From NCBI GenBank assembly GCA_025055975.1, contig JANWWM010000060.1, positions 1-64,000 on the forward strand: a stretch of 64,000 nt of DNA. Reading direction: 5' to 3'. The position numbers were made by a program, and so were the translations under genes. The DNA comes from Chloroherpetonaceae bacterium (GTDB lineage: Bacteria > Bacteroidota > Chlorobiia > Chlorobiales > Thermochlorobacteraceae). The notes under the pieces were generated by a model, which was not told the DNA's origin, searched no databases, and saw only the letters and a program-made list of their open reading frames with translations. Below, in pieces: positions 1 to 64,000 of the stretch. The stretch's first letter is position 1; each line of letters opens with the position of its first letter.

Positions 1-26
1 GGTCGGAATCGGGGATGAGGGTTGTG

Positions 27-234
27 GATTCTTCACTCCGCTTCGCTTCGTTCAGAATGACCACGCGTTGTCATTTCGAGCGCGAGCGAGGAATCCACAA
101 GGAGATTGCAAATTGCGAACTGTCAATTGCGAATTCAGCCTCTTCGATTCTCACTTCATTCTTCGCTCCATTTTGCTTCGTTTGGGATGACGGTTGTAAG
201 ATGTCATTCCGGGCGCGAGCGAGGAATCCACAAA
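27..234. repeat. Two units of an intergenic repeat family in a gene-free leader
   Basis: Bases 1-463 hold no convincing gene. They contain two imperfect units, about 27-100 and 145-234. Each has a part resembling GATTCTTCACTCCGCTTCG...GAATGAC followed by TCATTYCGRGCGCGAGCGAG and then GAATCCACAA. The second part (about 71-100 and 204-233) is nearly identical between units. A related sequence occurs at 28242-28276. Short open frames here are repeat translations and are not called. Bases 235-345 show nothing recognisable, and a copy of the 15-mer repeat follows at 346. Confidence 0.7.
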
Positions 235-345
235 CAATCGCCAATTGAATCGTCGCGCCTCTCGCCGCCGCTTTCGTTGAGAATGATTCTCGCGGAAGGC
301 GCGCTTGCAAGCGTCGAGCGACCGCGAAATCGCGTCGATTGAAAA

Positions 346-360
346 TTCTGTTAATGCAAT
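346..360 (+). repeat. Dispersed 15-mer repeat, copy 1 (one mismatch)
   Basis: TTCTGTTAATGCAAT, one base different from the consensus TTCYGTTATTGCAAT. It runs into ATGAAAAAA at 359, an alternative upstream start in frame with the RodZ-like gene, so the repeat and a possible start codon overlap. Confidence 0.75.
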
Positions 361-463
361 GAAAAAATTTGAGAAAAAACTTGTTTTTTCTTTTCGTTTC
401 TTTACATTCCGACCAATCCAAGCAAAACCAAAACGCAAACCAAAACGCAAAGCCAGCCTGACA

Positions 464-1279
464 ATGAGAGAACTCATCGCGCGACTTGCGCGCGCCCGCG
501 AAGAAAAGAACATTCCCCTCCAAGAAATCAGCTACAAGACCAACATTCGTCTCGAAAATCTCTCGCGTCTTGAAAGCGGCGACGTTTCTTTTCAGCCGTA
601 TCCCTACATCAAGGCGATGATTCGCAAATACGCCGAAGCTATCGGCGAGAAAATCGATCCGTCGGAACTTGCGTCCATCGACCCAGAACCGATCGTCGCG
701 CCTGCGTTTGACGCGAAGGCTTCCGACGAAGCGGCGGAAGCGTTGCGGAAGGAGATGAGCCAAAAGAAACGACTGCTTTACGCGAGCGTTTCGGGATTGC
801 TCGTCGCGATCATGCTCGCCTTTGCGATAGGGCGTTTGACAAAGCCGAGCGACGAATCGAGCGCGCCGAAAGCGCAACCCATTCAAGCGACGAATGCGCC
901 GAAACCTTCGCCGCCCGTCGCCGCGCCATCGCCCGAACCAAAGGCGAGCGCGTCGCAACCGCCCGCCGACGCGCGAAAGCCCGTCGCCGAAAGCGCGCCG
1001 CAACAAATCGCCGAACAACCAAAGGGCGAAAAAAAACACACGCTCATCGTGCGCTCCAAGACCGACTCGTGTTGGATTAGCGTCGCAAGCGACAAAAACG
1101 CCGCCAAAGAAATGCTCTTGGCGCCATCAGCGTCGGCAACCTTCGACGCGGATAGCCTCTTTACATTGACCGTCGGAAAATTGGAAACCGCGGAACTTTG
1201 GCTCAACGGCAAGCCCGTCGCGTTGCCGCGTCGCTCAGGAATGATCTCGGGCTTCAAGCTCACGCCGCCGAAGGACTGA
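464..1279 (+). CDS. RodZ-like helix-turn-helix membrane protein
   Basis: This 271-residue protein has the RodZ layout. Residues 1-62 form an Xre-type helix-turn-helix (HTH_25 style) with the LENLSRLESG recognition segment. One transmembrane helix lies at about 104-124. A Pro/Ala-rich linker spans about 125-190, and a DUF4115-like beta domain fills the C terminus. RodZ links MreB filaments to the cell-wall elongation machinery; that role is inferred. I chose the ATG at 464 because the HTH begins there. The frame is also open to an ATG at 359 inside the repeat copy, which would add 35 basic residues. It converges on lpxB with a 5-base gap. Confidence 0.8.
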   Translation: MRELIARLARAREEKNIPLQEISYKTNIRLENLSRLESGDVSFQPYPYIKAMIRKYAEAIGEKIDPSELASIDPEPIVAPAFDAKASDEAAEALRKEMSQKKRLLYASVSGLLVAIMLAFAIGRLTKPSDESSAPKAQPIQATNAPKPSPPVAAPSPEPKASASQPPADARKPVAESAPQQIAEQPKGEKKHTLIVRSKTDSCWISVASDKNAAKEMLLAPSASATFDADSLFTLTVGKLETAELWLNGKPVALPRRSGMISGFKLTPPKD

Positions 1280-1284
1280 ACGGC

Positions 1285-2427
1285 TCAAAGCCGCTGCGCG
1301 ATTTCCTTCGCCACTTCTTCCGACGGATTCAGCCGCCCTAATTTTTCCTTCGCCTTCAAGAGTTTTTCCGACACGCTTTGGCGATAGTTTTCGTCTTCAA
1401 GAAAGCGCGCCGCTTGCCGAGCGAGATTTTCCGCCGTGAGTTCGTTTTGCAACAGTTCGGGAACGGTTTTCTCCGCGCCGCAAAGCCCGTCTGCGACGAT
1501 GTTCGCCAACGCGATTTTTTGAATCTTCACGAGACGCTTGCCGATGAAGTAGTTGAGCGGAGAAGTCTTGTAGCAAACGATCATCGGCAAACCGAAGCAA
1601 AGGCTTTCGAGCGTCGCCGTGCCGCTCGTTACGAAGGCAAGGTCGCCGTATCGCATCGTTTCGTAAGCGCTGACGCGAATTGGTTGAACGGACGAGCGCG
1701 AAAGAAATTTCTCGTAAAACGATTCGGGAATCGTGGGCGCAACGCCCAACAAGAACTCCAACTCAAACGATTTTGCCAAGCGCGCGCTCGCCGCAAGCAT
1801 TTCGGGAAAGATTCGCTCCAACTCTTGCCTGCGACTTCCAGGAAGCAATCCAATCAAGCGTCGATGCGCGGGAAGACGACGGGCATCGAGAAAGGCGGAC
1901 TTGGGCGGAAGCGAAAGGTCGGCAAGCTCTTCCAAAATCGGATGCCCGACGAACTTCGCCTCCATTCCGCGCCGCTTGAAGTAATCGACCTCGAACTCGA
2001 AGACGACGCAAAGTTTGGAAATGGTCTCGCGCATCGTTTTGACGCGCCCGTCTTTCCACGCCCAAACTTGAGGCGCGATGTAATAAACGACGGGCACGCC
2101 TTGCGCCTTCAAGAATTTGGCGAGAATGAGGTTCATTCCGGGGTAATCGATGAGAAGCGCGGCGTTGGGCTTTTCGCGTCGAATCGCGCGTTTGAGGCTT
2201 TCCAAGACGCGACGCAGAAAGAAGTAATGCCGAGCCACTTCCGCAAAGCCCATAAAGTTGATTTGCTCCGCCGAGTAGAGGAGTCTTGCGCCTTCGGCTT
2301 GGATATGCTTGCCGCCCACGCCGAAGATCTCAATCGCGGGCTCGAGGCGTTTGAGCGCGCGCAAAACGCCCGCGCCGTGCAAATCGCCCGACGCTTCGCC
2401 CGCCAAGACGAACAGTTTTTTGGGCAC
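1285..2427 (-). CDS. lpxB: Lipid-A-disaccharide synthase
   Basis: LpxB joins UDP-2,3-diacylglucosamine to lipid X to form the lipid A disaccharide, at the inner membrane. Family motifs are clear: AGEASGDLHGA near the N terminus, IDYPGMN, PQVWAWK, GLLPGSRRQEL (UDP-binding) and FVTSGTATLE. Length is about 380 residues, normal for LpxB. The frame extends to 2481, overlapping the upstream GTPase gene. I prefer the GTG at 2427, two bases after that gene's stop, because LpxB proteins usually begin just before the AGEASGD motif. It follows the COG0523 GTPase gene on the same strand and is probably co-transcribed. It implies an LPS-bearing outer membrane. Confidence 0.93.
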   Translation of the reverse strand: MPKKLFVLAGEASGDLHGAGVLRALKRLEPAIEIFGVGGKHIQAEGARLLYSAEQINFMGFAEVARHYFFLRRVLESLKRAIRREKPNAALLIDYPGMNLILAKFLKAQGVPVVYYIAPQVWAWKDGRVKTMRETISKLCVVFEFEVDYFKRRGMEAKFVGHPILEELADLSLPPKSAFLDARRLPAHRRLIGLLPGSRRQELERIFPEMLAASARLAKSFELEFLLGVAPTIPESFYEKFLSRSSVQPIRVSAYETMRYGDLAFVTSGTATLESLCFGLPMIVCYKTSPLNYFIGKRLVKIQKIALANIVADGLCGAEKTVPELLQNELTAENLARQAARFLEDENYRQSVSEKLLKAKEKLGRLNPSEEVAKEIAQRL

Positions 2428-2428
2428 G

Positions 2429-3358
2429 CTAACTGGTTTGGAAGTTTTCCTGCGACGCGAAAGCGGATTTGAGCCGCTCAATCAAGTCGGCTTTTTGCGA
2501 AAGAATGCGTTTGCCGATGAACACAAGGTCGCACCGCGACTCGATCTTTCCGTCGTAGTCTTCCATCGCGTAGCGCCCGTAAGCGAAGTTCAAAATGAAC
2601 GCTTGCGGTTGCGAGGCGAGATGAATGACGCCTTTCAATCGCCACAAGTTTTTCGGGAGCGATTCAAGCGCGTTTTGAAGCAAATCCAACTGAAACGCCT
2701 CGTCGCTTTGAAAGCGGAACGTCTCGATACCCTCGTGCTCGAAATGACGATGAACCTCGTGCAGATGCGCGTCCATCGTTCTCGGATACGACGCGCCAAA
2801 GAGAAGCCAAACATCGAGCGAATGTCGCAAAAACAGGTTCGCGTTGGGACGATGCTCGGCGACATAGCGTTGAACCGCGCGGAGTTCGTCGGGCGTGGCG
2901 AGGTCGTCTTTGGTGATGACGACCACGTCGGCGACATCGAGTTGCTCTTGGGCGACATCGACTTCGTCTTTCATTCGCAAAAAGTTTTTCGCATCGACGG
3001 TCGCTATCACCGCGTCGATGACGAAGCGCGGGTCGATGATGGAGTAGAGGATGTTCATCGGATTGGCGACGCCCGTCGTTTCGACGACGACGAGATCGGG
3101 CGAGGCTTTGTCGGCAAGCTCGTCCAAGACGGCGACGAAATTTTCGTTGACGGAGCAACAAATGCACCCGTCGTTTAGCTCAAAGACGGGCGTGGAGAAG
3201 CCTTCAAGCAACTTGGCATCGATGGAAACTTCGCCGATTTCGTTCATCATCACGGCGATTTTGCGCCGCCCCGCGTTGATTCGGAGAAGGTCGCGCAGGA
3301 GAGTGGTTTTGCCGCTTCCGAGAAAGCCCGTGAGGATGTTGATGGGAACGACGTTCAT
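2429..3358 (-). CDS. COG0523/CobW-family GTPase (putative metallochaperone)
   Basis: This 309-residue G3E-family P-loop GTPase has a Walker A GFLGSGKT at residues 11-18. The family's metal-binding CxCC is at Cys65-Cys67-Cys68, inside the typical NDGCICC context. NEIGEVSID follows as switch-I-like sequence, ETTGVANP as Walker B, and ITKDD replaces the guanine-specificity NKxD. The C terminus carries the CobW_C domain, with KNLWRLKG. Relatives deliver zinc, cobalt or nickel to target enzymes; the metal here cannot be told. The ATG at 3358 is preferred over a GTG at 3388 since the nucleotide-binding strand starts right after it. It sits directly upstream of lpxB. Confidence 0.87.
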   Translation of the reverse strand: MNVVPINILTGFLGSGKTTLLRDLLRINAGRRKIAVMMNEIGEVSIDAKLLEGFSTPVFELNDGCICCSVNENFVAVLDELADKASPDLVVVETTGVANPMNILYSIIDPRFVIDAVIATVDAKNFLRMKDEVDVAQEQLDVADVVVITKDDLATPDELRAVQRYVAEHRPNANLFLRHSLDVWLLFGASYPRTMDAHLHEVHRHFEHEGIETFRFQSDEAFQLDLLQNALESLPKNLWRLKGVIHLASQPQAFILNFAYGRYAMEDYDGKIESRCDLVFIGKRILSQKADLIERLKSAFASQENFQTS

Positions 3359-3425
3359 TCGGCTCAAACGTTTGGCGTTGCGCGCCACCGCAAGCGAGCG
3401 ATGACGCGCAAGCCGAATTGCGAAC

Positions 3426-6400
3426 TTACTTCAAGAAAAGCATCTTCATCGTTTGCGAGAACTCGCCGCCAGCCGCCGTCATGCGGCAGAAGTAAGTTCC
3501 CGACGCGAGATTCTTCGCGTTGAACGCGACGCTGTATCGTCCCGCCGCTTTGACCTCGTCAACGAGGGTCTCGACTTTTTGCCCAAGCACGTTGAAGACT
3601 TCAATCGTAACGCGACCCGCTTTGGCGACGTCGTATTGGATTATGGTCGACGGGTTGAAGGGGTTCGGATAGTTCTGCGCAAGCGCAAACGACTTCGGAA
3701 CGAAGGGCGCGTCGCCGCCAATCGACGAAGCGCCGTAGGTGGCAAAGCTCAACGCATCGACCGCGATGTAGTCGGAATTCGCTCCGCTTTGACCGCCATT
3801 GACGATGAAGTAGCGAATCGCCACGCGATAGTTTGAGCCTGTCGGAACGCCGTCGCTGACGCGGAACGCGAACCTTGTCCAATCATTCGGCACGCGCACG
3901 TAAGCGATTTCGTTAAAGGCGGAAACCGCCGCGCTTCCCGTCGGCGAAACCATAATCTTGATGGAATCGGGGTAGTTCGAGGTCGTGCGTCGAATGTAGA
4001 AAATCAGCGAGTCGAAGGTAGTTGCCGCGCCGCGCGTTTGCGGAGGCAGAACGAGCCACTCGTCGATTGGACCGAGCGCTGGGGGATTGGCTCCCGCAAA
4101 GTTCGCCGCAACGCAACGCCTGCCTTCAAAGACGGGGAAAACGCTTGGATTGTGCACGAACCACGGACCCGTCGCGCCGCCGCCATCGTTGTTGATGGTC
4201 AGCCAACCCGATGGCACGATAAGATTGGTGTTGGGACCGTTGAAAAACTGCGTGCTATCGTTGAAGCCCGTAAAGAGAACGGCTTGCGCGGGGAAAATGT
4301 AAATGCCGCCCGTCGTGGCGCTGTTGTTGGCGGGATTGCCGTCGTTGGGCGCATTGACCGAGCAAGTGACGGAATAGACGCCTTCGCCGCTCGGAACCCA
4401 CGCATTCGCGCCCGTGAACGTGAAGGTCGCGGTTTGTCCAGGGTTGAGCGCAGGACCCGCATTGACCGTAACGGGCGCGCCATTGTTGATGGAATACCGC
4501 ACGGGATAGCCCGCCGCAACGGGTTGCGTGCCCACGTTCTCGATTTCCATCGTTACGGGATAGGGCGTTCCCGCTTTGACGTCGGTCGTCGGCAGAATCA
4601 TTCTCACGACGCGCAAGTCAGTGGCGGAAGCCTCAAACACTTCGACGCTATCGAGATAGATGCGGAAATCGTCAAGCTCTTTGTATTGGAAGCCGATGTA
4701 GATGTCTTGCGCTTCGAAGGGCGCGAGATTGATGACGTAGCGCTCGGCGGTCGTGCTCGGCGCGATGCGCGCGATCACGTTCGTAAAATTGGCGGGATTG
4801 CTCGGATCGGAACCTGACGTGGAGACCCAAACGATGAGACTGTCAGGGTAGGTCGTGGATTGTCGCTTCGCCCAGAAGGCAAGGCGCGAGAGAGAAGAGA
4901 CCGATGTCTGCCGCGTAACGAGCCAGTCGTTGTTGGCGAGAGTCGAGCTTTCCCATCGCACGGAGGCGGACGCAGAGCCGAAGATCGGCGTTACCGTGTA
5001 GCGCGTCCATTGCTGCAAGCCGCCATCGAGGTTATAGACCGACCAGCCGAGCGGCGGGAAGGTCGTTCCCTCAAAGCCTTCGCTCCAAGTGGGCGTGGGC
5101 GTATCGACGAAGAAAGTGAAACGCGCCGTGTCGTTTGCCGCGTTGGCGTCGTTTGGCAATTGCGAGTAGGCGCGAATCGTGTAAAGACCGCCCGCCGTCG
5201 GCGTGAATCTGAATTCGCCATCGAAGACCGCCGTCGCGCTGTCGAGCGGCGCAATCGGGCCGGGTATCGTTACGGGACCGACGGGCGCGCCATTATTGAC
5301 GCGATAAAACACCGGCACGTTGGAGACGGGTTGCGAACCAAAGTTTCGCACGTTGGCGCGAATCACGATGGGTTGATTGAGAGGCGCGTTTGCGGGAACG
5401 CCCGTGATGGACGTCGCGCCAACATCTTGCGAGCGAACCAAGAACACTTGCACGCTATCGATCGTCAAGCGCAATTCGTCGAGTTCTTTGTAGCGAAAAG
5501 CGATGTAGATGTCTTGACCCGCCCAAGGCGCAAGCGAAAATTCGAAGCGTTGCGCGGGCGCGCCAACGGGACGAACCGTTGCGATTTTCTGCGTAAAGTT
5601 GGCGGGTTCAAAGCCCGTCGTGGAGACGCGAATCTCGACGCTGTCGGTGAAAGAATTGCTCCCCGTGGCAAAGAACGAGAGGCGACTGCTATCCGTGGCG
5701 GCGGTTTTGCGCGTAATGAGCCAGTCGTCGTTGGCAAGCGTTGAAGATTCCCAACGCACCGAAGCGGACGCCGTTCCAAAGATTGGCGCTGCGGTATAAC
5801 GCTCCCATTGTTGCGCGCCGCCATCCAAGTTGAACCGTCTCCAACCTTCAGGCGGAAAGAGCGCGTTCTCGAAGCCCTCGCTCCATTGGGCGACGGCGGC
5901 TTCGACGAAGAAATTGGCGGAAATCGTGTCGTTGGCGGGATTCGCGTCGCCCAAGAGGCTCACGAAGCCCTTGATGTTGATTTGTCCGCCTTGCGTCGGA
6001 GTGAACGGCGTCGTGAGCGTAACGGAATCGACTTGGTTCGTGCCGAGCGTGCCCGAATAAGTTTGCGTTACGGGCGCGCCATTATCGACGCGATAGCCGA
6101 TGGTGAAATTGCTTTGCGGCGCGCCAAGGTTGCGGAAGCGCACTTGAACTTGCGCGGGCTGATTCGGCGAGAGCGATCCAATAACCCTCACGCCCGTCGC
6201 CGTCAAGTCTTTGTCGGGCAACACATTGACCGTAACCGCGAGCGTATCGTTGGCGCGAACCGTGTCGGCGGGCAGATTCACCCAAGCGCGGACTTGACGC
6301 GCTCCCGTTTGAGGATTCGCCCAATTGAACGACACGCTATCCGATTGCCCAATCGCAAGCGGCGCATTGACAGTGGCGCTATCCTGCAAAACGCCATCTA

Positions 6401-7451
6401 ACGACCAATACACTTTGAACGGGTCGGAAATCGCGTTCAAACCGATGTTTCGGAAGCGAACGCGCAGCGTAGTCGGAATCGTGGCGATTGTCGCGCGCGG
6501 CTGAATGTCCGCAACGGTCAAGTCGTTTGCCGCAGGCGGCGCGAGCGATTCGAGCCGCACGTCGTCGATATAGAGACGGTCTTGGTCTGGGGGCGAGTTG
6601 CAATGGAAGCCGATGCGCAGGTTGCCGCTCTGCGGAGCGATGAACTCAATGTCGGCGGCGATCCAAGACGTGTCTTGAATCGGCGGCGTGGTCGGCAAAA
6701 TCACGCTCACGATGGACGTGTTCGTCGTGTCGGTCGTCAGCACCACGCGAAAAGTTTCGGAGAATGGGTTTTGGGGCAGAAAGTATGCGGAGTGGTAGAA
6801 AAACGTCAAGCGATAACGATTGCCGGCGGTTGCCGAAAATTGCGGCGTGAAAAGGTAATCGTCGCCGGGAGACGTCGCGTCGCTATGCCATTGATACATC
6901 GCGGATTTCGTGCCGCCAGGGCGGCTGGGGTTCGGGCGACGATTGGTTTGCGTTTGCCATCGCCCGAAAAACGAGACCGGAGAGCCGCCGCTGGTTGAGG
7001 TGTTGTAGTCAACGGCGACCCAGCCCGGAGGCAAAGCCGTCGTGTAACCGGGATTGCCCGTTACGGGCACGCCCTCAAAGTTTTCGAAGAAGATGACGCT
7101 GTTCGACCCCGACGTGTTCGGGTAAATGGGTTGAGGCAGGCGCGGCGGCGCAGGTTCGACGTAATCCTTGGGCGCGGGCGAAAAGCGCGCTTTCGAGGCG
7201 GGCGCGTCGTTGCGCTGCGCCGCGGACGCGCGTTCTTCGCGGGCTTTTTCCTCCAAAGCTTTTTGTCGCAGTTTGTCCGCTTCTTGATGCAATCGTCGTT
7301 GTTCTTCCAACTCTTTCATCGCGCGCGATGACGCACGGTCGGTCGCTTGGGCGGGCGACGATGGTCTTGCTTCTTGCGCCAGCGTCGTTGCGCCGAAGAG
7401 CAGCAGAACGAGCAAGACAGCAAGACGAGATGTGGCGTGAGACAGACTCAT
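3426..7451 (-). CDS. Large secreted multi-domain protein with type IX sorting tail
   Basis: This 1341-residue secreted protein starts with a signal peptide ending near LAQ (residue 25). A charged helical, probably coiled-coil stretch covers about 35-75. Four related jelly-roll units of the choice-of-anchor J kind start near residues 125, 523, 792 and 1063, marked by GFE/NFE...GW and NLDGG motifs. Three or more CARDB-like Ig-fold repeats (IRANVRNFGSQPV type) separate them. The last ~85 residues are a T9SS type A tail (QNYPNPFNPST, FNVLGQKV). The ATG at 7451 has a GGAGAG ribosome site; the frame open to 7694 overlaps the divergent neighbour and lacks a signal. It is probably surface-attached or released, with adhesive or carbohydrate-binding roles guessed from domains only. 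Confidence 0.88.
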   Translation of the reverse strand: MSLSHATSRLAVLLVLLLFGATTLAQEARPSSPAQATDRASSRAMKELEEQRRLHQEADKLRQKALEEKAREERASAAQRNDAPASKARFSPAPKDYVEPAPPRLPQPIYPNTSGSNSVIFFENFEGVPVTGNPGYTTALPPGWVAVDYNTSTSGGSPVSFFGRWQTQTNRRPNPSRPGGTKSAMYQWHSDATSPGDDYLFTPQFSATAGNRYRLTFFYHSAYFLPQNPFSETFRVVLTTDTTNTSIVSVILPTTPPIQDTSWIAADIEFIAPQSGNLRIGFHCNSPPDQDRLYIDDVRLESLAPPAANDLTVADIQPRATIATIPTTLRVRFRNIGLNAISDPFKVYWSLDGVLQDSATVNAPLAIGQSDSVSFNWANPQTGARQVRAWVNLPADTVRANDTLAVTVNVLPDKDLTATGVRVIGSLSPNQPAQVQVRFRNLGAPQSNFTIGYRVDNGAPVTQTYSGTLGTNQVDSVTLTTPFTPTQGGQINIKGFVSLLGDANPANDTISANFFVEAAVAQWSEGFENALFPPEGWRRFNLDGGAQQWERYTAAPIFGTASASVRWESSTLANDDWLITRKTAATDSSRLSFFATGSNSFTDSVEIRVSTTGFEPANFTQKIATVRPVGAPAQRFEFSLAPWAGQDIYIAFRYKELDELRLTIDSVQVFLVRSQDVGATSITGVPANAPLNQPIVIRANVRNFGSQPVSNVPVFYRVNNGAPVGPVTIPGPIAPLDSATAVFDGEFRFTPTAGGLYTIRAYSQLPNDANAANDTARFTFFVDTPTPTWSEGFEGTTFPPLGWSVYNLDGGLQQWTRYTVTPIFGSASASVRWESSTLANNDWLVTRQTSVSSLSRLAFWAKRQSTTYPDSLIVWVSTSGSDPSNPANFTNVIARIAPSTTAERYVINLAPFEAQDIYIGFQYKELDDFRIYLDSVEVFEASATDLRVVRMILPTTDVKAGTPYPVTMEIENVGTQPVAAGYPVRYSINNGAPVTVNAGPALNPGQTATFTFTGANAWVPSGEGVYSVTCSVNAPNDGNPANNSATTGGIYIFPAQAVLFTGFNDSTQFFNGPNTNLIVPSGWLTINNDGGGATGPWFVHNPSVFPVFEGRRCVAANFAGANPPALGPIDEWLVLPPQTRGAATTFDSLIFYIRRTTSNYPDSIKIMVSPTGSAAVSAFNEIAYVRVPNDWTRFAFRVSDGVPTGSNYRVAIRYFIVNGGQSGANSDYIAVDALSFATYGASSIGGDAPFVPKSFALAQNYPNPFNPSTIIQYDVAKAGRVTIEVFNVLGQKVETLVDEVKAAGRYSVAFNAKNLASGTYFCRMTAAGGEFSQTMKMLFLK

Positions 7452-7591
7452 TTTTCTCTCCAAGTTTATTTTGCGAAAACGAGGCTTGAATATGCGCATT
7501 TGCGCAAAAAGTTGAAAACAGAATGGCGAATTGGCGTAGCGGGGGCGATTTCGTATTTTCGCCTTCCAATTTTTGAAACAAACTTCAAACA

Positions 7592-8251
7592 ATGGCAAGC
7601 GCGACCAAGCTAAACTTTTTTGAAGAGCTGTTCTTTCAAGCGACGGATTTTTACGAGAAAAATCGCTCCGCCGTTCTTGGCGTTCTGGGCGCAATCGTCG
7701 TCGCCGTCGCGGGCGCGTTCTTTTGGAATCAGCGTCAAGCGGAGAGAAATCAGGAAGGAACGACCAAGTTGGAGCGCATCATCAAGAAATACGAAGCGAA
7801 CGATTGGAACGGCGCGATCGCGGGCGATAGCGCCACGATTGGCTTGAAGGCGATTGCCGAAGAATACGCGGGCACGCCGTCGGGCGAACAAGCCAAACTC
7901 TACCTCGCCAACGCTTATTTTCAGCTGCGCAACTACGACGAAGCTCAAAAAACGTTTGAGTCCGTTTCAAGCGGCGCGCCCATCGTCAAAGGCTCGGCGC
8001 TGGCGGGCGAAGCGGCATGCTACGAGCAAAAGAGGGAATACAAGAAAGCGGCTCAACTGTTTCGTCGCGCCGCCGACGTCGTGGGAAACGACGCGATCGC
8101 GGCGATTTATTTGGAAAGCGCAGGGCGCAACTTCGAGCTTGCGGGCGAAAAGAGCGACGCGCTCGCCGCGTTTGAAAAATTGAAGAAAGAGCATCCGCAA
8201 GCGTCCGCTTCGCGCAACGCCGAGCAAATCATCGCGCGATTGAAACAGTAA
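7592..8251 (+). CDS. TPR-repeat membrane-anchored protein, YfgM-like
   Basis: A 219-residue protein with a short cytoplasmic N terminus and one transmembrane helix at about 25-46 (AVLGVLGAIVVAVAGAFFW). The remaining extracytoplasmic part consists of tetratricopeptide repeats (EQAKLYLANAYFQLRNYDEA; YKKAAQLFRRAADV). This is the YfgM/TPR_21 arrangement. In Escherichia coli YfgM works with the isomerase PpiD next to the Sec translocon. Here two cyclophilin-type isomerase genes follow at once on the same strand, 12 and 29 bases apart. That supports a role in folding exported proteins, by inference. It diverges from the T9SS cargo gene across about 140 bases. Confidence 0.75.
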   Translation: MASATKLNFFEELFFQATDFYEKNRSAVLGVLGAIVVAVAGAFFWNQRQAERNQEGTTKLERIIKKYEANDWNGAIAGDSATIGLKAIAEEYAGTPSGEQAKLYLANAYFQLRNYDEAQKTFESVSSGAPIVKGSALAGEAACYEQKREYKKAAQLFRRAADVVGNDAIAAIYLESAGRNFELAGEKSDALAAFEKLKKEHPQASASRNAEQIIARLKQ

Positions 8252-8263
8252 TCCCATCGAGCG

Positions 8264-8851
8264 ATGAACCCGATCGCGCTTTGCCTCGTCTTGAGCCTCT
8301 CGCTCCTGCGCTTTGGGTGCGAAGCGCGACCCGCGCAAAAATCTGGCGCGATCGATTCGCTCGCCGCAAAGCCTCGCGTCGTGATTGAATCCTCGCTTGG
8401 CAACATCACGATCGAGCTGTTTGACGACGCGCCGTTGCATCGGGACAATTTCATTCGCCTCGTCAAAGCGGGCTATTATGACGGGTTGTGCTTTCATCGC
8501 GTCGTGCCGGGCTTCGTGATTCAAACGGGCGACGCGCAATTCCGAGAAAAACCAAACCCCGCGCTCGATTCGCTGCCGCCCAAAACCATTCCCGCCGAAA
8601 TCAAACATTCGCATCGACGCGGAACGGTCGCCGCCGCGCGCCTCGACGACGACGTCAATCCGAAGCGCGAATCGTCGGGCTGTCAATTCTTCATCAACCT
8701 CAACGACAATCGCAGTTACGACGGCAGATACACCGTGTTCGGCAAAGTTGTCGAGGGAATGGACGTCGTCGACAAGTTCGAAAAATTGCCCCGCGATGGA
8801 ATGAACGTGCCATATTCGCATATTGCGCTCAAATTCAGACTCGCGCAGTAA
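8264..8851 (+). CDS. Exported cyclophilin-type peptidyl-prolyl isomerase
   Basis: A 195-residue protein with an N-terminal export signal and a cyclophilin domain over about 37-195. Cyclophilin landmarks are VVIESSLGNITIEL, HRDNFIRLVKAGYYDG, FHRVVPGFVIQTGD, GTVAAARLDDDVN and SSGCQFFINL. The signal ends at Cys19 (LRFGC). That resembles a lipobox, but Phe at -2 is unusual, so lipid anchoring is uncertain. The catalytic FHRV Arg is present. It is the second gene of the TPR-PPIase-PPIase set and most likely acts in the periplasm on exported proteins. Confidence 0.86.
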   Translation: MNPIALCLVLSLSLLRFGCEARPAQKSGAIDSLAAKPRVVIESSLGNITIELFDDAPLHRDNFIRLVKAGYYDGLCFHRVVPGFVIQTGDAQFREKPNPALDSLPPKTIPAEIKHSHRRGTVAAARLDDDVNPKRESSGCQFFINLNDNRSYDGRYTVFGKVVEGMDVVDKFEKLPRDGMNVPYSHIALKFRLAQ

Positions 8852-8880
8852 GCCTTTTCAAAACCTAAACGCTCTCGCAA

Positions 8881-9381
8881 ATGCCCGAACAATTCGTCAT
8901 TGAAACCTCGCTTGGCGACATCACGGTCGAACTTTTCGACGACACGCCGCTGCACCGAGACAATTTCAAGAAGCTCGTCGCCGAGAAGTATTACGATGGC
9001 ACGACGTTTCATCGCGTCATTGATGGCTTTATGATTCAAGGCGGAGATCCGCTGTCGCGCGATCCGTCCAAACGGCATCTGCACGGCACGGGCGGACCGA
9101 AGGAGCGCATTCCCGCCGAAATCAAGCACAAAAACAAGCGCGGCACGCTTGCGGCGGCGCGCGACAACAATCCCGCAAAAGCCTCCTCTGGCAGTCAGTT
9201 CTACATCAACGTCGCCGACAACGACTTTCTCGACCTGCCTCAATACGGCTACACGGTGTTCGGCAGAGTGATTGAGGGAATGGACGTGGCGGATAAAATC
9301 TCTCTCGTCAAACGCGACGCGCGCGACAATCCCATCGAGCCTATCACGATGAAAATCCGCCCTAAAAACGCCCAAGAATGA
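8881..9381 (+). CDS. Cytoplasmic cyclophilin-type peptidyl-prolyl isomerase
   Basis: A 166-residue single-domain cyclophilin with no signal peptide. It retains FHRVIDGFMIQGGDP, GTLAAARDNN, SSGSQFYINVADN and YTVFGRVIEGMDV, the core of the PpiB/CypA active site. It is clearly a paralogue of the preceding exported isomerase, suggesting duplication with one copy kept in the cytoplasm. The stop codon overlaps the start of the ABC ATPase gene by 4 bases (ATGA at 9378), so the two are translationally coupled. Confidence 0.9.
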   Translation: MPEQFVIETSLGDITVELFDDTPLHRDNFKKLVAEKYYDGTTFHRVIDGFMIQGGDPLSRDPSKRHLHGTGGPKERIPAEIKHKNKRGTLAAARDNNPAKASSGSQFYINVADNDFLDLPQYGYTVFGRVIEGMDVADKISLVKRDARDNPIEPITMKIRPKNAQE

Positions 9382-10268
9382 ACGTCATCGAGGTTCTGGA
9401 ACTCTCCAAGCATTACGGCGCGAAAAAAGCCGTCGACGACATCTCGTTTGCCGTCGAGCAAGGGCAAGTCTTTGGCTTCTTGGGTCCAAACGGAAGCGGC
9501 AAAACCACGACGATTGGGCTGCTGCTCGGCGTTATCAACAAAACCAAAGGCGTCATCAAACTTTTCGAGTCCGACGATTTGGATTCGGCGCGGCTTCGCA
9601 TCGGCGCGACGCTCGAAACGCCGAACTTCTACCCGTATTTGAGCGGCTTTGAGAATTTGAAAATCGTCGCCAAAATCAAGGGCGCGAGCGAAAAGCAAAT
9701 TCATAACGCGCTCGAACTCGTCGGGCTTTCGGCGCGAGCCAAAAGCCCGTTTCGAACCTACTCGCTCGGAATGAAACAGCGATTGGCGCTCGCCGCCGCC
9801 ACGCTGTCCAACCCCGACCTCGTGATTTTGGACGAGCCGACCAACGGCTTAGACCCCGACGGCATACGCGACGTGCGCCAAATCATCAAGCGCCTCGCCG
9901 ACGAGGGCAAAACGATTTTCCTTTCCAGCCACTTGCTTAGCGAGGTCGAGCAAGTTTGCACGCACGTCGCCGTCATCAAAAACGGGAAGTTGCTCAAAAG
10001 CGGGCGCGTGAAAGATCTCGTGAGCCGAAATCCGTTTGCGCTCGTGAGGGCGGAGGACAACGAGAAATTGCGAGCGACGCTCGAAACCTATCCCGAAACG
10101 CTCTCCGTTTCCAGCGAGGGCGATTGCGTTTTGGCGGAACTCAAAAGCGAGAACCTTTCGGCGCTCAATCAGTTCCTTGCCGAGCGCGGCGTTTTCGTTT
10201 CGCATCTCGCCTTGCGCAAGAAATCGCTCGAAGAAGCCTTCGTCGAGATTACGCAATCGCTCAACTGA
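9378..10268 (+). CDS. ABC transporter ATP-binding protein
   Basis: A 296-residue ABC ATPase of the ABC-2 (CcmA/NatA) type. Walker A is GPNGSGKTT at residues 36-44, the signature is YSLGMKQRLALA, Walker B is LVILDEPTNGLDP, and the H-loop is SSHLLSEVEQ. The C-terminal ~80 residues form the extra domain common in drug, lipid or copper exporters of this class. No permease gene is adjacent. The nearest ABC-2 permease is at 14073-14876 on the other strand, after unrelated genes, so pairing is unproven. It is coupled to the cyclophilin gene by a 4-base overlap and abuts the convergent cysteine-cluster gene with no spacer. Confidence 0.88.
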   Translation: MNVIEVLELSKHYGAKKAVDDISFAVEQGQVFGFLGPNGSGKTTTIGLLLGVINKTKGVIKLFESDDLDSARLRIGATLETPNFYPYLSGFENLKIVAKIKGASEKQIHNALELVGLSARAKSPFRTYSLGMKQRLALAAATLSNPDLVILDEPTNGLDPDGIRDVRQIIKRLADEGKTIFLSSHLLSEVEQVCTHVAVIKNGKLLKSGRVKDLVSRNPFALVRAEDNEKLRATLETYPETLSVSSEGDCVLAELKSENLSALNQFLAERGVFVSHLALRKKSLEEAFVEITQSLN

Positions 10269-10727
10269 CTATTGAGCGGATTTCGCCCTCTCTGCCGCCT
10301 TTTCCTCTTCGATGCTTTTGAGCGTGGCGGAAAGAAGCTCGTGATAAATGCAGTTGGGATCTTCCTCGAACATGTTGTCAATCATCACGGGCAATTGGCT
10401 TTCGGCGAGCGGGTGCATAAAAGGGTAATCGGCGCAAAAGTGCGGGCGCACGGGATAAATGCGGCACTTGTAATCCGCTCCCAAAAAGACGCATGGACCG
10501 TCGGGCGTCGCCAAAGCCGTTCCAACGCATTTGCCCGACGGGAAGTAATCGGAATCTTCGTCGTATTCGGCGAAAAGCGTTTTGCCGTGAAGGTCGCTGA
10601 ATTCGGGGCGCGAATTCACATACTCTTCAATCATCTTGGCTTGCTCGACATCGACCCAAACGCCGTTCTTGCAACAATTCGCTTTGCACGCGTGCAAGTT
10701 CGTAACGCAACTGCGATAAGGTTTCAT
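10269..10727 (-). CDS. DUF3109/YkgJ-like cysteine-cluster protein
   Basis: A 152-residue cytoplasmic protein with the cysteine pattern of the DUF3109/YkgJ families. HACKANCC lies near residue 14, CVFLGADYKCRIY in the middle, and RPHFCADYP shortly after. These cysteines probably bind a metal or iron-sulfur cluster; no reaction is known. The ATG at 10727 is preferred because the CVTNLHACK segment follows directly. Upstream in-frame codons to 10781 add sequence overlapping the divergent gene's leader. It is convergent with the ABC ATPase gene and divergent from the PorV-like gene. Confidence 0.75.
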   Translation of the reverse strand: MKPYRSCVTNLHACKANCCKNGVWVDVEQAKMIEEYVNSRPEFSDLHGKTLFAEYDEDSDYFPSGKCVGTALATPDGPCVFLGADYKCRIYPVRPHFCADYPFMHPLAESQLPVMIDNMFEEDPNCIYHELLSATLKSIEEEKAAERAKSAQ

Positions 10728-10917
10728 TGAGTTGTTCCGTGGATTGAGATTGCGCGAAAAAATCGCGCCAAAGTTACGCAAGCGCGGCGATTCCCTAAGC
10801 GAATCGCGCCTCTCGTCGCAAACGCGCGAAGGGCGCGACGGGGCGATTTTCGGCGTTGCTTTTCTCGGTTCTCTCTGCGATATTAGCCGCCTCTTTAATC
10901 AACCTGACTGGAAACAA

Positions 10918-12123
10918 ATGCGAACTTTCTCTCCGAAGGCGCTGGGGCGCGTCGCGCTCTGCGTTGCGATTTTTGGAACGATGACTTCGAGCGCGAACGC
11001 TCAACGACAACCGCGCACCATCACGACCGCCGTTCCGTTCTTGCTCATCAGTCCCGACTCGCGCGCGGGCGGAATGGGCGAAGCGAACGTGGCGATTGCC
11101 GACAACGCTTCCGCGATGTTTTGGAACCCCGCGGGGCTTGGCTTCCAAAAAGGACTCGATGTCAATTTCACGCATGCCAATTGGTTGCCCGCCTTCAACG
11201 CCGATTTGTTCTACGACAATCTTACCATCAAGCGACACTTCGCAGGTTTCGGCACGTTTGGCTTGGGCATCACCTACTTGAACTTGGGCGAAACCGAAGT
11301 GCGCACCGCGCAGAACGTCGCGGCGGGGACCATTAAAAGCTACGAGTTTGCGGTTACGGGTTCTTACGGCGCGCGAATCGCGCAAAGTTTGGCGGTCGGA
11401 ACGTCGGTGCGCTTCATTCGCAGCGCGCTTACCAACGTCGGCGCGGGAAGCGAGCAAGGCGCGGGCATCGGCACGTCCATCTCGTTTGACCTCGCGCTGC
11501 TCTGGAAACCTCAGTTCGGCGGATACTTCGCGGATCGATGGAGTTTCGGCTTGAACATTTCCAACATCGGTCCGAAAATGACCTACATCGACGAAGCCCA
11601 AGCCGACCCTCTGCCGACGAATTTCAAAATCGGGTTCGCTTACAGGGTTCTCAGCGACAAATACAATTCGCTGACGCTGGCGGCGGATTTCAACAAGTTG
11701 CTCGTCAATCGCTCCGCGTTTTTGGACGGACGCAAACTCTCGCCCGATGAAGTCAATCGCTTGGATTCGGCAAGTCAGCGTCGCGTAACGTATCGCGCCG
11801 ACAACGTGTTCTCGGCGATGATTTCGTCGTGGGGCGCGAGCGGCGGCGGATTTCGCTCCTTCACGGTCGGCGTCGGCGCGGAGTATTGGTATGGCTCGCC
11901 GCAACTTTTGGCGCTTCGAGCGGGCTACTTCTACGAAGACCCCGAATTTGGCGGACGACGATACCTCACCTTCGGCGCGGGCGTGCGCTACGCCGCTTTC
12001 GGAGTCGATTTCAGTTATCTGCAATCCGTCGAGCAACAGCACCCTCTCGATGGCACGGTGAGGCTCTCGCTCGTGCTCAACTTCCCAAACATCGGGCTGA
12101 AACAGACGAAGCCCGTCAAGTGA
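10918..12123 (+). CDS. porV: PorV-like outer-membrane beta-barrel protein
   Basis: A 401-residue protein with a signal peptide (residues 1-31, ending SANAQ) and a 14-strand-type barrel of the PorV/LptO family. The family hallmark is the N-terminal LLISPDSRAGGMGEANVAI...MFWNPAGL segment, then alternating aromatic strands to the end. PorV shuttles type IX cargo to the cell-surface attachment machinery. This fits the type IX sorting tail on the protein at 3426-7451. The ATG at 10918 opens the signal peptide; the longer frame from 10732 lacks one. A strong terminator follows at 12148. Confidence 0.83.
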   Translation: MRTFSPKALGRVALCVAIFGTMTSSANAQRQPRTITTAVPFLLISPDSRAGGMGEANVAIADNASAMFWNPAGLGFQKGLDVNFTHANWLPAFNADLFYDNLTIKRHFAGFGTFGLGITYLNLGETEVRTAQNVAAGTIKSYEFAVTGSYGARIAQSLAVGTSVRFIRSALTNVGAGSEQGAGIGTSISFDLALLWKPQFGGYFADRWSFGLNISNIGPKMTYIDEAQADPLPTNFKIGFAYRVLSDKYNSLTLAADFNKLLVNRSAFLDGRKLSPDEVNRLDSASQRRVTYRADNVFSAMISSWGASGGGFRSFTVGVGAEYWYGSPQLLALRAGYFYEDPEFGGRRYLTFGAGVRYAAFGVDFSYLQSVEQQHPLDGTVRLSLVLNFPNIGLKQTKPVK

Positions 12124-12147
12124 GCTGGAGCGTCGCGTCGCGTTTTC

Positions 12148-12177
12148 AGGGCTTGAAGAAAGATTCAAGCCCTTTTT
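12148..12177 (+). terminator. Rho-independent terminator after porV
   Basis: AGGGCTTGAA (12148-12157), a 6-base loop and TTCAAGCCCT (12164-12173) form a perfect 10-bp stem followed by TTTTC. It lies between the convergent porV-like and hemF genes and ends the plus-strand transcript. Confidence 0.85.
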
Positions 12178-12186
12178 CGTTTGCGC

Positions 12187-13089
12187 TCAAATGGCGGTTT
12201 CGTTCAGCCAATCGCGCGGTCGAAGGCATTTGTAAAGCTCGGCTTCGCGCGAATTGGGTTCGGGGGCGTAGTTGTATTCCCAGCCCGCCTCTTTGGGAAG
12301 CGACATCAAAATCGACTCCGTTCTGCCGCGAGTTTCCAAGCCGAAAAGAGTGCCCCGGTCGTAAATCAAATTGAACTCCACGTATCTGCCGCGTCGCAAG
12401 CGATGGAAGCGTTTTTCTTTTTCGCCGAAAGGTTCGCGTTTGCGCTTCTCGACGATGGGCAAATAGGCTTCGGTGAAAGCGTCGCCGCATGACTTGACGA
12501 ACTCGAAGGTTTTGGCGAGGTCGTCGGAAAGATAATCGAAGAAAATTCCGCCCACGCCGCGCGTTTCGTTGCGATGCGGCAAGAAGAAATACTCGTCGCA
12601 CCACGCCTTGAATTTGGGGTAGTAGTCGGGGCGATGCTTGTCGCAAGCGGCTTTGTGAACGCGATGAAAATGCTGGATGTCTTCCAAGAACGGATAGTAG
12701 GGCGTAAGGTCGGCGCCGCCGCCGAACCAAGCGTTGATGACGCGCCCTTCGGAATCGTATTGCTCGAAGTAGCGATAGTTGCAATGAACGGTCGGAATCA
12801 TCGGCGAATAGGGGTGAATGACGACGGACACGCCCGTTGCGAAATACGGCGTGGCGCGCACGTTCATTCGCGCCGCCATTTTTTCGGGCAGAATGCCTGA
12901 AACGGCGGAAAAGTTCACGCCCGCTTTCTCGAACGTCGCGCCGTCTTGCAGGACGCGCGTTCTGCCGCCGCCTCCCGAATGATGTTGCCAGTTCTCCTCC
13001 GCGAACTTGGCTTTGCCGTCGGCTTTCTCAATCGACGAGGAGATGTGGTCTTGCAAAGATTCAAGGTAGGATTGAACTGCGGATTTCAT
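12187..13089 (-). CDS. hemF: Oxygen-dependent coproporphyrinogen III oxidase
   Basis: HemF oxidatively decarboxylates coproporphyrinogen III to protoporphyrinogen IX with molecular oxygen, in the cytoplasm. The 300-residue protein contains family motifs GGGGRTRVL, FEKAGVNFS, HPYSPMIPTVHCNYRYFE, WFGGGADLTPYYP, FFLPHRNETRGVGGIFFD and EFNLIYDRGTLFGL. Length is normal. The ATG at 13089 was chosen over an adjacent TTG. The enzyme needs O2, so the host makes haem aerobically. It is followed upstream by the SirB1-like gene, 19 bases away on the same strand. Confidence 0.95.
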   Translation of the reverse strand: MKSAVQSYLESLQDHISSSIEKADGKAKFAEENWQHHSGGGGRTRVLQDGATFEKAGVNFSAVSGILPEKMAARMNVRATPYFATGVSVVIHPYSPMIPTVHCNYRYFEQYDSEGRVINAWFGGGADLTPYYPFLEDIQHFHRVHKAACDKHRPDYYPKFKAWCDEYFFLPHRNETRGVGGIFFDYLSDDLAKTFEFVKSCGDAFTEAYLPIVEKRKREPFGEKEKRFHRLRRGRYVEFNLIYDRGTLFGLETRGRTESILMSLPKEAGWEYNYAPEPNSREAELYKCLRPRDWLNETAI

Positions 13090-13108
13090 CAAGGGAGCGT
13101 TATGAAGT

Positions 13109-14053
13109 TCAAAAGTTTAGGTCGTCTTCTAAATCGTCGAAATCGTCGTCTTCGGGGTCTTCGTAAGGGGCGGAGCGCTTTTCGCCGCGCGCGTCGTAGA
13201 TGATGTCGAGGTATCGCTCGATGAGCGCGCGCTTGTCGTTCTGAGCCAATTCCGCGTAACAATTGCGCAGGTTGTTGAACATTCGCTCGACGATGTCTAT
13301 CGCGTTGGCTTTGACGAGATACTGCTCCGCGTGACCGTAGCCCTGATTCATCAAGAAGCGAATGCAATCTTGCTTGTCCAAAATGCGCCCTTGATTGAAC
13401 GGATCGATGAAAAGCTCGAAGTTTTGTCGCTCGTATTTGAGCATAAAATGAGCGGGCATGTTGACCCCATAGACGGGGAGACCAAGCCGTTCCGCCAAGA
13501 TGAGAACGATTGCGCCGAGCGAGATGGGAATGCCAAGCTTGCGATCGATGACGCGATTGATGTAACTGTTGTCGGGGTCGTAGTAATTGCTGGAATTGCC
13601 TCGGTAGGATTCGCGTTCAAAGACGACGTTGCTGAGCATAAAGACGCGGTCGATTTCCGCCGTCGTTTGAGAGGAAGCGTATTCGAGCCTGATGACGCTC
13701 TCGATGCGATTGAGCTCCTGCTTGTATTTCTGAACGTCCAAAGAAGGATAACCGATTTGCCCGATGAGAAAGCAGAAGTCTTCGAGCTTGGCGTTGTCGA
13801 GCAAGGCGCGTCGGAACTTGGGTTCGAGCTTTTGGAACTGAATGTCGTCGATAAACTTGGCGATGCGCGCGGCGGCTCTGCCCGAAACGCTCTCGCGCTT
13901 TTCGACCATGAGGCGCATCACTTCGGCGGCTTCGGGGTTGTCGGACGAGACGACCTCGCGGAGTTTCTGACTGACGCTTTGGAAGACGGCGTTGTCGTCG
14001 TCGTCCAAGAGCGAAATCATCGCGGAAAGTTGCGGATTGAGCTTGGATTTCAT
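13109..14053 (-). CDS. SirB1-family transglutaminase-like protein
   Basis: A 314-residue protein. About residues 120-270 match the transglutaminase-like SirB1 domain: NSYINRVIDRKLGIPISLGAI, LAERLGLPVYGVNMPAHFML, FIDPFNQGRIL. The N-terminal ~100 residues are helical and HEAT-like. The C-terminal tail is strongly acidic (DPEDDDFDDLEDD). The usual transglutaminase Cys is not in the GIPISLG segment, so enzymatic activity is doubtful, as in most SirB1 relatives. Function is unknown. The frame is open to 14128, but the ATG at 14053 gives the normal family N terminus. It lies between an ABC-2 permease and hemF on the same strand. Confidence 0.8.
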   Translation of the reverse strand: MKSKLNPQLSAMISLLDDDDNAVFQSVSQKLREVVSSDNPEAAEVMRLMVEKRESVSGRAAARIAKFIDDIQFQKLEPKFRRALLDNAKLEDFCFLIGQIGYPSLDVQKYKQELNRIESVIRLEYASSQTTAEIDRVFMLSNVVFERESYRGNSSNYYDPDNSYINRVIDRKLGIPISLGAIVLILAERLGLPVYGVNMPAHFMLKYERQNFELFIDPFNQGRILDKQDCIRFLMNQGYGHAEQYLVKANAIDIVERMFNNLRNCYAELAQNDKRALIERYLDIIYDARGEKRSAPYEDPEDDDFDDLEDDLNF

Positions 14054-14072
14054 AGTCGTCTGCAACGAGAAA

Positions 14073-14876
14073 TTAACTTGACGCGCTTTCGTATCGGCGC
14101 AATCCGTAATAAAAAAAATTTCTCGCAAGAAATAACGCCACGACCGCCGTGGCGATTCCCAAAACGAAGTAGCCCAAATCGAAGCCCCGAATGATCATCG
14201 AAGCGGGAAGCGCGCCGATGGCAATCATCGGCAGAAAGTAGAGCAAAACGTAACGAATCAATCCCTTGTAGATGGCTTCGGGCTTCGTCGCCAATTGGTA
14301 AAGATGATGAAAGCCCCACTGCGTGCTCGTCGAGGCGTTGACGAAAATGAAGCCGAGCGTGGCAAAAAACATCTGAATCGAATACATCGTCAGCAAGCCG
14401 CAAACGAGCAGGACGAGATACGCGGCGACATCGAGCGCCGTGGCGTTTGGCGAAAGACGAATCCAAGCGTAGCAGAGCAAGCCGAGCGCAAAGAAAAAGT
14501 CGAGAAGCGAACCGAAAGAAACGTCGCGCGCCGAAGCGTAGAACATCGGCGAGACAGGCTTTGCCAAAAGCAAGTCGAAATCGCCTTTGCGAATCAGGTC
14601 GTTCATCGCCCAAAGGCTCGAAGAAAAAAGAGTCATATCCAAAGCGTCGATGACGAAAATCGTGCTCATGAAGAAAAAAACTTCGTAGCGTTTGTAGCCC
14701 GCGATGTTGTCGGCGTTCAAGTAAATCACCTCAAAGAAGCCGATGTTGACGGCATACCAAACCACGTCCATTGCGAACACCAAAAAGAAATTAAGACGGT
14801 ATTGCGTCTCTTGCGCGAGGCTGTGGCGAAAGAACGCCATCCAGAGACGAAGGCAACGACGCGCGAGCCGAAGCAT
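14073..14876 (-). CDS. ABC-2 type transporter permease
   Basis: A 267-residue membrane protein with about six hydrophobic segments. It resembles the COG3694/DUF990 permease group: an amphipathic N terminus (MAFFRHSLAQETQYRLNFFL) and the KGDFDLLLAKPVSPMFY motif between helices two and three. These permeases usually come in pairs with an ATPase. Neither a second permease nor an ATPase gene is adjacent; the ATPase at 9378-10268 is the nearest candidate. The substrate cannot be inferred. Confidence 0.82.
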   Translation of the reverse strand: MLRLARRCLRLWMAFFRHSLAQETQYRLNFFLVFAMDVVWYAVNIGFFEVIYLNADNIAGYKRYEVFFFMSTIFVIDALDMTLFSSSLWAMNDLIRKGDFDLLLAKPVSPMFYASARDVSFGSLLDFFFALGLLCYAWIRLSPNATALDVAAYLVLLVCGLLTMYSIQMFFATLGFIFVNASTSTQWGFHHLYQLATKPEAIYKGLIRYVLLYFLPMIAIGALPASMIIRGFDLGYFVLGIATAVVALFLARNFFYYGLRRYESASS

Positions 14877-14939
14877 TTTGAAGATTTAAGCGAGCGTTGA
14901 TCCGAGCGCAAACGTTATTTTGCCGTGCCAAATCATAAA

Positions 14940-14954
14940 TTCCGTTATTGCAAT
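14940..14954 (+). repeat. Dispersed 15-mer repeat, copy 2
   Basis: TTCCGTTATTGCAAT, a perfect match to TTCYGTTATTGCAAT. Its last two bases are the first two of the ATG start of the following lipoprotein gene (GCAATGAAAAAAC). It occupies the position where a ribosome-binding site would be expected. Confidence 0.85.
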
Positions 14955-15798
14955 GAAAAAACTTTTCGCCATCGCGCTCGTCGGGCTGTTTCTCAACGCC
15001 TGCTCAAACAAAGAAGCCGAAGAAAAAATCAAGCGGCTCGAGCAAGAAAAAGCCGAACTCCTCGCGCAGAGCGCGGAGAAGGAAAAGTTCATCGCCGAAG
15101 CGTTGGAATCGTTAAGCGAAATTCAAGCCAGCGTCAACGCGATTGGCGACAATCAAAGTCGCATCACGATCGCCGCAAGCGACCTTGAAAAGCAGGGAAG
15201 CGCGAGCGTCAAAGAAAGAAAAAATCAAATTCTCTCCGACTTGGGCGCGATCGACCAAAAACTCGCCGACAACAAAAAAGCCATCGCCTCGCTGTCCAAA
15301 AAAGTCAAAGACTATCAGGGCAAAGTCGCGGGCTTGGAAAAACTCGTCGCCAATCTGCAACAAACGCTTGAAATCAAAGAGCGCGAAATCGTCGCGTTGA
15401 AACAAGAAATCGCCAAACTCAACATCGAAGTCGCCTCGCTTCAAACGACCGTCGAAGAAAAAGACAAGGCGTTGAAGACCGCTTACTACATCGTCGGCAC
15501 GGATGAAGAACTCGACCGACTGGGCATCTACAAAAACAAAGGCGGATTCATCGGCATTGGCAGGACGGCGGTTCTTTCCGACGATCTCGACCTGTCCAAA
15601 TTCAAGAAAATCGATATCGAAGCGACGAAAGACATTCAAATTCAGCGCAAAGACGAGGGAACGGAAATCAAGGTGCTCTCCTCGCACCCGAAAGAGAGCT
15701 ACGAAGTGTTAGCCGTCGGAAAAAGCGCGACGCTTCGCATCAAAGACCCGCGAAAGTTTTGGGAAAAATCAAAGGCTCTCGTCGTGATGCTGGATTGA
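14953..15798 (+). CDS. Coiled-coil lipoprotein
   Basis: A 281-residue lipoprotein. The signal MKKLFAIALVGLFLNAC ends in a good lipobox with Cys17. Residues 20-190 are almost entirely charged heptad-like helix (KIKRLEQEKAELLAQSAEKEK), predicting a long coiled coil. Residues ~195-281 form a small beta-rich domain (YYIVGTDEELDRLGIYKNKGGFIGIGRTAVL). That arrangement recurs in hypothetical proteins of Bacteroidota relatives. No enzymatic motif is visible. The start codon overlaps a copy of the 15-mer repeat and no Shine-Dalgarno sequence is seen, so initiation is unusual. The DUF2887-like remnant starts 4 bases downstream. Confidence 0.8.
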   Translation: MKKLFAIALVGLFLNACSNKEAEEKIKRLEQEKAELLAQSAEKEKFIAEALESLSEIQASVNAIGDNQSRITIAASDLEKQGSASVKERKNQILSDLGAIDQKLADNKKAIASLSKKVKDYQGKVAGLEKLVANLQQTLEIKEREIVALKQEIAKLNIEVASLQTTVEEKDKALKTAYYIVGTDEELDRLGIYKNKGGFIGIGRTAVLSDDLDLSKFKKIDIEATKDIQIQRKDEGTEIKVLSSHPKESYEVLAVGKSATLRIKDPRKFWEKSKALVVMLD

Positions 15799-15802
15799 GC
15801 CG

Positions 15803-16012
15803 ATGAAAACCGACAAGCTCGTTTATCTGATTTTCAAACGCTTGCCGCAAGGCTTCTTCTCGCTCATCGGCAAGGGTAGAGCCGAGGGAATCGAGAAGGG
15901 AAGAATTGAAGGCAAGTTGGAAACCGTGCCGCTCTTGCGCGACCTTGGCTTGACCGACGAAGCGATCGCGCAAAAATTGAACTTGCCGATAGAACTCGTT
16001 AGGAAAGCGTAA
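15803..16012 (+). pseudogene. Internally deleted DUF2887/Rpn-type nuclease remnant
   Basis: A 69-residue open frame. Its start (MKTDKLVYLIFKRLPQGFF) matches the beginning of DUF2887 PD-(D/E)XK proteins. Its end (GRAEGIEKGRIEGKLE, then LLRDLGLTDEAIAQKLNL) matches the C-terminal tail of DUF2887/Rpn proteins. The ~200-residue nuclease core that normally separates them is missing, yet the frame is kept. It looks like an in-frame deletion of a transposase-related nuclease gene. Whether the short product is made is unknown. The next gene is convergent, 14 bases away. Confidence 0.65.
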
Positions 16013-16026
16013 GAAACCTGAGTCCG

Positions 16027-17310
16027 CTATTCTCGCAGGACGCTTTTGGATTTTGGGAAAAGAAGCGACCGCCAATTTTTTAGAAGCGCCAAAATCCGAG
16101 CGTAATCGTCTTCGTTTTTCAGCCTCGTTATCCAACGGCGGACAAAGACCGCGATGAACGCGGCGAAAAGCGAAACGACGAATGTTACGCCCGTCATCAA
16201 ACCGCGTTTCGGACTTGCGCGATAAAAAGGAACGGACGCGGAATCAAGCACGACGACCGTCGGCGTGTCCCGATATCCCTGCACGCGCTCCTTGAAGTAG
16301 AGTTGTTTCAACAGCCCGTAGACCTCCTCGTGAATTTTGACCTCGCGGTAGTAGTTGGCGTATTCGCGCGAGACGGCGGGCATTTCCTCAAAGCGAAGCG
16401 ACAGCTTGTCGCTCGAATTGCCTTGCAGGGCTTCCTCATACTTCTTGCGATACTCGTTTAACCGCATGCGGCTTTCGACGACGAGCATGTCGTTGGGTTG
16501 CCTATCGCGCAAAAGCAAGTCGAGTTGCAGCTCTTCGGCGAGCATCTGCGCTTTGAGACGCGAAAGCGTTTCCATCTGAAATTTCATCTGCTCCGAGAGC
16601 GCGATGGCTTTGTTGGATTTTTGGAAACGCTCGAAGTTCGCGTAAGCCGAGTCCAATTCGCGCTTGGCGATGGCGACCTGCTCGGCGAAGTATTCCGCGT
16701 TGTAGAGCGATTTCAAGTTCGCCAATCGGCGATTGGTGCGATCCAAAACCGCGACGTAGCCGTTGGCGATTCGCGCGGCGCGCCTTCGAGCGCTATCGTC
16801 ATCGACGCTCGAAAACGAGAACGCGGGCGTTGAGATTTTGACCTCAATGGTGATATAGCCCGCTTTGTTCGTGAGAATCTTGGTCAAATCGGCGAGTTCT
16901 TTTCGGAGAATCTCGCGTTTTTCGGAAGGGCTCTTTTCTTCGCGCTCGCGCTTGCTCAAAAGAACGTTCTCCAAATCTTCCTGCGCGACGAGAGAATCGG
17001 CGATGGCGGCGCTTTTGAGCATTTCGGCGAGAACGTCGGTCGCGTTGGCTTGCTGAGCGAGCGCGCTCAACCCCAGCGCGCCCGCCGCTTGCGACAAAGG
17101 ATTTTGCTTGTTGGGATCTTCGGGCGGCATCAAGACGACTTTGCCCACATAGGTTCGCGGAACGAGAAAGAGCGCGACGATTCCAATCGTCAGGGCGATG
17201 GCGACGAAGCGAACGATGAACCCAAAGTTTTCAAGCAAAATCTCCACATAATGCCGAATAAGCGTGGGCTTTTCAAGCGAGGGCGGCGTGGCGATTGGCG
17301 CGTCGTTCAT
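16027..17310 (-). CDS. Wzz/chain-length-determinant-like polysaccharide protein
   Basis: A 427-residue polysaccharide co-polymerase. A Wzz domain with a transmembrane helix at about 35-55 is followed by the conserved YVGKVVLMPPEDPN region. A long periplasmic helical part (NAEYFAEQVAIAKRELDSAY) follows. A second helix near 380-405 follows the PxxP-like motif SVPFYRASPKRG. There is no cytoplasmic tyrosine-kinase domain, so this is the stand-alone type. The ATG at 17310 overlaps the stop of the upstream Wza-like gene by 4 bases, giving a coupled export pair. It probably sets chain length or gates export of a surface polysaccharide. Confidence 0.87.
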   Translation of the reverse strand: MNDAPIATPPSLEKPTLIRHYVEILLENFGFIVRFVAIALTIGIVALFLVPRTYVGKVVLMPPEDPNKQNPLSQAAGALGLSALAQQANATDVLAEMLKSAAIADSLVAQEDLENVLLSKREREEKSPSEKREILRKELADLTKILTNKAGYITIEVKISTPAFSFSSVDDDSARRRAARIANGYVAVLDRTNRRLANLKSLYNAEYFAEQVAIAKRELDSAYANFERFQKSNKAIALSEQMKFQMETLSRLKAQMLAEELQLDLLLRDRQPNDMLVVESRMRLNEYRKKYEEALQGNSSDKLSLRFEEMPAVSREYANYYREVKIHEEVYGLLKQLYFKERVQGYRDTPTVVVLDSASVPFYRASPKRGLMTGVTFVVSLFAAFIAVFVRRWITRLKNEDDYARILALLKNWRSLLFPKSKSVLRE

Positions 17311-18938
17311 TGGGTAAGGTTTCGAATGAGCAAAAGCGTCGTGGCGACTCCTCCTATGACAACGACAACGTCTCGAAAAATTTCCCAACTGCGCGTCCAG
17401 AACTGGCTTTTGGGCTTTTCTTGCACGAGAATCACGTCGCTGGGTTCGATGTCTTCCACATCGTCGGCATCGAGCAAATCGCCCGAATACGGTTTTAAGA
17501 TTTTGACGTCGCCTTTTTGGGCGCGCTCGGTAAAGCCGCCCGCTTTCTTGATGTAGTATTTCAAGTCCGCGCCCTTCTTGTATTCCACGTTGCCGGGCAA
17601 AGCGACGCGCCCAATCACATTGACATAGTTGCGAAACAGCGGGATCGTGATGATGTCGCCCTCTTCCAAAAGAATGTTCTGCGATTCGTCGTTTTCGAGA
17701 AAAAGTTTTTTGAAATTCACGGCGATTTTGCCTTTGGGGTCTTCGCGTTGTCGAGCGACGGCGTATTGATATTCGGGGTCTTCGAGGTCAATCTGTTTGA
17801 TGGTGGAAAGATCAATAGCGGGGCGAATGGCTTTCGGGCGCACGAGCGTGGCTTCTTCGAGCGAAGCGAGTTCGAGAAAGCCGCCCGCTCGCTCAATTAT
17901 GTCGCGCAATCGCGTTTTGCCTTTTTCGATGCGGTAGTAGCCCGGCACTCTGACGCGCCCTTGAACGAGCACGGTTTCGTCGGGTCGCCACAGGGGAATG
18001 CGTCGCACTTGCACGCGGTCGCCGTCTTGCAAGGGCACGTTGGACGATGGCGGAAAGCCGCGCACATCGACGCTGAACGTGTAAGTGCGCAGTTGGTCGG
18101 GAAAGTATCGGATAATGTCGACCGAATCCAAAATCGCGCTTTCAAGCAAGCCGCCCGCAAGTTTGAAGAGCGTGTAGAGCGAATCGCCCTCGACGAACTC
18201 ATAACCGCCAGGATACTTGACCTCGCCGTAAATCGTTACGCCTTTGGTTTGCTTGCTGACTTGAATGATGTCGTTTTCTTGCAAATAAGGGTTGTCGCTG
18301 TTGTCAAGCAAGCGATAGTAGCGAAACACATCGAGCGTCAGAACCGTGTCGGGATTGAAGCGACGCAATCGCACCTGACGAAGCGAAGCGTTTTGCAAAA
18401 TCGGGCTTTGCGAAATCACGTCGGAAAGGCGCGTGGCGGCGTTGACCAAAAGGCGCGTCGGAACGGAAACTTCGCCGACGACATCGACATAGAAACTGCG
18501 CAGCGAGATGAGCGAGACGGTAACGTCGGCGTTGCGATAGACTTTGGCGAATTCGCGGTTCAGAACCTCTTGCGTTTTGTCGAGCGTAAGACCGCGCACG
18601 GAAATTTCTTTCAAGCGCGGAATGATGAGCGTTCCGCTTGGGGTTACGGGAAGTTGATACGTCGTGTAGGTTTGCGAGAAAATCGCAATCAGCAGCACGT
18701 CGCCCGCGCCGACGATGTAATCCTTTGGGACGGCGTTTGGCAAAGTCAAACGATTGGCGCCGAGCGAAGCGTTGGACGGCGCGGAAGCGGGCGCGTTGCC
18801 AAACATTAAGCTTGGCGACGAAGGGGCGACGGGCGTTGAAGAGATGGGCGTTTCTTGCGCCAAGAGCATCGAAACCGAAAGCGATGCGGCAATCGCGCAG
18901 ATTCGGCGTAACTTTGCGATAGTTTCAACGGCAAACAT
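17307..18938 (-). CDS. Wza-like polysaccharide export outer-membrane protein
   Basis: A 543-residue exported protein. The signal peptide ends near LLAQE. A Poly_export domain (KDYIVGAGDVLLIAIF...GTLIIPRLKEISVRGLT) is followed by at least four SLBB/beta-grasp units (VVGEVSVPTRL, IYGEVKYPGGYEF, VQGRVRVPGYYRI, VIGRVALPGNVEY). A C-terminal transmembrane segment (VVVVIGGVATTLLLI) follows. It is longer than E. coli Wza because of the extra SLBB repeats, as is usual in FCB bacteria. The ATG at 18938 was chosen for the signal peptide. It forms an operon with the Wzz-like gene. No glycosyltransferases are nearby. Confidence 0.88.
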   Translation of the reverse strand: MFAVETIAKLRRICAIAASLSVSMLLAQETPISSTPVAPSSPSLMFGNAPASAPSNASLGANRLTLPNAVPKDYIVGAGDVLLIAIFSQTYTTYQLPVTPSGTLIIPRLKEISVRGLTLDKTQEVLNREFAKVYRNADVTVSLISLRSFYVDVVGEVSVPTRLLVNAATRLSDVISQSPILQNASLRQVRLRRFNPDTVLTLDVFRYYRLLDNSDNPYLQENDIIQVSKQTKGVTIYGEVKYPGGYEFVEGDSLYTLFKLAGGLLESAILDSVDIIRYFPDQLRTYTFSVDVRGFPPSSNVPLQDGDRVQVRRIPLWRPDETVLVQGRVRVPGYYRIEKGKTRLRDIIERAGGFLELASLEEATLVRPKAIRPAIDLSTIKQIDLEDPEYQYAVARQREDPKGKIAVNFKKLFLENDESQNILLEEGDIITIPLFRNYVNVIGRVALPGNVEYKKGADLKYYIKKAGGFTERAQKGDVKILKPYSGDLLDADDVEDIEPSDVILVQEKPKSQFWTRSWEIFRDVVVVIGGVATTLLLIRNLTQ

Positions 18939-18945
18939 CCGAAAA

Positions 18946-19137
18946 ATGAAATTTATCGCAGTTGCGTTGGTCGTGGTTGGCATCGTCGGCGCGATTTTCT
19001 CCAACGTGAAGTATCGTCAGCAACTCGAGTGGGAGCACTGGGCTGAAAAGCTAACCTACCTGCTCGCAACGATTGGCAGTTCGGCGATAGCGGTCGTTGG
19101 CGCGGCGTTGCTGATCGCGTCGTTCCAACCTGAATGA
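18946..19137 (+). CDS. Small two-helix membrane protein, unknown
   Basis: A 63-residue protein of two hydrophobic helices (residues 2-20 and 38-58) joined by a charged turn (KYRQQLEWEHWAEK). I do not recognise the family. Its ATG at 18946 is only 7 bases from the divergent Wza start, so the two genes would need promoters inside each other. It ends 3 bases before the convergent pyrH stop. Evidence is the clean hydrophobic pattern and the lack of any other gene here; the ribosome site is weak. Confidence 0.5.
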   Translation: MKFIAVALVVVGIVGAIFSNVKYRQQLEWEHWAEKLTYLLATIGSSAIAVVGAALLIASFQPE

Positions 19138-19140
19138 GCG

Positions 19141-19872
19141 TCAAACGGCTTCGACCGCCTCGCTGACGAGCGTGCCGACGGGTTCGCCCTGGCACAAGCG
19201 AAGCAAATTCCCTCTCGTGTTCATATTCATCACGACGATGGGCAAAGTGTTTTCGCGGCAGAGCGTAATGGCGGTCAAATCCATCACGCGAAGTCCCTTT
19301 TTGAGCACGTCCAAGTAAGAAATGCGCGGAAAGAAATTCGCCGTCGGATTTTTTTCGGGGTCGGAATCATACACGCCCTCGACGCGCGTGCCTTTGATGA
19401 TGACGTCGGCTTCGATTTCGACGGCGCGCAGGGCGGCAGCCGTGTCGGTCGTGAAATACGGGTTGCCCGTGCCCGCCCCGAAAATCACGACGCGCTCTTT
19501 TTCCAAGTGGCGAATGGCGCGGCGACGAATGAACGGCTCGGCGATTTGCTCCATCTTGATGGCGGTCAAAAGTCGCGTGAAAACGCCTTGCCGTTCCAGC
19601 GCGTCTTGCATCGCAAGCGAATTGATGACGGTGGCGAGCATTCCCATGTGGTCGGCTTGGACGCGATCCATATTTTCCGCCGCTTTTGAGACGCCGCGAA
19701 AAATGTTCCCCCCGCCAATCACGATGCCCACCTGAACGCCAAGCTGATGCACGGACTTTATTTCCGTGGCGAATTGATCGAGAATCGCGTTGTCGATGCC
19801 ATAACCTTGCGAACCCATCAGGGCTTCGCCGCTAAGTTTGAGCAGAATGCGTTTGTATTTAAGCCCCGTCAT
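19141..19872 (-). CDS. pyrH: Uridylate kinase (UMP kinase)
   Basis: PyrH phosphorylates UMP to UDP in pyrimidine nucleotide synthesis, as a cytoplasmic hexamer. The 243-residue protein has [59 protein letters not shown] and [13 protein letters not shown], all family hallmarks. The start at 19872 gives the standard N terminus ([13 protein letters not shown]). It ends the rplM-rpsI-rpsB-tsf-pyrH series, an order common in bacteria, but a strong terminator separates it from tsf. It may therefore depend on read-through or its own promoter. Confidence 0.95.
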
Positions 19873-19896
19873 AATCGGATTAAATTGCGTTTGGGC

Positions 19897-19925
19897 AAAA
19901 AAAAGTCTCGCAACCGCGAGACTTT
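19897..19925 (-). terminator. Rho-independent terminator between tsf and pyrH
   Basis: Read on the minus strand, a perfect 10-bp stem (AAAGTCTCGC with GCGAGACTTT, bases 19925-19916 and 19911-19902) with a 4-base loop is followed by a run of eight T. It lies just after the tsf stop and 25 bases before the pyrH start, so tsf transcription should largely end here. Confidence 0.85.
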
Positions 19926-19931
19926 CAAACT

Positions 19932-20783
19932 TCATCGCTCGCCGAGCTGGAATCGAACAAATCGCTTCACCTCGACGGAGCCCGCTTCTTTGAGAAGTTC
20001 GGCGATGCTTTTGTCGCTATCCTTGAAGTAAGGCTGATCGAGCAAGACGACCTCTTGGTAGAACTTTTCAAGCCGTCCGTTGACGATGCGCTCGATGACT
20101 TGCGGCGGCTTGCCTTCGTTTTTGGCTTGCTCGCGCAGAATTTCGGCTTCTTTTTCGATGGTTTCTTTGGGCAAATCGGCGCGCGTGAGCGCAAGCGGAG
20201 CGGAAGCGGCGACTTGCATCGCAATTTCTTTTCCGATGTTGCCGTTGTTGCCGTTCACGCCCGTCAGATGAACCATCGTGCCGAGCCGCGAGCCAGGGTG
20301 AATGTATGACGAAATCACGCCTTCGGACGCTTCAAGCAGGGAAATGCGGCTGACGACGATTTTTTCGCCGAGCTTGCCCGTCATCGTCTCGATGGCTTGC
20401 GAGACGGGAAGATGGTCGAAGTCCGCGCCGAGTTGAATTTGGCTCAACGCTTCGAGCGTGGAGATTTTGCGTTCAAGCGCGGCGTTGGCGACGGCGTTGG
20501 CGAATTTGAGGAAGCTTTCGTTGCGCGCCACGAAGTCGGTTTCGCAGTTGACTTCGACCATCACGGCGAGTTTGTCGTCGGGCGTTTTGGCGATGACGAT
20601 CGCGCCTTCTTTGGCTTCGCGGTCGGCGCGTTTTGCCGCGATAGCCGCGCCTTGCTTGCGAAGATGCTCAATGGCTTTCTCGATGTCGCCGCCCGATTGT
20701 TCGAGGGCTTTTTTGCAGTCTGCCATGCCTGCGCCCGTTTTGTCGCGCAGTTCCTTGACGAGCTTGGCTGAAATTTCCGCCAT
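19932..20783 (-). CDS. tsf: Translation elongation factor Ts
   Basis: EF-Ts exchanges GDP for GTP on EF-Tu. The 283-residue protein has the UBA-like N terminus ([20 protein letters not shown]), the TDFVARN motif that contacts EF-Tu, and [12 protein letters not shown]. It lies 88 bases downstream of rpsB on the same strand, the usual pairing, and is closed by a terminator. Nothing unusual was seen. Confidence 0.96.
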
Positions 20784-20871
20784 GTTGTTCGTGGTAAGGT
20801 GAAGGTTTTGAAATCGCGCGGGGAGAGCTGAACGGACGTTTCGGATTCAGCCCTCGCCCACGTTGGCTCGG

Positions 20872-21603
20872 TTATTCTTTGCTATCTATGGTTTCTTCCA
20901 TCGCGTCTTCTTCTTTCTGCGCCGTCGTGGCGTTGATGATGGCGTCGGCAAACGCGGTCGTGATGAGCTCGATCGAGCGAATCGAGTCGTCGTTTGCGGG
21001 AATGACGTGCGTGATGTTGTCAGGGTCGCAATTCGTGTCCACGATGGCGAAAATCGGAATGCCCAAGAGCGACGCTTCCTTGACGGCGATATGCTCTTTT
21101 TTGACATCGACCACGTAGAGCGCGGCGGGCAAACGGGTCATTTCCGAGATGCCGCCCAAAACCTTGACGAGCTTTTCTTTCTCGCGCGTGAGCATCAAGC
21201 GTTCCTTTTTGGTGATGATGTCGAAGGTGCCGTCGTTTTCCATTCGCTCAATGGCGTTCATTCGGCGAATGCTTTGACGAATGGTCGAGAAGTTGGTGAG
21301 CATTCCGCCAAGCCAACGCTCCGACACGTAGGGCATTCCGCAGCGCGTCGCTTGTTCGGCGATGATGGCTTTGGCTTGCTTTTTCGTGCCGACGAAGAGG
21401 ATTTCTTTTCCCGTAGAGGCAAGGGCTTCAACGGCGTTGAAAGCGTCTTCCGCCATCGCAACCGTTTTTTTGAGGTCGATGATGTGAATGCCGTTTTTCT
21501 CCATGAAGATATACGGCTTCATTTTCGGGCACCAGCGGCGCGTCAGATGCCCGAAGTGCGCGCCCGCTTTGAGCAGGTCTTCGATTTGAAGTCGAGCGTT
21601 CAT
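20872..21603 (-). CDS. rpsB: 30S ribosomal protein S2
   Basis: A 243-residue S2 protein. [56 protein letters not shown] and [14 protein letters not shown] are diagnostic. It starts with an ATG at 21603 and lies 132 bases after rpsI. That spacer (21604-21735) shows no gene or clear terminator. Confidence 0.97.
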
Positions 21604-21735
21604 GCGTGTTGATGCGTTTGAGTTAAACCTCTACCGCATTCGCGCGAAGAATCTCACCGCCCTGATGAGACACCCCTCCGCGCGTCGCGCCCGAAGGCGC
21701 AAATGCGATATGCGTGATGAAAAAATCGGAGCCAA

Positions 21736-22125
21736 TCAACGCTTCGAGAATTGGAAACGGCGACGAGCCTTGCGACGACCATACTTTTTGCGCTCGACCA
21801 TTCGCGGATCGCGCGTCAACAAGCCCTCTTTGCGCAGCGTGGCGCGAGCGTTCTCGTCGTATTCCAAAATCGCCCGCGCGATGGCAAGACGAACCGCGCC
21901 CGCCTGACCCGAAACGCCGCCGCCTTGAACGTTGATTTGAGCGTCGAATTTACCCAGATTGTCCGTAACCATCAACGCCTTGATGGCGTCTTCTCGCAGA
22001 ATGGGATTGGGAAAATAGTTTTCTAACGAGCGACCGTTGATGGTGATGTTGCCCGTGCCAGGCTTGAGAAAAACGCGAGCGACCGATGTTTTGCGTCGCC
22101 CCGTCGCGTTGAGAAGTTCAGCCAT
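21736..22125 (-). CDS. rpsI: 30S ribosomal protein S9
   Basis: A 129-residue S9 protein ending in the characteristic basic tail [18 protein letters not shown], whose last residues reach the ribosomal P site. [18 protein letters not shown] and [19 protein letters not shown]-like segments confirm it. It starts 6 bases after rplM and is co-transcribed with it. Confidence 0.97.
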
Positions 22126-22131
22126 ATCGCG

Positions 22132-22584
22132 TTAGTTGAGTTTGAGTTCCTCTGGACGTTGCGCGCCGTGCGGATGCTCCGCGCCCGCGTAGACTTTGAG
22201 CTTGCGGAAAATTTTGCGACCAAGAGAATTCTTGGGCAACATTCCCCAAACCGCGTCTTCGATGACGCGCTCAGGCTTTTTGGCGAGCACGTCGCGGTAT
22301 TTCTCGAAGCGCGCCCCGCCCGGATAGAGCGTGTTGTGGTAGTAGACTTTCTTCTGAAACTTGCCGCCCGTAACGCGGATTTTCGCGGCGTTGATGACGA
22401 TGACGTAGTCGCCCGTATCCACGTGAGGCGTGAATTGAGGCTTATGCTTTCCGCGCAAAATTTTGGCGATTTGCGACGTGAATCGTCCGAGCGTTTTGCC
22501 TTCCGCGTCGGCAATCCACCACTTTTGCTCCACTTCGCCCGGCTTGGCTGAATAGGTGCGGAAACTTTGCGTGTCGAGTTTCAT
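22132..22584 (-). CDS. rplM: 50S ribosomal protein L13
   Basis: A 150-residue L13 protein with [45 protein letters not shown] and [13 protein letters not shown]. The ATG at 22584 gives the standard N terminus; the frame runs to 22647 without homology. It is the first gene of the minus-strand ribosomal series. The 270 bases up to the tRNA (22585-22854) hold no gene and should contain its promoter. Confidence 0.97.
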
Positions 22585-22854
22585 GGTTCGTGAGTTGTCG
22601 CTTGCAAAAAGAGCCGCAAATGTAGAAGTTTTGAGCGAAAATTCCAAAGACGCATCGAGCGCGTCGACAAATTCCTCAAATCGCGTCGTGAGCGCGGAAA
22701 ACCTTGTCGTTCTCGCAGAAAACGGCGCTCGTCATTCCGAGTCTCAAAGGCTGCGAGGCGCGGATAGTCAATTTCGAGTTGAGGCTCTCGTTTTCATTTT
22801 GAAAAATCGCGCGCTTGCGTATTTTTGAGCCTCTCCGTTTTTAAGAAGGCGCGA

Positions 22855-22931
22855 GGGCAATTAGCTCAGTTGGTTAGAGCGTTCGCTTCACACGCGAAAG
22901 GTCGCTAGTTCGAATCTAGCATTGCCCACCA
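22855..22931 (+). tRNA. tRNA-Val (anticodon CAC)
   Basis: A complete cloverleaf. The 7-bp acceptor stem GGGCAAT/ATTGCCC is followed by A and an encoded CCA. The D arm contains TAGCTCAGTTGGTTAGAGC. The anticodon stem TTCGC/GCGAA carries the loop TTCACAC, giving anticodon CAC. The T arm is GCTAGTTCGAATCTAGC. It is the only tRNA found and shows no sign of an integrated element on either side. Confidence 0.95.
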
Positions 22932-23055
22932 AGTTCCTCGTCGCTCGTCTCGCGCCTGAACGCGACGCGCTCCCGTCGGCGAAGTTTTGGAGCGAATCGT
23001 TTTTTGCAGATGCTTTCGCGCCTCGTCAGTGCGTTAATTCAAATTCGCAAACGCG

Positions 23056-26000
23056 ATGCAACCGTCTCCGAGTTCTTCCAAGCAAGGTTATTACCGCCAA
23101 CCCGCGCTCCATCAAGACAGAATCGTGTTCGTTTCCGAAGACGATCTTTGGGAAGTAAGCGTCAAAGGCGGGGTCGCCAATCGCCTGACGGCGACCCTTT
23201 CCGAATGTTCTTCGCCCGCGATTTCGCCCGACGGCAAATGGATTGCCTTCACGAGCAAAGACGAAGGGCACCCCGAAGTTTATGTGATGCAATCCGATGG
23301 AGGCAATCCGAAACGACTCACGTTTTTGGGCGCGACGCTGACGCGCGTTTTGGGCTGGAAAGACGGATACATCATCTTCACGAGCAACGCCAAGCAAGCC
23401 TTCCGAAAGTTCCAATGCTTGATGCGCATTTCGCTCGAAGGCGGCGAGCCGCAATCGCTCAAACTCGGACACGGCGTTGCGATTTCATTCGGCAAAAACG
23501 GCGGAAGCGTCATCGGCAGAAATAGCGCCGACGCGGCGCGTTGGAAACGCTACAAAGGCGGAACGGCGGGCGAAATTTGGCTCGACAAAGACGGTTCGGG
23601 CAAATACGAAAATTTCAGCGCCAAACTTGGCTTCAAAAGCAACTTCGTGACGCCGATTTGGATTGACCTTGACGGCGAATCGCGCATTTACTTCGTCAGC
23701 GACCACGACGGCATCGGCAACATCTATTCCGCTTCGCTCGATGCGACCGACCTCAAACAGCACACGTTTCACGACGATTACTACGTGCGTTATCCGCAAA
23801 AAGACGGCGCGGGCGGAAATCGCATCGTCTATCATGCGGGCGCGGATTTGTTCATCTTCGACGCGGAAAAGAACGCCTACGAAAAAATCGACATTCAGTA
23901 TCGCAGTCCCTTCACGCAGCGCAACCGCAAGTTCGTCGACGCGCAGAAGCATCTGGAAACTTATTTCCTTCACCCCGACGGCGAGCGCGTCGCCATCACG
24001 ACGCGCGGACATGCCTTCGGAATGCATCTTGCCGAAGGCGCGGTAACCGAGTTCGGCAAGGACGACGTGGCGCGCTATCGCCTCGCGCAATTTTTGCACG
24101 ACGGCAAAACGCTCGTCGTCATCTCCGACGCTTCGGGCGAAGAGCGGCTCGAACTCTATTCCGCCGAAGAAGGCAAACTCAACCAGTTCATCAAGCGATT
24201 CGAAGACCTCGACATCGGTCGCGCCTTGATGATGCGCGTCTCGCCGAAAGCCAATCACGCATGCCTTTCGAATCATCGCCAAGAGCTTTTCTTCGTCGAT
24301 CTCGACGCGGGCGAAATGCGTCTGGTCGCAAAAAGCAAATTCCAACGCATTGGCGGCTTTTCGTGGTCGCCCGATGGCAAGTTCATCGCCTACGGCTTCG
24401 CCTTCTCGCCCGAAAAGAGCGCGATTGAAATCTACGACATCGAGCGAGGCGAATCGCATCGCGTTACGAACCCCGTCTTGATTGACGAACAGCCGTGTTT
24501 CGACGTGGAAGGGAAGTATCTTTACTTTCTTTCCAAGCGCGTCTTCAACCCCGTCTACGACGACGTGCATTTCGATTTGAATTTTCCGCGCGCCACGAAG
24601 CCTTATCTCATCACGCTTCGAAAGGATTTGCCGTCGCCCTTTCTCGTCGAGCCGAAACTTTCCGCGAAACCGCTCACGACGGAAACGTTCGCCGAGCGCG
24701 GCGCAAACGGCAACGGGAGCGACAAGCGCGAAATTTCCGTGCAGATCGATTTCGACGGCATCGCGGAGCGCGTCGTGGAGTTTCCCGTTCCCGAAGGTCG
24801 CTACGTGGCGATTGGCGCGGCGAAAGGCAAGGCGTTCTTCCTCAACAACCCGATTCAGGGCGCGATGAGCGACGAACGTGCGGGCGGCGCGCTGGAAGTT
24901 TTCCGATTCGACGAGAAAAAGCGCGAAACGCTCTTCGAAGACGTCGAATCCTTCGAACTCTCGCCCGACGGCAAAACGCTCGTGATGTCGCAGAAGGGAA
25001 GCCTGCGCTACGCTCAAACGCATGCGCTCTGCGACAAGACGAAAGAGACCAAGCAACTCAATCTCTCGCGCATTCGGCTTTCGATCGTGCCGCTCTACGA
25101 ATGGACGCAGATGTATCGAGAAGCGTGGCGATTGCAGCGCGACCAATTCTGGACGGAAGATATGTCGAAGGTCGATTGGAACGCCGTGTATCATCGTTAC
25201 CTGCCGCTCTTGGCGCGCGTCGCCTCTCGCGTGGAGTTTTCGGACTTGATGTGGGAGATGCAAGGCGAATTGGGCACGTCGCACGCTTACGAGATGGGCG
25301 GCGATTATCGTCCCGAACCCAAATACCCATTGGGCTTTCTGGGCGCGGATGTCGAGTTTGACGCCGAACTCAAAGCGTATCGCATCGCTTACATTCCCGA
25401 CGGCGACCATTGGGAAGACGGCAAAGGCTCTTCGCTCAAAACGCCAGGCGCCAATCTCTCCGTCGGCGACTTGATTTTGGGCGTGAACGGAACGCCCGTC
25501 AGCGAGCGCGTGCCGCTTGGCGAACTCTTGGTCAATCAAGCCGCCACGCCGATTACGCTCACGGTCGCCGACAAACAGAAGCAAAACGTTCGCTCCGTGG
25601 TCGTCAAAACGCTCGCCAGCGAAGAAATGCTCCGCTATCGAGATTGGGTCAATCGCAATGCCAAGTGGGTGCGCGAAAAATCGGAAGGCAAGGTCGGCTA
25701 TGTGCACGTGCCGAATATGCAAGCCTGGGGCTACGCGGAATTCCATCGCGCCTATCTTGCCGAATACGATTGCGAGGGCTTAATCGTCGATGTGCGCTTC
25801 AACGGGGGCGGACACGTCTCGCAACTGTTGCTCGAAAAGCTCAACCGCAAGCGATTGGGCTACGACGTGTCGCGTTGGAACGAACATCCCGAACCTTACC
25901 CCGCGTATGCCACCTTCGGCAACGTCGTGGCGCTCACGAATGAATTTGCGGGGTCGGACGGCGACATTTTCTCGCATTCCTTCAAGATGATGAAGCTTGG

Positions 26001-26313
26001 AACTTTGGTCGGAAAGCGCACTTGGGGCGGCGTGATTGGCATCTATCCGCGCCATGCGCTCGCCGACGGCGGCTTGACGACTCAGCCCGAATTTTCGTTC
26101 TGGTTCTTCGATGTCGGCTGGGGCGTGGAAAACTACGGCACCGACCCCGACGTGTTTGTCGACATCGCGCCGCACGACTATTGCTGTCAAAGAGACCCGC
26201 AATTAGAAAAGGCTCTGGAACTCGTGATGGAAAAAATCCGTCAAAATCCCGCTCGCTTGCCCGATTTCACGAAGCGTCCGAACCTGGCGTTGCCAAAATC
26301 CGCGCTCGTTTGA
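23056..26313 (+). CDS. Tricorn-type protease with PDZ domain
   Basis: A 1085-residue homologue of Tricorn, which degrades oligopeptides released by larger proteases. WD40-like propellers fill residues ~15-640 (FVSEDDLWEVSVKGG, PAISPDGKWIAFTS). A helical core domain, a PDZ domain (~775-870, SVGDLILGVNGTPV) and an S41 catalytic domain follow. The probable triad is His743 (GTSHAYE), Ser967 (FAGSDGD) and Glu1025 (VENYG), almost the same numbering as His746, Ser965 and Glu1023 of Thermoplasma Tricorn. There is no signal peptide, so it acts in the cytoplasm. A terminator follows at 26338. Confidence 0.93.
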   Translation: MQPSPSSSKQGYYRQPALHQDRIVFVSEDDLWEVSVKGGVANRLTATLSECSSPAISPDGKWIAFTSKDEGHPEVYVMQSDGGNPKRLTFLGATLTRVLGWKDGYIIFTSNAKQAFRKFQCLMRISLEGGEPQSLKLGHGVAISFGKNGGSVIGRNSADAARWKRYKGGTAGEIWLDKDGSGKYENFSAKLGFKSNFVTPIWIDLDGESRIYFVSDHDGIGNIYSASLDATDLKQHTFHDDYYVRYPQKDGAGGNRIVYHAGADLFIFDAEKNAYEKIDIQYRSPFTQRNRKFVDAQKHLETYFLHPDGERVAITTRGHAFGMHLAEGAVTEFGKDDVARYRLAQFLHDGKTLVVISDASGEERLELYSAEEGKLNQFIKRFEDLDIGRALMMRVSPKANHACLSNHRQELFFVDLDAGEMRLVAKSKFQRIGGFSWSPDGKFIAYGFAFSPEKSAIEIYDIERGESHRVTNPVLIDEQPCFDVEGKYLYFLSKRVFNPVYDDVHFDLNFPRATKPYLITLRKDLPSPFLVEPKLSAKPLTTETFAERGANGNGSDKREISVQIDFDGIAERVVEFPVPEGRYVAIGAAKGKAFFLNNPIQGAMSDERAGGALEVFRFDEKKRETLFEDVESFELSPDGKTLVMSQKGSLRYAQTHALCDKTKETKQLNLSRIRLSIVPLYEWTQMYREAWRLQRDQFWTEDMSKVDWNAVYHRYLPLLARVASRVEFSDLMWEMQGELGTSHAYEMGGDYRPEPKYPLGFLGADVEFDAELKAYRIAYIPDGDHWEDGKGSSLKTPGANLSVGDLILGVNGTPVSERVPLGELLVNQAATPITLTVADKQKQNVRSVVVKTLASEEMLRYRDWVNRNAKWVREKSEGKVGYVHVPNMQAWGYAEFHRAYLAEYDCEGLIVDVRFNGGGHVSQLLLEKLNRKRLGYDVSRWNEHPEPYPAYATFGNVVALTNEFAGSDGDIFSHSFKMMKLGTLVGKRTWGGVIGIYPRHALADGGLTTQPEFSFWFFDVGWGVENYGTDPDVFVDIAPHDYCCQRDPQLEKALELVMEKIRQNPARLPDFTKRPNLALPKSALV

Positions 26314-26337
26314 GTTCGAACCGTTGCCGCTGTTTCC

Positions 26338-26370
26338 AAGCCTGAACCTCTCGTTCAGGCTTTGTCGTTT
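26338..26370 (+). terminator. Probable terminator after the Tricorn gene
   Basis: AAGCCTGAAC (26338-26347) and GTTCAGGCTT (26353-26362) form a perfect 10-bp stem with a 5-base loop. The following T-tract is broken (TGTCGTTTTT), so efficiency is uncertain. Bases 26371-26565 contain no gene. Confidence 0.7.
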
Positions 26371-26520
26371 TTGGGCGACAGGCGCGAAGCGAAAGTTGTC
26401 GCGTTTTTGCGACAAGTCGCGCCGATTCGCTCGCGTTTCCGTCAAAACGAAGTTGGCACGAATTTAGAGCGTTAAGCGATTGAAAGTTTGTTTCAAGACG
26501 ACTTTCATTTAACTTCAACC

Positions 26521-26534
26521 GCCGTTCAAACGGC
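26521..26534. promoter_or_regulatory. Inverted repeat beside a possible -10 element
   Basis: GCCGTT CA AACGGC is a 6-bp inverted repeat directly followed by TATTAT (26535-26540), a possible -10 hexamer. It lies 32 bases before the outer-membrane protein start at 26566. No good -35 box is visible. It could be an operator or an mRNA leader hairpin. Confidence 0.3.
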
Positions 26535-26565
26535 TATTATGTTCAACCAAAACATCAATCCGACA

Positions 26566-27207
26566 ATGAAAAAACTCTTTGCGTTTCTCGTCGCGTTCTT
26601 GCTTGTTTCTGCTGCGGCGAAGGCTCAACTTTACATAACGGGCGGCATTTCCGCGTTTGGCGGCGACGCTTTCAAACAAGTCGCAACGTCGGGCAGAGGC
26701 AGCCAACAACAGCAAGCCCAAGCCGCCGCCGAACTCAGCGCAGGCTTCAACGCGGGGGTCAAGTATAAGTATAAGTTGCCCATTCCGATTCTCGGGGTCA
26801 GCGCGGTCGGGCACTTCAACTATGCCACGGGCAAATCGCAAGAGCCTTCGTCCACGGTGCAGAACCAAACCTTTACTCCGCCTCAAAGAAACATCACCGC
26901 GCTTGTCTATGGCGTGGGCGTGGAAGTTGTCCCGATTGGCTTCCTGCCCATCATCGACCCTTACGTCAGCCTCGATTACACGCTGAACTCGGTCAAAACG
27001 AAACAAGATGCGCTCGTATTCAACAATCAGACGATTGTGCCTGCGTCTGAGGGAACGCAATCGGGCTCGGGGCTTGGCATTGGCATCGGCACGGGCATCA
27101 AGTTGCCCATCATTCCGATTCTCTTCGACGTGGAGCTCAAGTATCGAATGCTCGGCAACAGCCAAAACTTGCTGACCGTGAATCTCGGCGCGGGATTGAG
27201 CTTCTAA
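26566..27207 (+). CDS. Small outer-membrane beta-barrel protein
   Basis: A 213-residue exported protein. The signal peptide MKKLFAFLVAFLLVSAAAKAQ is followed by alternating hydrophobic strands with Gly-rich turns (SAGFNAGVKYKYKLPI, GIGIGTGIKLPI). It ends with NLGAGLSF, a C-terminal aromatic typical of outer-membrane barrels. The family is not recognised; the pattern suggests an eight-strand OmpA/OmpW-like barrel. The ATG at 26566 was chosen for the signal peptide. A strong terminator follows, so it is monocistronic. Confidence 0.72.
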   Translation: MKKLFAFLVAFLLVSAAAKAQLYITGGISAFGGDAFKQVATSGRGSQQQQAQAAAELSAGFNAGVKYKYKLPIPILGVSAVGHFNYATGKSQEPSSTVQNQTFTPPQRNITALVYGVGVEVVPIGFLPIIDPYVSLDYTLNSVKTKQDALVFNNQTIVPASEGTQSGSGLGIGIGTGIKLPIIPILFDVELKYRMLGNSQNLLTVNLGAGLSF

Positions 27208-27225
27208 GCCTGAGTTGAGCGACTG

Positions 27226-27254
27226 AAAGCCGCTCCGTTTGGGGCGGCTTTTTT
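27226..27254 (+). terminator. Rho-independent terminator
   Basis: AAAGCCGCTCC (27226-27236), loop GTTT, and GGGGCGGCTTT (27241-27251) form an 11-bp stem with one G-T pair, followed by T. It ends the barrel-protein transcript. Confidence 0.85.
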
Positions 27255-27310
27255 ATTCGAGGCGCAGTTGCGAACTTTGCGCTTCTCCAACGCAAAACGA
27301 TTCAACGGAG

Positions 27311-28120
27311 ATGAAAAAGGTTTTTCTGATTGCGGTTCTCTGCGGCGCGAGCCTTTCGGCGTTTGCGCAATTTGAAGGCGAAATCGAAATGCGCGTCACG
27401 TCGGCGACGGGAAACGACGGCGCGATGAAAATGCTCGTCGGCAAAAATGCCATCAGAACCGAAATGACAATGTCCGCTGGACAAACCAACGTTCAAATGA
27501 CCTCGATCCTCAATCTGAACAAGCCCAACGTGATGTATCTCATCAACGACAAAACCCAATCTTACAGCGAAATCGATGTGAGCGAGATGGAAAAAATGGC
27601 GCGCCAGATGACCCCCCGCAAAGCGACTTACAAAGTTCAAAAACTCGGCAAAGAAAAAATTTTGGGCTACGACTGCGACCACGTGCTCGTCTCCGATGAA
27701 AACGACGAGGTCGAGATGTGGATCGCCAAAGGTTTGATGGATTACGAAACCTTCAAAAAGTTCAATCAAAGTCCGCAAGCCGATGGGCTTCAAAAAGCCT
27801 TGCGCGAAGCCAATGCGCTCGGAATGCCTTTGCGTCAAGTGATGAACAAAGGCACGGCGCAAGAAACCAAAATGGAAGTCGTCAAAATCAACAAAACCAA
27901 ACTGCCCGCTTCGACCTTCGAAATTCCCAAAGGTTACAAGAAAACCGAGGGCGGCTTGATGGGCGCGGGAATGGAGATGATGCCCGAAGAAACCAAAGCC
28001 CGAATGCGCGAAGAAATGAAAACGATGTCGCCCGAACAAAAAAAGAAGATGAAAGAAGCTCTGAAAAACCTGCCGCCCGAACAGCGCAAAATGATGGAGC
28101 AAATGCTCAACGAAAAGTGA
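27311..28120 (+). CDS. DUF4412-domain secreted protein
   Basis: A 269-residue protein with a signal peptide ending FAQ (residue 20). A DUF4412-like domain spans about 21-205: FEGEIEMRVTSATG, MKMLVGKNAIRTEM, MYLINDKTQSYSEID, ILGYDCDHVLV. The C-terminal ~60 residues are Met-, Glu- and Lys-rich (MSPEQKKKMKEALKNLPPEQ), predicting a helical tail. Function is unknown; the family lies in the periplasm or outer membrane of Bacteroidota relatives. The ATG at 27311 lies only one base after GGAG, an unusually short spacing. A repeat-bearing gap follows. Confidence 0.72.
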   Translation: MKKVFLIAVLCGASLSAFAQFEGEIEMRVTSATGNDGAMKMLVGKNAIRTEMTMSAGQTNVQMTSILNLNKPNVMYLINDKTQSYSEIDVSEMEKMARQMTPRKATYKVQKLGKEKILGYDCDHVLVSDENDEVEMWIAKGLMDYETFKKFNQSPQADGLQKALREANALGMPLRQVMNKGTAQETKMEVVKINKTKLPASTFEIPKGYKKTEGGLMGAGMEMMPEETKARMREEMKTMSPEQKKKMKEALKNLPPEQRKMMEQMLNEK

Positions 28121-28241
28121 ATCGCGCCTTGTCGCTCGTCGCTCGCTTGGTTGCGCAAGCGAGACAAAACTCGCAATCGAACGATTCGCAACTCGTGAAT
28201 TCCTCGCGTCAATCGAAATGAAACCGACGCGCCGAGACCCG

Positions 28242-28276
28242 ATGTCATTGCGACCCTGAACGAAGCGGAGAATCGC
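28242..28276. repeat. Member of the leader-type intergenic repeat family
   Basis: The 319-base gap 28121-28439 has no gene. It contains TCATTGCGACCCTGAACGAA followed by GCGGAGAATC. This resembles the TCATTYCGRGCGCGAGCGAG plus GAATCC units at 71-100 and 204-233. The rest of the gap is rich in short direct repeats (CTAACG/CTAATC/CTAACC near 28406-28435) just before proS. No promoter is clear. Confidence 0.55.
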
Positions 28277-28436
28277 GGTCAGAAACCAAGAAGCGAGCGA
28301 ACTGGATTCACGATTAGCAATCCGCGTTTGCAAGCGACAAGCGATTGCGCAACGAAAAAGGCGCGATGCCTACGCTTGCGATGGGCTACATTTTCAACTC
28401 AACCTAACGTCTAACGACTAATCATCTAACCTCTAA

Positions 28437-29882
<1,446 letters not shown>

Positions 29883-29948
29883 GTCGGAAGCGAAGATTGA
29901 GACGCGAGAATCGAGGCGCAAACCGATTCGCGATCGAGCGCGACGAAG

Positions 29949-30428
29949 ATGGACGTTTTGCTTTGGACGTTGTGCGTGGTTTTCGTGCTCGTCGGGCTGA
30001 TGGGCACGATTTTGCCGATGTTGCCAGGAACGCCGATGGTGTTTTTGGGATTGCTTTTGGGCGCGTGGGCTGACGATTTTCAGAAGGTCGGCGCGATAAC
30101 GCTTGCGGCTCTTGGGTTTCTAACGGCGCTGACGTTCGCGATTGATTTCGTCGCCACGAAAATCGGAGTAGAGAAAACGGGCGCGTCGTCGCTTGCGGCG
30201 GTTGGCGCGCTCGTTGGAGCGATCGTCGGAATCTTTTTCGGGTTTGTCGGCGCGTTGTTTTTCCCCTTTCTCGGCGCGGCGTTAGGAGAATATCTCGCCA
30301 AGAAAGACCTGATTCAAGCGGGCAGAGCGGGTTTGGGAACTTGGCTTGGAATGGTGATTTCAATCGCCGCCAAGATGGGAGTCAACTTTGCGATGATAGG
30401 GATTTTCGTTGCGGCGCATTTCTTCTGA
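29949..30428 (+). CDS. DUF456 membrane protein
   Basis: A 159-residue protein of about five hydrophobic helices with Gly-rich packing (GTILPMLPGTPMVFLGLLLG; GALVGAIVGIFFGFVGALFF). It matches the DUF456 family, whose function is unknown. The PMLPGTP motif in the first helix pair is the family signature. It follows proS by 66 bases and may share its transcript. Confidence 0.82.
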   Translation: MDVLLWTLCVVFVLVGLMGTILPMLPGTPMVFLGLLLGAWADDFQKVGAITLAALGFLTALTFAIDFVATKIGVEKTGASSLAAVGALVGAIVGIFFGFVGALFFPFLGAALGEYLAKKDLIQAGRAGLGTWLGMVISIAAKMGVNFAMIGIFVAAHFF

Positions 30429-30466
30429 ATGACGGGCTTCAAGGGGCGATTGCGTTTTTTTTGAAA

Positions 30467-30481
30467 TTCTGTTATTGCAAA
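30467..30481 (+). repeat. Dispersed 15-mer repeat, copy 3
   Basis: TTCTGTTATTGCAAA, matching the consensus except the last base. It is the only copy wholly inside an intergenic region (30429-30694), upstream of the electron-transfer operon. Confidence 0.85.
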
Positions 30482-30635
30482 GAAAAGACGATATGGGCGA
30501 TTTTTCCTGCAAAAAAAGAAGAAACAAAGAGTTGCAGACGCGAACCTTTTGAGAAAAACAGGCAAAAAAGCGTTGCGTCACCAATAGATTGGAGCGAAAT
30601 TTGAAGCGTTTTAGCGTTCTTTCCGAACCTTTCAA

Positions 30636-30661
30636 AGCGCTCCCGTTTTTTTGGGCGCGCT
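30636..30661. promoter_or_regulatory. Hairpin in the leader of the electron-transfer operon
   Basis: AGCGCTCCC (30636-30644) can pair with GGGCGCGCT (30653-30661), with one wobble pair, around an 8-base T-rich loop. It ends 33 bases before the first ATG of the operon. It could be a terminator-like attenuator or mRNA stabiliser; there is no long T-tract after it. Confidence 0.35.
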
Positions 30662-30694
30662 AATTGTCAGAACAACATTATCCGCGTAGTAACT

Positions 30695-31855
30695 ATGCAG
30701 CAGTATCCATTTCCAAGTCCAGATCCGATTCCTCTTCCCGCGCCCGTTTGGCTTTTCAAGGTTCTCAATGTCGTAACGCTCGCGCTTCACTTCGTCGCGT
30801 TGGAAATTTTGATTGGAGGATTGCTCATCGTCGCCGTCCTCAACTATTTCGGCGCGAGAGAGGGCGCGTCGTTGCGCCTGAATCAAGCGGCGCATCTGAT
30901 GGCGCGGCGCCTGCCCATCGTGATGACCTATGTCATCAATCTCGGCGTGCCGCCCCTGCTTTTCACGCAAGTGATGTATGGGCAAGCCCTTTACACGAGC
31001 AGCATCTTGATTGGACTGTGGTGGTTTTCCGTCATCGTGATGCTGATGATAGCCTACTGGCTCTTGTATAAAGTCGCCGAAAGGGTAGAGGCGCGACGCA
31101 ACGCTTGGCTGATGGCGCTTGGCGCATGGCTTTTCGTTGGGTTCATTGCGCGCATCTACTCGACAAACTTCACCTTGATGCTTCGCCCCGAGGATTGGCA
31201 AGGTCTGTATGAACAATCGGCGTTGGGCGCGGTTCTGCCGATGAACGATCCGACGACCACGCCGCGCTGGCTTACGATGCTCGCGGGAGGCTTTGCCGTC
31301 GCAGGCGTTTGGATGATTTGGCTCTCGACGATGTCGAAGGCGAGCGAAGACGTCGGCGCGTATCTCAACGCGCTTGGCGGAAAAATCGCCCTCGTCGCCT
31401 TTGCGCTCCAATTGGGCGCGGGCTACTGGGTCTACCTCGCTCAACCCGACGCGGTAAAAGAGCGACTTGGCTCGCAAACGTTCTATCTCGTTTCGGGCTA
31501 TGGATGGGTGGCGCTGACGGCGGTTTTAATGGCGCTTTCCGCGTTGGCAATCGTCAAGAAGCCCTCGCCGATGCTTTCGTGGAGCGGAGCGGCGGCAGCG
31601 TTGCTCGCAATGCTCGCGATGGTCAATTGCCGAGACGGCATTCGAGACGTCACGCTGCTCTCGAAAGGCTTTGACGTGTGGGAGCGAAACATCGTTACGA
31701 ATTGGTCGGTCGTGGCGATTTTCCTTGCCTTGTTCGTCGTCGGACTTGGCGTGCTCGGCTGGCTGATTTCGGTCGTGATGCGCTCCAAAGAAGAGGGCGA
31801 ACTCAAACTCAATCCGTCGTTTGCAACTGAATCCTCCAAGGAGATGAACAAATGA
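30695..31855 (+). CDS. Nine-helix membrane protein, divergent CydA-like
   Basis: A 386-residue integral membrane protein with about nine transmembrane helices. Helix 1 contains His32 (TLALHFVALEIL), placed as the haem-ligand His in helix 1 of cytochrome bd subunit I. The DPTTTPRWLTMLAGGFAVAG segment resembles the CydA helix V region (NP..aW.RF.HM), but with Thr where the haem ligand His should be. I infer a divergent CydA-like partner subunit; it is not a standard CydA or CydB. Its stop overlaps the Rieske start by 4 bases. With the Rieske, cytochrome b and CydA-like/cytochrome c genes it forms one operon. Confidence 0.6.
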   Translation: MQQYPFPSPDPIPLPAPVWLFKVLNVVTLALHFVALEILIGGLLIVAVLNYFGAREGASLRLNQAAHLMARRLPIVMTYVINLGVPPLLFTQVMYGQALYTSSILIGLWWFSVIVMLMIAYWLLYKVAERVEARRNAWLMALGAWLFVGFIARIYSTNFTLMLRPEDWQGLYEQSALGAVLPMNDPTTTPRWLTMLAGGFAVAGVWMIWLSTMSKASEDVGAYLNALGGKIALVAFALQLGAGYWVYLAQPDAVKERLGSQTFYLVSGYGWVALTAVLMALSALAIVKKPSPMLSWSGAAAALLAMLAMVNCRDGIRDVTLLSKGFDVWERNIVTNWSVVAIFLALFVVGLGVLGWLISVVMRSKEEGELKLNPSFATESSKEMNK

Positions 31856-32340
31856 ACAAAGCGATTTCTCGAATCAACGGCGCAGACGCGGGAGCGGGCG
31901 ACTTGATGTCGCGCCGAACGTTTGCCCAAATTCTTTTCACGGGCGTAGGCTTGTGCTACGCGGGCGCGATTGGTTATCCGATTTACCGATATCTCGCCTC
32001 GCCGATTGAACGCGCCAAAGAAACGACGGCGGTTTCGGAAGTGACGCTTCCCGACGCGGCGAAGTTGGAGCCTGGCGCGGCGATGATGTTCAAGTTTGGC
32101 ACGAAGCCCGCCTTGCTCATTCATCACCAAGATGGCACGTGGTCGGCGATGGAAGCCGTCTGCACGCATCTGGCTTGCACGGTGCAGTATCAAGCCGAAG
32201 AAAATCGGATTTACTGCGCCTGCCACGGCGGCGTGTATGACGTCAAAACGGGAGCGGCGATCGCTGGTCCGCCGCCAAAAGGGCTAAAAGCCTTCAATGT
32301 CAAGGTTCAAGATGGGGCGGTCATCGTCTCGAAAGCATAA
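31852..32340 (+). CDS. Rieske iron-sulfur protein
   Basis: A 162-residue Rieske protein. The N-terminal MSRRTFAQ, then a hydrophobic helix (LFTGVGLCYAGAIGYPIY), resembles a Tat signal-anchor. The cluster-binding boxes are CTHLAC and CACHGG, supplying two Cys and two His ligands plus the disulfide pair. The domain ends with PPPKGLKAFNVKV. It is the electron acceptor from quinol in a cytochrome bc/b6f-type complex, facing the periplasm. It overlaps the preceding gene by ATGA and is followed 26 bases later by cytochrome b. Confidence 0.93.
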   Translation: MNKAISRINGADAGAGDLMSRRTFAQILFTGVGLCYAGAIGYPIYRYLASPIERAKETTAVSEVTLPDAAKLEPGAAMMFKFGTKPALLIHHQDGTWSAMEAVCTHLACTVQYQAEENRIYCACHGGVYDVKTGAAIAGPPPKGLKAFNVKVQDGAVIVSKA

Positions 32341-32366
32341 TGGAAAACCCTAAACCGTGAAGTAGC

Positions 32367-33446
32367 ATGGCAAAGTTAATCGCATCGATTTACGGGTGGG
32401 TTGACGAGCGCTTGGGCTTGGAAGAACTGCTCAAGTTCGCCAAGAAGAAAACCGTGCCCGTTCATAAGCATTCGTTCTGGTATTATTGGGGCGGCATTTC
32501 GCTCTTTTTCTTCATCGTGCAAGCCTTCACGGGCGTTTTGCTGCTCGTGTATTATCGTCCTGGACCCGATGCCTATGAATCCGTCCGCCAAATCACCTAC
32601 GAGATTCACTTCGGTTGGCTGATTCGCTCGGCGCATTCGTGGTCGGCGAATTTGATGGTGGCATCGGTCTTCATTCACATGTTCTCCGTCTATTTTATGA
32701 AAGCCTATCGCGCGCCGCGCGAGTTCGGCTGGTGGAGCGGAATGCTGCTGCTCATCATCACGCTACTGTTTGGGTTCAGCGGTTACTTGCTCCCGATGGA
32801 CGAGCTGGCTTATTTCGCCACGAAGGTTGGGCTTGAAATTCCCAACGCGCTTCCGCTGATCGGCGAGCCGATGACGAACCTCTTTCGTGGCGGCTTGGAA
32901 GTCGGGGAATTGACGGTGCAACGATTTTTCGCGCTTCACGTGGTCGTGATGCCCGCGCTCTTTCTGCCGATTCTCGTCTTTCACCTTTGGCTCGTGCAGA
33001 AGCACGGCAACGCCACCATTCCGAGCGAGGCGGCAAAACCCAAGAGCGAGCAGAAGTCCATTCCGTTTTTCCCGAACTTTTTGATGAACGACCTTGCGAT
33101 GTGGCTCATTGCGCTCAACGTGATGGCGCTTTGCGCGTCGCTTTTCCCGTGGGACTTGGGCGAGCCTGCCGACCCGCTCAAACCCGCTCCCACAGGCATT
33201 CACCCTGAATGGTATTTTATGAGCGCCTTCCAAGTGCTCAAAATCATGGGCAACATCTTCCCCGGAGCGCTGGGCGAGGGACTTGGCATCACGATTTTCA
33301 CGCTCGGCTTGATTCTTTGGACGCTGATTCCGCTCTACGACGGAAAGAGCGAAAACGGCAGACGAGCGCGCAATGCCACCTACTTTGGCTTGCTGGCGCT
33401 GGGGATTCTCGTCGTTACGACGATTTGGGGATACGCAGTTTTGTAA
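32367..33446 (+). CDS. Cytochrome b of a bc-type complex
   Basis: A 359-residue fused cytochrome b (b6 plus subunit IV parts). Two haem-ligand His pairs are visible: SAHSWSANLMVASVFIHMF (14 apart) and ALHVVVMPALFLPILVFHLW (14 apart). The quinol-oxidation motif PEWY occurs in GIHPEWYFMSAFQ. About eight helices are predicted. It oxidises quinol (probably menaquinol) with the Rieske protein. No cytochrome c1 or cytochrome f gene is present. Instead the next gene is a CydA-like protein with its own haem c domain, which may serve as the acceptor. Confidence 0.94.
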   Translation: MAKLIASIYGWVDERLGLEELLKFAKKKTVPVHKHSFWYYWGGISLFFFIVQAFTGVLLLVYYRPGPDAYESVRQITYEIHFGWLIRSAHSWSANLMVASVFIHMFSVYFMKAYRAPREFGWWSGMLLLIITLLFGFSGYLLPMDELAYFATKVGLEIPNALPLIGEPMTNLFRGGLEVGELTVQRFFALHVVVMPALFLPILVFHLWLVQKHGNATIPSEAAKPKSEQKSIPFFPNFLMNDLAMWLIALNVMALCASLFPWDLGEPADPLKPAPTGIHPEWYFMSAFQVLKIMGNIFPGALGEGLGITIFTLGLILWTLIPLYDGKSENGRRARNATYFGLLALGILVVTTIWGYAVL

Positions 33447-33482
33447 GTCATTTAATTCAAATGGGTTAAAGGAGAAGCAACA

Positions 33483-34907
33483 ATGAACTATCCGGTATGG
33501 GACGTGCCAATTATCGGAAGCGGCTGGGTAATTGGCATCATTGCGATACTTCACACGCTCATTTCGCAGTTTGCCGTTGGCGGCGGCTTGTATCTTGCCC
33601 TCGCGGAGCATAAAGCCTTGAAAGATGGTCGGGACGATTGGTTTCCGATGCTCCGAAGACACTCCAAGTTCTTCTTGATTCTAACGGGCGTTTTTGGAGC
33701 GGTTTCGGGCGTCGGCATCTGGTTCGCCATTGGGCTTGCCAACCCCGAATCCACGAGCACGCTCATTCATAACTTCGTTTTCGGGTGGGCGATGGAGTGG
33801 GTCTTTTTCATCATCGAACTCACGGCGGCGGCAGTCTATTACTACACGTGGGGCAAAATTCCGAACAAACTGCATAATCAAGTTGGATGGCTCTACGCGG
33901 TTTCATCGTTCCTGACGCTCGTCATCATCAACGGCATCTTAACCTTTATGCTCACGCCCGGCGATGCGTGGATTGAAGTGGCAGGCACGGGAGCGGAGTC
34001 GAGCCGATTCTGGCAAGCCTTCTTCAATCCAACCTATTTCCCAAGCCTGTTTTTGAGAATCCTCGTGTGCATTTCGCTCGCGGGCATTTGGGCGTTGCTG
34101 TCTTACAGCCGAATGAACGAAGATCCGCAAACCAAAGCGGAGATGATTACTTGGAGCTCGAAATGGCTCATTCCGTCCTTCGTGCTGATGCCGTTTTTCT
34201 TTGCGTGGTATTTGGCGAGCGTGCCCGAAGTCAATCGCCAACTGCTTCAACTTGGCATTTCAACGATCGGCAGCGGAGCATTTACGCAAGTAACGCGCAT
34301 CGCGCTCATCGTGGTGATGACGACGGCGACGATCGTGGGCATCGTGTATTTCTTCGTGCGAATGGCTCCCGAAGACTTCTCGTTTGGGCATGGCGTTGCG
34401 GTTTTGCTCTTGGCGGCTGTCGCCACGAGCGCAACCGAATATGCGCGCGAAATGCTCCGCAAGCCCTACACGATCGCTCGCCACATGTATTCCAACGGCA
34501 TTCGTCAAGCGAGCGTGGCGCGATTAAATGAAGAAGGCTATCTGACGAAATCGCACTGGACGCGCCGCGTAGCGGGCGATGCGCAAACGCCCGAAGCGAT
34601 TTTGGCAAAAGGCGAAGCGATGTTTCGCGGTCAATGCCTCGCATGCCACACGGAAACGGGCTATCGCGCAATGAAGAAGTATCTCAAAGGGCGGAACAAC
34701 GAATCCATCGCCAACTTGATGAAAACCCTGCGCGACTATAAGCCTGATTCGCCCTATCGCGCCTATATGCCGCAACTTGTCGGCAAGCCTGACGAAATCG
34801 CCGCGCTCGCCGATTACCTCGATTACCGCGTCAATGGCAAAGAAAGTCGCCTTGCGCAACTGATGAAGACGCGAGAAGAGGGCGAAAAAGTCGTGGAAGC
34901 GCGCTGA
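33483..34907 (+). CDS. CydA-superfamily membrane protein fused to cytochrome c
   Basis: A 474-residue protein: about eight or nine transmembrane helices followed by a cytochrome c domain (residues ~370-450). Haem c binds at Cys385-xx-Cys388-His389 (CLACH), with Met429 (AYMPQL) a probable sixth ligand. The membrane part resembles cytochrome bd subunit I: His24 in helix 1, and Glu105 and Glu112 (AMEWVFFIIEL) near the CydA Glu99/Glu107 positions. It lacks an evident quinol loop, and Arg replaces the helix V His (NPTYFPSLFLRIL). CydA relatives bearing haem c are known, but their function is unsettled. A strong GGAG ribosome site precedes it and a terminator ends the operon. Confidence 0.8.
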   Translation: MNYPVWDVPIIGSGWVIGIIAILHTLISQFAVGGGLYLALAEHKALKDGRDDWFPMLRRHSKFFLILTGVFGAVSGVGIWFAIGLANPESTSTLIHNFVFGWAMEWVFFIIELTAAAVYYYTWGKIPNKLHNQVGWLYAVSSFLTLVIINGILTFMLTPGDAWIEVAGTGAESSRFWQAFFNPTYFPSLFLRILVCISLAGIWALLSYSRMNEDPQTKAEMITWSSKWLIPSFVLMPFFFAWYLASVPEVNRQLLQLGISTIGSGAFTQVTRIALIVVMTTATIVGIVYFFVRMAPEDFSFGHGVAVLLLAAVATSATEYAREMLRKPYTIARHMYSNGIRQASVARLNEEGYLTKSHWTRRVAGDAQTPEAILAKGEAMFRGQCLACHTETGYRAMKKYLKGRNNESIANLMKTLRDYKPDSPYRAYMPQLVGKPDEIAALADYLDYRVNGKESRLAQLMKTREEGEKVVEAR

Positions 34908-34946
34908 AAAAGCGCCTTGAAAAAGGAGAATAACGCTTTCGCATTG

Positions 34947-34975
34947 GGGCGACAAAAGTCGCCCTATTTTGTTTT
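34947..34975 (+). terminator. Rho-independent terminator of the electron-transfer operon
   Basis: GGGCGAC (34947-34953), loop AAAA, GTCGCCC (34958-34964), then TATTTTGTTTT. It lies between the operon and the convergent glycosylase gene. Confidence 0.85.
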
Positions 34976-34976
34976 A

Positions 34977-35894
34977 TTAAAACGCCGTCAAGCCTTTGAT
35001 GTCCTTCCGCCAATAGTGAAAAAGCAGTTGTCCCGCCAATCCCGCGTTGGTTTTGCCCAAAATCGCTCGCGCTTCGTCGCAAAGCCAGCGATATGTCTTT
35101 GAGGAGAGCGTAGCCGTTGAAGTTTTAATGCCGAACCATTCTTTCAAATACTGCCTAACGTGAGTGTCGATTGGAAAAGCTTCGCGGTGCCCCAGTCCAA
35201 ACAGGCATACGCAATCGGCGATTTTTTCGCCGATGCCATCGTAGCGGAGCAGGGTTTCGCGCGCCGTTTGAAAATCGCAGGTCGGAGCGGAGAGTTGGCG
35301 CAGGTCTAATTCGCCTTTGGCAACGGCATGAGCGACGGCGCGAATGTTTTTAGCGCGAATGGGATTGTTATTGGCGCACTTGACAAGCGTAGAGAGACGA
35401 GCGGCGGCAAGGACTTCGGGAGCAGGAAAAGATTTTTCTGTTATTGCAATAAAATCACCAAAAAGCAGGGAAAAAAGAGAAACCTGACGACGAATCAAAG
35501 CAATGCCAATGCCTTGGGCGCACATAAACGAAATGAGGGCTTCAAAAGGCTCTTGACGGAGCAGACGCAGTCCGAAGTATTTTGACGCTCCGCGATAAAG
35601 ATGAGGGTAGCGCGAAATAAACGACGGCGAGAATAACTCTGAGAGATTGTCTTCAAGACCCAAGTAGATCCAAGCGAAATCCCGAAGCGGTTTCCCGTTG
35701 ATGCGCGAAGCCGTTGATTCAATCAAAAGCGCATTCGGACGCGAGGTTAATCGCAAAATCTCTCCATAGACAACGCCTTGAAAAGCATTGTCGGCAACCT
35801 TCTGCCAGCGAAACGCTTGACCGCAGAACAAAGTCGCTTCCAAATTCAACGGAACATTATGATGAAGTTCAGCGCGATAGGGTAGCGCAAGCAT
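34977..35894 (-). CDS. OGG1-type 8-oxoguanine DNA glycosylase/lyase
   Basis: A 305-residue HhH-GPD glycosylase of the OGG1 type. The N-terminal OGG_N domain has LEATLFCGQAFRW. The helix-hairpin-helix motif YDGIGEKIADC carries the catalytic Lys224. FPIDTHV supplies the Asp243 that activates it. The enzyme removes oxidised guanine and nicks the backbone. Residues ~148-154 (FIAITEK) are encoded by a copy of the 15-mer repeat, read antisense, where the family has a variable stretch. MutY, which acts on the A opposite 8-oxoG, is encoded at 46448. Confidence 0.85.
   Translation of the reverse strand: MLALPYRAELHHNVPLNLEATLFCGQAFRWQKVADNAFQGVVYGEILRLTSRPNALLIESTASRINGKPLRDFAWIYLGLEDNLSELFSPSFISRYPHLYRGASKYFGLRLLRQEPFEALISFMCAQGIGIALIRRQVSLFSLLFGDFIAITEKSFPAPEVLAAARLSTLVKCANNNPIRAKNIRAVAHAVAKGELDLRQLSAPTCDFQTARETLLRYDGIGEKIADCVCLFGLGHREAFPIDTHVRQYLKEWFGIKTSTATLSSKTYRWLCDEARAILGKTNAGLAGQLLFHYWRKDIKGLTAF
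35436..35450 (+). repeat. Dispersed 15-mer repeat, copy 4 (inside a gene, antisense)
   Basis: TTCTGTTATTGCAAT, a perfect match. It lies on the plus strand within the minus-strand OGG1-type gene and encodes I-A-I-T-E in the gene's frame. Confidence 0.85.
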
Positions 35895-36011
35895 TGCGAT
35901 TTGCGGGAATTTGCCTAAACTTATGGAACTAAATCAACTCTTAAATCTAATAACTGCCACGCTTTTAGCCTTGTGGCAACATTTTGCAAAAAGCCATTTT
36001 AAGAACTTCAA

Positions 36012-37019
36012 ATGCACAGCGTTATAAAGCAAATTCGCGCAAAGGCGAAAGCCAAACGGGCCACGATCGTTTTTCCTGAATCCGACGACGAGCGAACGAT
36101 AAGAGCCGTTTATGAAATCGCGCAAGAAGATCTGTTGAAGCCGATTTTAATCGGCAATTTTGACCGCGTTCAAAGCCTTTTTCAGCGGTTGAATTTGGCG
36201 TTTCCCACGACGAAAATTCGCGTCATTGACCACTTGCGCTCCGAGAAGATGTCGGAATACGTGAGCGAGTATTACACGTTGCGAAAAGTCAAAGGAGCAA
36301 GTTACGACGATGCCAAGAAAACGATGGAAAATCCGCTTTATTTTGCCGCAATGATGGTGCGTCGTGGCGAAGCCGATGGCTGCGTTGCGGGAGCGGTTTC
36401 CGCCACTGCCGACGTGCTCCGAGCAGGCATTCAAATCATTGGGGTAGAGAAGTCCAAAACGAAACTCGTGTCCAGCTTTTTCCTGATGGCATTCGACGAA
36501 CAGCATCACAGCGCTCCCAACCGCGTCTTCACTTACGCCGATTGCGGCGTCGTCCCGTATCCGACCGCCGAAGAACTTGCCGACATCGCCATCGCCAGCG
36601 CGGAATCGCATCAAACGCTCACGGGCGAAGAACCGCTCGTCGCAATGCTTTCATTCTCGACGAAAGGAAGCGCGAAGCACGAATCCGTCGATAAAGTCTT
36701 GCAAGCGCTTGAAGTCGCTCGCGCCAAACGCCCCGACCTGAAAATCGATGGCGAGTTGCAATTCGATGCGGCATTTGCGCCGAGCGTAGCCGAGCGGAAA
36801 GCAAAGGGAAGTCAAGTGGCAGGGAAGGCAAATGTCTACATTTTCCCGAATTTAGATGCAGGAAACATCGCCTACAAAATCACGGAGCGCTTGGGCGGAG
36901 CAACCGCTCTTGGTCCGATTATTCAAGGCTTGGCAAAGCCAATGAACGACCTTTCGCGCGGCGCAAAACCAAGCGACATCGTTGACGTCGCCTGCATCTG
37001 CGCGCTCAAAAAACCTTAA
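36012..37019 (+). CDS. pta: Phosphate acetyltransferase
   Basis: Pta interconverts acetyl-CoA and acetyl phosphate. The 335-residue protein is the short single-domain PTA_PTB type without the N-terminal DRTGG part. Motifs include [54 protein letters not shown] and [16 protein letters not shown]. No ackA is adjacent. Its end overlaps the convergent barrel-protein gene by 4 bases. The 117-base upstream region holds a weak hairpin (TGCCAC/GTGGCA at 35955-35978) and no recognisable promoter. Confidence 0.94.
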
Positions 37020-37708
37020 AGGAAAAAGGTTCCTAAAATCAAACTCAGCGAAACCCCATGAAAAGCGTTTCTAAATCGGTTGGGGAGCAGCTCTATGCCA
37101 TTGGCGAAAGCATCGACGTGATAGCGAATGGTCAGTCCTTGCAAAGAAAGGGGGTTCGAGCCAAAGTATGCTCCCGCGCCAACAAACCCATTAAAACCAA
37201 GCTTCAAATATCCGCCACCAAAAAATCCGCCACTGTAGCTGTAAACATAGCCTACCGTCGGTCCCACGCCTGCCTCAACGAAGGGACGAAACGAGCTGGT
37301 AATGTCTTCGCGGAACAATCGCCGTTGAATGCCGAGCGTAATCGGCATAATCAGCAGGCTATTTTTCTTTTCTGCTCCCGTCTCGCTATCATAAACGACG
37401 CTAACGACGCTAATTCCATAGCCAACGATCTTTTCGGCTTCCTTTGGATCTCTGCGCGAAGTCATTGAGAATGCCGCAAACCCTATCCAATCAGGGTTAA
37501 ATAGCCTTACGTAACTGCCCGAAACGATGAAGCTTGTAGTTGTCAGCCCGATAGAACCTGCAATGCCTTGCGCGTTGCGAAATCGCTCGGCGTAAATCTC
37601 TTGGTCGTCTTCTTCATCTTCAAAATCTTGCGCAAAACCCGCGTTGGATAGGGCGATAAACCCAATCGTCAGTAGCCATCTGCCGAACTGGCGAACCGAT
37701 TTGTTCAT
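37016..37708 (-). CDS. Outer-membrane beta-barrel protein
   Basis: A 230-residue exported protein. The signal peptide ends GFAQ. An acidic segment ([16 protein letters not shown]) is followed by amphipathic strands with Gly/Phe-rich turns ([24 protein letters not shown]) and a C terminus ending in GTFFL. The family is not recognised; a porin-like barrel is the best description. A very good ribosome site (AAAGGAGGG) and a promoter at 37742-37770 precede it. It can thus be transcribed separately from the polyketide operon directly upstream. Confidence 0.7.
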
Positions 37709-37741
37709 TTTTCGACCCTCCTTTTCCGCATAATTAAAATT

Positions 37742-37770
37742 GTTATATAAGGTAAATTATGTAAAGTAAA
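37742..37770 (-). promoter_or_regulatory. Sigma-70-like promoter for the barrel-protein gene
   Basis: On the minus strand, TTTACT (37770-37765) and TATAAC (37747-37742) are 17 bases apart in an AT-rich stretch. It starts one base after the nitroreductase stop codon and 34 bases before the barrel-protein ATG. Confidence 0.55.
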
Positions 37771-37771
37771 A

Positions 37772-38563
37772 TCATTCCTTCGGAATCCACTTATTGCCAA
37801 AGGTTTCCTCGTAGCAAAACTCCGAGACGGGCTTGCGTTGCGCGCTTGACCAGTCAATCGTCGGGCGTTTGGCATTTGGGTCAATGTAGCCAAAGCGAAA
37901 CAAGGCGATGAGTTCGAAATCATCGGGCGGCTGAATCATATCGATGCATTCCTGCCAATATGCTCCGCCCGCTTCCATCGGGAGCGAGATGAATTGCACG
38001 CCAATTCCGAGCGCGGTTGCCGTCAGCCAGATGTTTTCAATCGCCATTCCAAGCGAAAGAAGCGAATAGAGTCCCGAATGCTCGTTCTTTTTGTATTCCT
38101 CTTTCGTTAGGAGCACGCCCAAAATGAGCGGCGAATTTGCCACCAACTTTTTGGAATCAATCGCCAAGATGTAAGGCACGCGCAGCTTATTCATCATTTC
38201 GCCACCCTTCTCCGAAAAAAGATACTTGACAAATGGTTTCAAAACGGCTGGCATATTATCGATGTGGATGCCATCGCCCGTTTTTTCCGTTTCCTCCTTG
38301 CTAAACCGGAAGTATTTGAGATAGCGCTTCCAGAAATCGCCTTTTGCCATCACCTCGCGCATAGAACGACCAGCGATTTTTCCCAACCGCTCCCGCCGCG
38401 CTTTGTCGCGGATCAGGACAAACCGCCAAGGTTGAGAGTTGAAATGGCTTGGAGCGTAACTTGCCGCTTCCAAGAGCATTTTGATGTGAGCGTCGGAGAG
38501 CGGCTTGTTCAAAAAATGCCCGTTGGTCGTGCGCCGCGATTTAATGGCTTGAAAGACGTCCAT
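37772..38563 (-). CDS. Nitroreductase-family flavoprotein
   Basis: A 263-residue FMN-dependent nitroreductase-family protein. The N-terminal AIKSRRTTNGHFLNKPL and ASYAPSHFNSQPWRFVLI segments form the FMN-binding site. GMAIENIWLTATALGIG is the conserved helix near the C terminus. Such enzymes reduce quinones, nitro groups or unsaturated carbonyls with NAD(P)H. It starts one base after the small membrane protein gene and is the last gene of the type III polyketide synthase operon. A role in redox tailoring of the product is inferred. Confidence 0.83.
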   Translation of the reverse strand: MDVFQAIKSRRTTNGHFLNKPLSDAHIKMLLEAASYAPSHFNSQPWRFVLIRDKARRERLGKIAGRSMREVMAKGDFWKRYLKYFRFSKEETEKTGDGIHIDNMPAVLKPFVKYLFSEKGGEMMNKLRVPYILAIDSKKLVANSPLILGVLLTKEEYKKNEHSGLYSLLSLGMAIENIWLTATALGIGVQFISLPMEAGGAYWQECIDMIQPPDDFELIALFRFGYIDPNAKRPTIDWSSAQRKPVSEFCYEETFGNKWIPKE

Positions 38564-38564
38564 T

Positions 38565-38873
38565 TTAGTTCAGAAAAATGAAAACCGTCGTGTAGACGAA
38601 ATTGCAAAATATCGCATACTGCCAGTGGCGCGAACTTCGCCCGCTGAACCGCGTCATTCCAAGCAAGATAAGAAACACGAAAAGCAAAATCATTCCGCTT
38701 AAAAATTTTCGCAAGAAAAGCTCATAAGCCGCGGACATAAAAAGCGTTAGCATTGCCAAAAAGTAAATCAAATGATGCAAAATCTTGAATCTTTCGGAGC
38801 GAAAAACGCCAAATTTCACGACGATTCCATAAACGAAATTCGCCCAAAACAAACTATACGCGAGCGCAAGCAT
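38565..38873 (-). CDS. Small four-helix membrane protein, unknown
   Basis: A 102-residue membrane protein with about three or four helices (ILHHLIYFLAMLTLFMSAAYELF; GMILLFVFLILLGMT). The His pair and RFSGRSSRHW loop could be functional. The family is not recognised. It overlaps the upstream ICMT-like gene by 20 bases and sits between it and the nitroreductase gene, so it is very likely part of the same pathway. Confidence 0.62.
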   Translation of the reverse strand: MLALAYSLFWANFVYGIVVKFGVFRSERFKILHHLIYFLAMLTLFMSAAYELFLRKFLSGMILLFVFLILLGMTRFSGRSSRHWQYAIFCNFVYTTVFIFLN

Positions 38874-39378
38874 CGTCTTTGCGTTGAAGCGCGTTCTCCT
38901 CTACCCTAATTCTCACGGCGAGCATAATCGCGTTGAGAATGGAGTAGATGAACGCCGTTGCGTAAAGTTCAAACAATAGCGGGAACAAAGCAATCTCGAT
39001 AGCGACAACCCAATAATTCGGGTGCTTCAAAAAGCGATACAGCCCTTTTCTGACGAGCGGCGCGTTTGGAACGACGAAAACGCGCGTGTTCCAAAACTTT
39101 CCCAAAGTCGCAATGACGCTATACCGCGCCACCTGCGTCAGAAGAATCACAGGGAGCACAATTTGCCACCATTCAGTCAGTTTCGTGTGGCGAGCGTAAT
39201 GCTCCGCTATCATTGCCAAAAACCATGTCGAATGGAGGGCAACCATATACTTGTAATGCTCCGCCCCGACCTCATAGCCGCCCTGCGCTTTCAGCCATTC
39301 GGCATTCCGCTTGGAAATGAAAAGCTCCGACAAGCGTTGAGCGGCTAAAATTAGGAGCATTATCCAAAATTCAATCAT
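38854..39378 (-). CDS. ICMT-like membrane methyltransferase
   Basis: A 174-residue membrane protein of the isoprenylcysteine carboxyl methyltransferase superfamily. Its N-terminal helix is rich in ILAAQRLSELFISKRN. The C-terminal S-adenosylmethionine-binding core is GLYRFLKHPNYWVVAIEI, with the HPNY...E signature. In Streptomyces and other bacteria such genes next to type III polyketide synthases O-methylate phenolic lipids (SrsB type). The start overlaps the synthase stop by 4 bases. The likely substrate is thus the lipid made by that synthase. Confidence 0.83.
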   Translation of the reverse strand: MIEFWIMLLILAAQRLSELFISKRNAEWLKAQGGYEVGAEHYKYMVALHSTWFLAMIAEHYARHTKLTEWWQIVLPVILLTQVARYSVIATLGKFWNTRVFVVPNAPLVRKGLYRFLKHPNYWVVAIEIALFPLLFELYATAFIYSILNAIMLAVRIRVEENALQRKDDACARV

Positions 39379-40448
39379 GTCTCGTCCCAGCGCAGCAGCA
39401 ACAGTTCTGCGGAAAACCCCGGACCAAGCGCGGAAAGCAACCCCAACTCGCCACTCGCAATCGCGCTCGCCATAAAGCGTTCCAGAATAAACAGCACGGT
39501 AACCGCCGACATATTTCCGTAGTCTCTCAAAACCTCGTAGGCATATCGCAGATGGTTATCGCTCAAGCCAAAGGCGGTTTTATAGGCATCGAGCACTTTT
39601 GCGCCGCCGGGATGCGCAATAAAATGCGATATGGACTCAAACTTTAAGTTGTTTTGTTTTAGAAACTTGCACACGGAATCTTTCAAAAATGATTTAACGA
39701 TTTCAGGCACGTTTTGAGAAAGAATCACATTGAAACCCTGTTCGTTGAAATGCCAGCCCATCACGTCCAATGAGTTAGGCATCGTGGTCGTTTGCGTGGC
39801 TAAAACGCGCGGAAAGATTCCTTGCGTTTTGGGCTTGGCTCGCTCGCCTTGAACCAAAACGGCGGCAGAACCGTCAGCGAACAAGGCGGAAGCGATAAGG
39901 GCGGCTTTGGACGTGTCGCTACGCACGAAGGTCAGCCCGCAGAGTTCAGTGGCGACGATGAGAATCGATGCTCCGCTGTCCGCCTCCGCGATGGTGCGCG
40001 CCCATGAAAGCGATGCCGCGCCTCCAGCGCACCCCAGTCCCCAAAGCGGCAAACGGCGCACGGTCTTGCGGAAAGGCAACTTCTCCATTAGCCTCGCGTC
40101 CATCGTTGGCGTGGCAAGCCCCGTTGTGGAGACGAACATTAAATAATCAATCTCGGATACGGACGCTTGGGCTTTTTCAAGGCAACGCTCGATGGCTTGC
40201 TCAGAGAGCTTCAAAGCGTTTTCGAGATACAAGCGATTTTTCTCTTCAAACGACTTCGCCGACGCGAACCACTCAACCGGCACGCAGAAATGCCGCTTCT
40301 GAATCATCGCGTTTTCAAAAACGCTCGCAAGTCTATCCAGATTCCCTTTGTAGGTTTCGCCGTAAAGGTTGATGGCAAAGCGCTTCGCGTCTTCTTGCGT
40401 CGCAATGAAGGGCGGAACCGCCACGCCAATGGAAACGATCGTCGCCAT
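39375..40448 (-). CDS. Type III polyketide synthase
   Basis: A 357-residue chalcone-synthase-fold enzyme. The catalytic triad is Cys140 (LGCAGGAASL), His279 (AHPGGAKVL) and Asn312 (YGNMSAVT). The signature ALGPGFSAELLLLRW closes the protein. Such enzymes condense malonyl-CoA onto acyl-CoA to make alkylresorcinols or alkylpyrones. It is the first gene of a four-gene operon with ICMT-like, membrane and nitroreductase genes, all overlapping or 1 base apart. It diverges from the E2 gene across 117 bases, an AT-rich stretch (TTTATATT near 40523) that probably carries both promoters. Confidence 0.92.
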   Translation of the reverse strand: MATIVSIGVAVPPFIATQEDAKRFAINLYGETYKGNLDRLASVFENAMIQKRHFCVPVEWFASAKSFEEKNRLYLENALKLSEQAIERCLEKAQASVSEIDYLMFVSTTGLATPTMDARLMEKLPFRKTVRRLPLWGLGCAGGAASLSWARTIAEADSGASILIVATELCGLTFVRSDTSKAALIASALFADGSAAVLVQGERAKPKTQGIFPRVLATQTTTMPNSLDVMGWHFNEQGFNVILSQNVPEIVKSFLKDSVCKFLKQNNLKFESISHFIAHPGGAKVLDAYKTAFGLSDNHLRYAYEVLRDYGNMSAVTVLFILERFMASAIASGELGLLSALGPGFSAELLLLRWDET

Positions 40449-40565
40449 TTGAGTTTTGTAAGGTCAAGATTCGCAAACGCTCGACAAGCATAATGAATTT
40501 ATTTCGTTTCTCGCGCGCTTTTTTTATATTCGTCGCAACTTCGTTAACCACAACCAACCTGAGAA

Positions 40566-41933
40566 ATGGCAAAAGTCGATGTCGTGATGCCCAAAATGGG
40601 CGAAAGCATTATGGAAGGCACGATTTTGAAGTGGCTCAAAAAGGTTGGGGATACGGTGGCAAAAGACGAGAACATTTTAAGCATTGCGACGGACAAAGTT
40701 GATGCGGAAGTGCCCGCAAACGAAGCTGGAATTTTAGCTGAAATTTTGTTTGAAGAAGGCGCGGTCGTGGCCGTCGGCACGACGATTGCCCGCATTGAGA
40801 CCGATGTGTCGGCAGCCGTCTCAACCTCAACGCCTTCGCCCTCTCCCGCGAAGGCTGACGAAGCGACGGCGCAACCCGTCGCCAACCCTTCCGCCCCGAC
40901 AACCAACGGCGCAACGATGGTTGAACCTCAAACCTCTCCGCGCCACTACACGCCCGTCGTTTTGAAAATCGCCCAAGAAGAAGGGGTTACGATGAGCGAA
41001 CTGGCGAGCATTCGCGGCACGGGATTGGACGGTCGAGTTACGAAAGCGGATTTGCTGAATTACATACAGAATCGACGCAAACAATCCGCGGCTTCTATGG
41101 CGACGGTCGCGCCGAGCGCCAAAGTTGAGGTTGCACCCGTCTCTGCTCCGCCCTCCGCTCCCGCGCCAAAGCCTGCCGCTCCCGCGCATCACCCCGTCGT
41201 TTATGACGCGGCGCGCTCGGAAGTCGTGCCAATGGACAACATGCGCAAACTCATCGCGGAGCACATGGTTCGCTCCAAGCAAACTTCGGCGCATGTCACT
41301 TCCGTCGCGGAAGCCGACGTGACGGGGCTTGTAAATCTCGTCAAGAAACGAAAAAACGCTTTCGAAGCGACGAATGGCGTTAAACTCACTTACACGCCAT
41401 TTTTCATTGACGCGACCATCAAGGCGTTGAAGCAATTTCCGATGCTGAATGCGTCGGTAGATGGCGACAAAATCATCATCAAAAAGTATATCAACTTCGG
41501 CGTGGCGGTGGCGCTTGGAGAAAGGGGCGAAGGCGGTCTAATCGTCCCCGTCATCAAAAACGCCGACGAAATGAGCCTTGTCGGGCTTGCGCGCGCCGTT
41601 CAGGATTTAGCTTCGCGGGCGCGCTCAAAGAAACTTTCGCCCGACGACATTCAGGGCGGCACTTTCACGCTCACGAATTACGGAACGAGCGGCAATCTCT
41701 TCGGCGCGCCCATCATCAATCAGCCACAGGTGGCGATTCTCGGCACGGGTGCGGTCGTCAAACGACCCGTCGTCAAAACGCTCGATGACGGCTCGGATGT
41801 GATTACGATTCGCTCAATGATGTATCTTTCGCTCTCTTACGATCACCGCATCATTGATGGCGCGTTGGCGGGATTTTTCTTGCAGACTCTTTGCAAAAAT
41901 CTAGAATCTTACGACGAAAACTTCACTCTCTAA
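40566..41933 (+). CDS. Dihydrolipoamide acyltransferase (E2) of a 2-oxoacid dehydrogenase
   Basis: A 455-residue E2 subunit. An N-terminal lipoyl domain carries Lys in the ATDKVDAEV motif. A Pro/Ala linker follows. A peripheral-subunit binding domain (HYTPVVLKIAQEEGV, GTGLDGRVTKADLL) comes next. The C-terminal catalytic domain ends in LSYDHRIIDGALAGFF, with the catalytic His and Asp. It transfers acyl groups to CoA in a pyruvate, branched-chain or 2-oxoglutarate complex; which one is not clear from sequence. E1 and E3 genes are not adjacent. LipA, which makes the lipoyl cofactor, is encoded 0.5 kb downstream. Confidence 0.92.
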   Translation: MAKVDVVMPKMGESIMEGTILKWLKKVGDTVAKDENILSIATDKVDAEVPANEAGILAEILFEEGAVVAVGTTIARIETDVSAAVSTSTPSPSPAKADEATAQPVANPSAPTTNGATMVEPQTSPRHYTPVVLKIAQEEGVTMSELASIRGTGLDGRVTKADLLNYIQNRRKQSAASMATVAPSAKVEVAPVSAPPSAPAPKPAAPAHHPVVYDAARSEVVPMDNMRKLIAEHMVRSKQTSAHVTSVAEADVTGLVNLVKKRKNAFEATNGVKLTYTPFFIDATIKALKQFPMLNASVDGDKIIIKKYINFGVAVALGERGEGGLIVPVIKNADEMSLVGLARAVQDLASRARSKKLSPDDIQGGTFTLTNYGTSGNLFGAPIINQPQVAILGTGAVVKRPVVKTLDDGSDVITIRSMMYLSLSYDHRIIDGALAGFFLQTLCKNLESYDENFTL

Positions 41934-41957
41934 ACCTAATCCTAACTACCAAGCGCA

Positions 41958-42296
41958 ATGGGCATCTGGGGCGACGGACTTTTTGAAAACGACGCCGCTT
42001 CCGCCGCGAAAGCGATTTTTGAAGTAGCGCTCGCCGACGGCGCAAGCGTCGTTGAAGCCACAAAACAAGTGTTAGACGAGCTCAAATCGATGGCAGACGA
42101 CGAAGGCGTTTTTCCCGTGATACTTCTCGCCCTTGCCGCCTTGCAAGTTGAAGCCAATCAACTTCAACCCGACATTAGAGCGCAAGCCCTCGATATCATC
42201 TCGTCGGGAAAAGGCTTGAAGCATTGGGAAGAATTAGGACCCGTCAACTTGGAACAACGCAAAGCCACCCTCGAGCGATTCAAAGCCAAGCTCTGA
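41958..42296 (+). CDS. DUF4259 protein
   Basis: A 112-residue cytoplasmic protein. It begins MGIWGDGLFENDAA, the DUF4259 signature (usually MGxWGxGxFENDxA), followed by helices to the end. Function is unknown; in other genomes the family is scattered near housekeeping and immunity genes. It lies 24 bases after the E2 gene and is closed by a terminator at 42358. Confidence 0.8.
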   Translation: MGIWGDGLFENDAASAAKAIFEVALADGASVVEATKQVLDELKSMADDEGVFPVILLALAALQVEANQLQPDIRAQALDIISSGKGLKHWEELGPVNLEQRKATLERFKAKL

Positions 42297-42357
42297 GTGG
42301 TTTCTTCGTCTTCCCAACCTGTTGGCTCCAACTTCTAATGACGAGCAATCTAGTTGA

Positions 42358-42385
42358 GAGGGGACGATCTTCGTCCCCTCTTTTG
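42358..42385 (+). terminator. Rho-independent terminator
   Basis: GAGGGGACGA (42358-42367), loop TCT, TCGTCCCCTC (42371-42380), followed by TTTTG. A perfect 10-bp stem ending the E2-DUF4259 transcript. Confidence 0.9.
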
Positions 42386-42404
42386 TTTCTATGAGGAATT
42401 TTGC

Positions 42405-42433
42405 TTGACAGTTCTCTCGTTTACTTTCTAAAT
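42405..42433 (+). promoter_or_regulatory. Sigma-70-like promoter of lipA
   Basis: TTGACA (42405-42410), a 17-base spacer and CTAAAT (42428-42433). It sits between a terminator and the lipA ATG at 42457. Confidence 0.6.
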
Positions 42434-42456
42434 TGCGAGAAAATTTAGGCTGTAAA

Positions 42457-43344
42457 ATGATTAAACCCGATTCCTTGAACATTCTTGCGACCCCCGAAAC
42501 TCGCGCTCCCCGACCCGACTGGCTCAGAGTGAAAATTCCGATGGGCGAAGGCTATTCGCGCTTGAAAGCTCTCGTGGACGCGCATAAACTCCACACCGTT
42601 TGCGAAGAGGCGCGTTGCCCGAACATCGCGGAATGTTGGGCGGCGGGAACGGCGACGATTATGATTCTGGGCGATGTCTGCACGCGCTCGTGCGGGTTTT
42701 GCGCCGTCAAGACGGGACGACCGACGGAACTGGATTTAGCCGAACCCAAGCGCGTCGGCGAGATGGTAAAAATTATGAACCTTCGTCATACGGTCATTAC
42801 GAGCGTCAACCGCGATGAACTCCTTGATGGCGGCGCGAGCATTTGGGCGGAGACGATTCGTGAAATCCGCAAACAATGCCCCACGACCAAAGTAGAGGTT
42901 TTGATTCCCGACTTTCAAGGCGATGCCGAAGCGATGGATATGGTATTTCGGGAGCGCCCCGACATTATGAACCACAACATAGAAACCGTGCCACGCCTCT
43001 ATCGCCTCGCGCGCCCGCAAGCCAAATATCAACGCTCCCTCGACTTGCTCCGCCGAGCGAAAGAGATTTTCAACCTCGTTACGAAATCGGGCTTGATGGT
43101 TGGCTTGGGCGAAACCGAAGACGAGGTTATCGCCGTGATGAAAGATTTGCGCGCCGTTCAATGCGATATTCTAAGCATTGGTCAATATCTGCAACCGACA
43201 AAGGCGCACCTGCCCATCGCTCGCTATGTTCCGCTAGAAGAATTCGCAATGTATAAGCGCGTCGGTCTTGAAATGGGTTTCCGACATGTGGAATCTGGAC
43301 CGCTGGTGCGCAGTTCTTACCACGCTGAAGAACAAGCGAAGTAA
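42457..43344 (+). CDS. lipA: Lipoyl synthase
   Basis: LipA is a radical SAM enzyme that inserts two sulfurs into octanoyl groups bound to lipoyl domains. The 295-residue protein has the auxiliary-cluster cysteines in CEEARCPNIAEC, the radical SAM motif CTRSCGFC, and a C-terminal RSSYHAEE that supplies the Ser ligand. It starts at the ATG at 42457, after a good promoter. Proximity to the E2 gene fits the shared pathway. No lipB or lplA gene is seen in the window. Confidence 0.96.
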   Translation: MIKPDSLNILATPETRAPRPDWLRVKIPMGEGYSRLKALVDAHKLHTVCEEARCPNIAECWAAGTATIMILGDVCTRSCGFCAVKTGRPTELDLAEPKRVGEMVKIMNLRHTVITSVNRDELLDGGASIWAETIREIRKQCPTTKVEVLIPDFQGDAEAMDMVFRERPDIMNHNIETVPRLYRLARPQAKYQRSLDLLRRAKEIFNLVTKSGLMVGLGETEDEVIAVMKDLRAVQCDILSIGQYLQPTKAHLPIARYVPLEEFAMYKRVGLEMGFRHVESGPLVRSSYHAEEQAK

Positions 43345-43364
43345 TTTCCTTTAACTAACGCAAA

Positions 43365-44438
43365 ATGAAGCGCTTAATTTTTTTTGCCTTTCTAAATTTT
43401 ATTCCCTTTTCTCTCTATGCGCAAGATTACGATTCCACTGGATTTAACTCCAAAACTTTGCTCTACAAGGGCGAAGAGCGATTTTTCGCCAACGTCAAAC
43501 AATTGACCTTCGAGGGCGAAAATGCCGAAGCCTACCTCTCGTTTGACGAAACGAAACTGATTTTCCAATCACGAAAAGGGCAACAAGATTGCGACCAGAT
43601 TTACGTGATGAATCTCGACGGGTCGGGCAAAACTCTCGTGAGCACGGGCAAAGGGCGCACGACCTGCTCCTATTTTTTGCCCGATGGAAAAACGATTCTT
43701 TACGCCTCTACGCACCTTGCCGACACGGCTTGTCCGCCTCCGCCAAATATGTCGAAGGGCTATACGTGGGCATTGTATAAAGGCTATGATGTTTTTCTTG
43801 CCAACCTTGACGGGAGCAACCTGCGCCGCATCACGACGACGGACGGATACGACGCGGAAGCGACCGTCTCGCCAACGGGCGACAAAATCGTCTTTACGTC
43901 GGCGCGCGACGGGGACTTGGAACTCTACGAAATGGAACTGGACGGGAGCAAGCAACGGCGCCTCACCTATCATTTGGGCTACGACGGCGGAGCGTTTTAC
44001 TCGTGGGACGGCAAGAAAATCGTTTTTCGCGCCTCTACTCCCGATTCAGCCGAAGCCGAATCATACAAAGCCTTGCTGAAAGAGGGTCTCGTGCGCCCGA
44101 ACAAGATGGAACTTTTCATAATGAACGCCGACGGAAGCCACCGCACGCAATTGACGTTCAACGGAAAAGCGAACTTTGCCCCGTTCTTTTATCCCGACAA
44201 TCGCACGATTATTTTTTCAACCAACGTCGCCGATACGGGACGAGGCAGAAATTTTGACCTCCACCTCATTGATTCCGAAAATCCTGAACGCTTGACGCGC
44301 GTTACGTTTTGCCCTGAATTTGATGGCTTTCCCGTCTTTACGAGAGACGGAAAAAAAATCATTTTTTCCTCTAACCGCAATAGCAAACGCAGAGGCGACA
44401 CCAACGTTTTTATCGCGGACTGGATTTACAAACCATAA
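43365..44438 (+). CDS. Exported WD40-like (PD40/TolB-like) beta-propeller protein
   Basis: A 357-residue protein with a signal peptide ending SLYAQ. At least five PD40 blades follow: AYLSFDETKLIFQSRKG, YFLPDGKTILYAST, ATVSPTGDKIVFTSARDGDLELY, SWDGKKIVFRAS, VFTRDGKKIIFSSNRN. These resemble the TolB propeller but without the TolB N-terminal domain. It is probably periplasmic or surface exposed and binds protein or ligand; the precise role is unknown. Three short genes follow in close array. Confidence 0.8.
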   Translation: MKRLIFFAFLNFIPFSLYAQDYDSTGFNSKTLLYKGEERFFANVKQLTFEGENAEAYLSFDETKLIFQSRKGQQDCDQIYVMNLDGSGKTLVSTGKGRTTCSYFLPDGKTILYASTHLADTACPPPPNMSKGYTWALYKGYDVFLANLDGSNLRRITTTDGYDAEATVSPTGDKIVFTSARDGDLELYEMELDGSKQRRLTYHLGYDGGAFYSWDGKKIVFRASTPDSAEAESYKALLKEGLVRPNKMELFIMNADGSHRTQLTFNGKANFAPFFYPDNRTIIFSTNVADTGRGRNFDLHLIDSENPERLTRVTFCPEFDGFPVFTRDGKKIIFSSNRNSKRRGDTNVFIADWIYKP

Positions 44439-44461
44439 CTCCAAACTCAAAAAACAAAACT

Positions 44462-45070
44462 ATGGGAACGGGGCTCTACGTGATTCTCTACTGGGGAATT
44501 GGCGTGCTCTGCGCCATTCTATTTTTGGGCGACGAACTCTTTCCGCAGAAAAAAACGGAGCGCGACTGGAAACGCTCGGCGCTGATTTTCGTCTCGTTTT
44601 TGCTCGTCCTCTTTAACGCCTATATCTACAAAAACTCCACCGAGACGATGGGCAGACCCTTGGACTATCTTTCTATGTTCGTGTTTGGATTGGGAAACGG
44701 CGTTTGCGAAACGTTTATTTTCATCGTTTGCTTCAAATTGGGCGAGTCTATGATGGCAAGATATACCGACAAGAAACCGTTTCTATTTTTAGGCGGGCTT
44801 TTGATTTTTATGGCGTTTAGCGGATTTATTCACAGCGCGTTTTGGATGAACGAATTTCCGCCGCATCTAACCTCCAATCCCGAAAAAATGGTCTATAAAG
44901 CCTTTTTTATGCCGTTGCAATTCGCGCTGGCGATTAGTTGGGCGTTGATTTATTTTCTCTACCGAGACATTTGGTCAATCGCGTTTTTGCACGTCATCGT
45001 CGATGTGTCCGTCATCTATTCCATTCACTACTCTTTGTTTTCAAGAAACGTCATCGTCGCTGGATTATGA
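44462..45070 (+). CDS. Multi-helix membrane protein (possibly CPBP-like)
   Basis: A 202-residue protein with about six hydrophobic helices. GNGVCETFIFIVCFKLGE, FSGFIHSAFW and FLHVIVDVSV supply a Glu, a His and a HxxxD in membrane segments. This is reminiscent of CPBP-family intramembrane proteases, but the EExxxR motif is absent, so the assignment is weak. Its stop overlaps the next start by 4 bases. Confidence 0.5.
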   Translation: MGTGLYVILYWGIGVLCAILFLGDELFPQKKTERDWKRSALIFVSFLLVLFNAYIYKNSTETMGRPLDYLSMFVFGLGNGVCETFIFIVCFKLGESMMARYTDKKPFLFLGGLLIFMAFSGFIHSAFWMNEFPPHLTSNPEKMVYKAFFMPLQFALAISWALIYFLYRDIWSIAFLHVIVDVSVIYSIHYSLFSRNVIVAGL

Positions 45071-45747
45071 AAAAATTTAACGGAAAAGTTTTGGTCGTAG
45101 GCGCGACGGGGCGCACGGGGCTTTGGGTTTTGCGCCGACTGCAAGCGTATGACATTCCCGCTCGCGCGTTTGCGCGCAAAGCCGATAAGCTGGCGGAGTT
45201 CCGAGACCTTGAAGTTTCGCTCGGAAAAATTCAGAACGCTTCGGCGATTCGAAGCGCGGTCAAAGGTTGCGACGCGATCATTTGCGCTATTGGCGCGACG
45301 GCGCTTTTTGGCGAATCTTCTCCCGTTCAGGTCGATGGCGACGGCATTATTAGGTTGGTAGACATCGCCAAAGAAAACAACGTCAAAAAATTCATTCTCA
45401 TTAGTTCCATCGCCGTTACGAAGCCTTTGCACCCTCTAAACTTGGCTTTTGGCGGCGTGCTGTCTCAAAAACTTCGCTCGGAAAATCATTTGCGCAAAAT
45501 TTATGGGCAAGACGGATTCGCTTACACGATTATTCGCCCCGGCGGCTTGAAAGATGGCGAACCGTTCAAGCACCAACTTCAAACGGGGAAAGGCGATACG
45601 ATTTCGGGGGTGATTGATAGAGCCGATGTCGCCGAGCTTGCCGTTCTCTCGCTTTGGGTCAAGCGCGTCGAGAACGAGACGTTTGAGGTCATTCGCTCAG
45701 CGCCCGCGGAGCAAAAATCGCTCGAACTCTACTTGGAAAAACTTTGA
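45067..45747 (+). CDS. NAD(P)-binding atypical SDR protein
   Basis: A 226-residue Rossmann-fold protein of the NAD(P)H-binding atypical SDR group. The nucleotide-binding motif VLVVGATGRTGLWV is at residues 8-21. ILISSIAVTKP and YTIIRPGGLKDGEP follow. Relatives include flavin reductases and NmrA-like regulators; the substrate is not known. It is coupled to the upstream membrane protein gene by ATGA and to the HAD gene by a 1-base overlap. Confidence 0.82.
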   Translation: MKKFNGKVLVVGATGRTGLWVLRRLQAYDIPARAFARKADKLAEFRDLEVSLGKIQNASAIRSAVKGCDAIICAIGATALFGESSPVQVDGDGIIRLVDIAKENNVKKFILISSIAVTKPLHPLNLAFGGVLSQKLRSENHLRKIYGQDGFAYTIIRPGGLKDGEPFKHQLQTGKGDTISGVIDRADVAELAVLSLWVKRVENETFEVIRSAPAEQKSLELYLEKL

Positions 45748-46433
45748 TGCCGCGCCTCAAAGCGATTTTCTTTGACTTGGGCGGAACGCTGCTTCACCTC
45801 TCCTACCCTTTCTTTCAGCGCGAATTTGAGCGTTTGAACCTCGCTCTCGATGAAGAGCGTTTTTTCGTGGCGGTTTCGATGGCGAATGCCGCCATATCGG
45901 AGCTAATGTCGCGCCAATCGGGCACGACCGATGCCACGAGATTGCCTCTGCTGTTTAATCGCTTGCTGGAATCGCTCCATTTCCCATTCGATCGGGAGCG
46001 CTTCGTTCAAGAGGTGATTCTCAAAGAGCATCGACGGGCAAATTTGTGGCGCTATTGCCTGCCAAACACGGACAAGCTGCTCGCGTCGCTGCGGGAGCAT
46101 TACAGGCTTGCCGTCATTTCAAACGCCGACGGTCGCGCCGAAGCTCTCATCGCCGAAGCGGGATTGCTTCCCTTCTTCGAATTCGTCGTTGATTCCGCCA
46201 TCGTTGGCGTGGAAAAGCCTGACCCCAAAATTTTTGAAATCGCGGCGCGAAAAATGGGCGTTTCTCCCGAAGAAAGTTTGTATGTGGGCGATGTTTATGC
46301 CATTGACGTCGTTGGAGCATGTAGCGCAAAAATGCATTCTGCGCTCTTGGATAAAAGCGGTTTTTATTCCGACAAAACGCCAACGATTTCTTCGCTTTTT
46401 GACCTTCCTGAATTTTTAGGAAAAATTACTTAA
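45747..46433 (+). CDS. HAD-superfamily hydrolase
   Basis: A 228-residue phosphatase-like protein. Motif I is FFDLGGTLLHL, where the nucleophile Asp is present but the second Asp is Gly. Motif II is VISNADG, motif III Lys is in VEKPDPKIFE, and motif IV is YVGDVYAIDV. The Gly variant in motif I is common in this HAD branch and may change the acid/base step. The cap domain is helical (residues ~15-100). It starts inside the stop of the preceding gene (TGATG). Confidence 0.85.
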   Translation: MPRLKAIFFDLGGTLLHLSYPFFQREFERLNLALDEERFFVAVSMANAAISELMSRQSGTTDATRLPLLFNRLLESLHFPFDRERFVQEVILKEHRRANLWRYCLPNTDKLLASLREHYRLAVISNADGRAEALIAEAGLLPFFEFVVDSAIVGVEKPDPKIFEIAARKMGVSPEESLYVGDVYAIDVVGACSAKMHSALLDKSGFYSDKTPTISSLFDLPEFLGKIT

Positions 46434-46447
46434 AAATATAAATTTTA

Positions 46448-47545
46448 ATGACTTACGATAAAATTAATTCTGAAAAGTTATTAGAATGGTTTTCAAAAAA
46501 TAAGCGCGAATTGCCCTGGCGAAAAACCAAAAACCCTTATCACATTTGGATTTCAGAGGTGATGTTGCAACAAACCCAAGTTGCGACGGTTATCCCCTAC
46601 TATGAGCGTTTTCTTGCTCAATTTCCAACGATAGAATCGCTTGCCAACGCTGACGCTGACGCGCTGATGAAAGCGTGGGAGGGTTTGGGATACTACGCTC
46701 GCGCTCGCCACTTGCGTCAAGCGGCGCAGACAATTATGCGGGAGCATCACGGCGAATTGCCTAAGACGCGCAAGGAACTCCGAAAGCTCAAAGGCTTCGG
46801 AGCATACACGTCGGCAAGCGTGGCAAGCATCGCCTTTGGAGAAGATTGCGCCGCCGTTGACGGCAACGTGCTCCGCGTTTTTGCGCGGCTCTACGCGATT
46901 CCCGATGACCTTCGCTCCCCTGCCGCAAAATCCAAAATCGAGCAATTAGCCGCGCTAAATTTGCCCAAAGGCAATGCGGGAACATACAACGAAGCCTTGA
47001 TGGAACTCGGCGCGACGATCTGCTTGCCGAAAAATCCGAAGTGCTCCGCTTGTCCGCTAAACGACGAATGCGCCGCATTCCGTCAGGAAGCGGTTTCGGA
47101 GTATCCGTTCAAATCCAAAAAGCCTGCCGTTCCGCGCGAGGAAATCGCCGTTGGCATCGTATTGCGAGAAGGAAAAGCGTTGATTGCGCTTCGCCCCCCC
47201 AATGGCTTGTTAGGAAACTTGTGGGAATTTCCTGGCGGCAAACGCGAGCGCGGCGAACGTTTGGAAGATTGTTGCAAGCGCGAGGTTGAAGAAGAAACGG
47301 GCTTGAAGGTTCGCGTTGGCAAGCGCATCGCCGTCGTGAAACATGCTTACTCCCATTTCAAAATCACGCTTCATGCTTTTCTCTGCGATTGGATAGAGGG
47401 AGAAGCGCAGCCCAAAAGCAGTCAAGAAGCGCGGTGGGTGAGCCTTGACGAACTCGATCGCTACGCTTTTCCGAAGGCGAACAAGTCCGTCATTGAGGTT
47501 CTGCGACGAATGGACAAAGCGGAACCAACGCTGTTTGGGGATTGA
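46448..47545 (+). CDS. mutY: A/G-specific adenine DNA glycosylase
   Basis: MutY removes A mispaired with 8-oxoguanine. The 365-residue protein has Glu37 (ISEVMLQQTQV) and Asp138 (AVDGNVLRVF), the same numbers as the E. coli catalytic residues. A Cys-X6-Cys-X2-Cys-X5-Cys iron-sulfur loop (CLPKNPKCSACPLNDEC) follows. A NUDIX-like C-terminal domain recognises 8-oxoG (residues ~225-355). The first ~25 codons and the preceding 40 bases are strikingly AT-rich (46430-46505), unlike the rest of the gene. It ends directly at the convergent ferredoxin gene. Confidence 0.95.
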   Translation: MTYDKINSEKLLEWFSKNKRELPWRKTKNPYHIWISEVMLQQTQVATVIPYYERFLAQFPTIESLANADADALMKAWEGLGYYARARHLRQAAQTIMREHHGELPKTRKELRKLKGFGAYTSASVASIAFGEDCAAVDGNVLRVFARLYAIPDDLRSPAAKSKIEQLAALNLPKGNAGTYNEALMELGATICLPKNPKCSACPLNDECAAFRQEAVSEYPFKSKKPAVPREEIAVGIVLREGKALIALRPPNGLLGNLWEFPGGKRERGERLEDCCKREVEEETGLKVRVGKRIAVVKHAYSHFKITLHAFLCDWIEGEAQPKSSQEARWVSLDELDRYAFPKANKSVIEVLRRMDKAEPTLFGD

Positions 47546-47923
47546 TTATCGCCCCAAGTAGATGGATTGGTCGGGAATGAGCGCGGTTACGTCGCCGTAA
47601 ATTTTCGCCTGACAGCCGAGCCGCGAAGAAAGCGTCAGTCCGATGGCTTCGTCTAACTGCTCCTCCTCTTCGTCGCTCATTTCGGGCAAGTTTTCCATTC
47701 CTTTTTTGATGATGACGTGGCAGGTCGAGCAGGCGCAAACGCCGCCGCAGTTGTGCTGCAAGTGAATCGCGTTCTCCATGCAGGCGTGAAGGATCGACGT
47801 GCCCTCGTCGACCTCCAACACGACGCTTTTGTCGGGTTGATTGTAGAAAAGCAACGTGAGTTTGTGTCGGCGAGGCTGTTCGGCATTGGTCGATGCGCGA
47901 ACCGCGTCGGGTTGTGCCGTCAT
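47546..47923 (-). CDS. 2Fe-2S ferredoxin
   Basis: A 125-residue plant/adrenodoxin-type ferredoxin. Cluster cysteines are visible in HNCGGVCACSTC and in RLGCQAKI about 37 residues later. The EVDEGTSILHACMENAIHL helix precedes the loop and an acidic helix (MSDEEEEQLDEA) follows, as in Isc-type ferredoxins. It is an electron donor for biosynthetic or Fe-S assembly reactions; the partner is unknown. It stands at the start of the minus-strand gene block, converging with mutY. Confidence 0.88.
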   Translation of the reverse strand: MTAQPDAVRASTNAEQPRRHKLTLLFYNQPDKSVVLEVDEGTSILHACMENAIHLQHNCGGVCACSTCHVIIKKGMENLPEMSDEEEEQLDEAIGLTLSSRLGCQAKIYGDVTALIPDQSIYLGR

Positions 47924-47982
47924 TGTTTTGACGAGTTTGAAGGTTCGTTCAGAACGACGAACATTTGGAAGGAATCTGACCG

Positions 47983-48768
47983 CTAAACGCGAGGACGGTT
48001 GCGGAAGCGCAACTCCATCTCGCGCACTTTGAGCTGGAGCTCTTCCATCGGGAGTTGCAGGTAGTAATTGACAAGGTCGCGTATCATCAGAAGGCGCGAG
48101 GAACTATCGGCGATGAGACCTTGCTGGCGCTTTTGCTCGAGAATTTGGTAGAGGTTCGGGTTTTGGAGTTCTTCGAGCGTTAGCACGTAGAGTTCGTTGC
48201 CTTTTTGCGCGCTGTCGCGCAAAGCCATTCGTTCAGGCGGGGTCGGAGCGGGCGGCGCGCTTGGCGCGGAAGCGGATGACGACGCGGCGGCAGCGGCGGC
48301 GTGAGCGGCGGCTTCGGCTTCGCTTTTGGCTTTGATCATTCGGTTCGTCGTCTCGCGCAGACGCTGCGACAGGATTTTGATGAAGTTGAGCAGGATTTTG
48401 ATCGCTTCTGTCGGACGGCTTTGCAACATTCGGTCGAAGTTGTACTTCGGCATCACCAACAGTTCGGAATACTCCTTGACGATGGCGGACGCGGAGCGTT
48501 TTTGCTGTTCGAACAGAGACATTTCCCCAAGCAACGCGCCCGGACCAAGCGTCATAAAGACCTCGTCTTCTCCCGCGGCGTTCTTCTTCGAAAGCTCAAC
48601 CTTCCCCGACAGAATCACATACATAATTTGACCCACGATCAGATTCTCGCGGAACAACACGTAGTTTGGCTCGAAACCTTTCACGAAGGCATACTTGATG
48701 ATATGCTCGAATTCTTCTGGCGAAATGCCTTCGAAAATCGGAATCGTTGACGGGTCGATCTTATGCAT
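47983..48768 (-). CDS. Cyclic nucleotide-binding domain protein
   Basis: A 261-residue protein. Residues ~10-130 form a cNMP-binding fold: FEGISPEEFEHIIKYA, GQIMYVILSGKVEL, and the phosphate-binding cassette GALLGEMSLFEQQKRSASAI. A helix and an Ala/Ser/Pro linker (~155-178) lead to a helical C-terminal part (~185-255). No DNA-binding HTH is evident, so it is not a CRP-type regulator. In the cassette the usual Arg after the GE motif is in QKRSA, consistent with ligand binding. It is probably a cytoplasmic signalling adaptor. Confidence 0.82.
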   Translation of the reverse strand: MHKIDPSTIPIFEGISPEEFEHIIKYAFVKGFEPNYVLFRENLIVGQIMYVILSGKVELSKKNAAGEDEVFMTLGPGALLGEMSLFEQQKRSASAIVKEYSELLVMPKYNFDRMLQSRPTEAIKILLNFIKILSQRLRETTNRMIKAKSEAEAAAHAAAAAASSSASAPSAPPAPTPPERMALRDSAQKGNELYVLTLEELQNPNLYQILEQKRQQGLIADSSSRLLMIRDLVNYYLQLPMEELQLKVREMELRFRNRPRV

Positions 48769-48834
48769 TTGGCTGTTCGGCTCAATGTTTTCAGCGTGAT
48801 TAACAAATATAAAAGTTCGCTTGCGAAAAACAAT

Positions 48835-49800
48835 TTAACGCTGATGCGAATGCGCGTGGCGATGCGGCAAGCGTGGCTCTTCGCTCGTTTGCGTTTTGCC
48901 GTGTCCGATGTGTTTGCGCACGTGTCCGTCTTCGAGTTGAATCGTGACGTGGTCGATGTTGAAGCGTTCTTTGAGCATTTTGTTGATGCCCAGAATCAAG
49001 GTTTGACTGCAATCGTATTCATCGACGACGATGTGGCAGCTGAGCGCGTTCACGCCCGACGTGATGGACCAGATGTGAAGGTCGTGCAAGTCAACGACAT
49101 GTTCGTGAGCGCGAAGTTCGCGTTCAATGTGAGCGATGTCCAGGTCTCGCGGCACGCTTTCCAAGAGCACATCGACCGACTCGCTGACCACGTTCCAACC
49201 GCTGCGAATGATGAGAAACGCGATCAAAACGCTGACGATGGGGTCTATGATTTGCCACCCCGTCAGCGCGATTAGTCCCGCCGCAACGAGCACGCCGATG
49301 GAACCAAGCAAGTCGGATAGCACGTGCAAATACGCGGCGCGCACGTTGACGCTATGTTCCTTCGAGCGATGCAAAAGAAACGCGCTGGCGACGTTCGCCA
49401 GCAAGCCCGCCCCGCCGAAGAGAGCCATTCCTTCCGCGTCAATCTCTTTTGGAGAGCCAAAGCGCGTCGCCGCCTCGTAGCAAACAAAGATGGAGATGAG
49501 ACACAGAATCACGCCGTTGAGAAGCGCGGCGAGGATTTCGACGCGATAGTATCCGTAGGTGCGATTTTTCGTGGCTGGCTTTGAGGCAAACCAAACGGCG
49601 ACGTAACTAATCAGCAGCGCGAACACGTCGGTCGCCATGTGCCCCGCGTCCGCAAGAAGCGCGAGACTTCCGCTCAAAAATCCGCCAACGAGTTCGATTA
49701 GGAAGATTGCGGTGGTAACGACGGTCGAAAAAAACAGCCCTTTCGTCGCTTTGGCGCTTGATTGCAGTTTTTCTTGATAAACGTGCTGATTATGCTCCAT
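48835..49800 (-). CDS. Cation diffusion facilitator (CzcD-like zinc exporter)
   Basis: A 321-residue CDF transporter with six helices. Metal-site residues are ALLADAGHMATDVFAL (helix 2) and AYLHVLSDLLGSIG (helix 5), giving the HxxxD pairs of CzcD/ZntA-class zinc exporters. The cytoplasmic C-terminal domain includes DLHDLHIWSITSG. A His-rich tail (PHRHAHSHQR) probably binds metal. The ATG at 49800 was chosen over a TTG at 49809. It exports zinc or a related divalent metal. Confidence 0.92.
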   Translation of the reverse strand: MEHNQHVYQEKLQSSAKATKGLFFSTVVTTAIFLIELVGGFLSGSLALLADAGHMATDVFALLISYVAVWFASKPATKNRTYGYYRVEILAALLNGVILCLISIFVCYEAATRFGSPKEIDAEGMALFGGAGLLANVASAFLLHRSKEHSVNVRAAYLHVLSDLLGSIGVLVAAGLIALTGWQIIDPIVSVLIAFLIIRSGWNVVSESVDVLLESVPRDLDIAHIERELRAHEHVVDLHDLHIWSITSGVNALSCHIVVDEYDCSQTLILGINKMLKERFNIDHVTIQLEDGHVRKHIGHGKTQTSEEPRLPHRHAHSHQR

Positions 49801-49848
49801 TTGCCGCAAGCGATAAAAGCGTCGGAAGTTACGAAATCTTCTTCACAC

Positions 49849-51102
49849 TTACTCTCGATTCGCGGAGAGTTTCTCGGAAAGAAAGGCGGCGCGCCTTGCG
49901 GGATAAAGGCTCGCCAGCAGGGTTAGCAAAAAAGCGACGACCGCCGTCCAAACGAAGTCCCACGCTTCGATTGCGACGGGATAAGCCTTCACGATGAAGG
50001 CGTTTCCGTAAGGCAACTTCACAAGCCCGTATTCGCTTTGCAGAAAGGCGACGAGAAAGCCAAGCGCAACGCCGATTCCGACCCCGATTGCGCCGATGAG
50101 CGCGCCCTCGATGAGAAAGATGCGCTCGATGTCTTTCGCGGTCAACCCGATGCAGCGCAAGAAGTAAAGGTCGCGTCGTTTCTCGATAGCCGTCATCGTG
50201 AGCGAACCGATGAGCGAAAACGACGCGACGACGATGATGAGCAGGAGCGCGGCGAAACTTCCCCACTTTTCCATTTTCATCACGCGAAAAAGGTCGCTGA
50301 ATTTGTCCTCGATCGTCAGAATTTGAAGCGCGTTTTCGTAGCCGTTCTCTTTCGCCCACTTCTCGATTGCCGCCCGCAAAGCCTCGTTGGATAAAGGTTT
50401 TCCGAAGACGTCTTTTTTGGGGCGAATGTCGATGCCCGTAACTTCGTTTTCTTCGTAGCCGAAGATGCGCCTGCCCGCGCCGAGCGAAGCGAGCGCGTAG
50501 GTTTCGTCAAACGCTCGATGCGTGCGAAAGAAGTTTGCGATTTTCATCGCGGGTAGTTCGGGCGGTTTTTTGGAAAGGGGGTTTTGAATCGCCTCCAATC
50601 CTTCATCGATCGCCTTCGCGCTGATGACGACGACCTCGTGCTGATGCATTGCGCCGAGTCGATTCGCAACGCCGCCTCCGATGGCGAGATCGCGCTCGCC
50701 AAGTCCGCGCCGTATGTCCATATAACCCGTTAGTTGTTTGACGGCGGTCGGCTCTATCGCTTTCAGGATTACGACGCTGCTCTTCTCTTTTGCCGCCATC
50801 AGAACCTTTCCCTCGATGAAGCGTTCCGCCGAGGCGACTTCGGGCAACGCGCGAAGCGATTTCAGCGTTTCGTCGCTCGCTCGAATCGTTTGTCCTTCCC
50901 TCGCCACAAGTTGAACGTTGCCGTCTATCGTCAAAAACAAATTGCTCACGACGCTGCGAAAGCCGTTCAACACGGAAAGCACGACGCAGATGACCGCAAC
51001 GCCGATTACGATGCCTGCGATGCTGATTGCCGTGATAATGTTGATCGCTTTTGTTTCTTTTTTGGCGAAAATAAATCTTTTTGCAATAACGGAATTTTTC
51101 AT
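49849..51102 (-). CDS. LolC/E-family (MacB-type fold) ABC permease, copy 2
   Basis: A 417-residue permease with four transmembrane helices. An N-terminal helix (INIITAISIAGIVIGVAVICVVLSVLNGF) is followed by a large extracytoplasmic domain and the FtsX-like helices (GSLTMTAIEKRRDLYFLRCIG). This is the LolC/LolE lipoprotein-releasing layout. The start codon lies within ATGAAAAATTCC, and codons 3-7 come from copy 5 of the 15-mer repeat. It overlaps the upstream paralogue by 4 bases. No LolD ATPase is adjacent. Confidence 0.87.
   Translation of the reverse strand: MKNSVIAKRFIFAKKETKAINIITAISIAGIVIGVAVICVVLSVLNGFRSVVSNLFLTIDGNVQLVAREGQTIRASDETLKSLRALPEVASAERFIEGKVLMAAKEKSSVVILKAIEPTAVKQLTGYMDIRRGLGERDLAIGGGVANRLGAMHQHEVVVISAKAIDEGLEAIQNPLSKKPPELPAMKIANFFRTHRAFDETYALASLGAGRRIFGYEENEVTGIDIRPKKDVFGKPLSNEALRAAIEKWAKENGYENALQILTIEDKFSDLFRVMKMEKWGSFAALLLIIVVASFSLIGSLTMTAIEKRRDLYFLRCIGLTAKDIERIFLIEGALIGAIGVGIGVALGFLVAFLQSEYGLVKLPYGNAFIVKAYPVAIEAWDFVWTAVVAFLLTLLASLYPARRAAFLSEKLSANRE
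51080..51094 (-). repeat. Dispersed 15-mer repeat, copy 5
   Basis: TTCCGTTATTGCAAA on the minus strand, at codons 3-7 of the permease gene at 49849-51102 (encoding N-S-V-I-A). One base differs from the consensus at the last position. Confidence 0.85.
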
Positions 51103-52367
51103 TTTCGCAACGCTTTAACGGGATGAAGCCGCGCCGCCACGCCCGACGGCGCTAACGACGCCAGCCAACATGTCAGCGTCGCAAAACCCGACACGACCAC
51201 GTAGTTCGCGGGCTTTATCGCAATCGCCACGTTGCTGATGAAGTAAGTCTCCTCCGAGAGCGAAACGAGGCGAAGCGATTTCTCCGCTACCGACAACCCA
51301 AACGCAAGCGCGTTTCCGATCGCGATTCCCGCCAACGCCATCAACAGCGCTTGCGACACGAAAATCGTTTTCACTTGCTTGGCGCTCGCGCCGAAAGACA
51401 TTATCACGCCGATTTCCCTTTCCTTCTCCAAAACGATGATGAGCAAGGTTGAAATCACGTTGAACGCCGCCACGATCGTTACGCTCACGAGCAATAGCGG
51501 AATGATGTTCTCTTGAAAACGAAGCCAAACGAAAATGCTTTGATAGAGTTGATAAATGGTTCTCGCATAGATTGGAAACCCGATGTCGCGGTCCAATTCC
51601 GCCGCCGTTTGTCCAACCCGTTCAATGTCTTTGACCGCGATTTCGTAGCCGCTAATCATTTCGGGCATTGATAGGAAGTTTTGAGCCGCTTTCAGCGTCG
51701 TGAACGCGATGGCGTCGTCGAAGCCTTGCGAAAGCCCCGTTTCGTAGACGCCTACGAGGGTTGCCGTCTCAATGCGCATCGCTTTGAGCGCGTCTTTGAC
51801 GTTTCGTTCCGCGTTAAATCCTTCTGCGGCAAAGTCTTTCGTCGTGGCGATGACCAAAAGCTTATCGCCCGTTTTGAGCGCGAGTTTTTGGGCGAGTTTC
51901 TTGCCCAAAATCAGCGGGAGCGCCGCATTGACGGAATCTCCGAAATACGTCCCCGACGTGATTTTGCGCCTGATGAAAGAATTGTCCGTTTGCGGCTCGA
52001 TGGCTTTAAGCAAGGCGGGTTCAATGCGCGACGCGCCGTTTGCCGTTTTGAGAATCACATCCTTTTGCAGAAACGGGGATGCGGAGGCGACATTGGGGTT
52101 TTGAGTTGTTTTTATTGCAATAACAGAATCTTGCTTTATGAACTCGCCTCCGACCTTAATCAAGTGAATGTGCGCGCCAAACCCGATAATTTTGTTTTTG
52201 ATTTCCTCGCTGAATCCTTGAACGATGGAGAGCGTCAGAATCAACGCCGCCGTTCCGAGCGCGATGCCGCCCGTTGCGACAACGCTGATGAAGGTCGGCT
52301 TGTTCTCTTTTTCCCGATTCGGAAACAGGAAACGCCTTGCGATCGCGATTTCAAATCTCAAGTCCAA
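51099..52367 (-). CDS. LolC/E-family (MacB-type fold) ABC permease, copy 1
   Basis: A 422-residue paralogue of the next gene. The N-terminal helix region is FEIAIARRFLFPNREKENKPTF in two parts, then TGGIALGTAALILTLSIVQGF. FtsX-like helices follow near the C terminus (VISTLLIIVLEKEREIGVIMSFGAS). Paired LolC/LolE-like permeases extract lipoproteins from the inner membrane for transfer to the outer membrane. The ATPase must be encoded elsewhere. Codons ~80-84 (D-S-V-I-A-I) come from copy 6 of the 15-mer repeat. Confidence 0.87.
   Translation of the reverse strand: MDLRFEIAIARRFLFPNREKENKPTFISVVATGGIALGTAALILTLSIVQGFSEEIKNKIIGFGAHIHLIKVGGEFIKQDSVIAIKTTQNPNVASASPFLQKDVILKTANGASRIEPALLKAIEPQTDNSFIRRKITSGTYFGDSVNAALPLILGKKLAQKLALKTGDKLLVIATTKDFAAEGFNAERNVKDALKAMRIETATLVGVYETGLSQGFDDAIAFTTLKAAQNFLSMPEMISGYEIAVKDIERVGQTAAELDRDIGFPIYARTIYQLYQSIFVWLRFQENIIPLLLVSVTIVAAFNVISTLLIIVLEKEREIGVIMSFGASAKQVKTIFVSQALLMALAGIAIGNALAFGLSVAEKSLRLVSLSEETYFISNVAIAIKPANYVVVSGFATLTCWLASLAPSGVAARLHPVKALRK
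52114..52128 (-). repeat. Dispersed 15-mer repeat, copy 6
   Basis: TTCTGTTATTGCAAT on the minus strand, inside the permease gene 51099-52367, encoding S-V-I-A in the same reading phase as copies 5 and 7. A perfect match. Confidence 0.85.
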
Positions 52368-52382
52368 ATCGTTTGATTAAAT

Positions 52383-53390
52383 TCAGTCCTGCTTTGCGTC
52401 AAGAGTCAGCTCGTTGGGGCTTTCCCTTCCTTCCGCCCAAGCGTTGATGGTTTCAAAGGTGGTTTCCGCGATGTTGCGCAAGGCGGTGTCGGTCAAAAAG
52501 GCTTGGTGGCTGGTGATGAGCACGTTTGGAAAAACCATCAATTGCGCCAAAATTTCGTCTTGGAGCACTTGATTGGAGCGGTCGTAGAAAAACAGTCCTT
52601 TTTCTTCCTCATAGACATCGATGCCGAAGTAACCGATTTTGCCCGATTTCAATCCCGCCAAGACCGCGCTGGTTTTGACCAATCCGCCGCGACTCGTGTT
52701 GATGAGCATCACGCCGTTTTTCATCAACTTGATCGTTTCCTCGTTGATGAGATACTTCGTGCTTGGAAGCAAGGGCGCATGAAGCGTGATGATGTCGCTT
52801 TCTTTGTAGAGCGTTGGCAAATCGACATACTTTAAGCCATATCGCTCCGCGAGGGTCATATTGGGCAAGATGTCGTAGCCAAGCAAATGGCAACCGAATC
52901 CGTGCAAAATTTTTGCGACCACCGAGCCAATTTTTCCCGTGCCGATGATGCCTGCGGTTTTGCCGTTCATATCGAAGCCCACCAATCCCGTGAGCGAAAA
53001 ATTCGACTCGCGGATGCGGTTGTGCGCTTTGGCGAGTTTGCGATTGAGCGCGAGCATCAAGGCGACGGTATGCTCCGCGACGGCGTAGGGCGAATACGCG
53101 GGCACGTTGGCGACGCGAATCCCCAGCTCTTTGGCTTTGACCAAGTCGATGTGATTGAACCCCGCGGAGCGCAGCGCGATGTATCGAATGCCAAACGAAT
53201 GCAGTTTTTCCAAAATCGGCGCGGAGCCGTCGTCGTTGACGAACAGCAGCAGCGCGTCCGCGCCTTTGGCGAGTTCGACCGTCTCGGTCGTCAGTTGGAG
53301 TTTGAGAAATTGAATTTGATGTTTTCCCTGCGCCGCTTTGAGCAGAAATTCCTTCTCGAAGGTATGCGCGTCAAAACAAGTGATGTTCAT
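52383..53390 (-). CDS. ldhA: Fermentative D-lactate dehydrogenase
   Basis: A 335-residue D-2-hydroxyacid dehydrogenase closely resembling E. coli LdhA. Shared stretches include LFVNDDGSAP, YIALRSAGFNHIDL, VPAYSPYAVAEHTVALML, GIIGTGKIGSVVAKI (NAD-binding), VMLINTSRGGLV, GIDVYEEEKGLFFYD and SHQAFLTDTAL, with the catalytic His in the last. It reduces pyruvate to D-lactate with NADH, so the cell can ferment when respiration is limited. It lies between the permease pair and the cyclase operon. Confidence 0.93.
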   Translation of the reverse strand: MNITCFDAHTFEKEFLLKAAQGKHQIQFLKLQLTTETVELAKGADALLLFVNDDGSAPILEKLHSFGIRYIALRSAGFNHIDLVKAKELGIRVANVPAYSPYAVAEHTVALMLALNRKLAKAHNRIRESNFSLTGLVGFDMNGKTAGIIGTGKIGSVVAKILHGFGCHLLGYDILPNMTLAERYGLKYVDLPTLYKESDIITLHAPLLPSTKYLINEETIKLMKNGVMLINTSRGGLVKTSAVLAGLKSGKIGYFGIDVYEEEKGLFFYDRSNQVLQDEILAQLMVFPNVLITSHQAFLTDTALRNIAETTFETINAWAEGRESPNELTLDAKQD

Positions 53391-53414
53391 TTTTTGGCGA
53401 AATGATTTGTTTCG

Positions 53415-54731
53415 TCAAATCAGCGATGGCGCGGTCTCCACGCGATTTCTGCCTTTTTCTTTGGCTTTGTAGAGCGCTTTGTCCGCGGCATTGATGAGCG
53501 TTTCCGCGTCGGTGCAATCTTCGGGATACGACGCCACGCCCAGACTTGCCGTGAAGTTTCCGCCCGGCTGTTTTTCTTGATTGACGAAGACGGCGTCTTC
53601 AATGGCTTTGCGGATTCTTTCGGCGAGCACGACGGCTTCTTCTTTGGTAGTTCTTGGGAGCAGGATGGCGAATTCCTCTCCGCCGAATCGGGCGGGTTTG
53701 TCGGTCTCGCGGCAGAGGCTTTTCATCAATTTCGCCATTTTGATTAAGGCTTCGTCGCCCAAGATGTGCCCATTCGTGTCGTTGTAGTGCTTGAACTTGT
53801 CCGCGTCGATCATAATGAGCGAGACGGCTTCGCCGAAGCGTTTGGCACGCGCGATTTCCGCTTGCAATTCGGATTTGAAATGTCGGAAATTAAAGAGTTT
53901 CGTTTTCTCGTCCGTAATGACCAAGTTTTCCAATTCGCGGGTTTTGTCCTCGATTTGCTGACCGAAGTTGCGCAAGGCGCGCGCAAGGCGCGAGATTTCG
54001 TCGTTGCTCTTGCGCTTTTCAATGAATTCCTCCGAACCTTTTACGACGGCGCTCATATCCTTAAAATCGTTCTCGCTCACGCTTTTGATGATTTTGGTGA
54101 GCTTTTCAATTGGCGAGGCGGTCGTAACATAGATGACGATGCCCAACGCGATGAGAATCGGCAAGAAAATCGCCGCCAAAATCGCCCCCATTTCCTTCAA
54201 GTAATTCACTTGTTCGCGCACGCTGACGGAGGCTTCGCGCAATTTGTTTTGTTTTAATTCGTTCAAGCGGTTTGTTTCGTTGAAGACTTTGACCAAAATT
54301 TCGTTGTATTCTTTGGTGAGTTTAGACGATTTCTCCTCAATCGTGCCTCTGGATTGAGCGATGACCTCGGCTTTTCGGAAGTATTCTTCCTGCATCGTTT
54401 GGATGCGCTGCACCGCGCTGGTGAGCTCAATGTTTCCCTCGGCGACTTGCAACAGTTCGGCGATGTTGCGTTCCAACGCGCGTTTGGCTTCTTGCGCGTC
54501 TTTGAGCCAATTCGGATTGCCCGACGCGACGAACTTCCACAGGTTGCTATCGTAGCGAATGAGGCTTTTGTTCATCTCGCTGGTATTGACATACTCATTG
54601 ACGCGCTCGCCCACATACACCTTGAAGTCTTTGTCAAACGAGTTCATCTCGTAGAGAGAAAAGGCGGGAAAAACCGCCGAAATGCCAATCGCAACGAGAA
54701 GAAGCAAGATGATTTTGTTTCTGAAGCTCAT
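53415..54731 (-). CDS. Membrane diguanylate cyclase with HAMP and GGDEF domains
   Basis: A 438-residue sensor cyclase that makes c-di-GMP from GTP. Transmembrane helix 1 is at about 7-28. A periplasmic helical domain (~30-180) follows, then helix 2 (~183-205) and a HAMP-like linker (ASPIEKLTKIIKSVSENDF). The GGDEF domain ends the protein, with the active site GGEEF at 350-354. An inhibitory site RETD lies five residues before it. Both are intact, so activity and product inhibition are expected. It is the third gene after two PstS-like lipoprotein genes, 14 bases apart. The ATG at 54731 was chosen for the first helix. Confidence 0.92.
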   Translation of the reverse strand: MSFRNKIILLLLVAIGISAVFPAFSLYEMNSFDKDFKVYVGERVNEYVNTSEMNKSLIRYDSNLWKFVASGNPNWLKDAQEAKRALERNIAELLQVAEGNIELTSAVQRIQTMQEEYFRKAEVIAQSRGTIEEKSSKLTKEYNEILVKVFNETNRLNELKQNKLREASVSVREQVNYLKEMGAILAAIFLPILIALGIVIYVTTASPIEKLTKIIKSVSENDFKDMSAVVKGSEEFIEKRKSNDEISRLARALRNFGQQIEDKTRELENLVITDEKTKLFNFRHFKSELQAEIARAKRFGEAVSLIMIDADKFKHYNDTNGHILGDEALIKMAKLMKSLCRETDKPARFGGEEFAILLPRTTKEEAVVLAERIRKAIEDAVFVNQEKQPGGNFTASLGVASYPEDCTDAETLINAADKALYKAKEKGRNRVETAPSLI

Positions 54732-54745
54732 AGCGACGCGCAAGA

Positions 54746-55651
54746 TTAATCTGCCTTGAAGTTGATGACCCACATAGGCGGCTCGAATGGCGCCGCGCCA
54801 TTTCGCTGAAAAACCTTCTGCCCTTCTTTCGAGAGAAACGCCGCAAAGCCCAGAGGCAATTTGTCGGTTTTCAGGTAAAGGTAATAGACCGTATTGACGA
54901 GCGGATAACGATGCTTGTAGACGTGCTCCTGCATTGGCAGGTAGTAAGTGGAGTCGCCTTCGGGAGCGATCGCCAAGACTTTGTAGGCGGACGAGTCGCG
55001 CTCGTTGGGGTCGAGGAATTTTCTGACGTGCGCCATGCCCGCGTAGCCTAACGCGCCTTCGTATTTCAGGACGAGTTCTTTCATTTGCGCGGCGGTGGAG
55101 CACGGGTACGCGCCGCTTGGAAAATCGTCGGCGCGGAGCAAGGAATCCTTCAGAAAGTCGCGCTGACCGTCGTTGCGGCTCATCAAGAAGAGTTGAATCG
55201 GCTGTTTTTTTCCGCCCACCCGCTCCCAATTGGCGATTTTGCCCGTCAAGATGTCGCGCAGTTGTTCCAGTTTAAGCTTTCCGACGGGATTTTTGGGATT
55301 GACGATGAAGCAGACCGCGTCGTAAGCGATGGGTTTTTGGGCATAGCTTACTTCGGCTTCGCGGAGCGCTTGTTCTTCGTCGGGTTTAAGCGTTCGGGAA
55401 AGGACGATGAAGCGCGTTTCTTTGTTTGCGAAGCGTTCAACGGCGCGGCGCGTCAGTTCGGCTTCGCTTGTAAATTCCGCGCTCTTCCAGATGCGCATAA
55501 ACTCTTTGATTTGAATGTTTAAGAGCGGCGCGACGCTTTCATCGCAAACGATGTTCATCTTGCCCGACGTGGTGGTTTCTTCTTGCGAGGAGCAATTTAT
55601 TGCAATAACGGACATCAAAACGCCCAACGCGCCAACGACGCTCTTTTGCAT
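54746..55651 (-). CDS. PstS-like substrate-binding lipoprotein, second copy
   Basis: A 301-residue lipoprotein of the PstS-like solute-binding family. The signal ends in SVIAIN-Cys20; these codons belong to copy 7 of the 15-mer repeat, so the repeat supplies the lipobox. Conserved segments are AVCFIVNPKNPVGKLKLEQLRDIL in two parts, TGKIANWERVGG, and RNDGQRDFLKDSLL. The classic PstS phosphate-binding loops are only loosely kept, so the ligand is uncertain. It starts 3 bases after its paralogue and leads into the diguanylate cyclase gene. No pstC, pstA or pstB is present. Confidence 0.85.
   Translation of the reverse strand: MQKSVVGALGVLMSVIAINCSSQEETTTSGKMNIVCDESVAPLLNIQIKEFMRIWKSAEFTSEAELTRRAVERFANKETRFIVLSRTLKPDEEQALREAEVSYAQKPIAYDAVCFIVNPKNPVGKLKLEQLRDILTGKIANWERVGGKKQPIQLFLMSRNDGQRDFLKDSLLRADDFPSGAYPCSTAAQMKELVLKYEGALGYAGMAHVRKFLDPNERDSSAYKVLAIAPEGDSTYYLPMQEHVYKHRYPLVNTVYYLYLKTDKLPLGFAAFLSKEGQKVFQRNGAAPFEPPMWVINFKAD
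55599..55613 (-). repeat. Dispersed 15-mer repeat, copy 7
   Basis: GTCCGTTATTGCAAT on the minus strand (first base differs from the consensus). It encodes S-V-I-A of the PstS-like lipoprotein, immediately before its lipid-anchored cysteine. Confidence 0.85.
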
Positions 55652-55654
55652 TGT

Positions 55655-56755
55655 CTATTGCGATTGCGTGAACTGAATTTGCACTCGCGTTGGCACCAGC
55701 CCCATCGCCATCAAAATCGCCTGCCCGTCGGTGTCTTTTTGGCTTGAATGCATAAACGCCGACACGATGAGCGGAAAGCCGCCCAGATTCGTTCGGAAGA
55801 ACGAGTAGATGTCCACGATGAGCGGATACTTGGACTGCGCCACGTAGGCTTGATGCGGGAGCACGGCGGTTGCGCCCTGCTCGTTGGCGCGAATCCGCAA
55901 CACCTTGAACTTCGTCGTGTCGGGCGATTTGTCGTTCAAAAACGGTTTGGCGCTTGCCATTCCGACGATGCCGACGGCGGACGAATCCTTCAAAATCGCT
56001 TCCAACGTGGCGTTTTCGGTTACCATCGTTTCGGCTTTGGCGAGTTTGATGCCGAGCGTGTCTTCGAGGTAGTCGCGCCGACCGTCTTGCTCGTGCGGGA
56101 GCAGCAGGCGAATGTTCATCGGTTTGCCGCCGACCAAAGCCCAATTGGTAACTTTCCCCGAAAAAATTTCGCCCACTTGCGACAGGCGCAATTCTTCAAT
56201 GGGGTTTTTGGGATTGACGACGACGCAAATCGCGTCGCGCCCGAATCGGCTAACCTGCGCGGATTTTTTCTGCGCCATCGTCCATTCATCGGGCTTCAAG
56301 CCGCCGATGATGAGCGCGAATCGCGCTTCGTCGTTGAGCACGGCGGCGACGGCGTTGCGCGTTTTTTCGGGATAGATGTCAATCGTCGCCTCGGTTTTGC
56401 CGCTCAAAAAGTTTTGTTTCATCTGCTTGGCGACTTGATAAACGGCGGGGTCGGCGAGCATTCGCAAGTGCCCTCGATTGACATTTTCTTCCTTGTTCGT
56501 CCATTCGTAGAGGCGGTCGACCGCTTTGCGATACTCAAAATCGCCCGACATGGAAACGAGGGCGTTATACTCTTCCATCGTCAGTTCGCCTTTGACGATG
56601 AGAGCTTTTTGCGTCGCGTCGTAGCGCACTTTGTCGAGCTTGCCCACAAAGGATACGCCGTCGGGCAATCGTTCCAACTTCACGGACGTTTCGGGTCTGC
56701 ACCCCGTCAGGAGCGCGGCGCAACCGAGCGCGAGCGCTACGATTTGGTTCTTCAT
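55655..56755 (-). CDS. PstS-like substrate-binding lipoprotein, first copy
   Basis: A 366-residue lipoprotein (signal ending LLTGC, Cys19) and clear paralogue of the next gene. Shared segments are CVVVNPKNPIEELRLSQVGEI, SGKVTNWALVGGKP and DGRRDYLEDTLGI. It has about 60 extra N-terminal residues after the Cys. It is the first gene of the PstS-PstS-cyclase unit. It begins 20 bases after the ferritin-like gene, so it may share that transcript. Confidence 0.85.
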   Translation of the reverse strand: MKNQIVALALGCAALLTGCRPETSVKLERLPDGVSFVGKLDKVRYDATQKALIVKGELTMEEYNALVSMSGDFEYRKAVDRLYEWTNKEENVNRGHLRMLADPAVYQVAKQMKQNFLSGKTEATIDIYPEKTRNAVAAVLNDEARFALIIGGLKPDEWTMAQKKSAQVSRFGRDAICVVVNPKNPIEELRLSQVGEIFSGKVTNWALVGGKPMNIRLLLPHEQDGRRDYLEDTLGIKLAKAETMVTENATLEAILKDSSAVGIVGMASAKPFLNDKSPDTTKFKVLRIRANEQGATAVLPHQAYVAQSKYPLIVDIYSFFRTNLGGFPLIVSAFMHSSQKDTDGQAILMAMGLVPTRVQIQFTQSQ

Positions 56756-56775
56756 CGGCTTGAAACGTTTGGGTT

Positions 56776-57246
56776 TCAGTTCTTGAACGCGGCGATGTCG
56801 CCGGGCTTGCGAAGCATTTTGTTGACCTCCATAATGTGCAGTTCCTCGTCGTGAATCATCTGACGAGCGTATTCTTCCAAGACGACGGACTTGTCTTTGA
56901 CGAGTTCCAAAAGTTCGCGGTAGGCGTTCAAGCCTTCTTCTTCGTGTTCGAGGGATTCGAGGAGAATCGCGCCGATGTCGTGGTTATGCGTCTCGAGCAG
57001 ATGTCCGATGGCGAGCGAGGGGTGCTCGCCCAGTCCCGTGATGAGTTCGCCCGCTTGTTGCGCGTGAGCAAGCGATTCTTGCGCTTGCTTGCGAAGCCAC
57101 TCGACGATGGGGATGCGGTTGTAGCCGTAAATCATAAACGAATAGTGCGTGTAGCGCACCACGCCCGCAAGTTCGGTTTCAAGGATTTTGTTGAGAAGCT
57201 TGACGGCGGCGGCGATTTCCTCTTTGGTCAGCGTTGTCGCAATCAT
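56776..57246 (-). CDS. Bacterioferritin-like protein
   Basis: A 156-residue four-helix ferritin-like protein. Di-iron ligands are visible as ETELAGVVRYTHY (Glu), ESLAHAQQAGE (Glu and His), ESLEHEEEGLNAYRELL and HDEELHIMEV. These suit a bacterioferritin or DUF892/rubrerythrin-like iron protein. It has an extra His-rich region (ETHNHDIGAILLESLEHEEE). It probably stores iron or detoxifies peroxide in the cytoplasm. The ATG at 57246 was preferred to a start at 57273 because the helix begins there. Confidence 0.8.
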   Translation of the reverse strand: MIATTLTKEEIAAAVKLLNKILETELAGVVRYTHYSFMIYGYNRIPIVEWLRKQAQESLAHAQQAGELITGLGEHPSLAIGHLLETHNHDIGAILLESLEHEEEGLNAYRELLELVKDKSVVLEEYARQMIHDEELHIMEVNKMLRKPGDIAAFKN

Positions 57247-57324
57247 TTTTTGATGACTTAAAGGTTGTCGCAAAAGTGGTCGTCAAATATACGACAACGC
57301 CCGCAATGGCGCGAGAATCAACGC

Positions 57325-57924
57325 TCAAAAACGGTTGGCTTCGCTTGCGAGCCATCGAACCGCGAGCGTTATGAGTTCGATGAGTTTCGGGTCGTCGTAA
57401 TCGTAGTAGGCGCAAACGCGAGCGTTTTGGTCAATGACGATGAACTTCGTCGGGTGAGCCGACGGCAAGTTTTCCGCCGCCAAAAGAAACCCTTTTTCGC
57501 ACAGGTTGACGATGGTTTGCAGGCTGTCGCATCGGAGAAACTTCCATCGCTCGTCGGTTACGCCAAGCGCTTGCGCGTAGCGACGCAAGACTTCCTGCGT
57601 GTCGTTTGCGGGGTCGACCGTGATGGAAATCAACTGAACCTCTGGCGCGTCTTTGTAGAGCGCGTAGAGTTCCGCCGCTCGTCGCGTCATCGCGGGACAA
57701 GCCGACGGACAGCGCGTAAAGATGAACTGCGCGATCGTAATCTTGCCTTTCAAGTCTTCTCTCGAAAAGCGTTTTCCGTTTTGGTCGAAAAGCTCAAAGT
57801 CGGGCAAGGCGATGCGCCGATTCAGAAGCGCGGGTTTGGGCGAGTCTGCGGATCGAACGAGCCAAAACGCCGCCCCCATCAAAGCGATAGCGGCAACGAT
57901 GGCGATGGCAATGGATTTGTTCAT
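57325..57924 (-). CDS. SCO1/SenC copper-chaperone-like protein
   Basis: A 199-residue membrane-anchored thioredoxin-fold protein (N-terminal helix at about 4-24). The Cu-binding CxxxC (TRCPSACPAMT) and the distal His in SAHPTKFIVID are present, as in SCO1/SenC. These deliver copper to the CuA site of cytochrome oxidases or act as thiol reductants. No cytochrome oxidase CuA subunit gene is in the window. Context is the JAMM/CysM cluster and iron-storage genes on the same strand. Confidence 0.9.
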   Translation of the reverse strand: MNKSIAIAIVAAIALMGAAFWLVRSADSPKPALLNRRIALPDFELFDQNGKRFSREDLKGKITIAQFIFTRCPSACPAMTRRAAELYALYKDAPEVQLISITVDPANDTQEVLRRYAQALGVTDERWKFLRCDSLQTIVNLCEKGFLLAAENLPSAHPTKFIVIDQNARVCAYYDYDDPKLIELITLAVRWLASEANRF

Positions 57925-57975
57925 CGTTTGTCAGGCATCGACGAAGATGAATGCGATGGTTTTTGAATTCGCCGC

Positions 57976-58797
57976 TCAAACGGCTTGGCTCATGGGCTTC
58001 GAGTCGTAGATTTCAATGTGCAGTTCCGTGAAAGATTCGCGGTCGTCGTTGAGTTTCCAGCATCGCACTTGACGAATGGAGCGATCTTCGCCAACGGCGA
58101 TGATGGGATACCACCAATTCGTGAAAGGGAAATTGGCGCGATCGAATTCGGACGGAATCGCGTCGGCGTTTGGGTGCGAGTGATAAAAGCCCCACACGCC
58201 CAAGCCTTCTTTGAGCGCTTGTCGCTCGATTCGAGCGTAATCGAGGGGATTGATTTCGATGCGATTGTGGCGCGAGCCTTGCCTAACGTTTTCAAGCGGA
58301 ACGACCCTTCTGACATCGAGGTCGCCATCGATGATCATTCCCACGAGCAATCCGCCCGCTTCTTCGGGGTATGCGCCTTGCGCTTGACCCGTCATCACGA
58401 GCAAGTGGCTTTTTTGAATCTTCAAATCGCCCACGATTTCTTTTTCTTTGTCCACCATCACGATCATTCCCGTTCCCAAGCGCAAGATGTCGGAATCCAT
58501 CACGAATCCGCTTGCGATCGCGACGTTTTGCGGAACGAGAAACACGTCCGCCCAAACCGAGTAGCCCATCATCACGCGGCTGACTTTGGTTCTCTCGTCC
58601 ATCAGCAAAATCAAGCGACTGCCATAAACGCCGTTGATGAGAATCGGCGAGGCGATTCGGGCGACAAGCCCGCTTTCGATGGAGCCGACGAGGCGTTTGT
58701 GGACTTCAATCGGCTTGATGATGGACGCGTCGATGTCGGAGTAGCCGCTTGGAAAGCGGAACGAGCGCGGATTGGAGATTTTGATGTTGATGATCAT
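57976..58797 (-). CDS. JAMM/Mov34 metalloprotease with unknown N-terminal domain
   Basis: A 273-residue protein. Residues ~130-260 are a JAMM (Mov34/MPN) domain: YPEEAGGLLVG (catalytic Glu145/146) and the zinc site His206-Ser-His208-Pro, with Ser216 and Asp219. Residues 1-127 form a beta-rich domain (SASIIKP-like strands, LLMDERTKVSRVM) that I do not recognise; it does not look like a ThiS/MoaD carrier. It is the third gene of a JAMM-CysM-JAMM set, 16 bases after cysM. It may process a sulfur-carrier or ubiquitin-like protein, by analogy with mycobacterial Mec. Confidence 0.82.
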   Translation of the reverse strand: MIINIKISNPRSFRFPSGYSDIDASIIKPIEVHKRLVGSIESGLVARIASPILINGVYGSRLILLMDERTKVSRVMMGYSVWADVFLVPQNVAIASGFVMDSDILRLGTGMIVMVDKEKEIVGDLKIQKSHLLVMTGQAQGAYPEEAGGLLVGMIIDGDLDVRRVVPLENVRQGSRHNRIEINPLDYARIERQALKEGLGVWGFYHSHPNADAIPSEFDRANFPFTNWWYPIIAVGEDRSIRQVRCWKLNDDRESFTELHIEIYDSKPMSQAV

Positions 58798-58812
58798 CGT
58801 CGCAAGCTCGAA

Positions 58813-59772
58813 TCATGCGTTCCAAAAATGCTCGGAAAGATACTTCATTCCGCCGTCACAAAGTATGCACGCAATCACGGCGCTCTCGCCACGATCGGAG
58901 AGTTCTTTGCCGATTTTGAGCGCGGCGTAGACGTTTGCCGCCGCCGAAATGCCCACGAACAAGCCTTCGACGCGGGGCAGTTTGACCGCGTATTCGTAGG
59001 CGGTTTCCGTCGAGACCTCGACGAAACGGTCAGGAACTTTGGGGTCGTAGATGCGCGGCACCATCGCCGATTCCAAGTGTTTGATGCCTTCGATGCCGTG
59101 AATCGCCACGTCGGGCTGAACGGCGACGCATTCGATTTTTTCGTTGTAGGTTTTCAAGCGGCGCGACGTGCCGATGAAACTGCCGCTCGTGCCGATGGCG
59201 GCGATGAAGTGCGTGATGCGTCCTTCGGTTTGTTCCCAAAGCTCAACGCCCGTGCCGTTGAAATGAGCTTGCCAATTGGCGTCGTTGCCGTATTGGTCGG
59301 CGTAGAAGTAGAGGTCGGGATTTTGGGCATAGAGTTCTCGCGCTTTGCGAATCGCGCCGTCGCTGGATTCCGAAGCGGGCGTGAAGACAAGCTCCGCGCC
59401 ATAGGCTTTGAGGATTTTCTTGCGTTCAGGGCTTGCGGATTCGGGCACGCAGAGACGGCACTTGTAGCCTTTGAGAGCGCAAATCATCGCGTAAGCGATG
59501 CCCGTGTTGCCGCTCGTGGCATCGAGCAAGATTTTGTCTTTCGTCAGCAAGCCTTGCGCTTCGGCGGTTTCGATGATGTTGAGCGCGGGACGATCTTTGA
59601 CGCTTCCGCCAGGGTTCATAAACTCGCACTTGCCGTAGATTTCCACTTGCTCGCCAATGCCCCACTCGTCCGCGATTTTTTTCAGGCGAATCAAGGGCGT
59701 GTCGCCGATGAGCGAAAGGACGTTTCCGCGCGAAAGTCGTTTGTCCAGCGCGGGCGCGACAAGGTCAGACAT
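58813..59772 (-). CDS. cysM: CysM-type O-phosphoserine sulfhydrylase-like enzyme
   Basis: A 319-residue PLP enzyme with Lys59 in GGSVKDRPA, SGNTGI and GTSGSFIGTSRRL. It is closer to the mycobacterial CysO-dependent CysM than to CysK: the signature YGNDANWQAHFNGTGVELWE resembles its YGNPANTDSH...GTGPELL segment, and it ends GGMKYLSEHFW where CysM has GWKYLS. In the mycobacterial pathway a thiocarboxylated carrier (CysO) donates sulfur and a JAMM protease (Mec) releases cysteine. JAMM genes flank this gene on both sides, but no carrier gene is visible. The ATG at 59772 was chosen for the standard start. Confidence 0.9.
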   Translation of the reverse strand: MSDLVAPALDKRLSRGNVLSLIGDTPLIRLKKIADEWGIGEQVEIYGKCEFMNPGGSVKDRPALNIIETAEAQGLLTKDKILLDATSGNTGIAYAMICALKGYKCRLCVPESASPERKKILKAYGAELVFTPASESSDGAIRKARELYAQNPDLYFYADQYGNDANWQAHFNGTGVELWEQTEGRITHFIAAIGTSGSFIGTSRRLKTYNEKIECVAVQPDVAIHGIEGIKHLESAMVPRIYDPKVPDRFVEVSTETAYEYAVKLPRVEGLFVGISAAANVYAALKIGKELSDRGESAVIACILCDGGMKYLSEHFWNA

Positions 59773-59838
59773 GGTTTTCACGCTTTGGTTTGAAGCGACA
59801 CGTCGCAAACTTTCTCCTGCGGGAAAAAATTTCGCTCC

Positions 59839-60267
59839 TCAAAAGCAGAACTCGATGCGTTCTTCGAAGATTTCTCGATTGACGTCCTTGCAATAGGCTC
59901 TGGCTTCTTGCACGACGCCCATTTTGACGGCGACGATGAGCATCGTTTGATAAATCGCCATCGAGTCGCAATCGTCCGCCGAGGGAAACGCGCCGTGCAA
60001 GGTGTGCGAGTGATATGCGCCGACGACGCTCAACCCTAATTCTTTCGCCGTCATCTCGATGTCGTAGCGTTGATAGGCGGGAATTTCAAAGCCTTGCGTG
60101 CGATCGCCAAACCATCGATTCGCGCAAGGGGCGACATAACGGACGATGTTTCGGCGAATCCCCCGCTCTTCTTCGTAGCATCCGATGAGCAAACCGCAAC
60201 ACTCTTCGGGGTATGCGGCTTTCGCGTGCGCTTTGACGCGATTCAAGTTGGATAGCGAAATCAGCAT
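59839..60267 (-). CDS. JAMM protease, Mec-like (CysO-cysteine peptidase-like)
   Basis: A 142-residue stand-alone JAMM domain. Catalytic Glu21/22 is in YPEECCGLLIG, and the zinc site is YHSHTLHGAFPSADD (His86, His88, Ser96, Asp99). The HSHT...YPS/FPS pattern and length closely resemble mycobacterial Mec. It lies 66 bases upstream of cysM and 16 bases downstream of galE on the same strand. It is the likely releasing protease of a carrier-dependent cysteine pathway. Confidence 0.86.
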   Translation of the reverse strand: MLISLSNLNRVKAHAKAAYPEECCGLLIGCYEEERGIRRNIVRYVAPCANRWFGDRTQGFEIPAYQRYDIEMTAKELGLSVVGAYHSHTLHGAFPSADDCDSMAIYQTMLIVAVKMGVVQEARAYCKDVNREIFEERIEFCF

Positions 60268-60283
60268 AGCGTTTTTTTCGAAC

Positions 60284-61276
60284 TTACGCCGTTTGCGGTT
60301 TTGGCGCAAAGCGACGTTGATGCCACTTCCACGCCGTCGAGACGATGGTTTCCAGCTGAGCGAACTTCGGTTTCCAGCCCAAGATGGCTTTGGCTTTTTC
60401 CGCGCTTCCGATGAGCCTTGCGGGGTCGCCCGCTCGTCGCGCGCCTTCCGCGACGGGAATGTTTTTGCCCGTTACCTTCTTGGCGGTTTCAATCACCTCG
60501 CGCACCGAGAAGCCGTTGCCGTTGCCGAGGTTGAAGACGTCGCTTTTGCCGCCGTTGGCAAGATAGTTCAAGCCCAAGACGTGCGCTTGGGCAAGGTCGC
60601 TGACGTGAATGTAGTCCCGAACGCATGTGCCGTCGGGTGTGTCGTAATCCGTGCCGTAGATGGTGATGTGGCTTCGCCTGCCGAGCGCGGCATCGAGCGT
60701 GAGCGGAATGAGGTGCGTTTCGGGGTTGTGGTCTTCGCCAATGTCGCCCGCTTCATCCGCGCCTGCGGCGTTGAAGTAGCGCAGCGAGACGTACTTCAGC
60801 CCGTAGGCGCGGTCGTAATCTTGCAAGATGCGCTCGACCATCAGTTTGGACGCGCCGTAAGGATTGATGGGCTGTTGCGGATGCGTTTCGGGAATCGGGA
60901 TTTCTTTTGGCTCGCCGTAGGTGGCGCATGTCGAGGAGAAGACGAAAAGATTGACCTTCGCTTCGCGCATCGCGTCGAGCAAGCTGAGCGTGGCGGCGAC
61001 GTTGTTGCGATAATACTTCGCGGGGTTTTCAACCGATTCGCCCACATAAGCATAAGCGGCAAAGTGCATCACCGCGTCGAAGCGATGTTCCGCAAAAATC
61101 TTGCGCAGCAAGGCGTCGTCTTGCAAATCGCCGACGACGAGCGGTTCGCCTTGCGCCAATTCTTTGTGTCCATAGACGAGATTGTCCAAAATGACGACTT
61201 CGTCGCCCGCTTTTTTGAGCGCTCGAACCGCGTGCGAGCCAATGTAGCCCGCCCCGCCCGTTACCAAAACTTTCAT
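60284..61276 (-). CDS. galE: UDP-glucose 4-epimerase
   Basis: A 330-residue SDR enzyme. The NAD-binding motif VTGGAGYIGSH is at residues 4-14, and the catalytic NPYGASK has the Tyr-Lys pair. VMHFAAYAYVGESVENP, RYFNAAGADE and TCVRDYIHVSDLAQAH are all GalE hallmarks. It interconverts UDP-glucose and UDP-galactose for surface polysaccharides. It heads the minus-strand gene series that includes the JAMM and cysM genes, and diverges from the pirin gene. Confidence 0.94.
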   Translation of the reverse strand: MKVLVTGGAGYIGSHAVRALKKAGDEVVILDNLVYGHKELAQGEPLVVGDLQDDALLRKIFAEHRFDAVMHFAAYAYVGESVENPAKYYRNNVAATLSLLDAMREAKVNLFVFSSTCATYGEPKEIPIPETHPQQPINPYGASKLMVERILQDYDRAYGLKYVSLRYFNAAGADEAGDIGEDHNPETHLIPLTLDAALGRRSHITIYGTDYDTPDGTCVRDYIHVSDLAQAHVLGLNYLANGGKSDVFNLGNGNGFSVREVIETAKKVTGKNIPVAEGARRAGDPARLIGSAEKAKAILGWKPKFAQLETIVSTAWKWHQRRFAPKPQTA

Positions 61277-61422
61277 TGCGTTTGGGACGATGGAATCGCG
61301 TTTGGCAAATATCGTGATTTCTTCGAACTGCTTTGGCGCAGAAGAAACTTTTTGATCGAGTTTGAAGTAAATGCGTGTTACAACATCAAATTTTCAAACT
61401 GTCATCAAATTGGAGGCTCGCT

Positions 61423-62133
61423 ATGAAAAAGATTCTGCATCGCGCGTCGGAGCGCGGCTTTGCGAACTATGGCTGGCTGAAAACGCATTACAGTTTCAGC
61501 TTCGCCAATTACTACGATCCGAACAAAATGAACTTTGGCGCGTTGCGCGTTTTGAACGACGACGTCATCAAGGGCGGAACGGGTTTCGGGACGCATCCGC
61601 ATCAAAACATGGAAATCGTTACGATTCCGCTTTCGGGCGCGCTTGCCCACAAAGACAGTCTCGGAAACAGTTCGGTCATTCGCGCGGGCGAAACGCAAAT
61701 TATGTCGGCGGGACGCGGCATCGAACACTCGGAATTCAACCCCTCGCCAACCGACGACGTGACGCTCTTGCAAATTTGGGTGCTTCCCAAAACGAAAGAC
61801 ATCGAGCCGCGCTACGAGCAAAAGTTCTTTCCCGAATCGGAGTGCAAGAATCGGTTTCAAACCATCGTCTCGCCCGACCGAGCCAGCGGCGGCGTTTGGA
61901 TTAACCAAGACGCTTGGTTTTCTCTCGGCGACTTCGACGCGAACCAATCCGTTTCTCTCGCCTTGAAAAGCCAATCGAGCGGCGTTTATCTTTTCGTGAT
62001 TGACGGCGCGGTTGAAGTCGGCGGCGAAACCTTGAAGCGACGCGACGCGATAGGCGTTTGGGACATCGACGCCATCGACATCAAGATTCTTGAAGATTCC
62101 AAACTTTTGGCGATTGAAGTTCCGATGAACTAA
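61423..62133 (+). CDS. Pirin-family cupin protein
   Basis: A 236-residue bicupin. The N-terminal half has the metal site in GFGTHPHQNMEIVT and MSAGRGIEHSE, and the second cupin is degenerate (GVYLFVIDGAVEVGGE). It resembles YhhW/pirin proteins, some of which are quercetinases; the real substrate is unknown. A GGAGG ribosome site precedes the ATG at 61423. It is a single plus-strand gene between minus-strand blocks. Confidence 0.9.
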   Translation: MKKILHRASERGFANYGWLKTHYSFSFANYYDPNKMNFGALRVLNDDVIKGGTGFGTHPHQNMEIVTIPLSGALAHKDSLGNSSVIRAGETQIMSAGRGIEHSEFNPSPTDDVTLLQIWVLPKTKDIEPRYEQKFFPESECKNRFQTIVSPDRASGGVWINQDAWFSLGDFDANQSVSLALKSQSSGVYLFVIDGAVEVGGETLKRRDAIGVWDIDAIDIKILEDSKLLAIEVPMN

Positions 62134-62298
62134 CCCGCGTTGCGAGGGCGCAAGCGTCTCATCGTGGCTTGCCTCTGAGTCGTCGAGACGCTTTGCGCTC
62201 GGTTTCCTTTGACCAGAATTTCATCGCTACCGCTTTGAACTTGAAGAGCGGCGCAACGTCCGCGAAGCGGGGGTTCAACGAGGTTTTCGCACGCGCGA

Positions 62299-63102
62299 TT
62301 AGTAGCGCACGTCGGCGATTTCGGCTTGCGAGAGAAGCGTTTCTTGGCAATCGATTCTCACCTTCAAAAAGCCGCGTTCATCGATGTCGAGCGCGACTCC
62401 TTCGCGCCTCTCGCCGTTTTGAACGAACGTGACGCGCTTGCCGAACATCTGGCAATGCGCTCGCCACATTTGCAGAATCGCGTCGTCGTTTCCGTTCTCG
62501 AAGCGAGCGTAAAGCGCGTCGAGGTTTTTCATCAGCGCGACGAACACGTCGCTCAAATCAAAGGTTTTGCCCGTTTCCAAACGTAGCGAGGTCGCTTGTT
62601 CGAGAAGCTCGTCGGGGAATTCGGTTTGATTGACGTTCAATCCGACTCCGAGCACGACGTAATCGGCGATGGCGTTTTGCGTCGCGGTTTCAATCAAGAT
62701 GCCCGCGACTTTTTTTCGACTCGTCAACACGTCGTTAGGCCACTTGATTTCGGCGCGCGTTTCGGCTTCTTCTTCGATCGTTTGCGCGATGGCGACTGCC
62801 GCAAGCAACGGCAGAAGCGTCAGCCTTTCCAGCGGCGCGTTTGGTCGCAGAATGACGCTGGCGATGATGTTTTCTCCGCGTCGCGCCGTCCATCGTTTCG
62901 CGCCCCTGCCGCGCCCCGCCGTTTGAAACTCGGCGAGAATGATCGTGCCGCTTCTGGCGCCGTCTTTGGCGAATCGATGCGCCACGTCGTTGGTCGAGCC
63001 TACGGAATCGTAACAAAACACGCTCTTTCCAATGCGCAAATTCGTCGCAAGGCGGCGCGTCAGTTGCTCCGACGAAAACACGGCTCTCAAATCCACGCTC
63101 AT
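62299..63102 (-). CDS. birA: Biotin-[acetyl-CoA-carboxylase] ligase
   Basis: A 267-residue biotin protein ligase. SVGSTNDVA begins the substrate site, the biotinyl-adenylate loop is QTAGRGRGAKRW, and IKWPNDVLTSRKKVAGIL and LGVGLNVNQ follow. There is no N-terminal HTH, so it is the monofunctional ligase and not a repressor. It starts at the ATG at 63102. The 165 bases between it and pirin hold no gene. Confidence 0.93.
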   Translation of the reverse strand: MSVDLRAVFSSEQLTRRLATNLRIGKSVFCYDSVGSTNDVAHRFAKDGARSGTIILAEFQTAGRGRGAKRWTARRGENIIASVILRPNAPLERLTLLPLLAAVAIAQTIEEEAETRAEIKWPNDVLTSRKKVAGILIETATQNAIADYVVLGVGLNVNQTEFPDELLEQATSLRLETGKTFDLSDVFVALMKNLDALYARFENGNDDAILQMWRAHCQMFGKRVTFVQNGERREGVALDIDERGFLKVRIDCQETLLSQAEIADVRY

Positions 63103-63121
63103 TGGTTTTCAGGATTTCGCG

Positions 63122-63631
63122 CTACAACGGCTTCACCCTGCCATTCGTCGCGCTCGTTAGAGCGGTCAAAAATTCCTGAAACCTCGGCAAATCTTCTCGA
63201 ACCGCAAAAGAATCAACTTTGATGGAATCGATGACCGCGACGACGAAATACGTCGGCGGCGGATTGAACGTAACAGGCTCTTTGTAGATTCTTTGAACTT
63301 CCGAAAGCGCGAACGATTTTTTTTCGCCGTTGCGCCACTCGTAAGTAACGCGCTCGCTCGTCAGAATGATCTTGTCTCCCTCGCGTCCGTGCTTTGCGTA
63401 GTAGCGCACGTTGAGACAATTGGGAATTCCGATCGCCAGCATCGTCGCCGCCATAATGACGAGGGTCTTGAACAGGCAACCCAAATCAATGCCGTATTTG
63501 AAATTGCCGTATCGAAAAAAAATCGCCCACGCCGCGCCGAGCAGAATCATTCCGCCCGCCCAAGTCAGAACGTAATAATTTTCCAACAAGAACTCTGACT
63601 GCGTTACGGGGTAAGAAAAGACCTCGTTCAT
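63122..63631 (-). CDS. Two-helix membrane protein, unknown
   Basis: A 169-residue protein with two hydrophobic helices near the N terminus (YYVLTWAGGMILLGAAWAIFF in parts; FKTLVIMAATMLAIGI). A C-terminal cytoplasmic domain (~residues 80-169) has strands such as DKIILTSERVTYEWRNG and KSFALSEVQRIY. This resembles the PH-like domain of YcxB-type membrane proteins. I do not recognise a precise family. It lies 19 bases upstream of birA. Confidence 0.65.
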   Translation of the reverse strand: MNEVFSYPVTQSEFLLENYYVLTWAGGMILLGAAWAIFFRYGNFKYGIDLGCLFKTLVIMAATMLAIGIPNCLNVRYYAKHGREGDKIILTSERVTYEWRNGEKKSFALSEVQRIYKEPVTFNPPPTYFVVAVIDSIKVDSFAVREDLPRFQEFLTALTSATNGRVKPL

Positions 63632-63736
63632 TTTTCGTCGCTTCGTTTTGAAACTCTTTTTGCGCCTTCAACGCGGCGCGACGCGCGTCGCATTCCCGCT
63701 TTCGCCGCGCTTCTCGACGGGCGAAATTTTCTCAAT

Positions 63737-64000
63737 TCATATCGCGCTTCTTTTGAGAAAGAGTTTGCGCCGAAACTCCACGCTTTTTTTGAGCGCTTGC
63801 ACATCCAACGGCTTGCGATGAAACTCGTCGACATCGCGTTGTTTCAAGAGTTCTTGAACGTCCTCAAAATCGACGAACCCTGAAATCATAATCACTTGCA
63901 AATCTCTGTTGAGTTGCTTGATTCTGCGCGCCACGAAAGCGCCGCTCATTTCGGGCATTCGATAATCGACGATGCAGACTTGCGGAAAGAACGGCTCCGT
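63737..64000 (-). CDS. Response regulator receiver domain (partial, cut by window edge)
   Basis: The frame runs off the right end of the window. The visible 87 residues are the second half of a receiver domain: IVDYRMPEMSG contains the phospho-accepting Asp, VIMISGF the switch Ser (SG position), and FHRKPL the conserved Lys. The protein ends soon after the domain, so the receiver is C-terminal or stands alone; upstream partners lie outside the window. Confidence 0.85.
   Translation of the reverse strand, partial: TEPFFPQVCIVDYRMPEMSGAFVARRIKQLNRDLQVIMISGFVDFEDVQELLKQRDVDEFHRKPLDVQALKKSVEFRRKLFLKRSAI

Follow-up and report, generated by a model that had tools for sequence, protein, structure and literature searches.

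A binding protein of the PstS fold, here called SBP2, is encoded beside a membrane-bound diguanylate cyclase, DGC, across the order Chlorobiales, and this conserved gene order, in which no transporter of the Pst type takes part, is not unique to the genome where it was first noticed. Our reading is built on what was observed directly, namely the gene order, the protein families, the conservation of sites, the loss of the phosphate motifs and the evolutionary context. On these grounds the chances appear to us about even that SBP2 acts as a sensor or regulator in the periplasm, tethered to the membrane and docking on the helical periplasmic domain of DGC, in the manner of NspS-MbaA, with an input that is probably not phosphate.

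The locus and its gene order in Chlorobiales

The locus lies on the minus strand of the stretch of 64,000 nucleotides that was analysed (hereafter the window), taken from a Chloroherpetonaceae bacterium with a Thermochlorobacteriaceae-like genome. SBP1 (55655..56755, read 56755-55655; 366 aa) is a PBP_like_2 lipoprotein with an LTGC lipobox; SBP2 (54746..55651, read 55651-54746; 301 aa) belongs to the same family and has a lipoprotein-like N-terminus, IAINC; DGC (53415..54731, read 54731-53415; 438 aa) consists of a first transmembrane segment, a helical periplasmic domain, a second transmembrane segment, a HAMP-like part and a GGDEF domain. With Pfam PBP_like_2 scores of 98 and 141 bits against a cut-off of 27, 34% identity over about 255 residues and a gap of 3 bases, SBP1 and SBP2 are indeed the two paralogous PstS-like proteins of the preliminary description, and DGC follows 14 bases further on. 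As for the three-gene operon that had been proposed, the order and the gaps hold, but the genes sit within a longer co-directional run, with a ferritin-like gene (56776..57249, minus; Pfam Ferritin 66 bits) directly upstream of SBP1, and with a D-2-hydroxyacid dehydrogenase gene (52383..53390, minus) and two LolC/E-type permease genes (51099..52367 and 49849..51102, both minus) downstream, the first permease scoring 217.7 bits with the lolCE model, below its cut-off of 362. The dehydrogenase gene occupies this position in the window, G001 and G002, and is absent in G003 and all other loci. No pst permease or ATPase gene occurs among the genes at 48-62 kb of the window, just as had been noted, and the source genome carries pstS and, after it, pstC at a distinct locus on another contig (L001). 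PADLOC gave 0 matches for anti-phage defence, and the scan for promoters and terminators gave a signal close to background.

For comparison, 61 genomes of Chlorobiales (including Thermochlorobacteriaceae MAGs) were used, which fall into four families: f1 to f3 are Thermochlorobacteriaceae- or Chloroherpetonaceae-like and f4 is Chlorobiaceae (n=49). SBP2 is present in all 61, and in 50 of them the SBP2 gene is followed directly by that of DGC on the same strand (7 of the 9 f1 genomes, the f3 genome and 42 of the 49 Chlorobiaceae); for G043, G044, G048, G053 and G054 of f4 and for G045, G059 and G060, this adjacency was taken from match coordinates on one contig, the locus itself not being read. 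In f2, DGC lies 4 kb (G012) or 18 kb (G009) from the SBP pair, and in G006 and G007 it is distant or on another contig. Two LolC/E-type permeases lie downstream of DGC in most loci, and SBP2-DGC-two LolC/E-type permeases is an ancestral gene order. SBP1 occurs in f1 to f3 and was not found in the Chlorobiaceae loci; the order SBP1-SBP2-DGC proposed for the window is hence shared by Chlorobiaceae only in its SBP2-DGC part, and the block conserved as far as Chlorobiaceae is SBP2-DGC-LolC-LolE. The surroundings of this block vary, with arg genes in Chlorobiaceae and the ferritin gene as a conserved neighbour in f1 only. Since the order SBP2-DGC recurs throughout Chlorobiales, it is not a matter of chance, and a conserved linkage between a binding protein and a c-di-GMP enzyme, as expected for systems of the NspS-MbaA kind, is thus present. 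Literature searches on GGDEF proteins, diguanylate cyclases and c-di-GMP in Chlorobi returned no paper on the SBP2-DGC locus.

Some further features of these loci deserve mention. A cyclic-nucleotide-binding-domain protein is encoded at 47983-48768 of the window and near the permeases in several f1 and f2 genomes, and in G004 (L040, 4421-5641) such a protein, there joined to a SpoIIE phosphatase domain, is encoded between the two permease genes; a second-messenger link of this neighbour is possible. In two f2 loci (L045, L048) the SBP pair lies directly downstream of apparent Mla-type lipid transport genes, and in G012 SBP1 is at the contig end. Ahead of the SBP fold, SBP1 has about 70 additional N-terminal residues (KVRYDA..., ...RLFEW..EE), which are conserved in the window, L037, L039, L040, L042, L045 and L048 and have no Pfam match.

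Most SBP2 copies have a lipoprotein-type cysteine, often with Asn just before it; this unusual lipobox xNC, with Asn right before the presumed lipidated Cys, is seen in the window, L037-L039, L066, L052 and others, and recurs in f1 and f4. In the Chlorobaculum-type genus g9 (L076, L077, L079, L088, L090, L049, L050, L087), SBP2 has no lipobox cysteine and begins with a hydrophobic segment without an obvious cleavage site, which looks like an uncleaved inner-membrane anchor. Such an anchor would be consistent with a partner in the inner membrane.

The cyclase, its losses and the relatives of SBP2

The GGDEF domain of DGC (Pfam PF00990, 156 bits; residues 272-430, 53442..53918, minus) has its best structural matches in WspR, PleD and other cyclases. 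Its active site G-G-E-E-F (residues 350-354, 53670..53684, minus) conforms to GG[DE]EF and its I-site R-E-T-D (residues 341-344, 53700..53711, minus) to RxxD in 46 of 46 orthologues, and N317 and D326, likewise invariant in the alignment, align with what we take to be the guanine-binding pair of canonical cyclases (PleD). To judge by its residues, DGC looks like a canonical diguanylate cyclase, and as no copy departs from the catalytic and I-site residues, it has been kept as an enzyme. Two hydrophobic segments enclose about 146 periplasmic residues, as would be needed in a c-di-GMP enzyme regulated by a binding protein; this domain (residues 31-176, 54204..54641, minus) is predicted to form antiparallel helices of a four-helix bundle, and by alignment it is about 40 residues shorter in Chlorobiaceae. 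It does not belong to 4HB_MCP_1 by score (19.5 bits against a cut-off of 27; one of 45 orthologues at E 0.01). The earlier account of DGC therefore stands as to the membrane segments, the predicted helical domain, GGEEF and the I-site, and its HAMP linker falls just below the cut-off (24.1 vs 25). In the structural model (mean pLDDT 86.6) the helices span residues 3-70, 73-96, 101-126 and 131-216, the long ones forming the periplasmic bundle ahead of the GGDEF domain; the packing of the domains is unsure because pTM is 0.43.

How SBP2 behaves without the cyclase bears on the docking reading. In six Chlorobiaceae genomes, G020, G021, G032, G046, G049 and G055 (loci L059, L060, L064, L068, L069 and L071), DGC is cleanly missing between SBP2 and the permease, which by the tree of the first permease amounts to at least two independent losses, and in G022 a frameshift breaks it. 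Of the six genomes without DGC, G032 is devoid of GGDEF proteins and the other five encode further ones. The dN/dS of SBP2 is 0.18-0.32 in the genomes without DGC and 0.20-0.30 in those with it, that is, normal purifying selection. Since SBP2 persists under constraint after the loss, it is not solely a cyclase input and has a cyclase-independent role too. Thus the idea of binding proteins and cyclase as a dedicated receptor pair keeps its support from linkage but not its exclusiveness, as SBP2 outlives the cyclase in these genomes and SBP1 was not found in the Chlorobiaceae loci. Mean distances are 1.81 for the periplasmic half of DGC, 1.22 for SBP2 and 0.42 for the catalytic half; faster change of the first two is a pattern often seen in sensory parts. 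A mirror-tree comparison between SBP2 and the periplasmic domain of DGC gave a partial r of 0.21, under the 0.35 and 0.55 of the control pairs; it shows no signal specific to the pair and does not tell docking from mere co-expression. The six losses and the separation of the SBP pair from DGC in G006, G007 and G009 count against docking, while the linkage amid changing surroundings, the lack of a linked transporter and the separate pst locus count for it.

The nearest relatives of SBP2 outside Chlorobiales were sought across the phylum, and 15 loci were examined. Thirteen of them (L097-L101, L103-L105, L107 and L109-L112) are clusters that combine TonB genes, ExbD genes or both with a TPR gene, and the PstS-like lipoprotein and the TPR protein are often accompanied by a membrane protein of only about 70 aa; of the other two, L102 encodes a true PstS next to genes for the Pst permease and L108 is of another kind. 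The cluster proteins share 25-35% identity with SBP2 and have a first cleft loop like its D-E-S, but none of the 15 loci has an adjoining GGDEF gene, in which they differ from the SBP2 locus. No function for such clusters was found in the literature searched. In G010, a TonB-type gene stands upstream of SBP1-SBP2-DGC-permeases, and so this genome bridges the two contexts. These relatives, the bridging genome and the SBP2 copies that stay beside the permease after DGC is lost all speak for the strongest alternative, that SBP2 has an envelope role of its own, either inherited from the ExbD/TonB-SBP-TPR context or linked with the LolC/E-type permeases, and that the cyclase is merely co-transcribed. 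We give this serious weight, though we hold it clearly less probable than docking: it leaves unexplained why the cyclase, the sole one in most Chlorobiaceae, has kept its place between SBP2 and the permeases in four families, and why SBP2 has shifted to an apparent inner-membrane anchor in the Chlorobaculum-type genomes.

The rebuilt cleft and the question of phosphate

It had been proposed that the SBP pair is a sensor of phosphate or some other anion, by which nutrient state is coupled to c-di-GMP. In its favour, SBP2 has the PBP_like_2/PstS fold by Pfam, by its AlphaFold2 model (mean pLDDT 93.7) and by PDB matches, the closest being the phosphate-bound 4gd5 (TM 0.91 on target), and phosphate-loaded PstS is able to drive the receptor CtpL (PMC4926252). 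The phosphate contacts were scored by the PstS motifs GSDT, GGGSGTG, SSR and SSGT, with the contact residues as listed for PhoX in PMC5439949. In SBP2 of the window, the first cleft loop reads D-E-S (residues 37-39, 55535..55543, minus) in place of G-S-D-T or G-S-T-S; GGGSGTG has no counterpart; S-R (residues 85-86, 55394..55399, minus) is the single motif partly retained, being S-G in Chlorobiaceae; and N-D-G-Q-R (residues 160-164, 55160..55174, minus) replaces the S-S-G-T loop. Most Chlorobiaceae copies show D-R/K-x-L, nothing, SG and DDYR (D-D-Y/F-R) at the four places, and in SBP1 the motifs are replaced or degraded as well. The real PstS of the genome keeps all four. Moreover with TIGR02136, the curated PstS model with a cut-off of 206.6 bits, SBP1 scores 66.8 and SBP2 106.6 against 236.5 for the real PstS. 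Membership in PstS therefore extends to the fold only, as the score, the phosphate motifs and linked pstC, pstA and pstB genes are all wanting. Phosphate sensing by SBP1 and SBP2 was rejected on the replaced motifs and on scores far under the cut-off, and the wider proposal of phosphate or another anion now appears improbable. Where PstS has hydroxyls the SBP2 cleft has acidic residues and is more acidic as a whole, which makes an anion less likely than a cationic ligand, a non-ionic one or no ligand at all.

Least probable of all is a supply role, in which SBP1 and SBP2 would bring another substrate to the Pst permease encoded elsewhere and their linkage to the cyclase would be incidental. 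Although the fold and the presence of a Pst permease in the genome would allow it, the pst locus has its own complete, bona fide PstS, neither protein is ever beside a Pst-type permease in the loci read, and binding proteins that feed a transporter do not usually keep an uncleaved anchor; as Pst transporter components the two were rejected for want of a linked transporter and for the separate PstS.

Returning to docking, SBP2 would be tethered to the membrane, dock on the helical periplasmic domain of DGC and set its c-di-GMP output through the second transmembrane segment and the HAMP-like linker, with SBP1 as a putative accessory paralogue in the families other than Chlorobiaceae. As the cleft is rebuilt, the input would probably not be phosphate; SBP2 may instead respond to a different small molecule, or to the state of the envelope or of a protein, a function that would come from an ExbBD-TonB-linked ancestor, and it may have a second role and report on that role to DGC. 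The contact of the two proteins, the direction of regulation, the ligand, the effector and the c-di-GMP output we infer from the genes.

Known systems and c-di-GMP in green sulfur bacteria

Control of c-di-GMP enzymes by such binding proteins is known in few cases, and a 2022 review (PMC8846402) names SBP_bac_3 as the only member of the PBP clan that had been examined in c-di-GMP networks; the present locus links a PstS-fold protein with a cyclase across a whole order. In NspS-MbaA of Vibrio cholerae a binding protein governs a c-di-GMP enzyme (PMC8967002, PMC8079147), and the likeness is that an ABC-type binding protein that takes no part in transport shares its locus with a membrane c-di-GMP enzyme, over which control is here proposed. 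However, NspS is a polyamine-type (PotD-like) protein and MbaA a GGDEF-EAL enzyme, whereas the present pair is PstS-like and GGDEF-only. In Salmonella, ArtI is required for the response of the membrane cyclase STM1987 (PMC8846402), again a periplasmic binding protein paired with a membrane cyclase, though here the pairing is one of gene order; ArtI is presumed to bind arginine in the periplasm, and STM1987 has a dCACHE_1 periplasmic domain, unlike the helical one of DGC. The PstS of Pseudomonas aeruginosa binds the helical receptor domain of CtpL 1:1 with a KD of 3.7 uM (PMC4926252), a precedent for the proposal made here that a PstS-fold protein serves as input to a receptor whose periplasmic domain is helical; but CtpL is a chemoreceptor and its PstS binds phosphate at nM affinity (PMC4926252), while SBP1 and SBP2 are without the phosphate motifs.

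A census by profile searches, which a divergent receptor or phosphodiesterase would escape, found exactly one GGDEF match in 37 of the 49 Chlorobiaceae genomes, two of which (G024, G056) have one HD-GYP match each; in the other 35, DGC is the sole GGDEF protein and there is no EAL, HD-GYP, PilZ or MshEN match. PilZ and MshEN gave 0 matches in all 61 genomes. YajQ (PF04461) was rejected as the missing receptor in Chlorobiaceae, being absent from 49 of 49 and present in f1 to f3, and the c-di-GMP-I riboswitch gave no match anywhere, a result without weight, since the control genomes were equally silent. Taken together, it is a tentative suggestion, which we rate below the docking itself, that c-di-GMP signalling in most green sulfur bacteria depends on a single cyclase with a single input, a repurposed PstS-fold protein that has ceased to bind phosphate, and lacks any recognised phosphodiesterase or receptor. 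If this is true, turnover and read-out of c-di-GMP would proceed through proteins so far unrecognised. Moreover, because the cyclase is the only GGDEF protein in 35 Chlorobiaceae genomes, a single deletion of dgc in a tractable green sulfur bacterium would, on the census, suffice to remove all c-di-GMP synthesis and make the role of the signal visible without redundancy.
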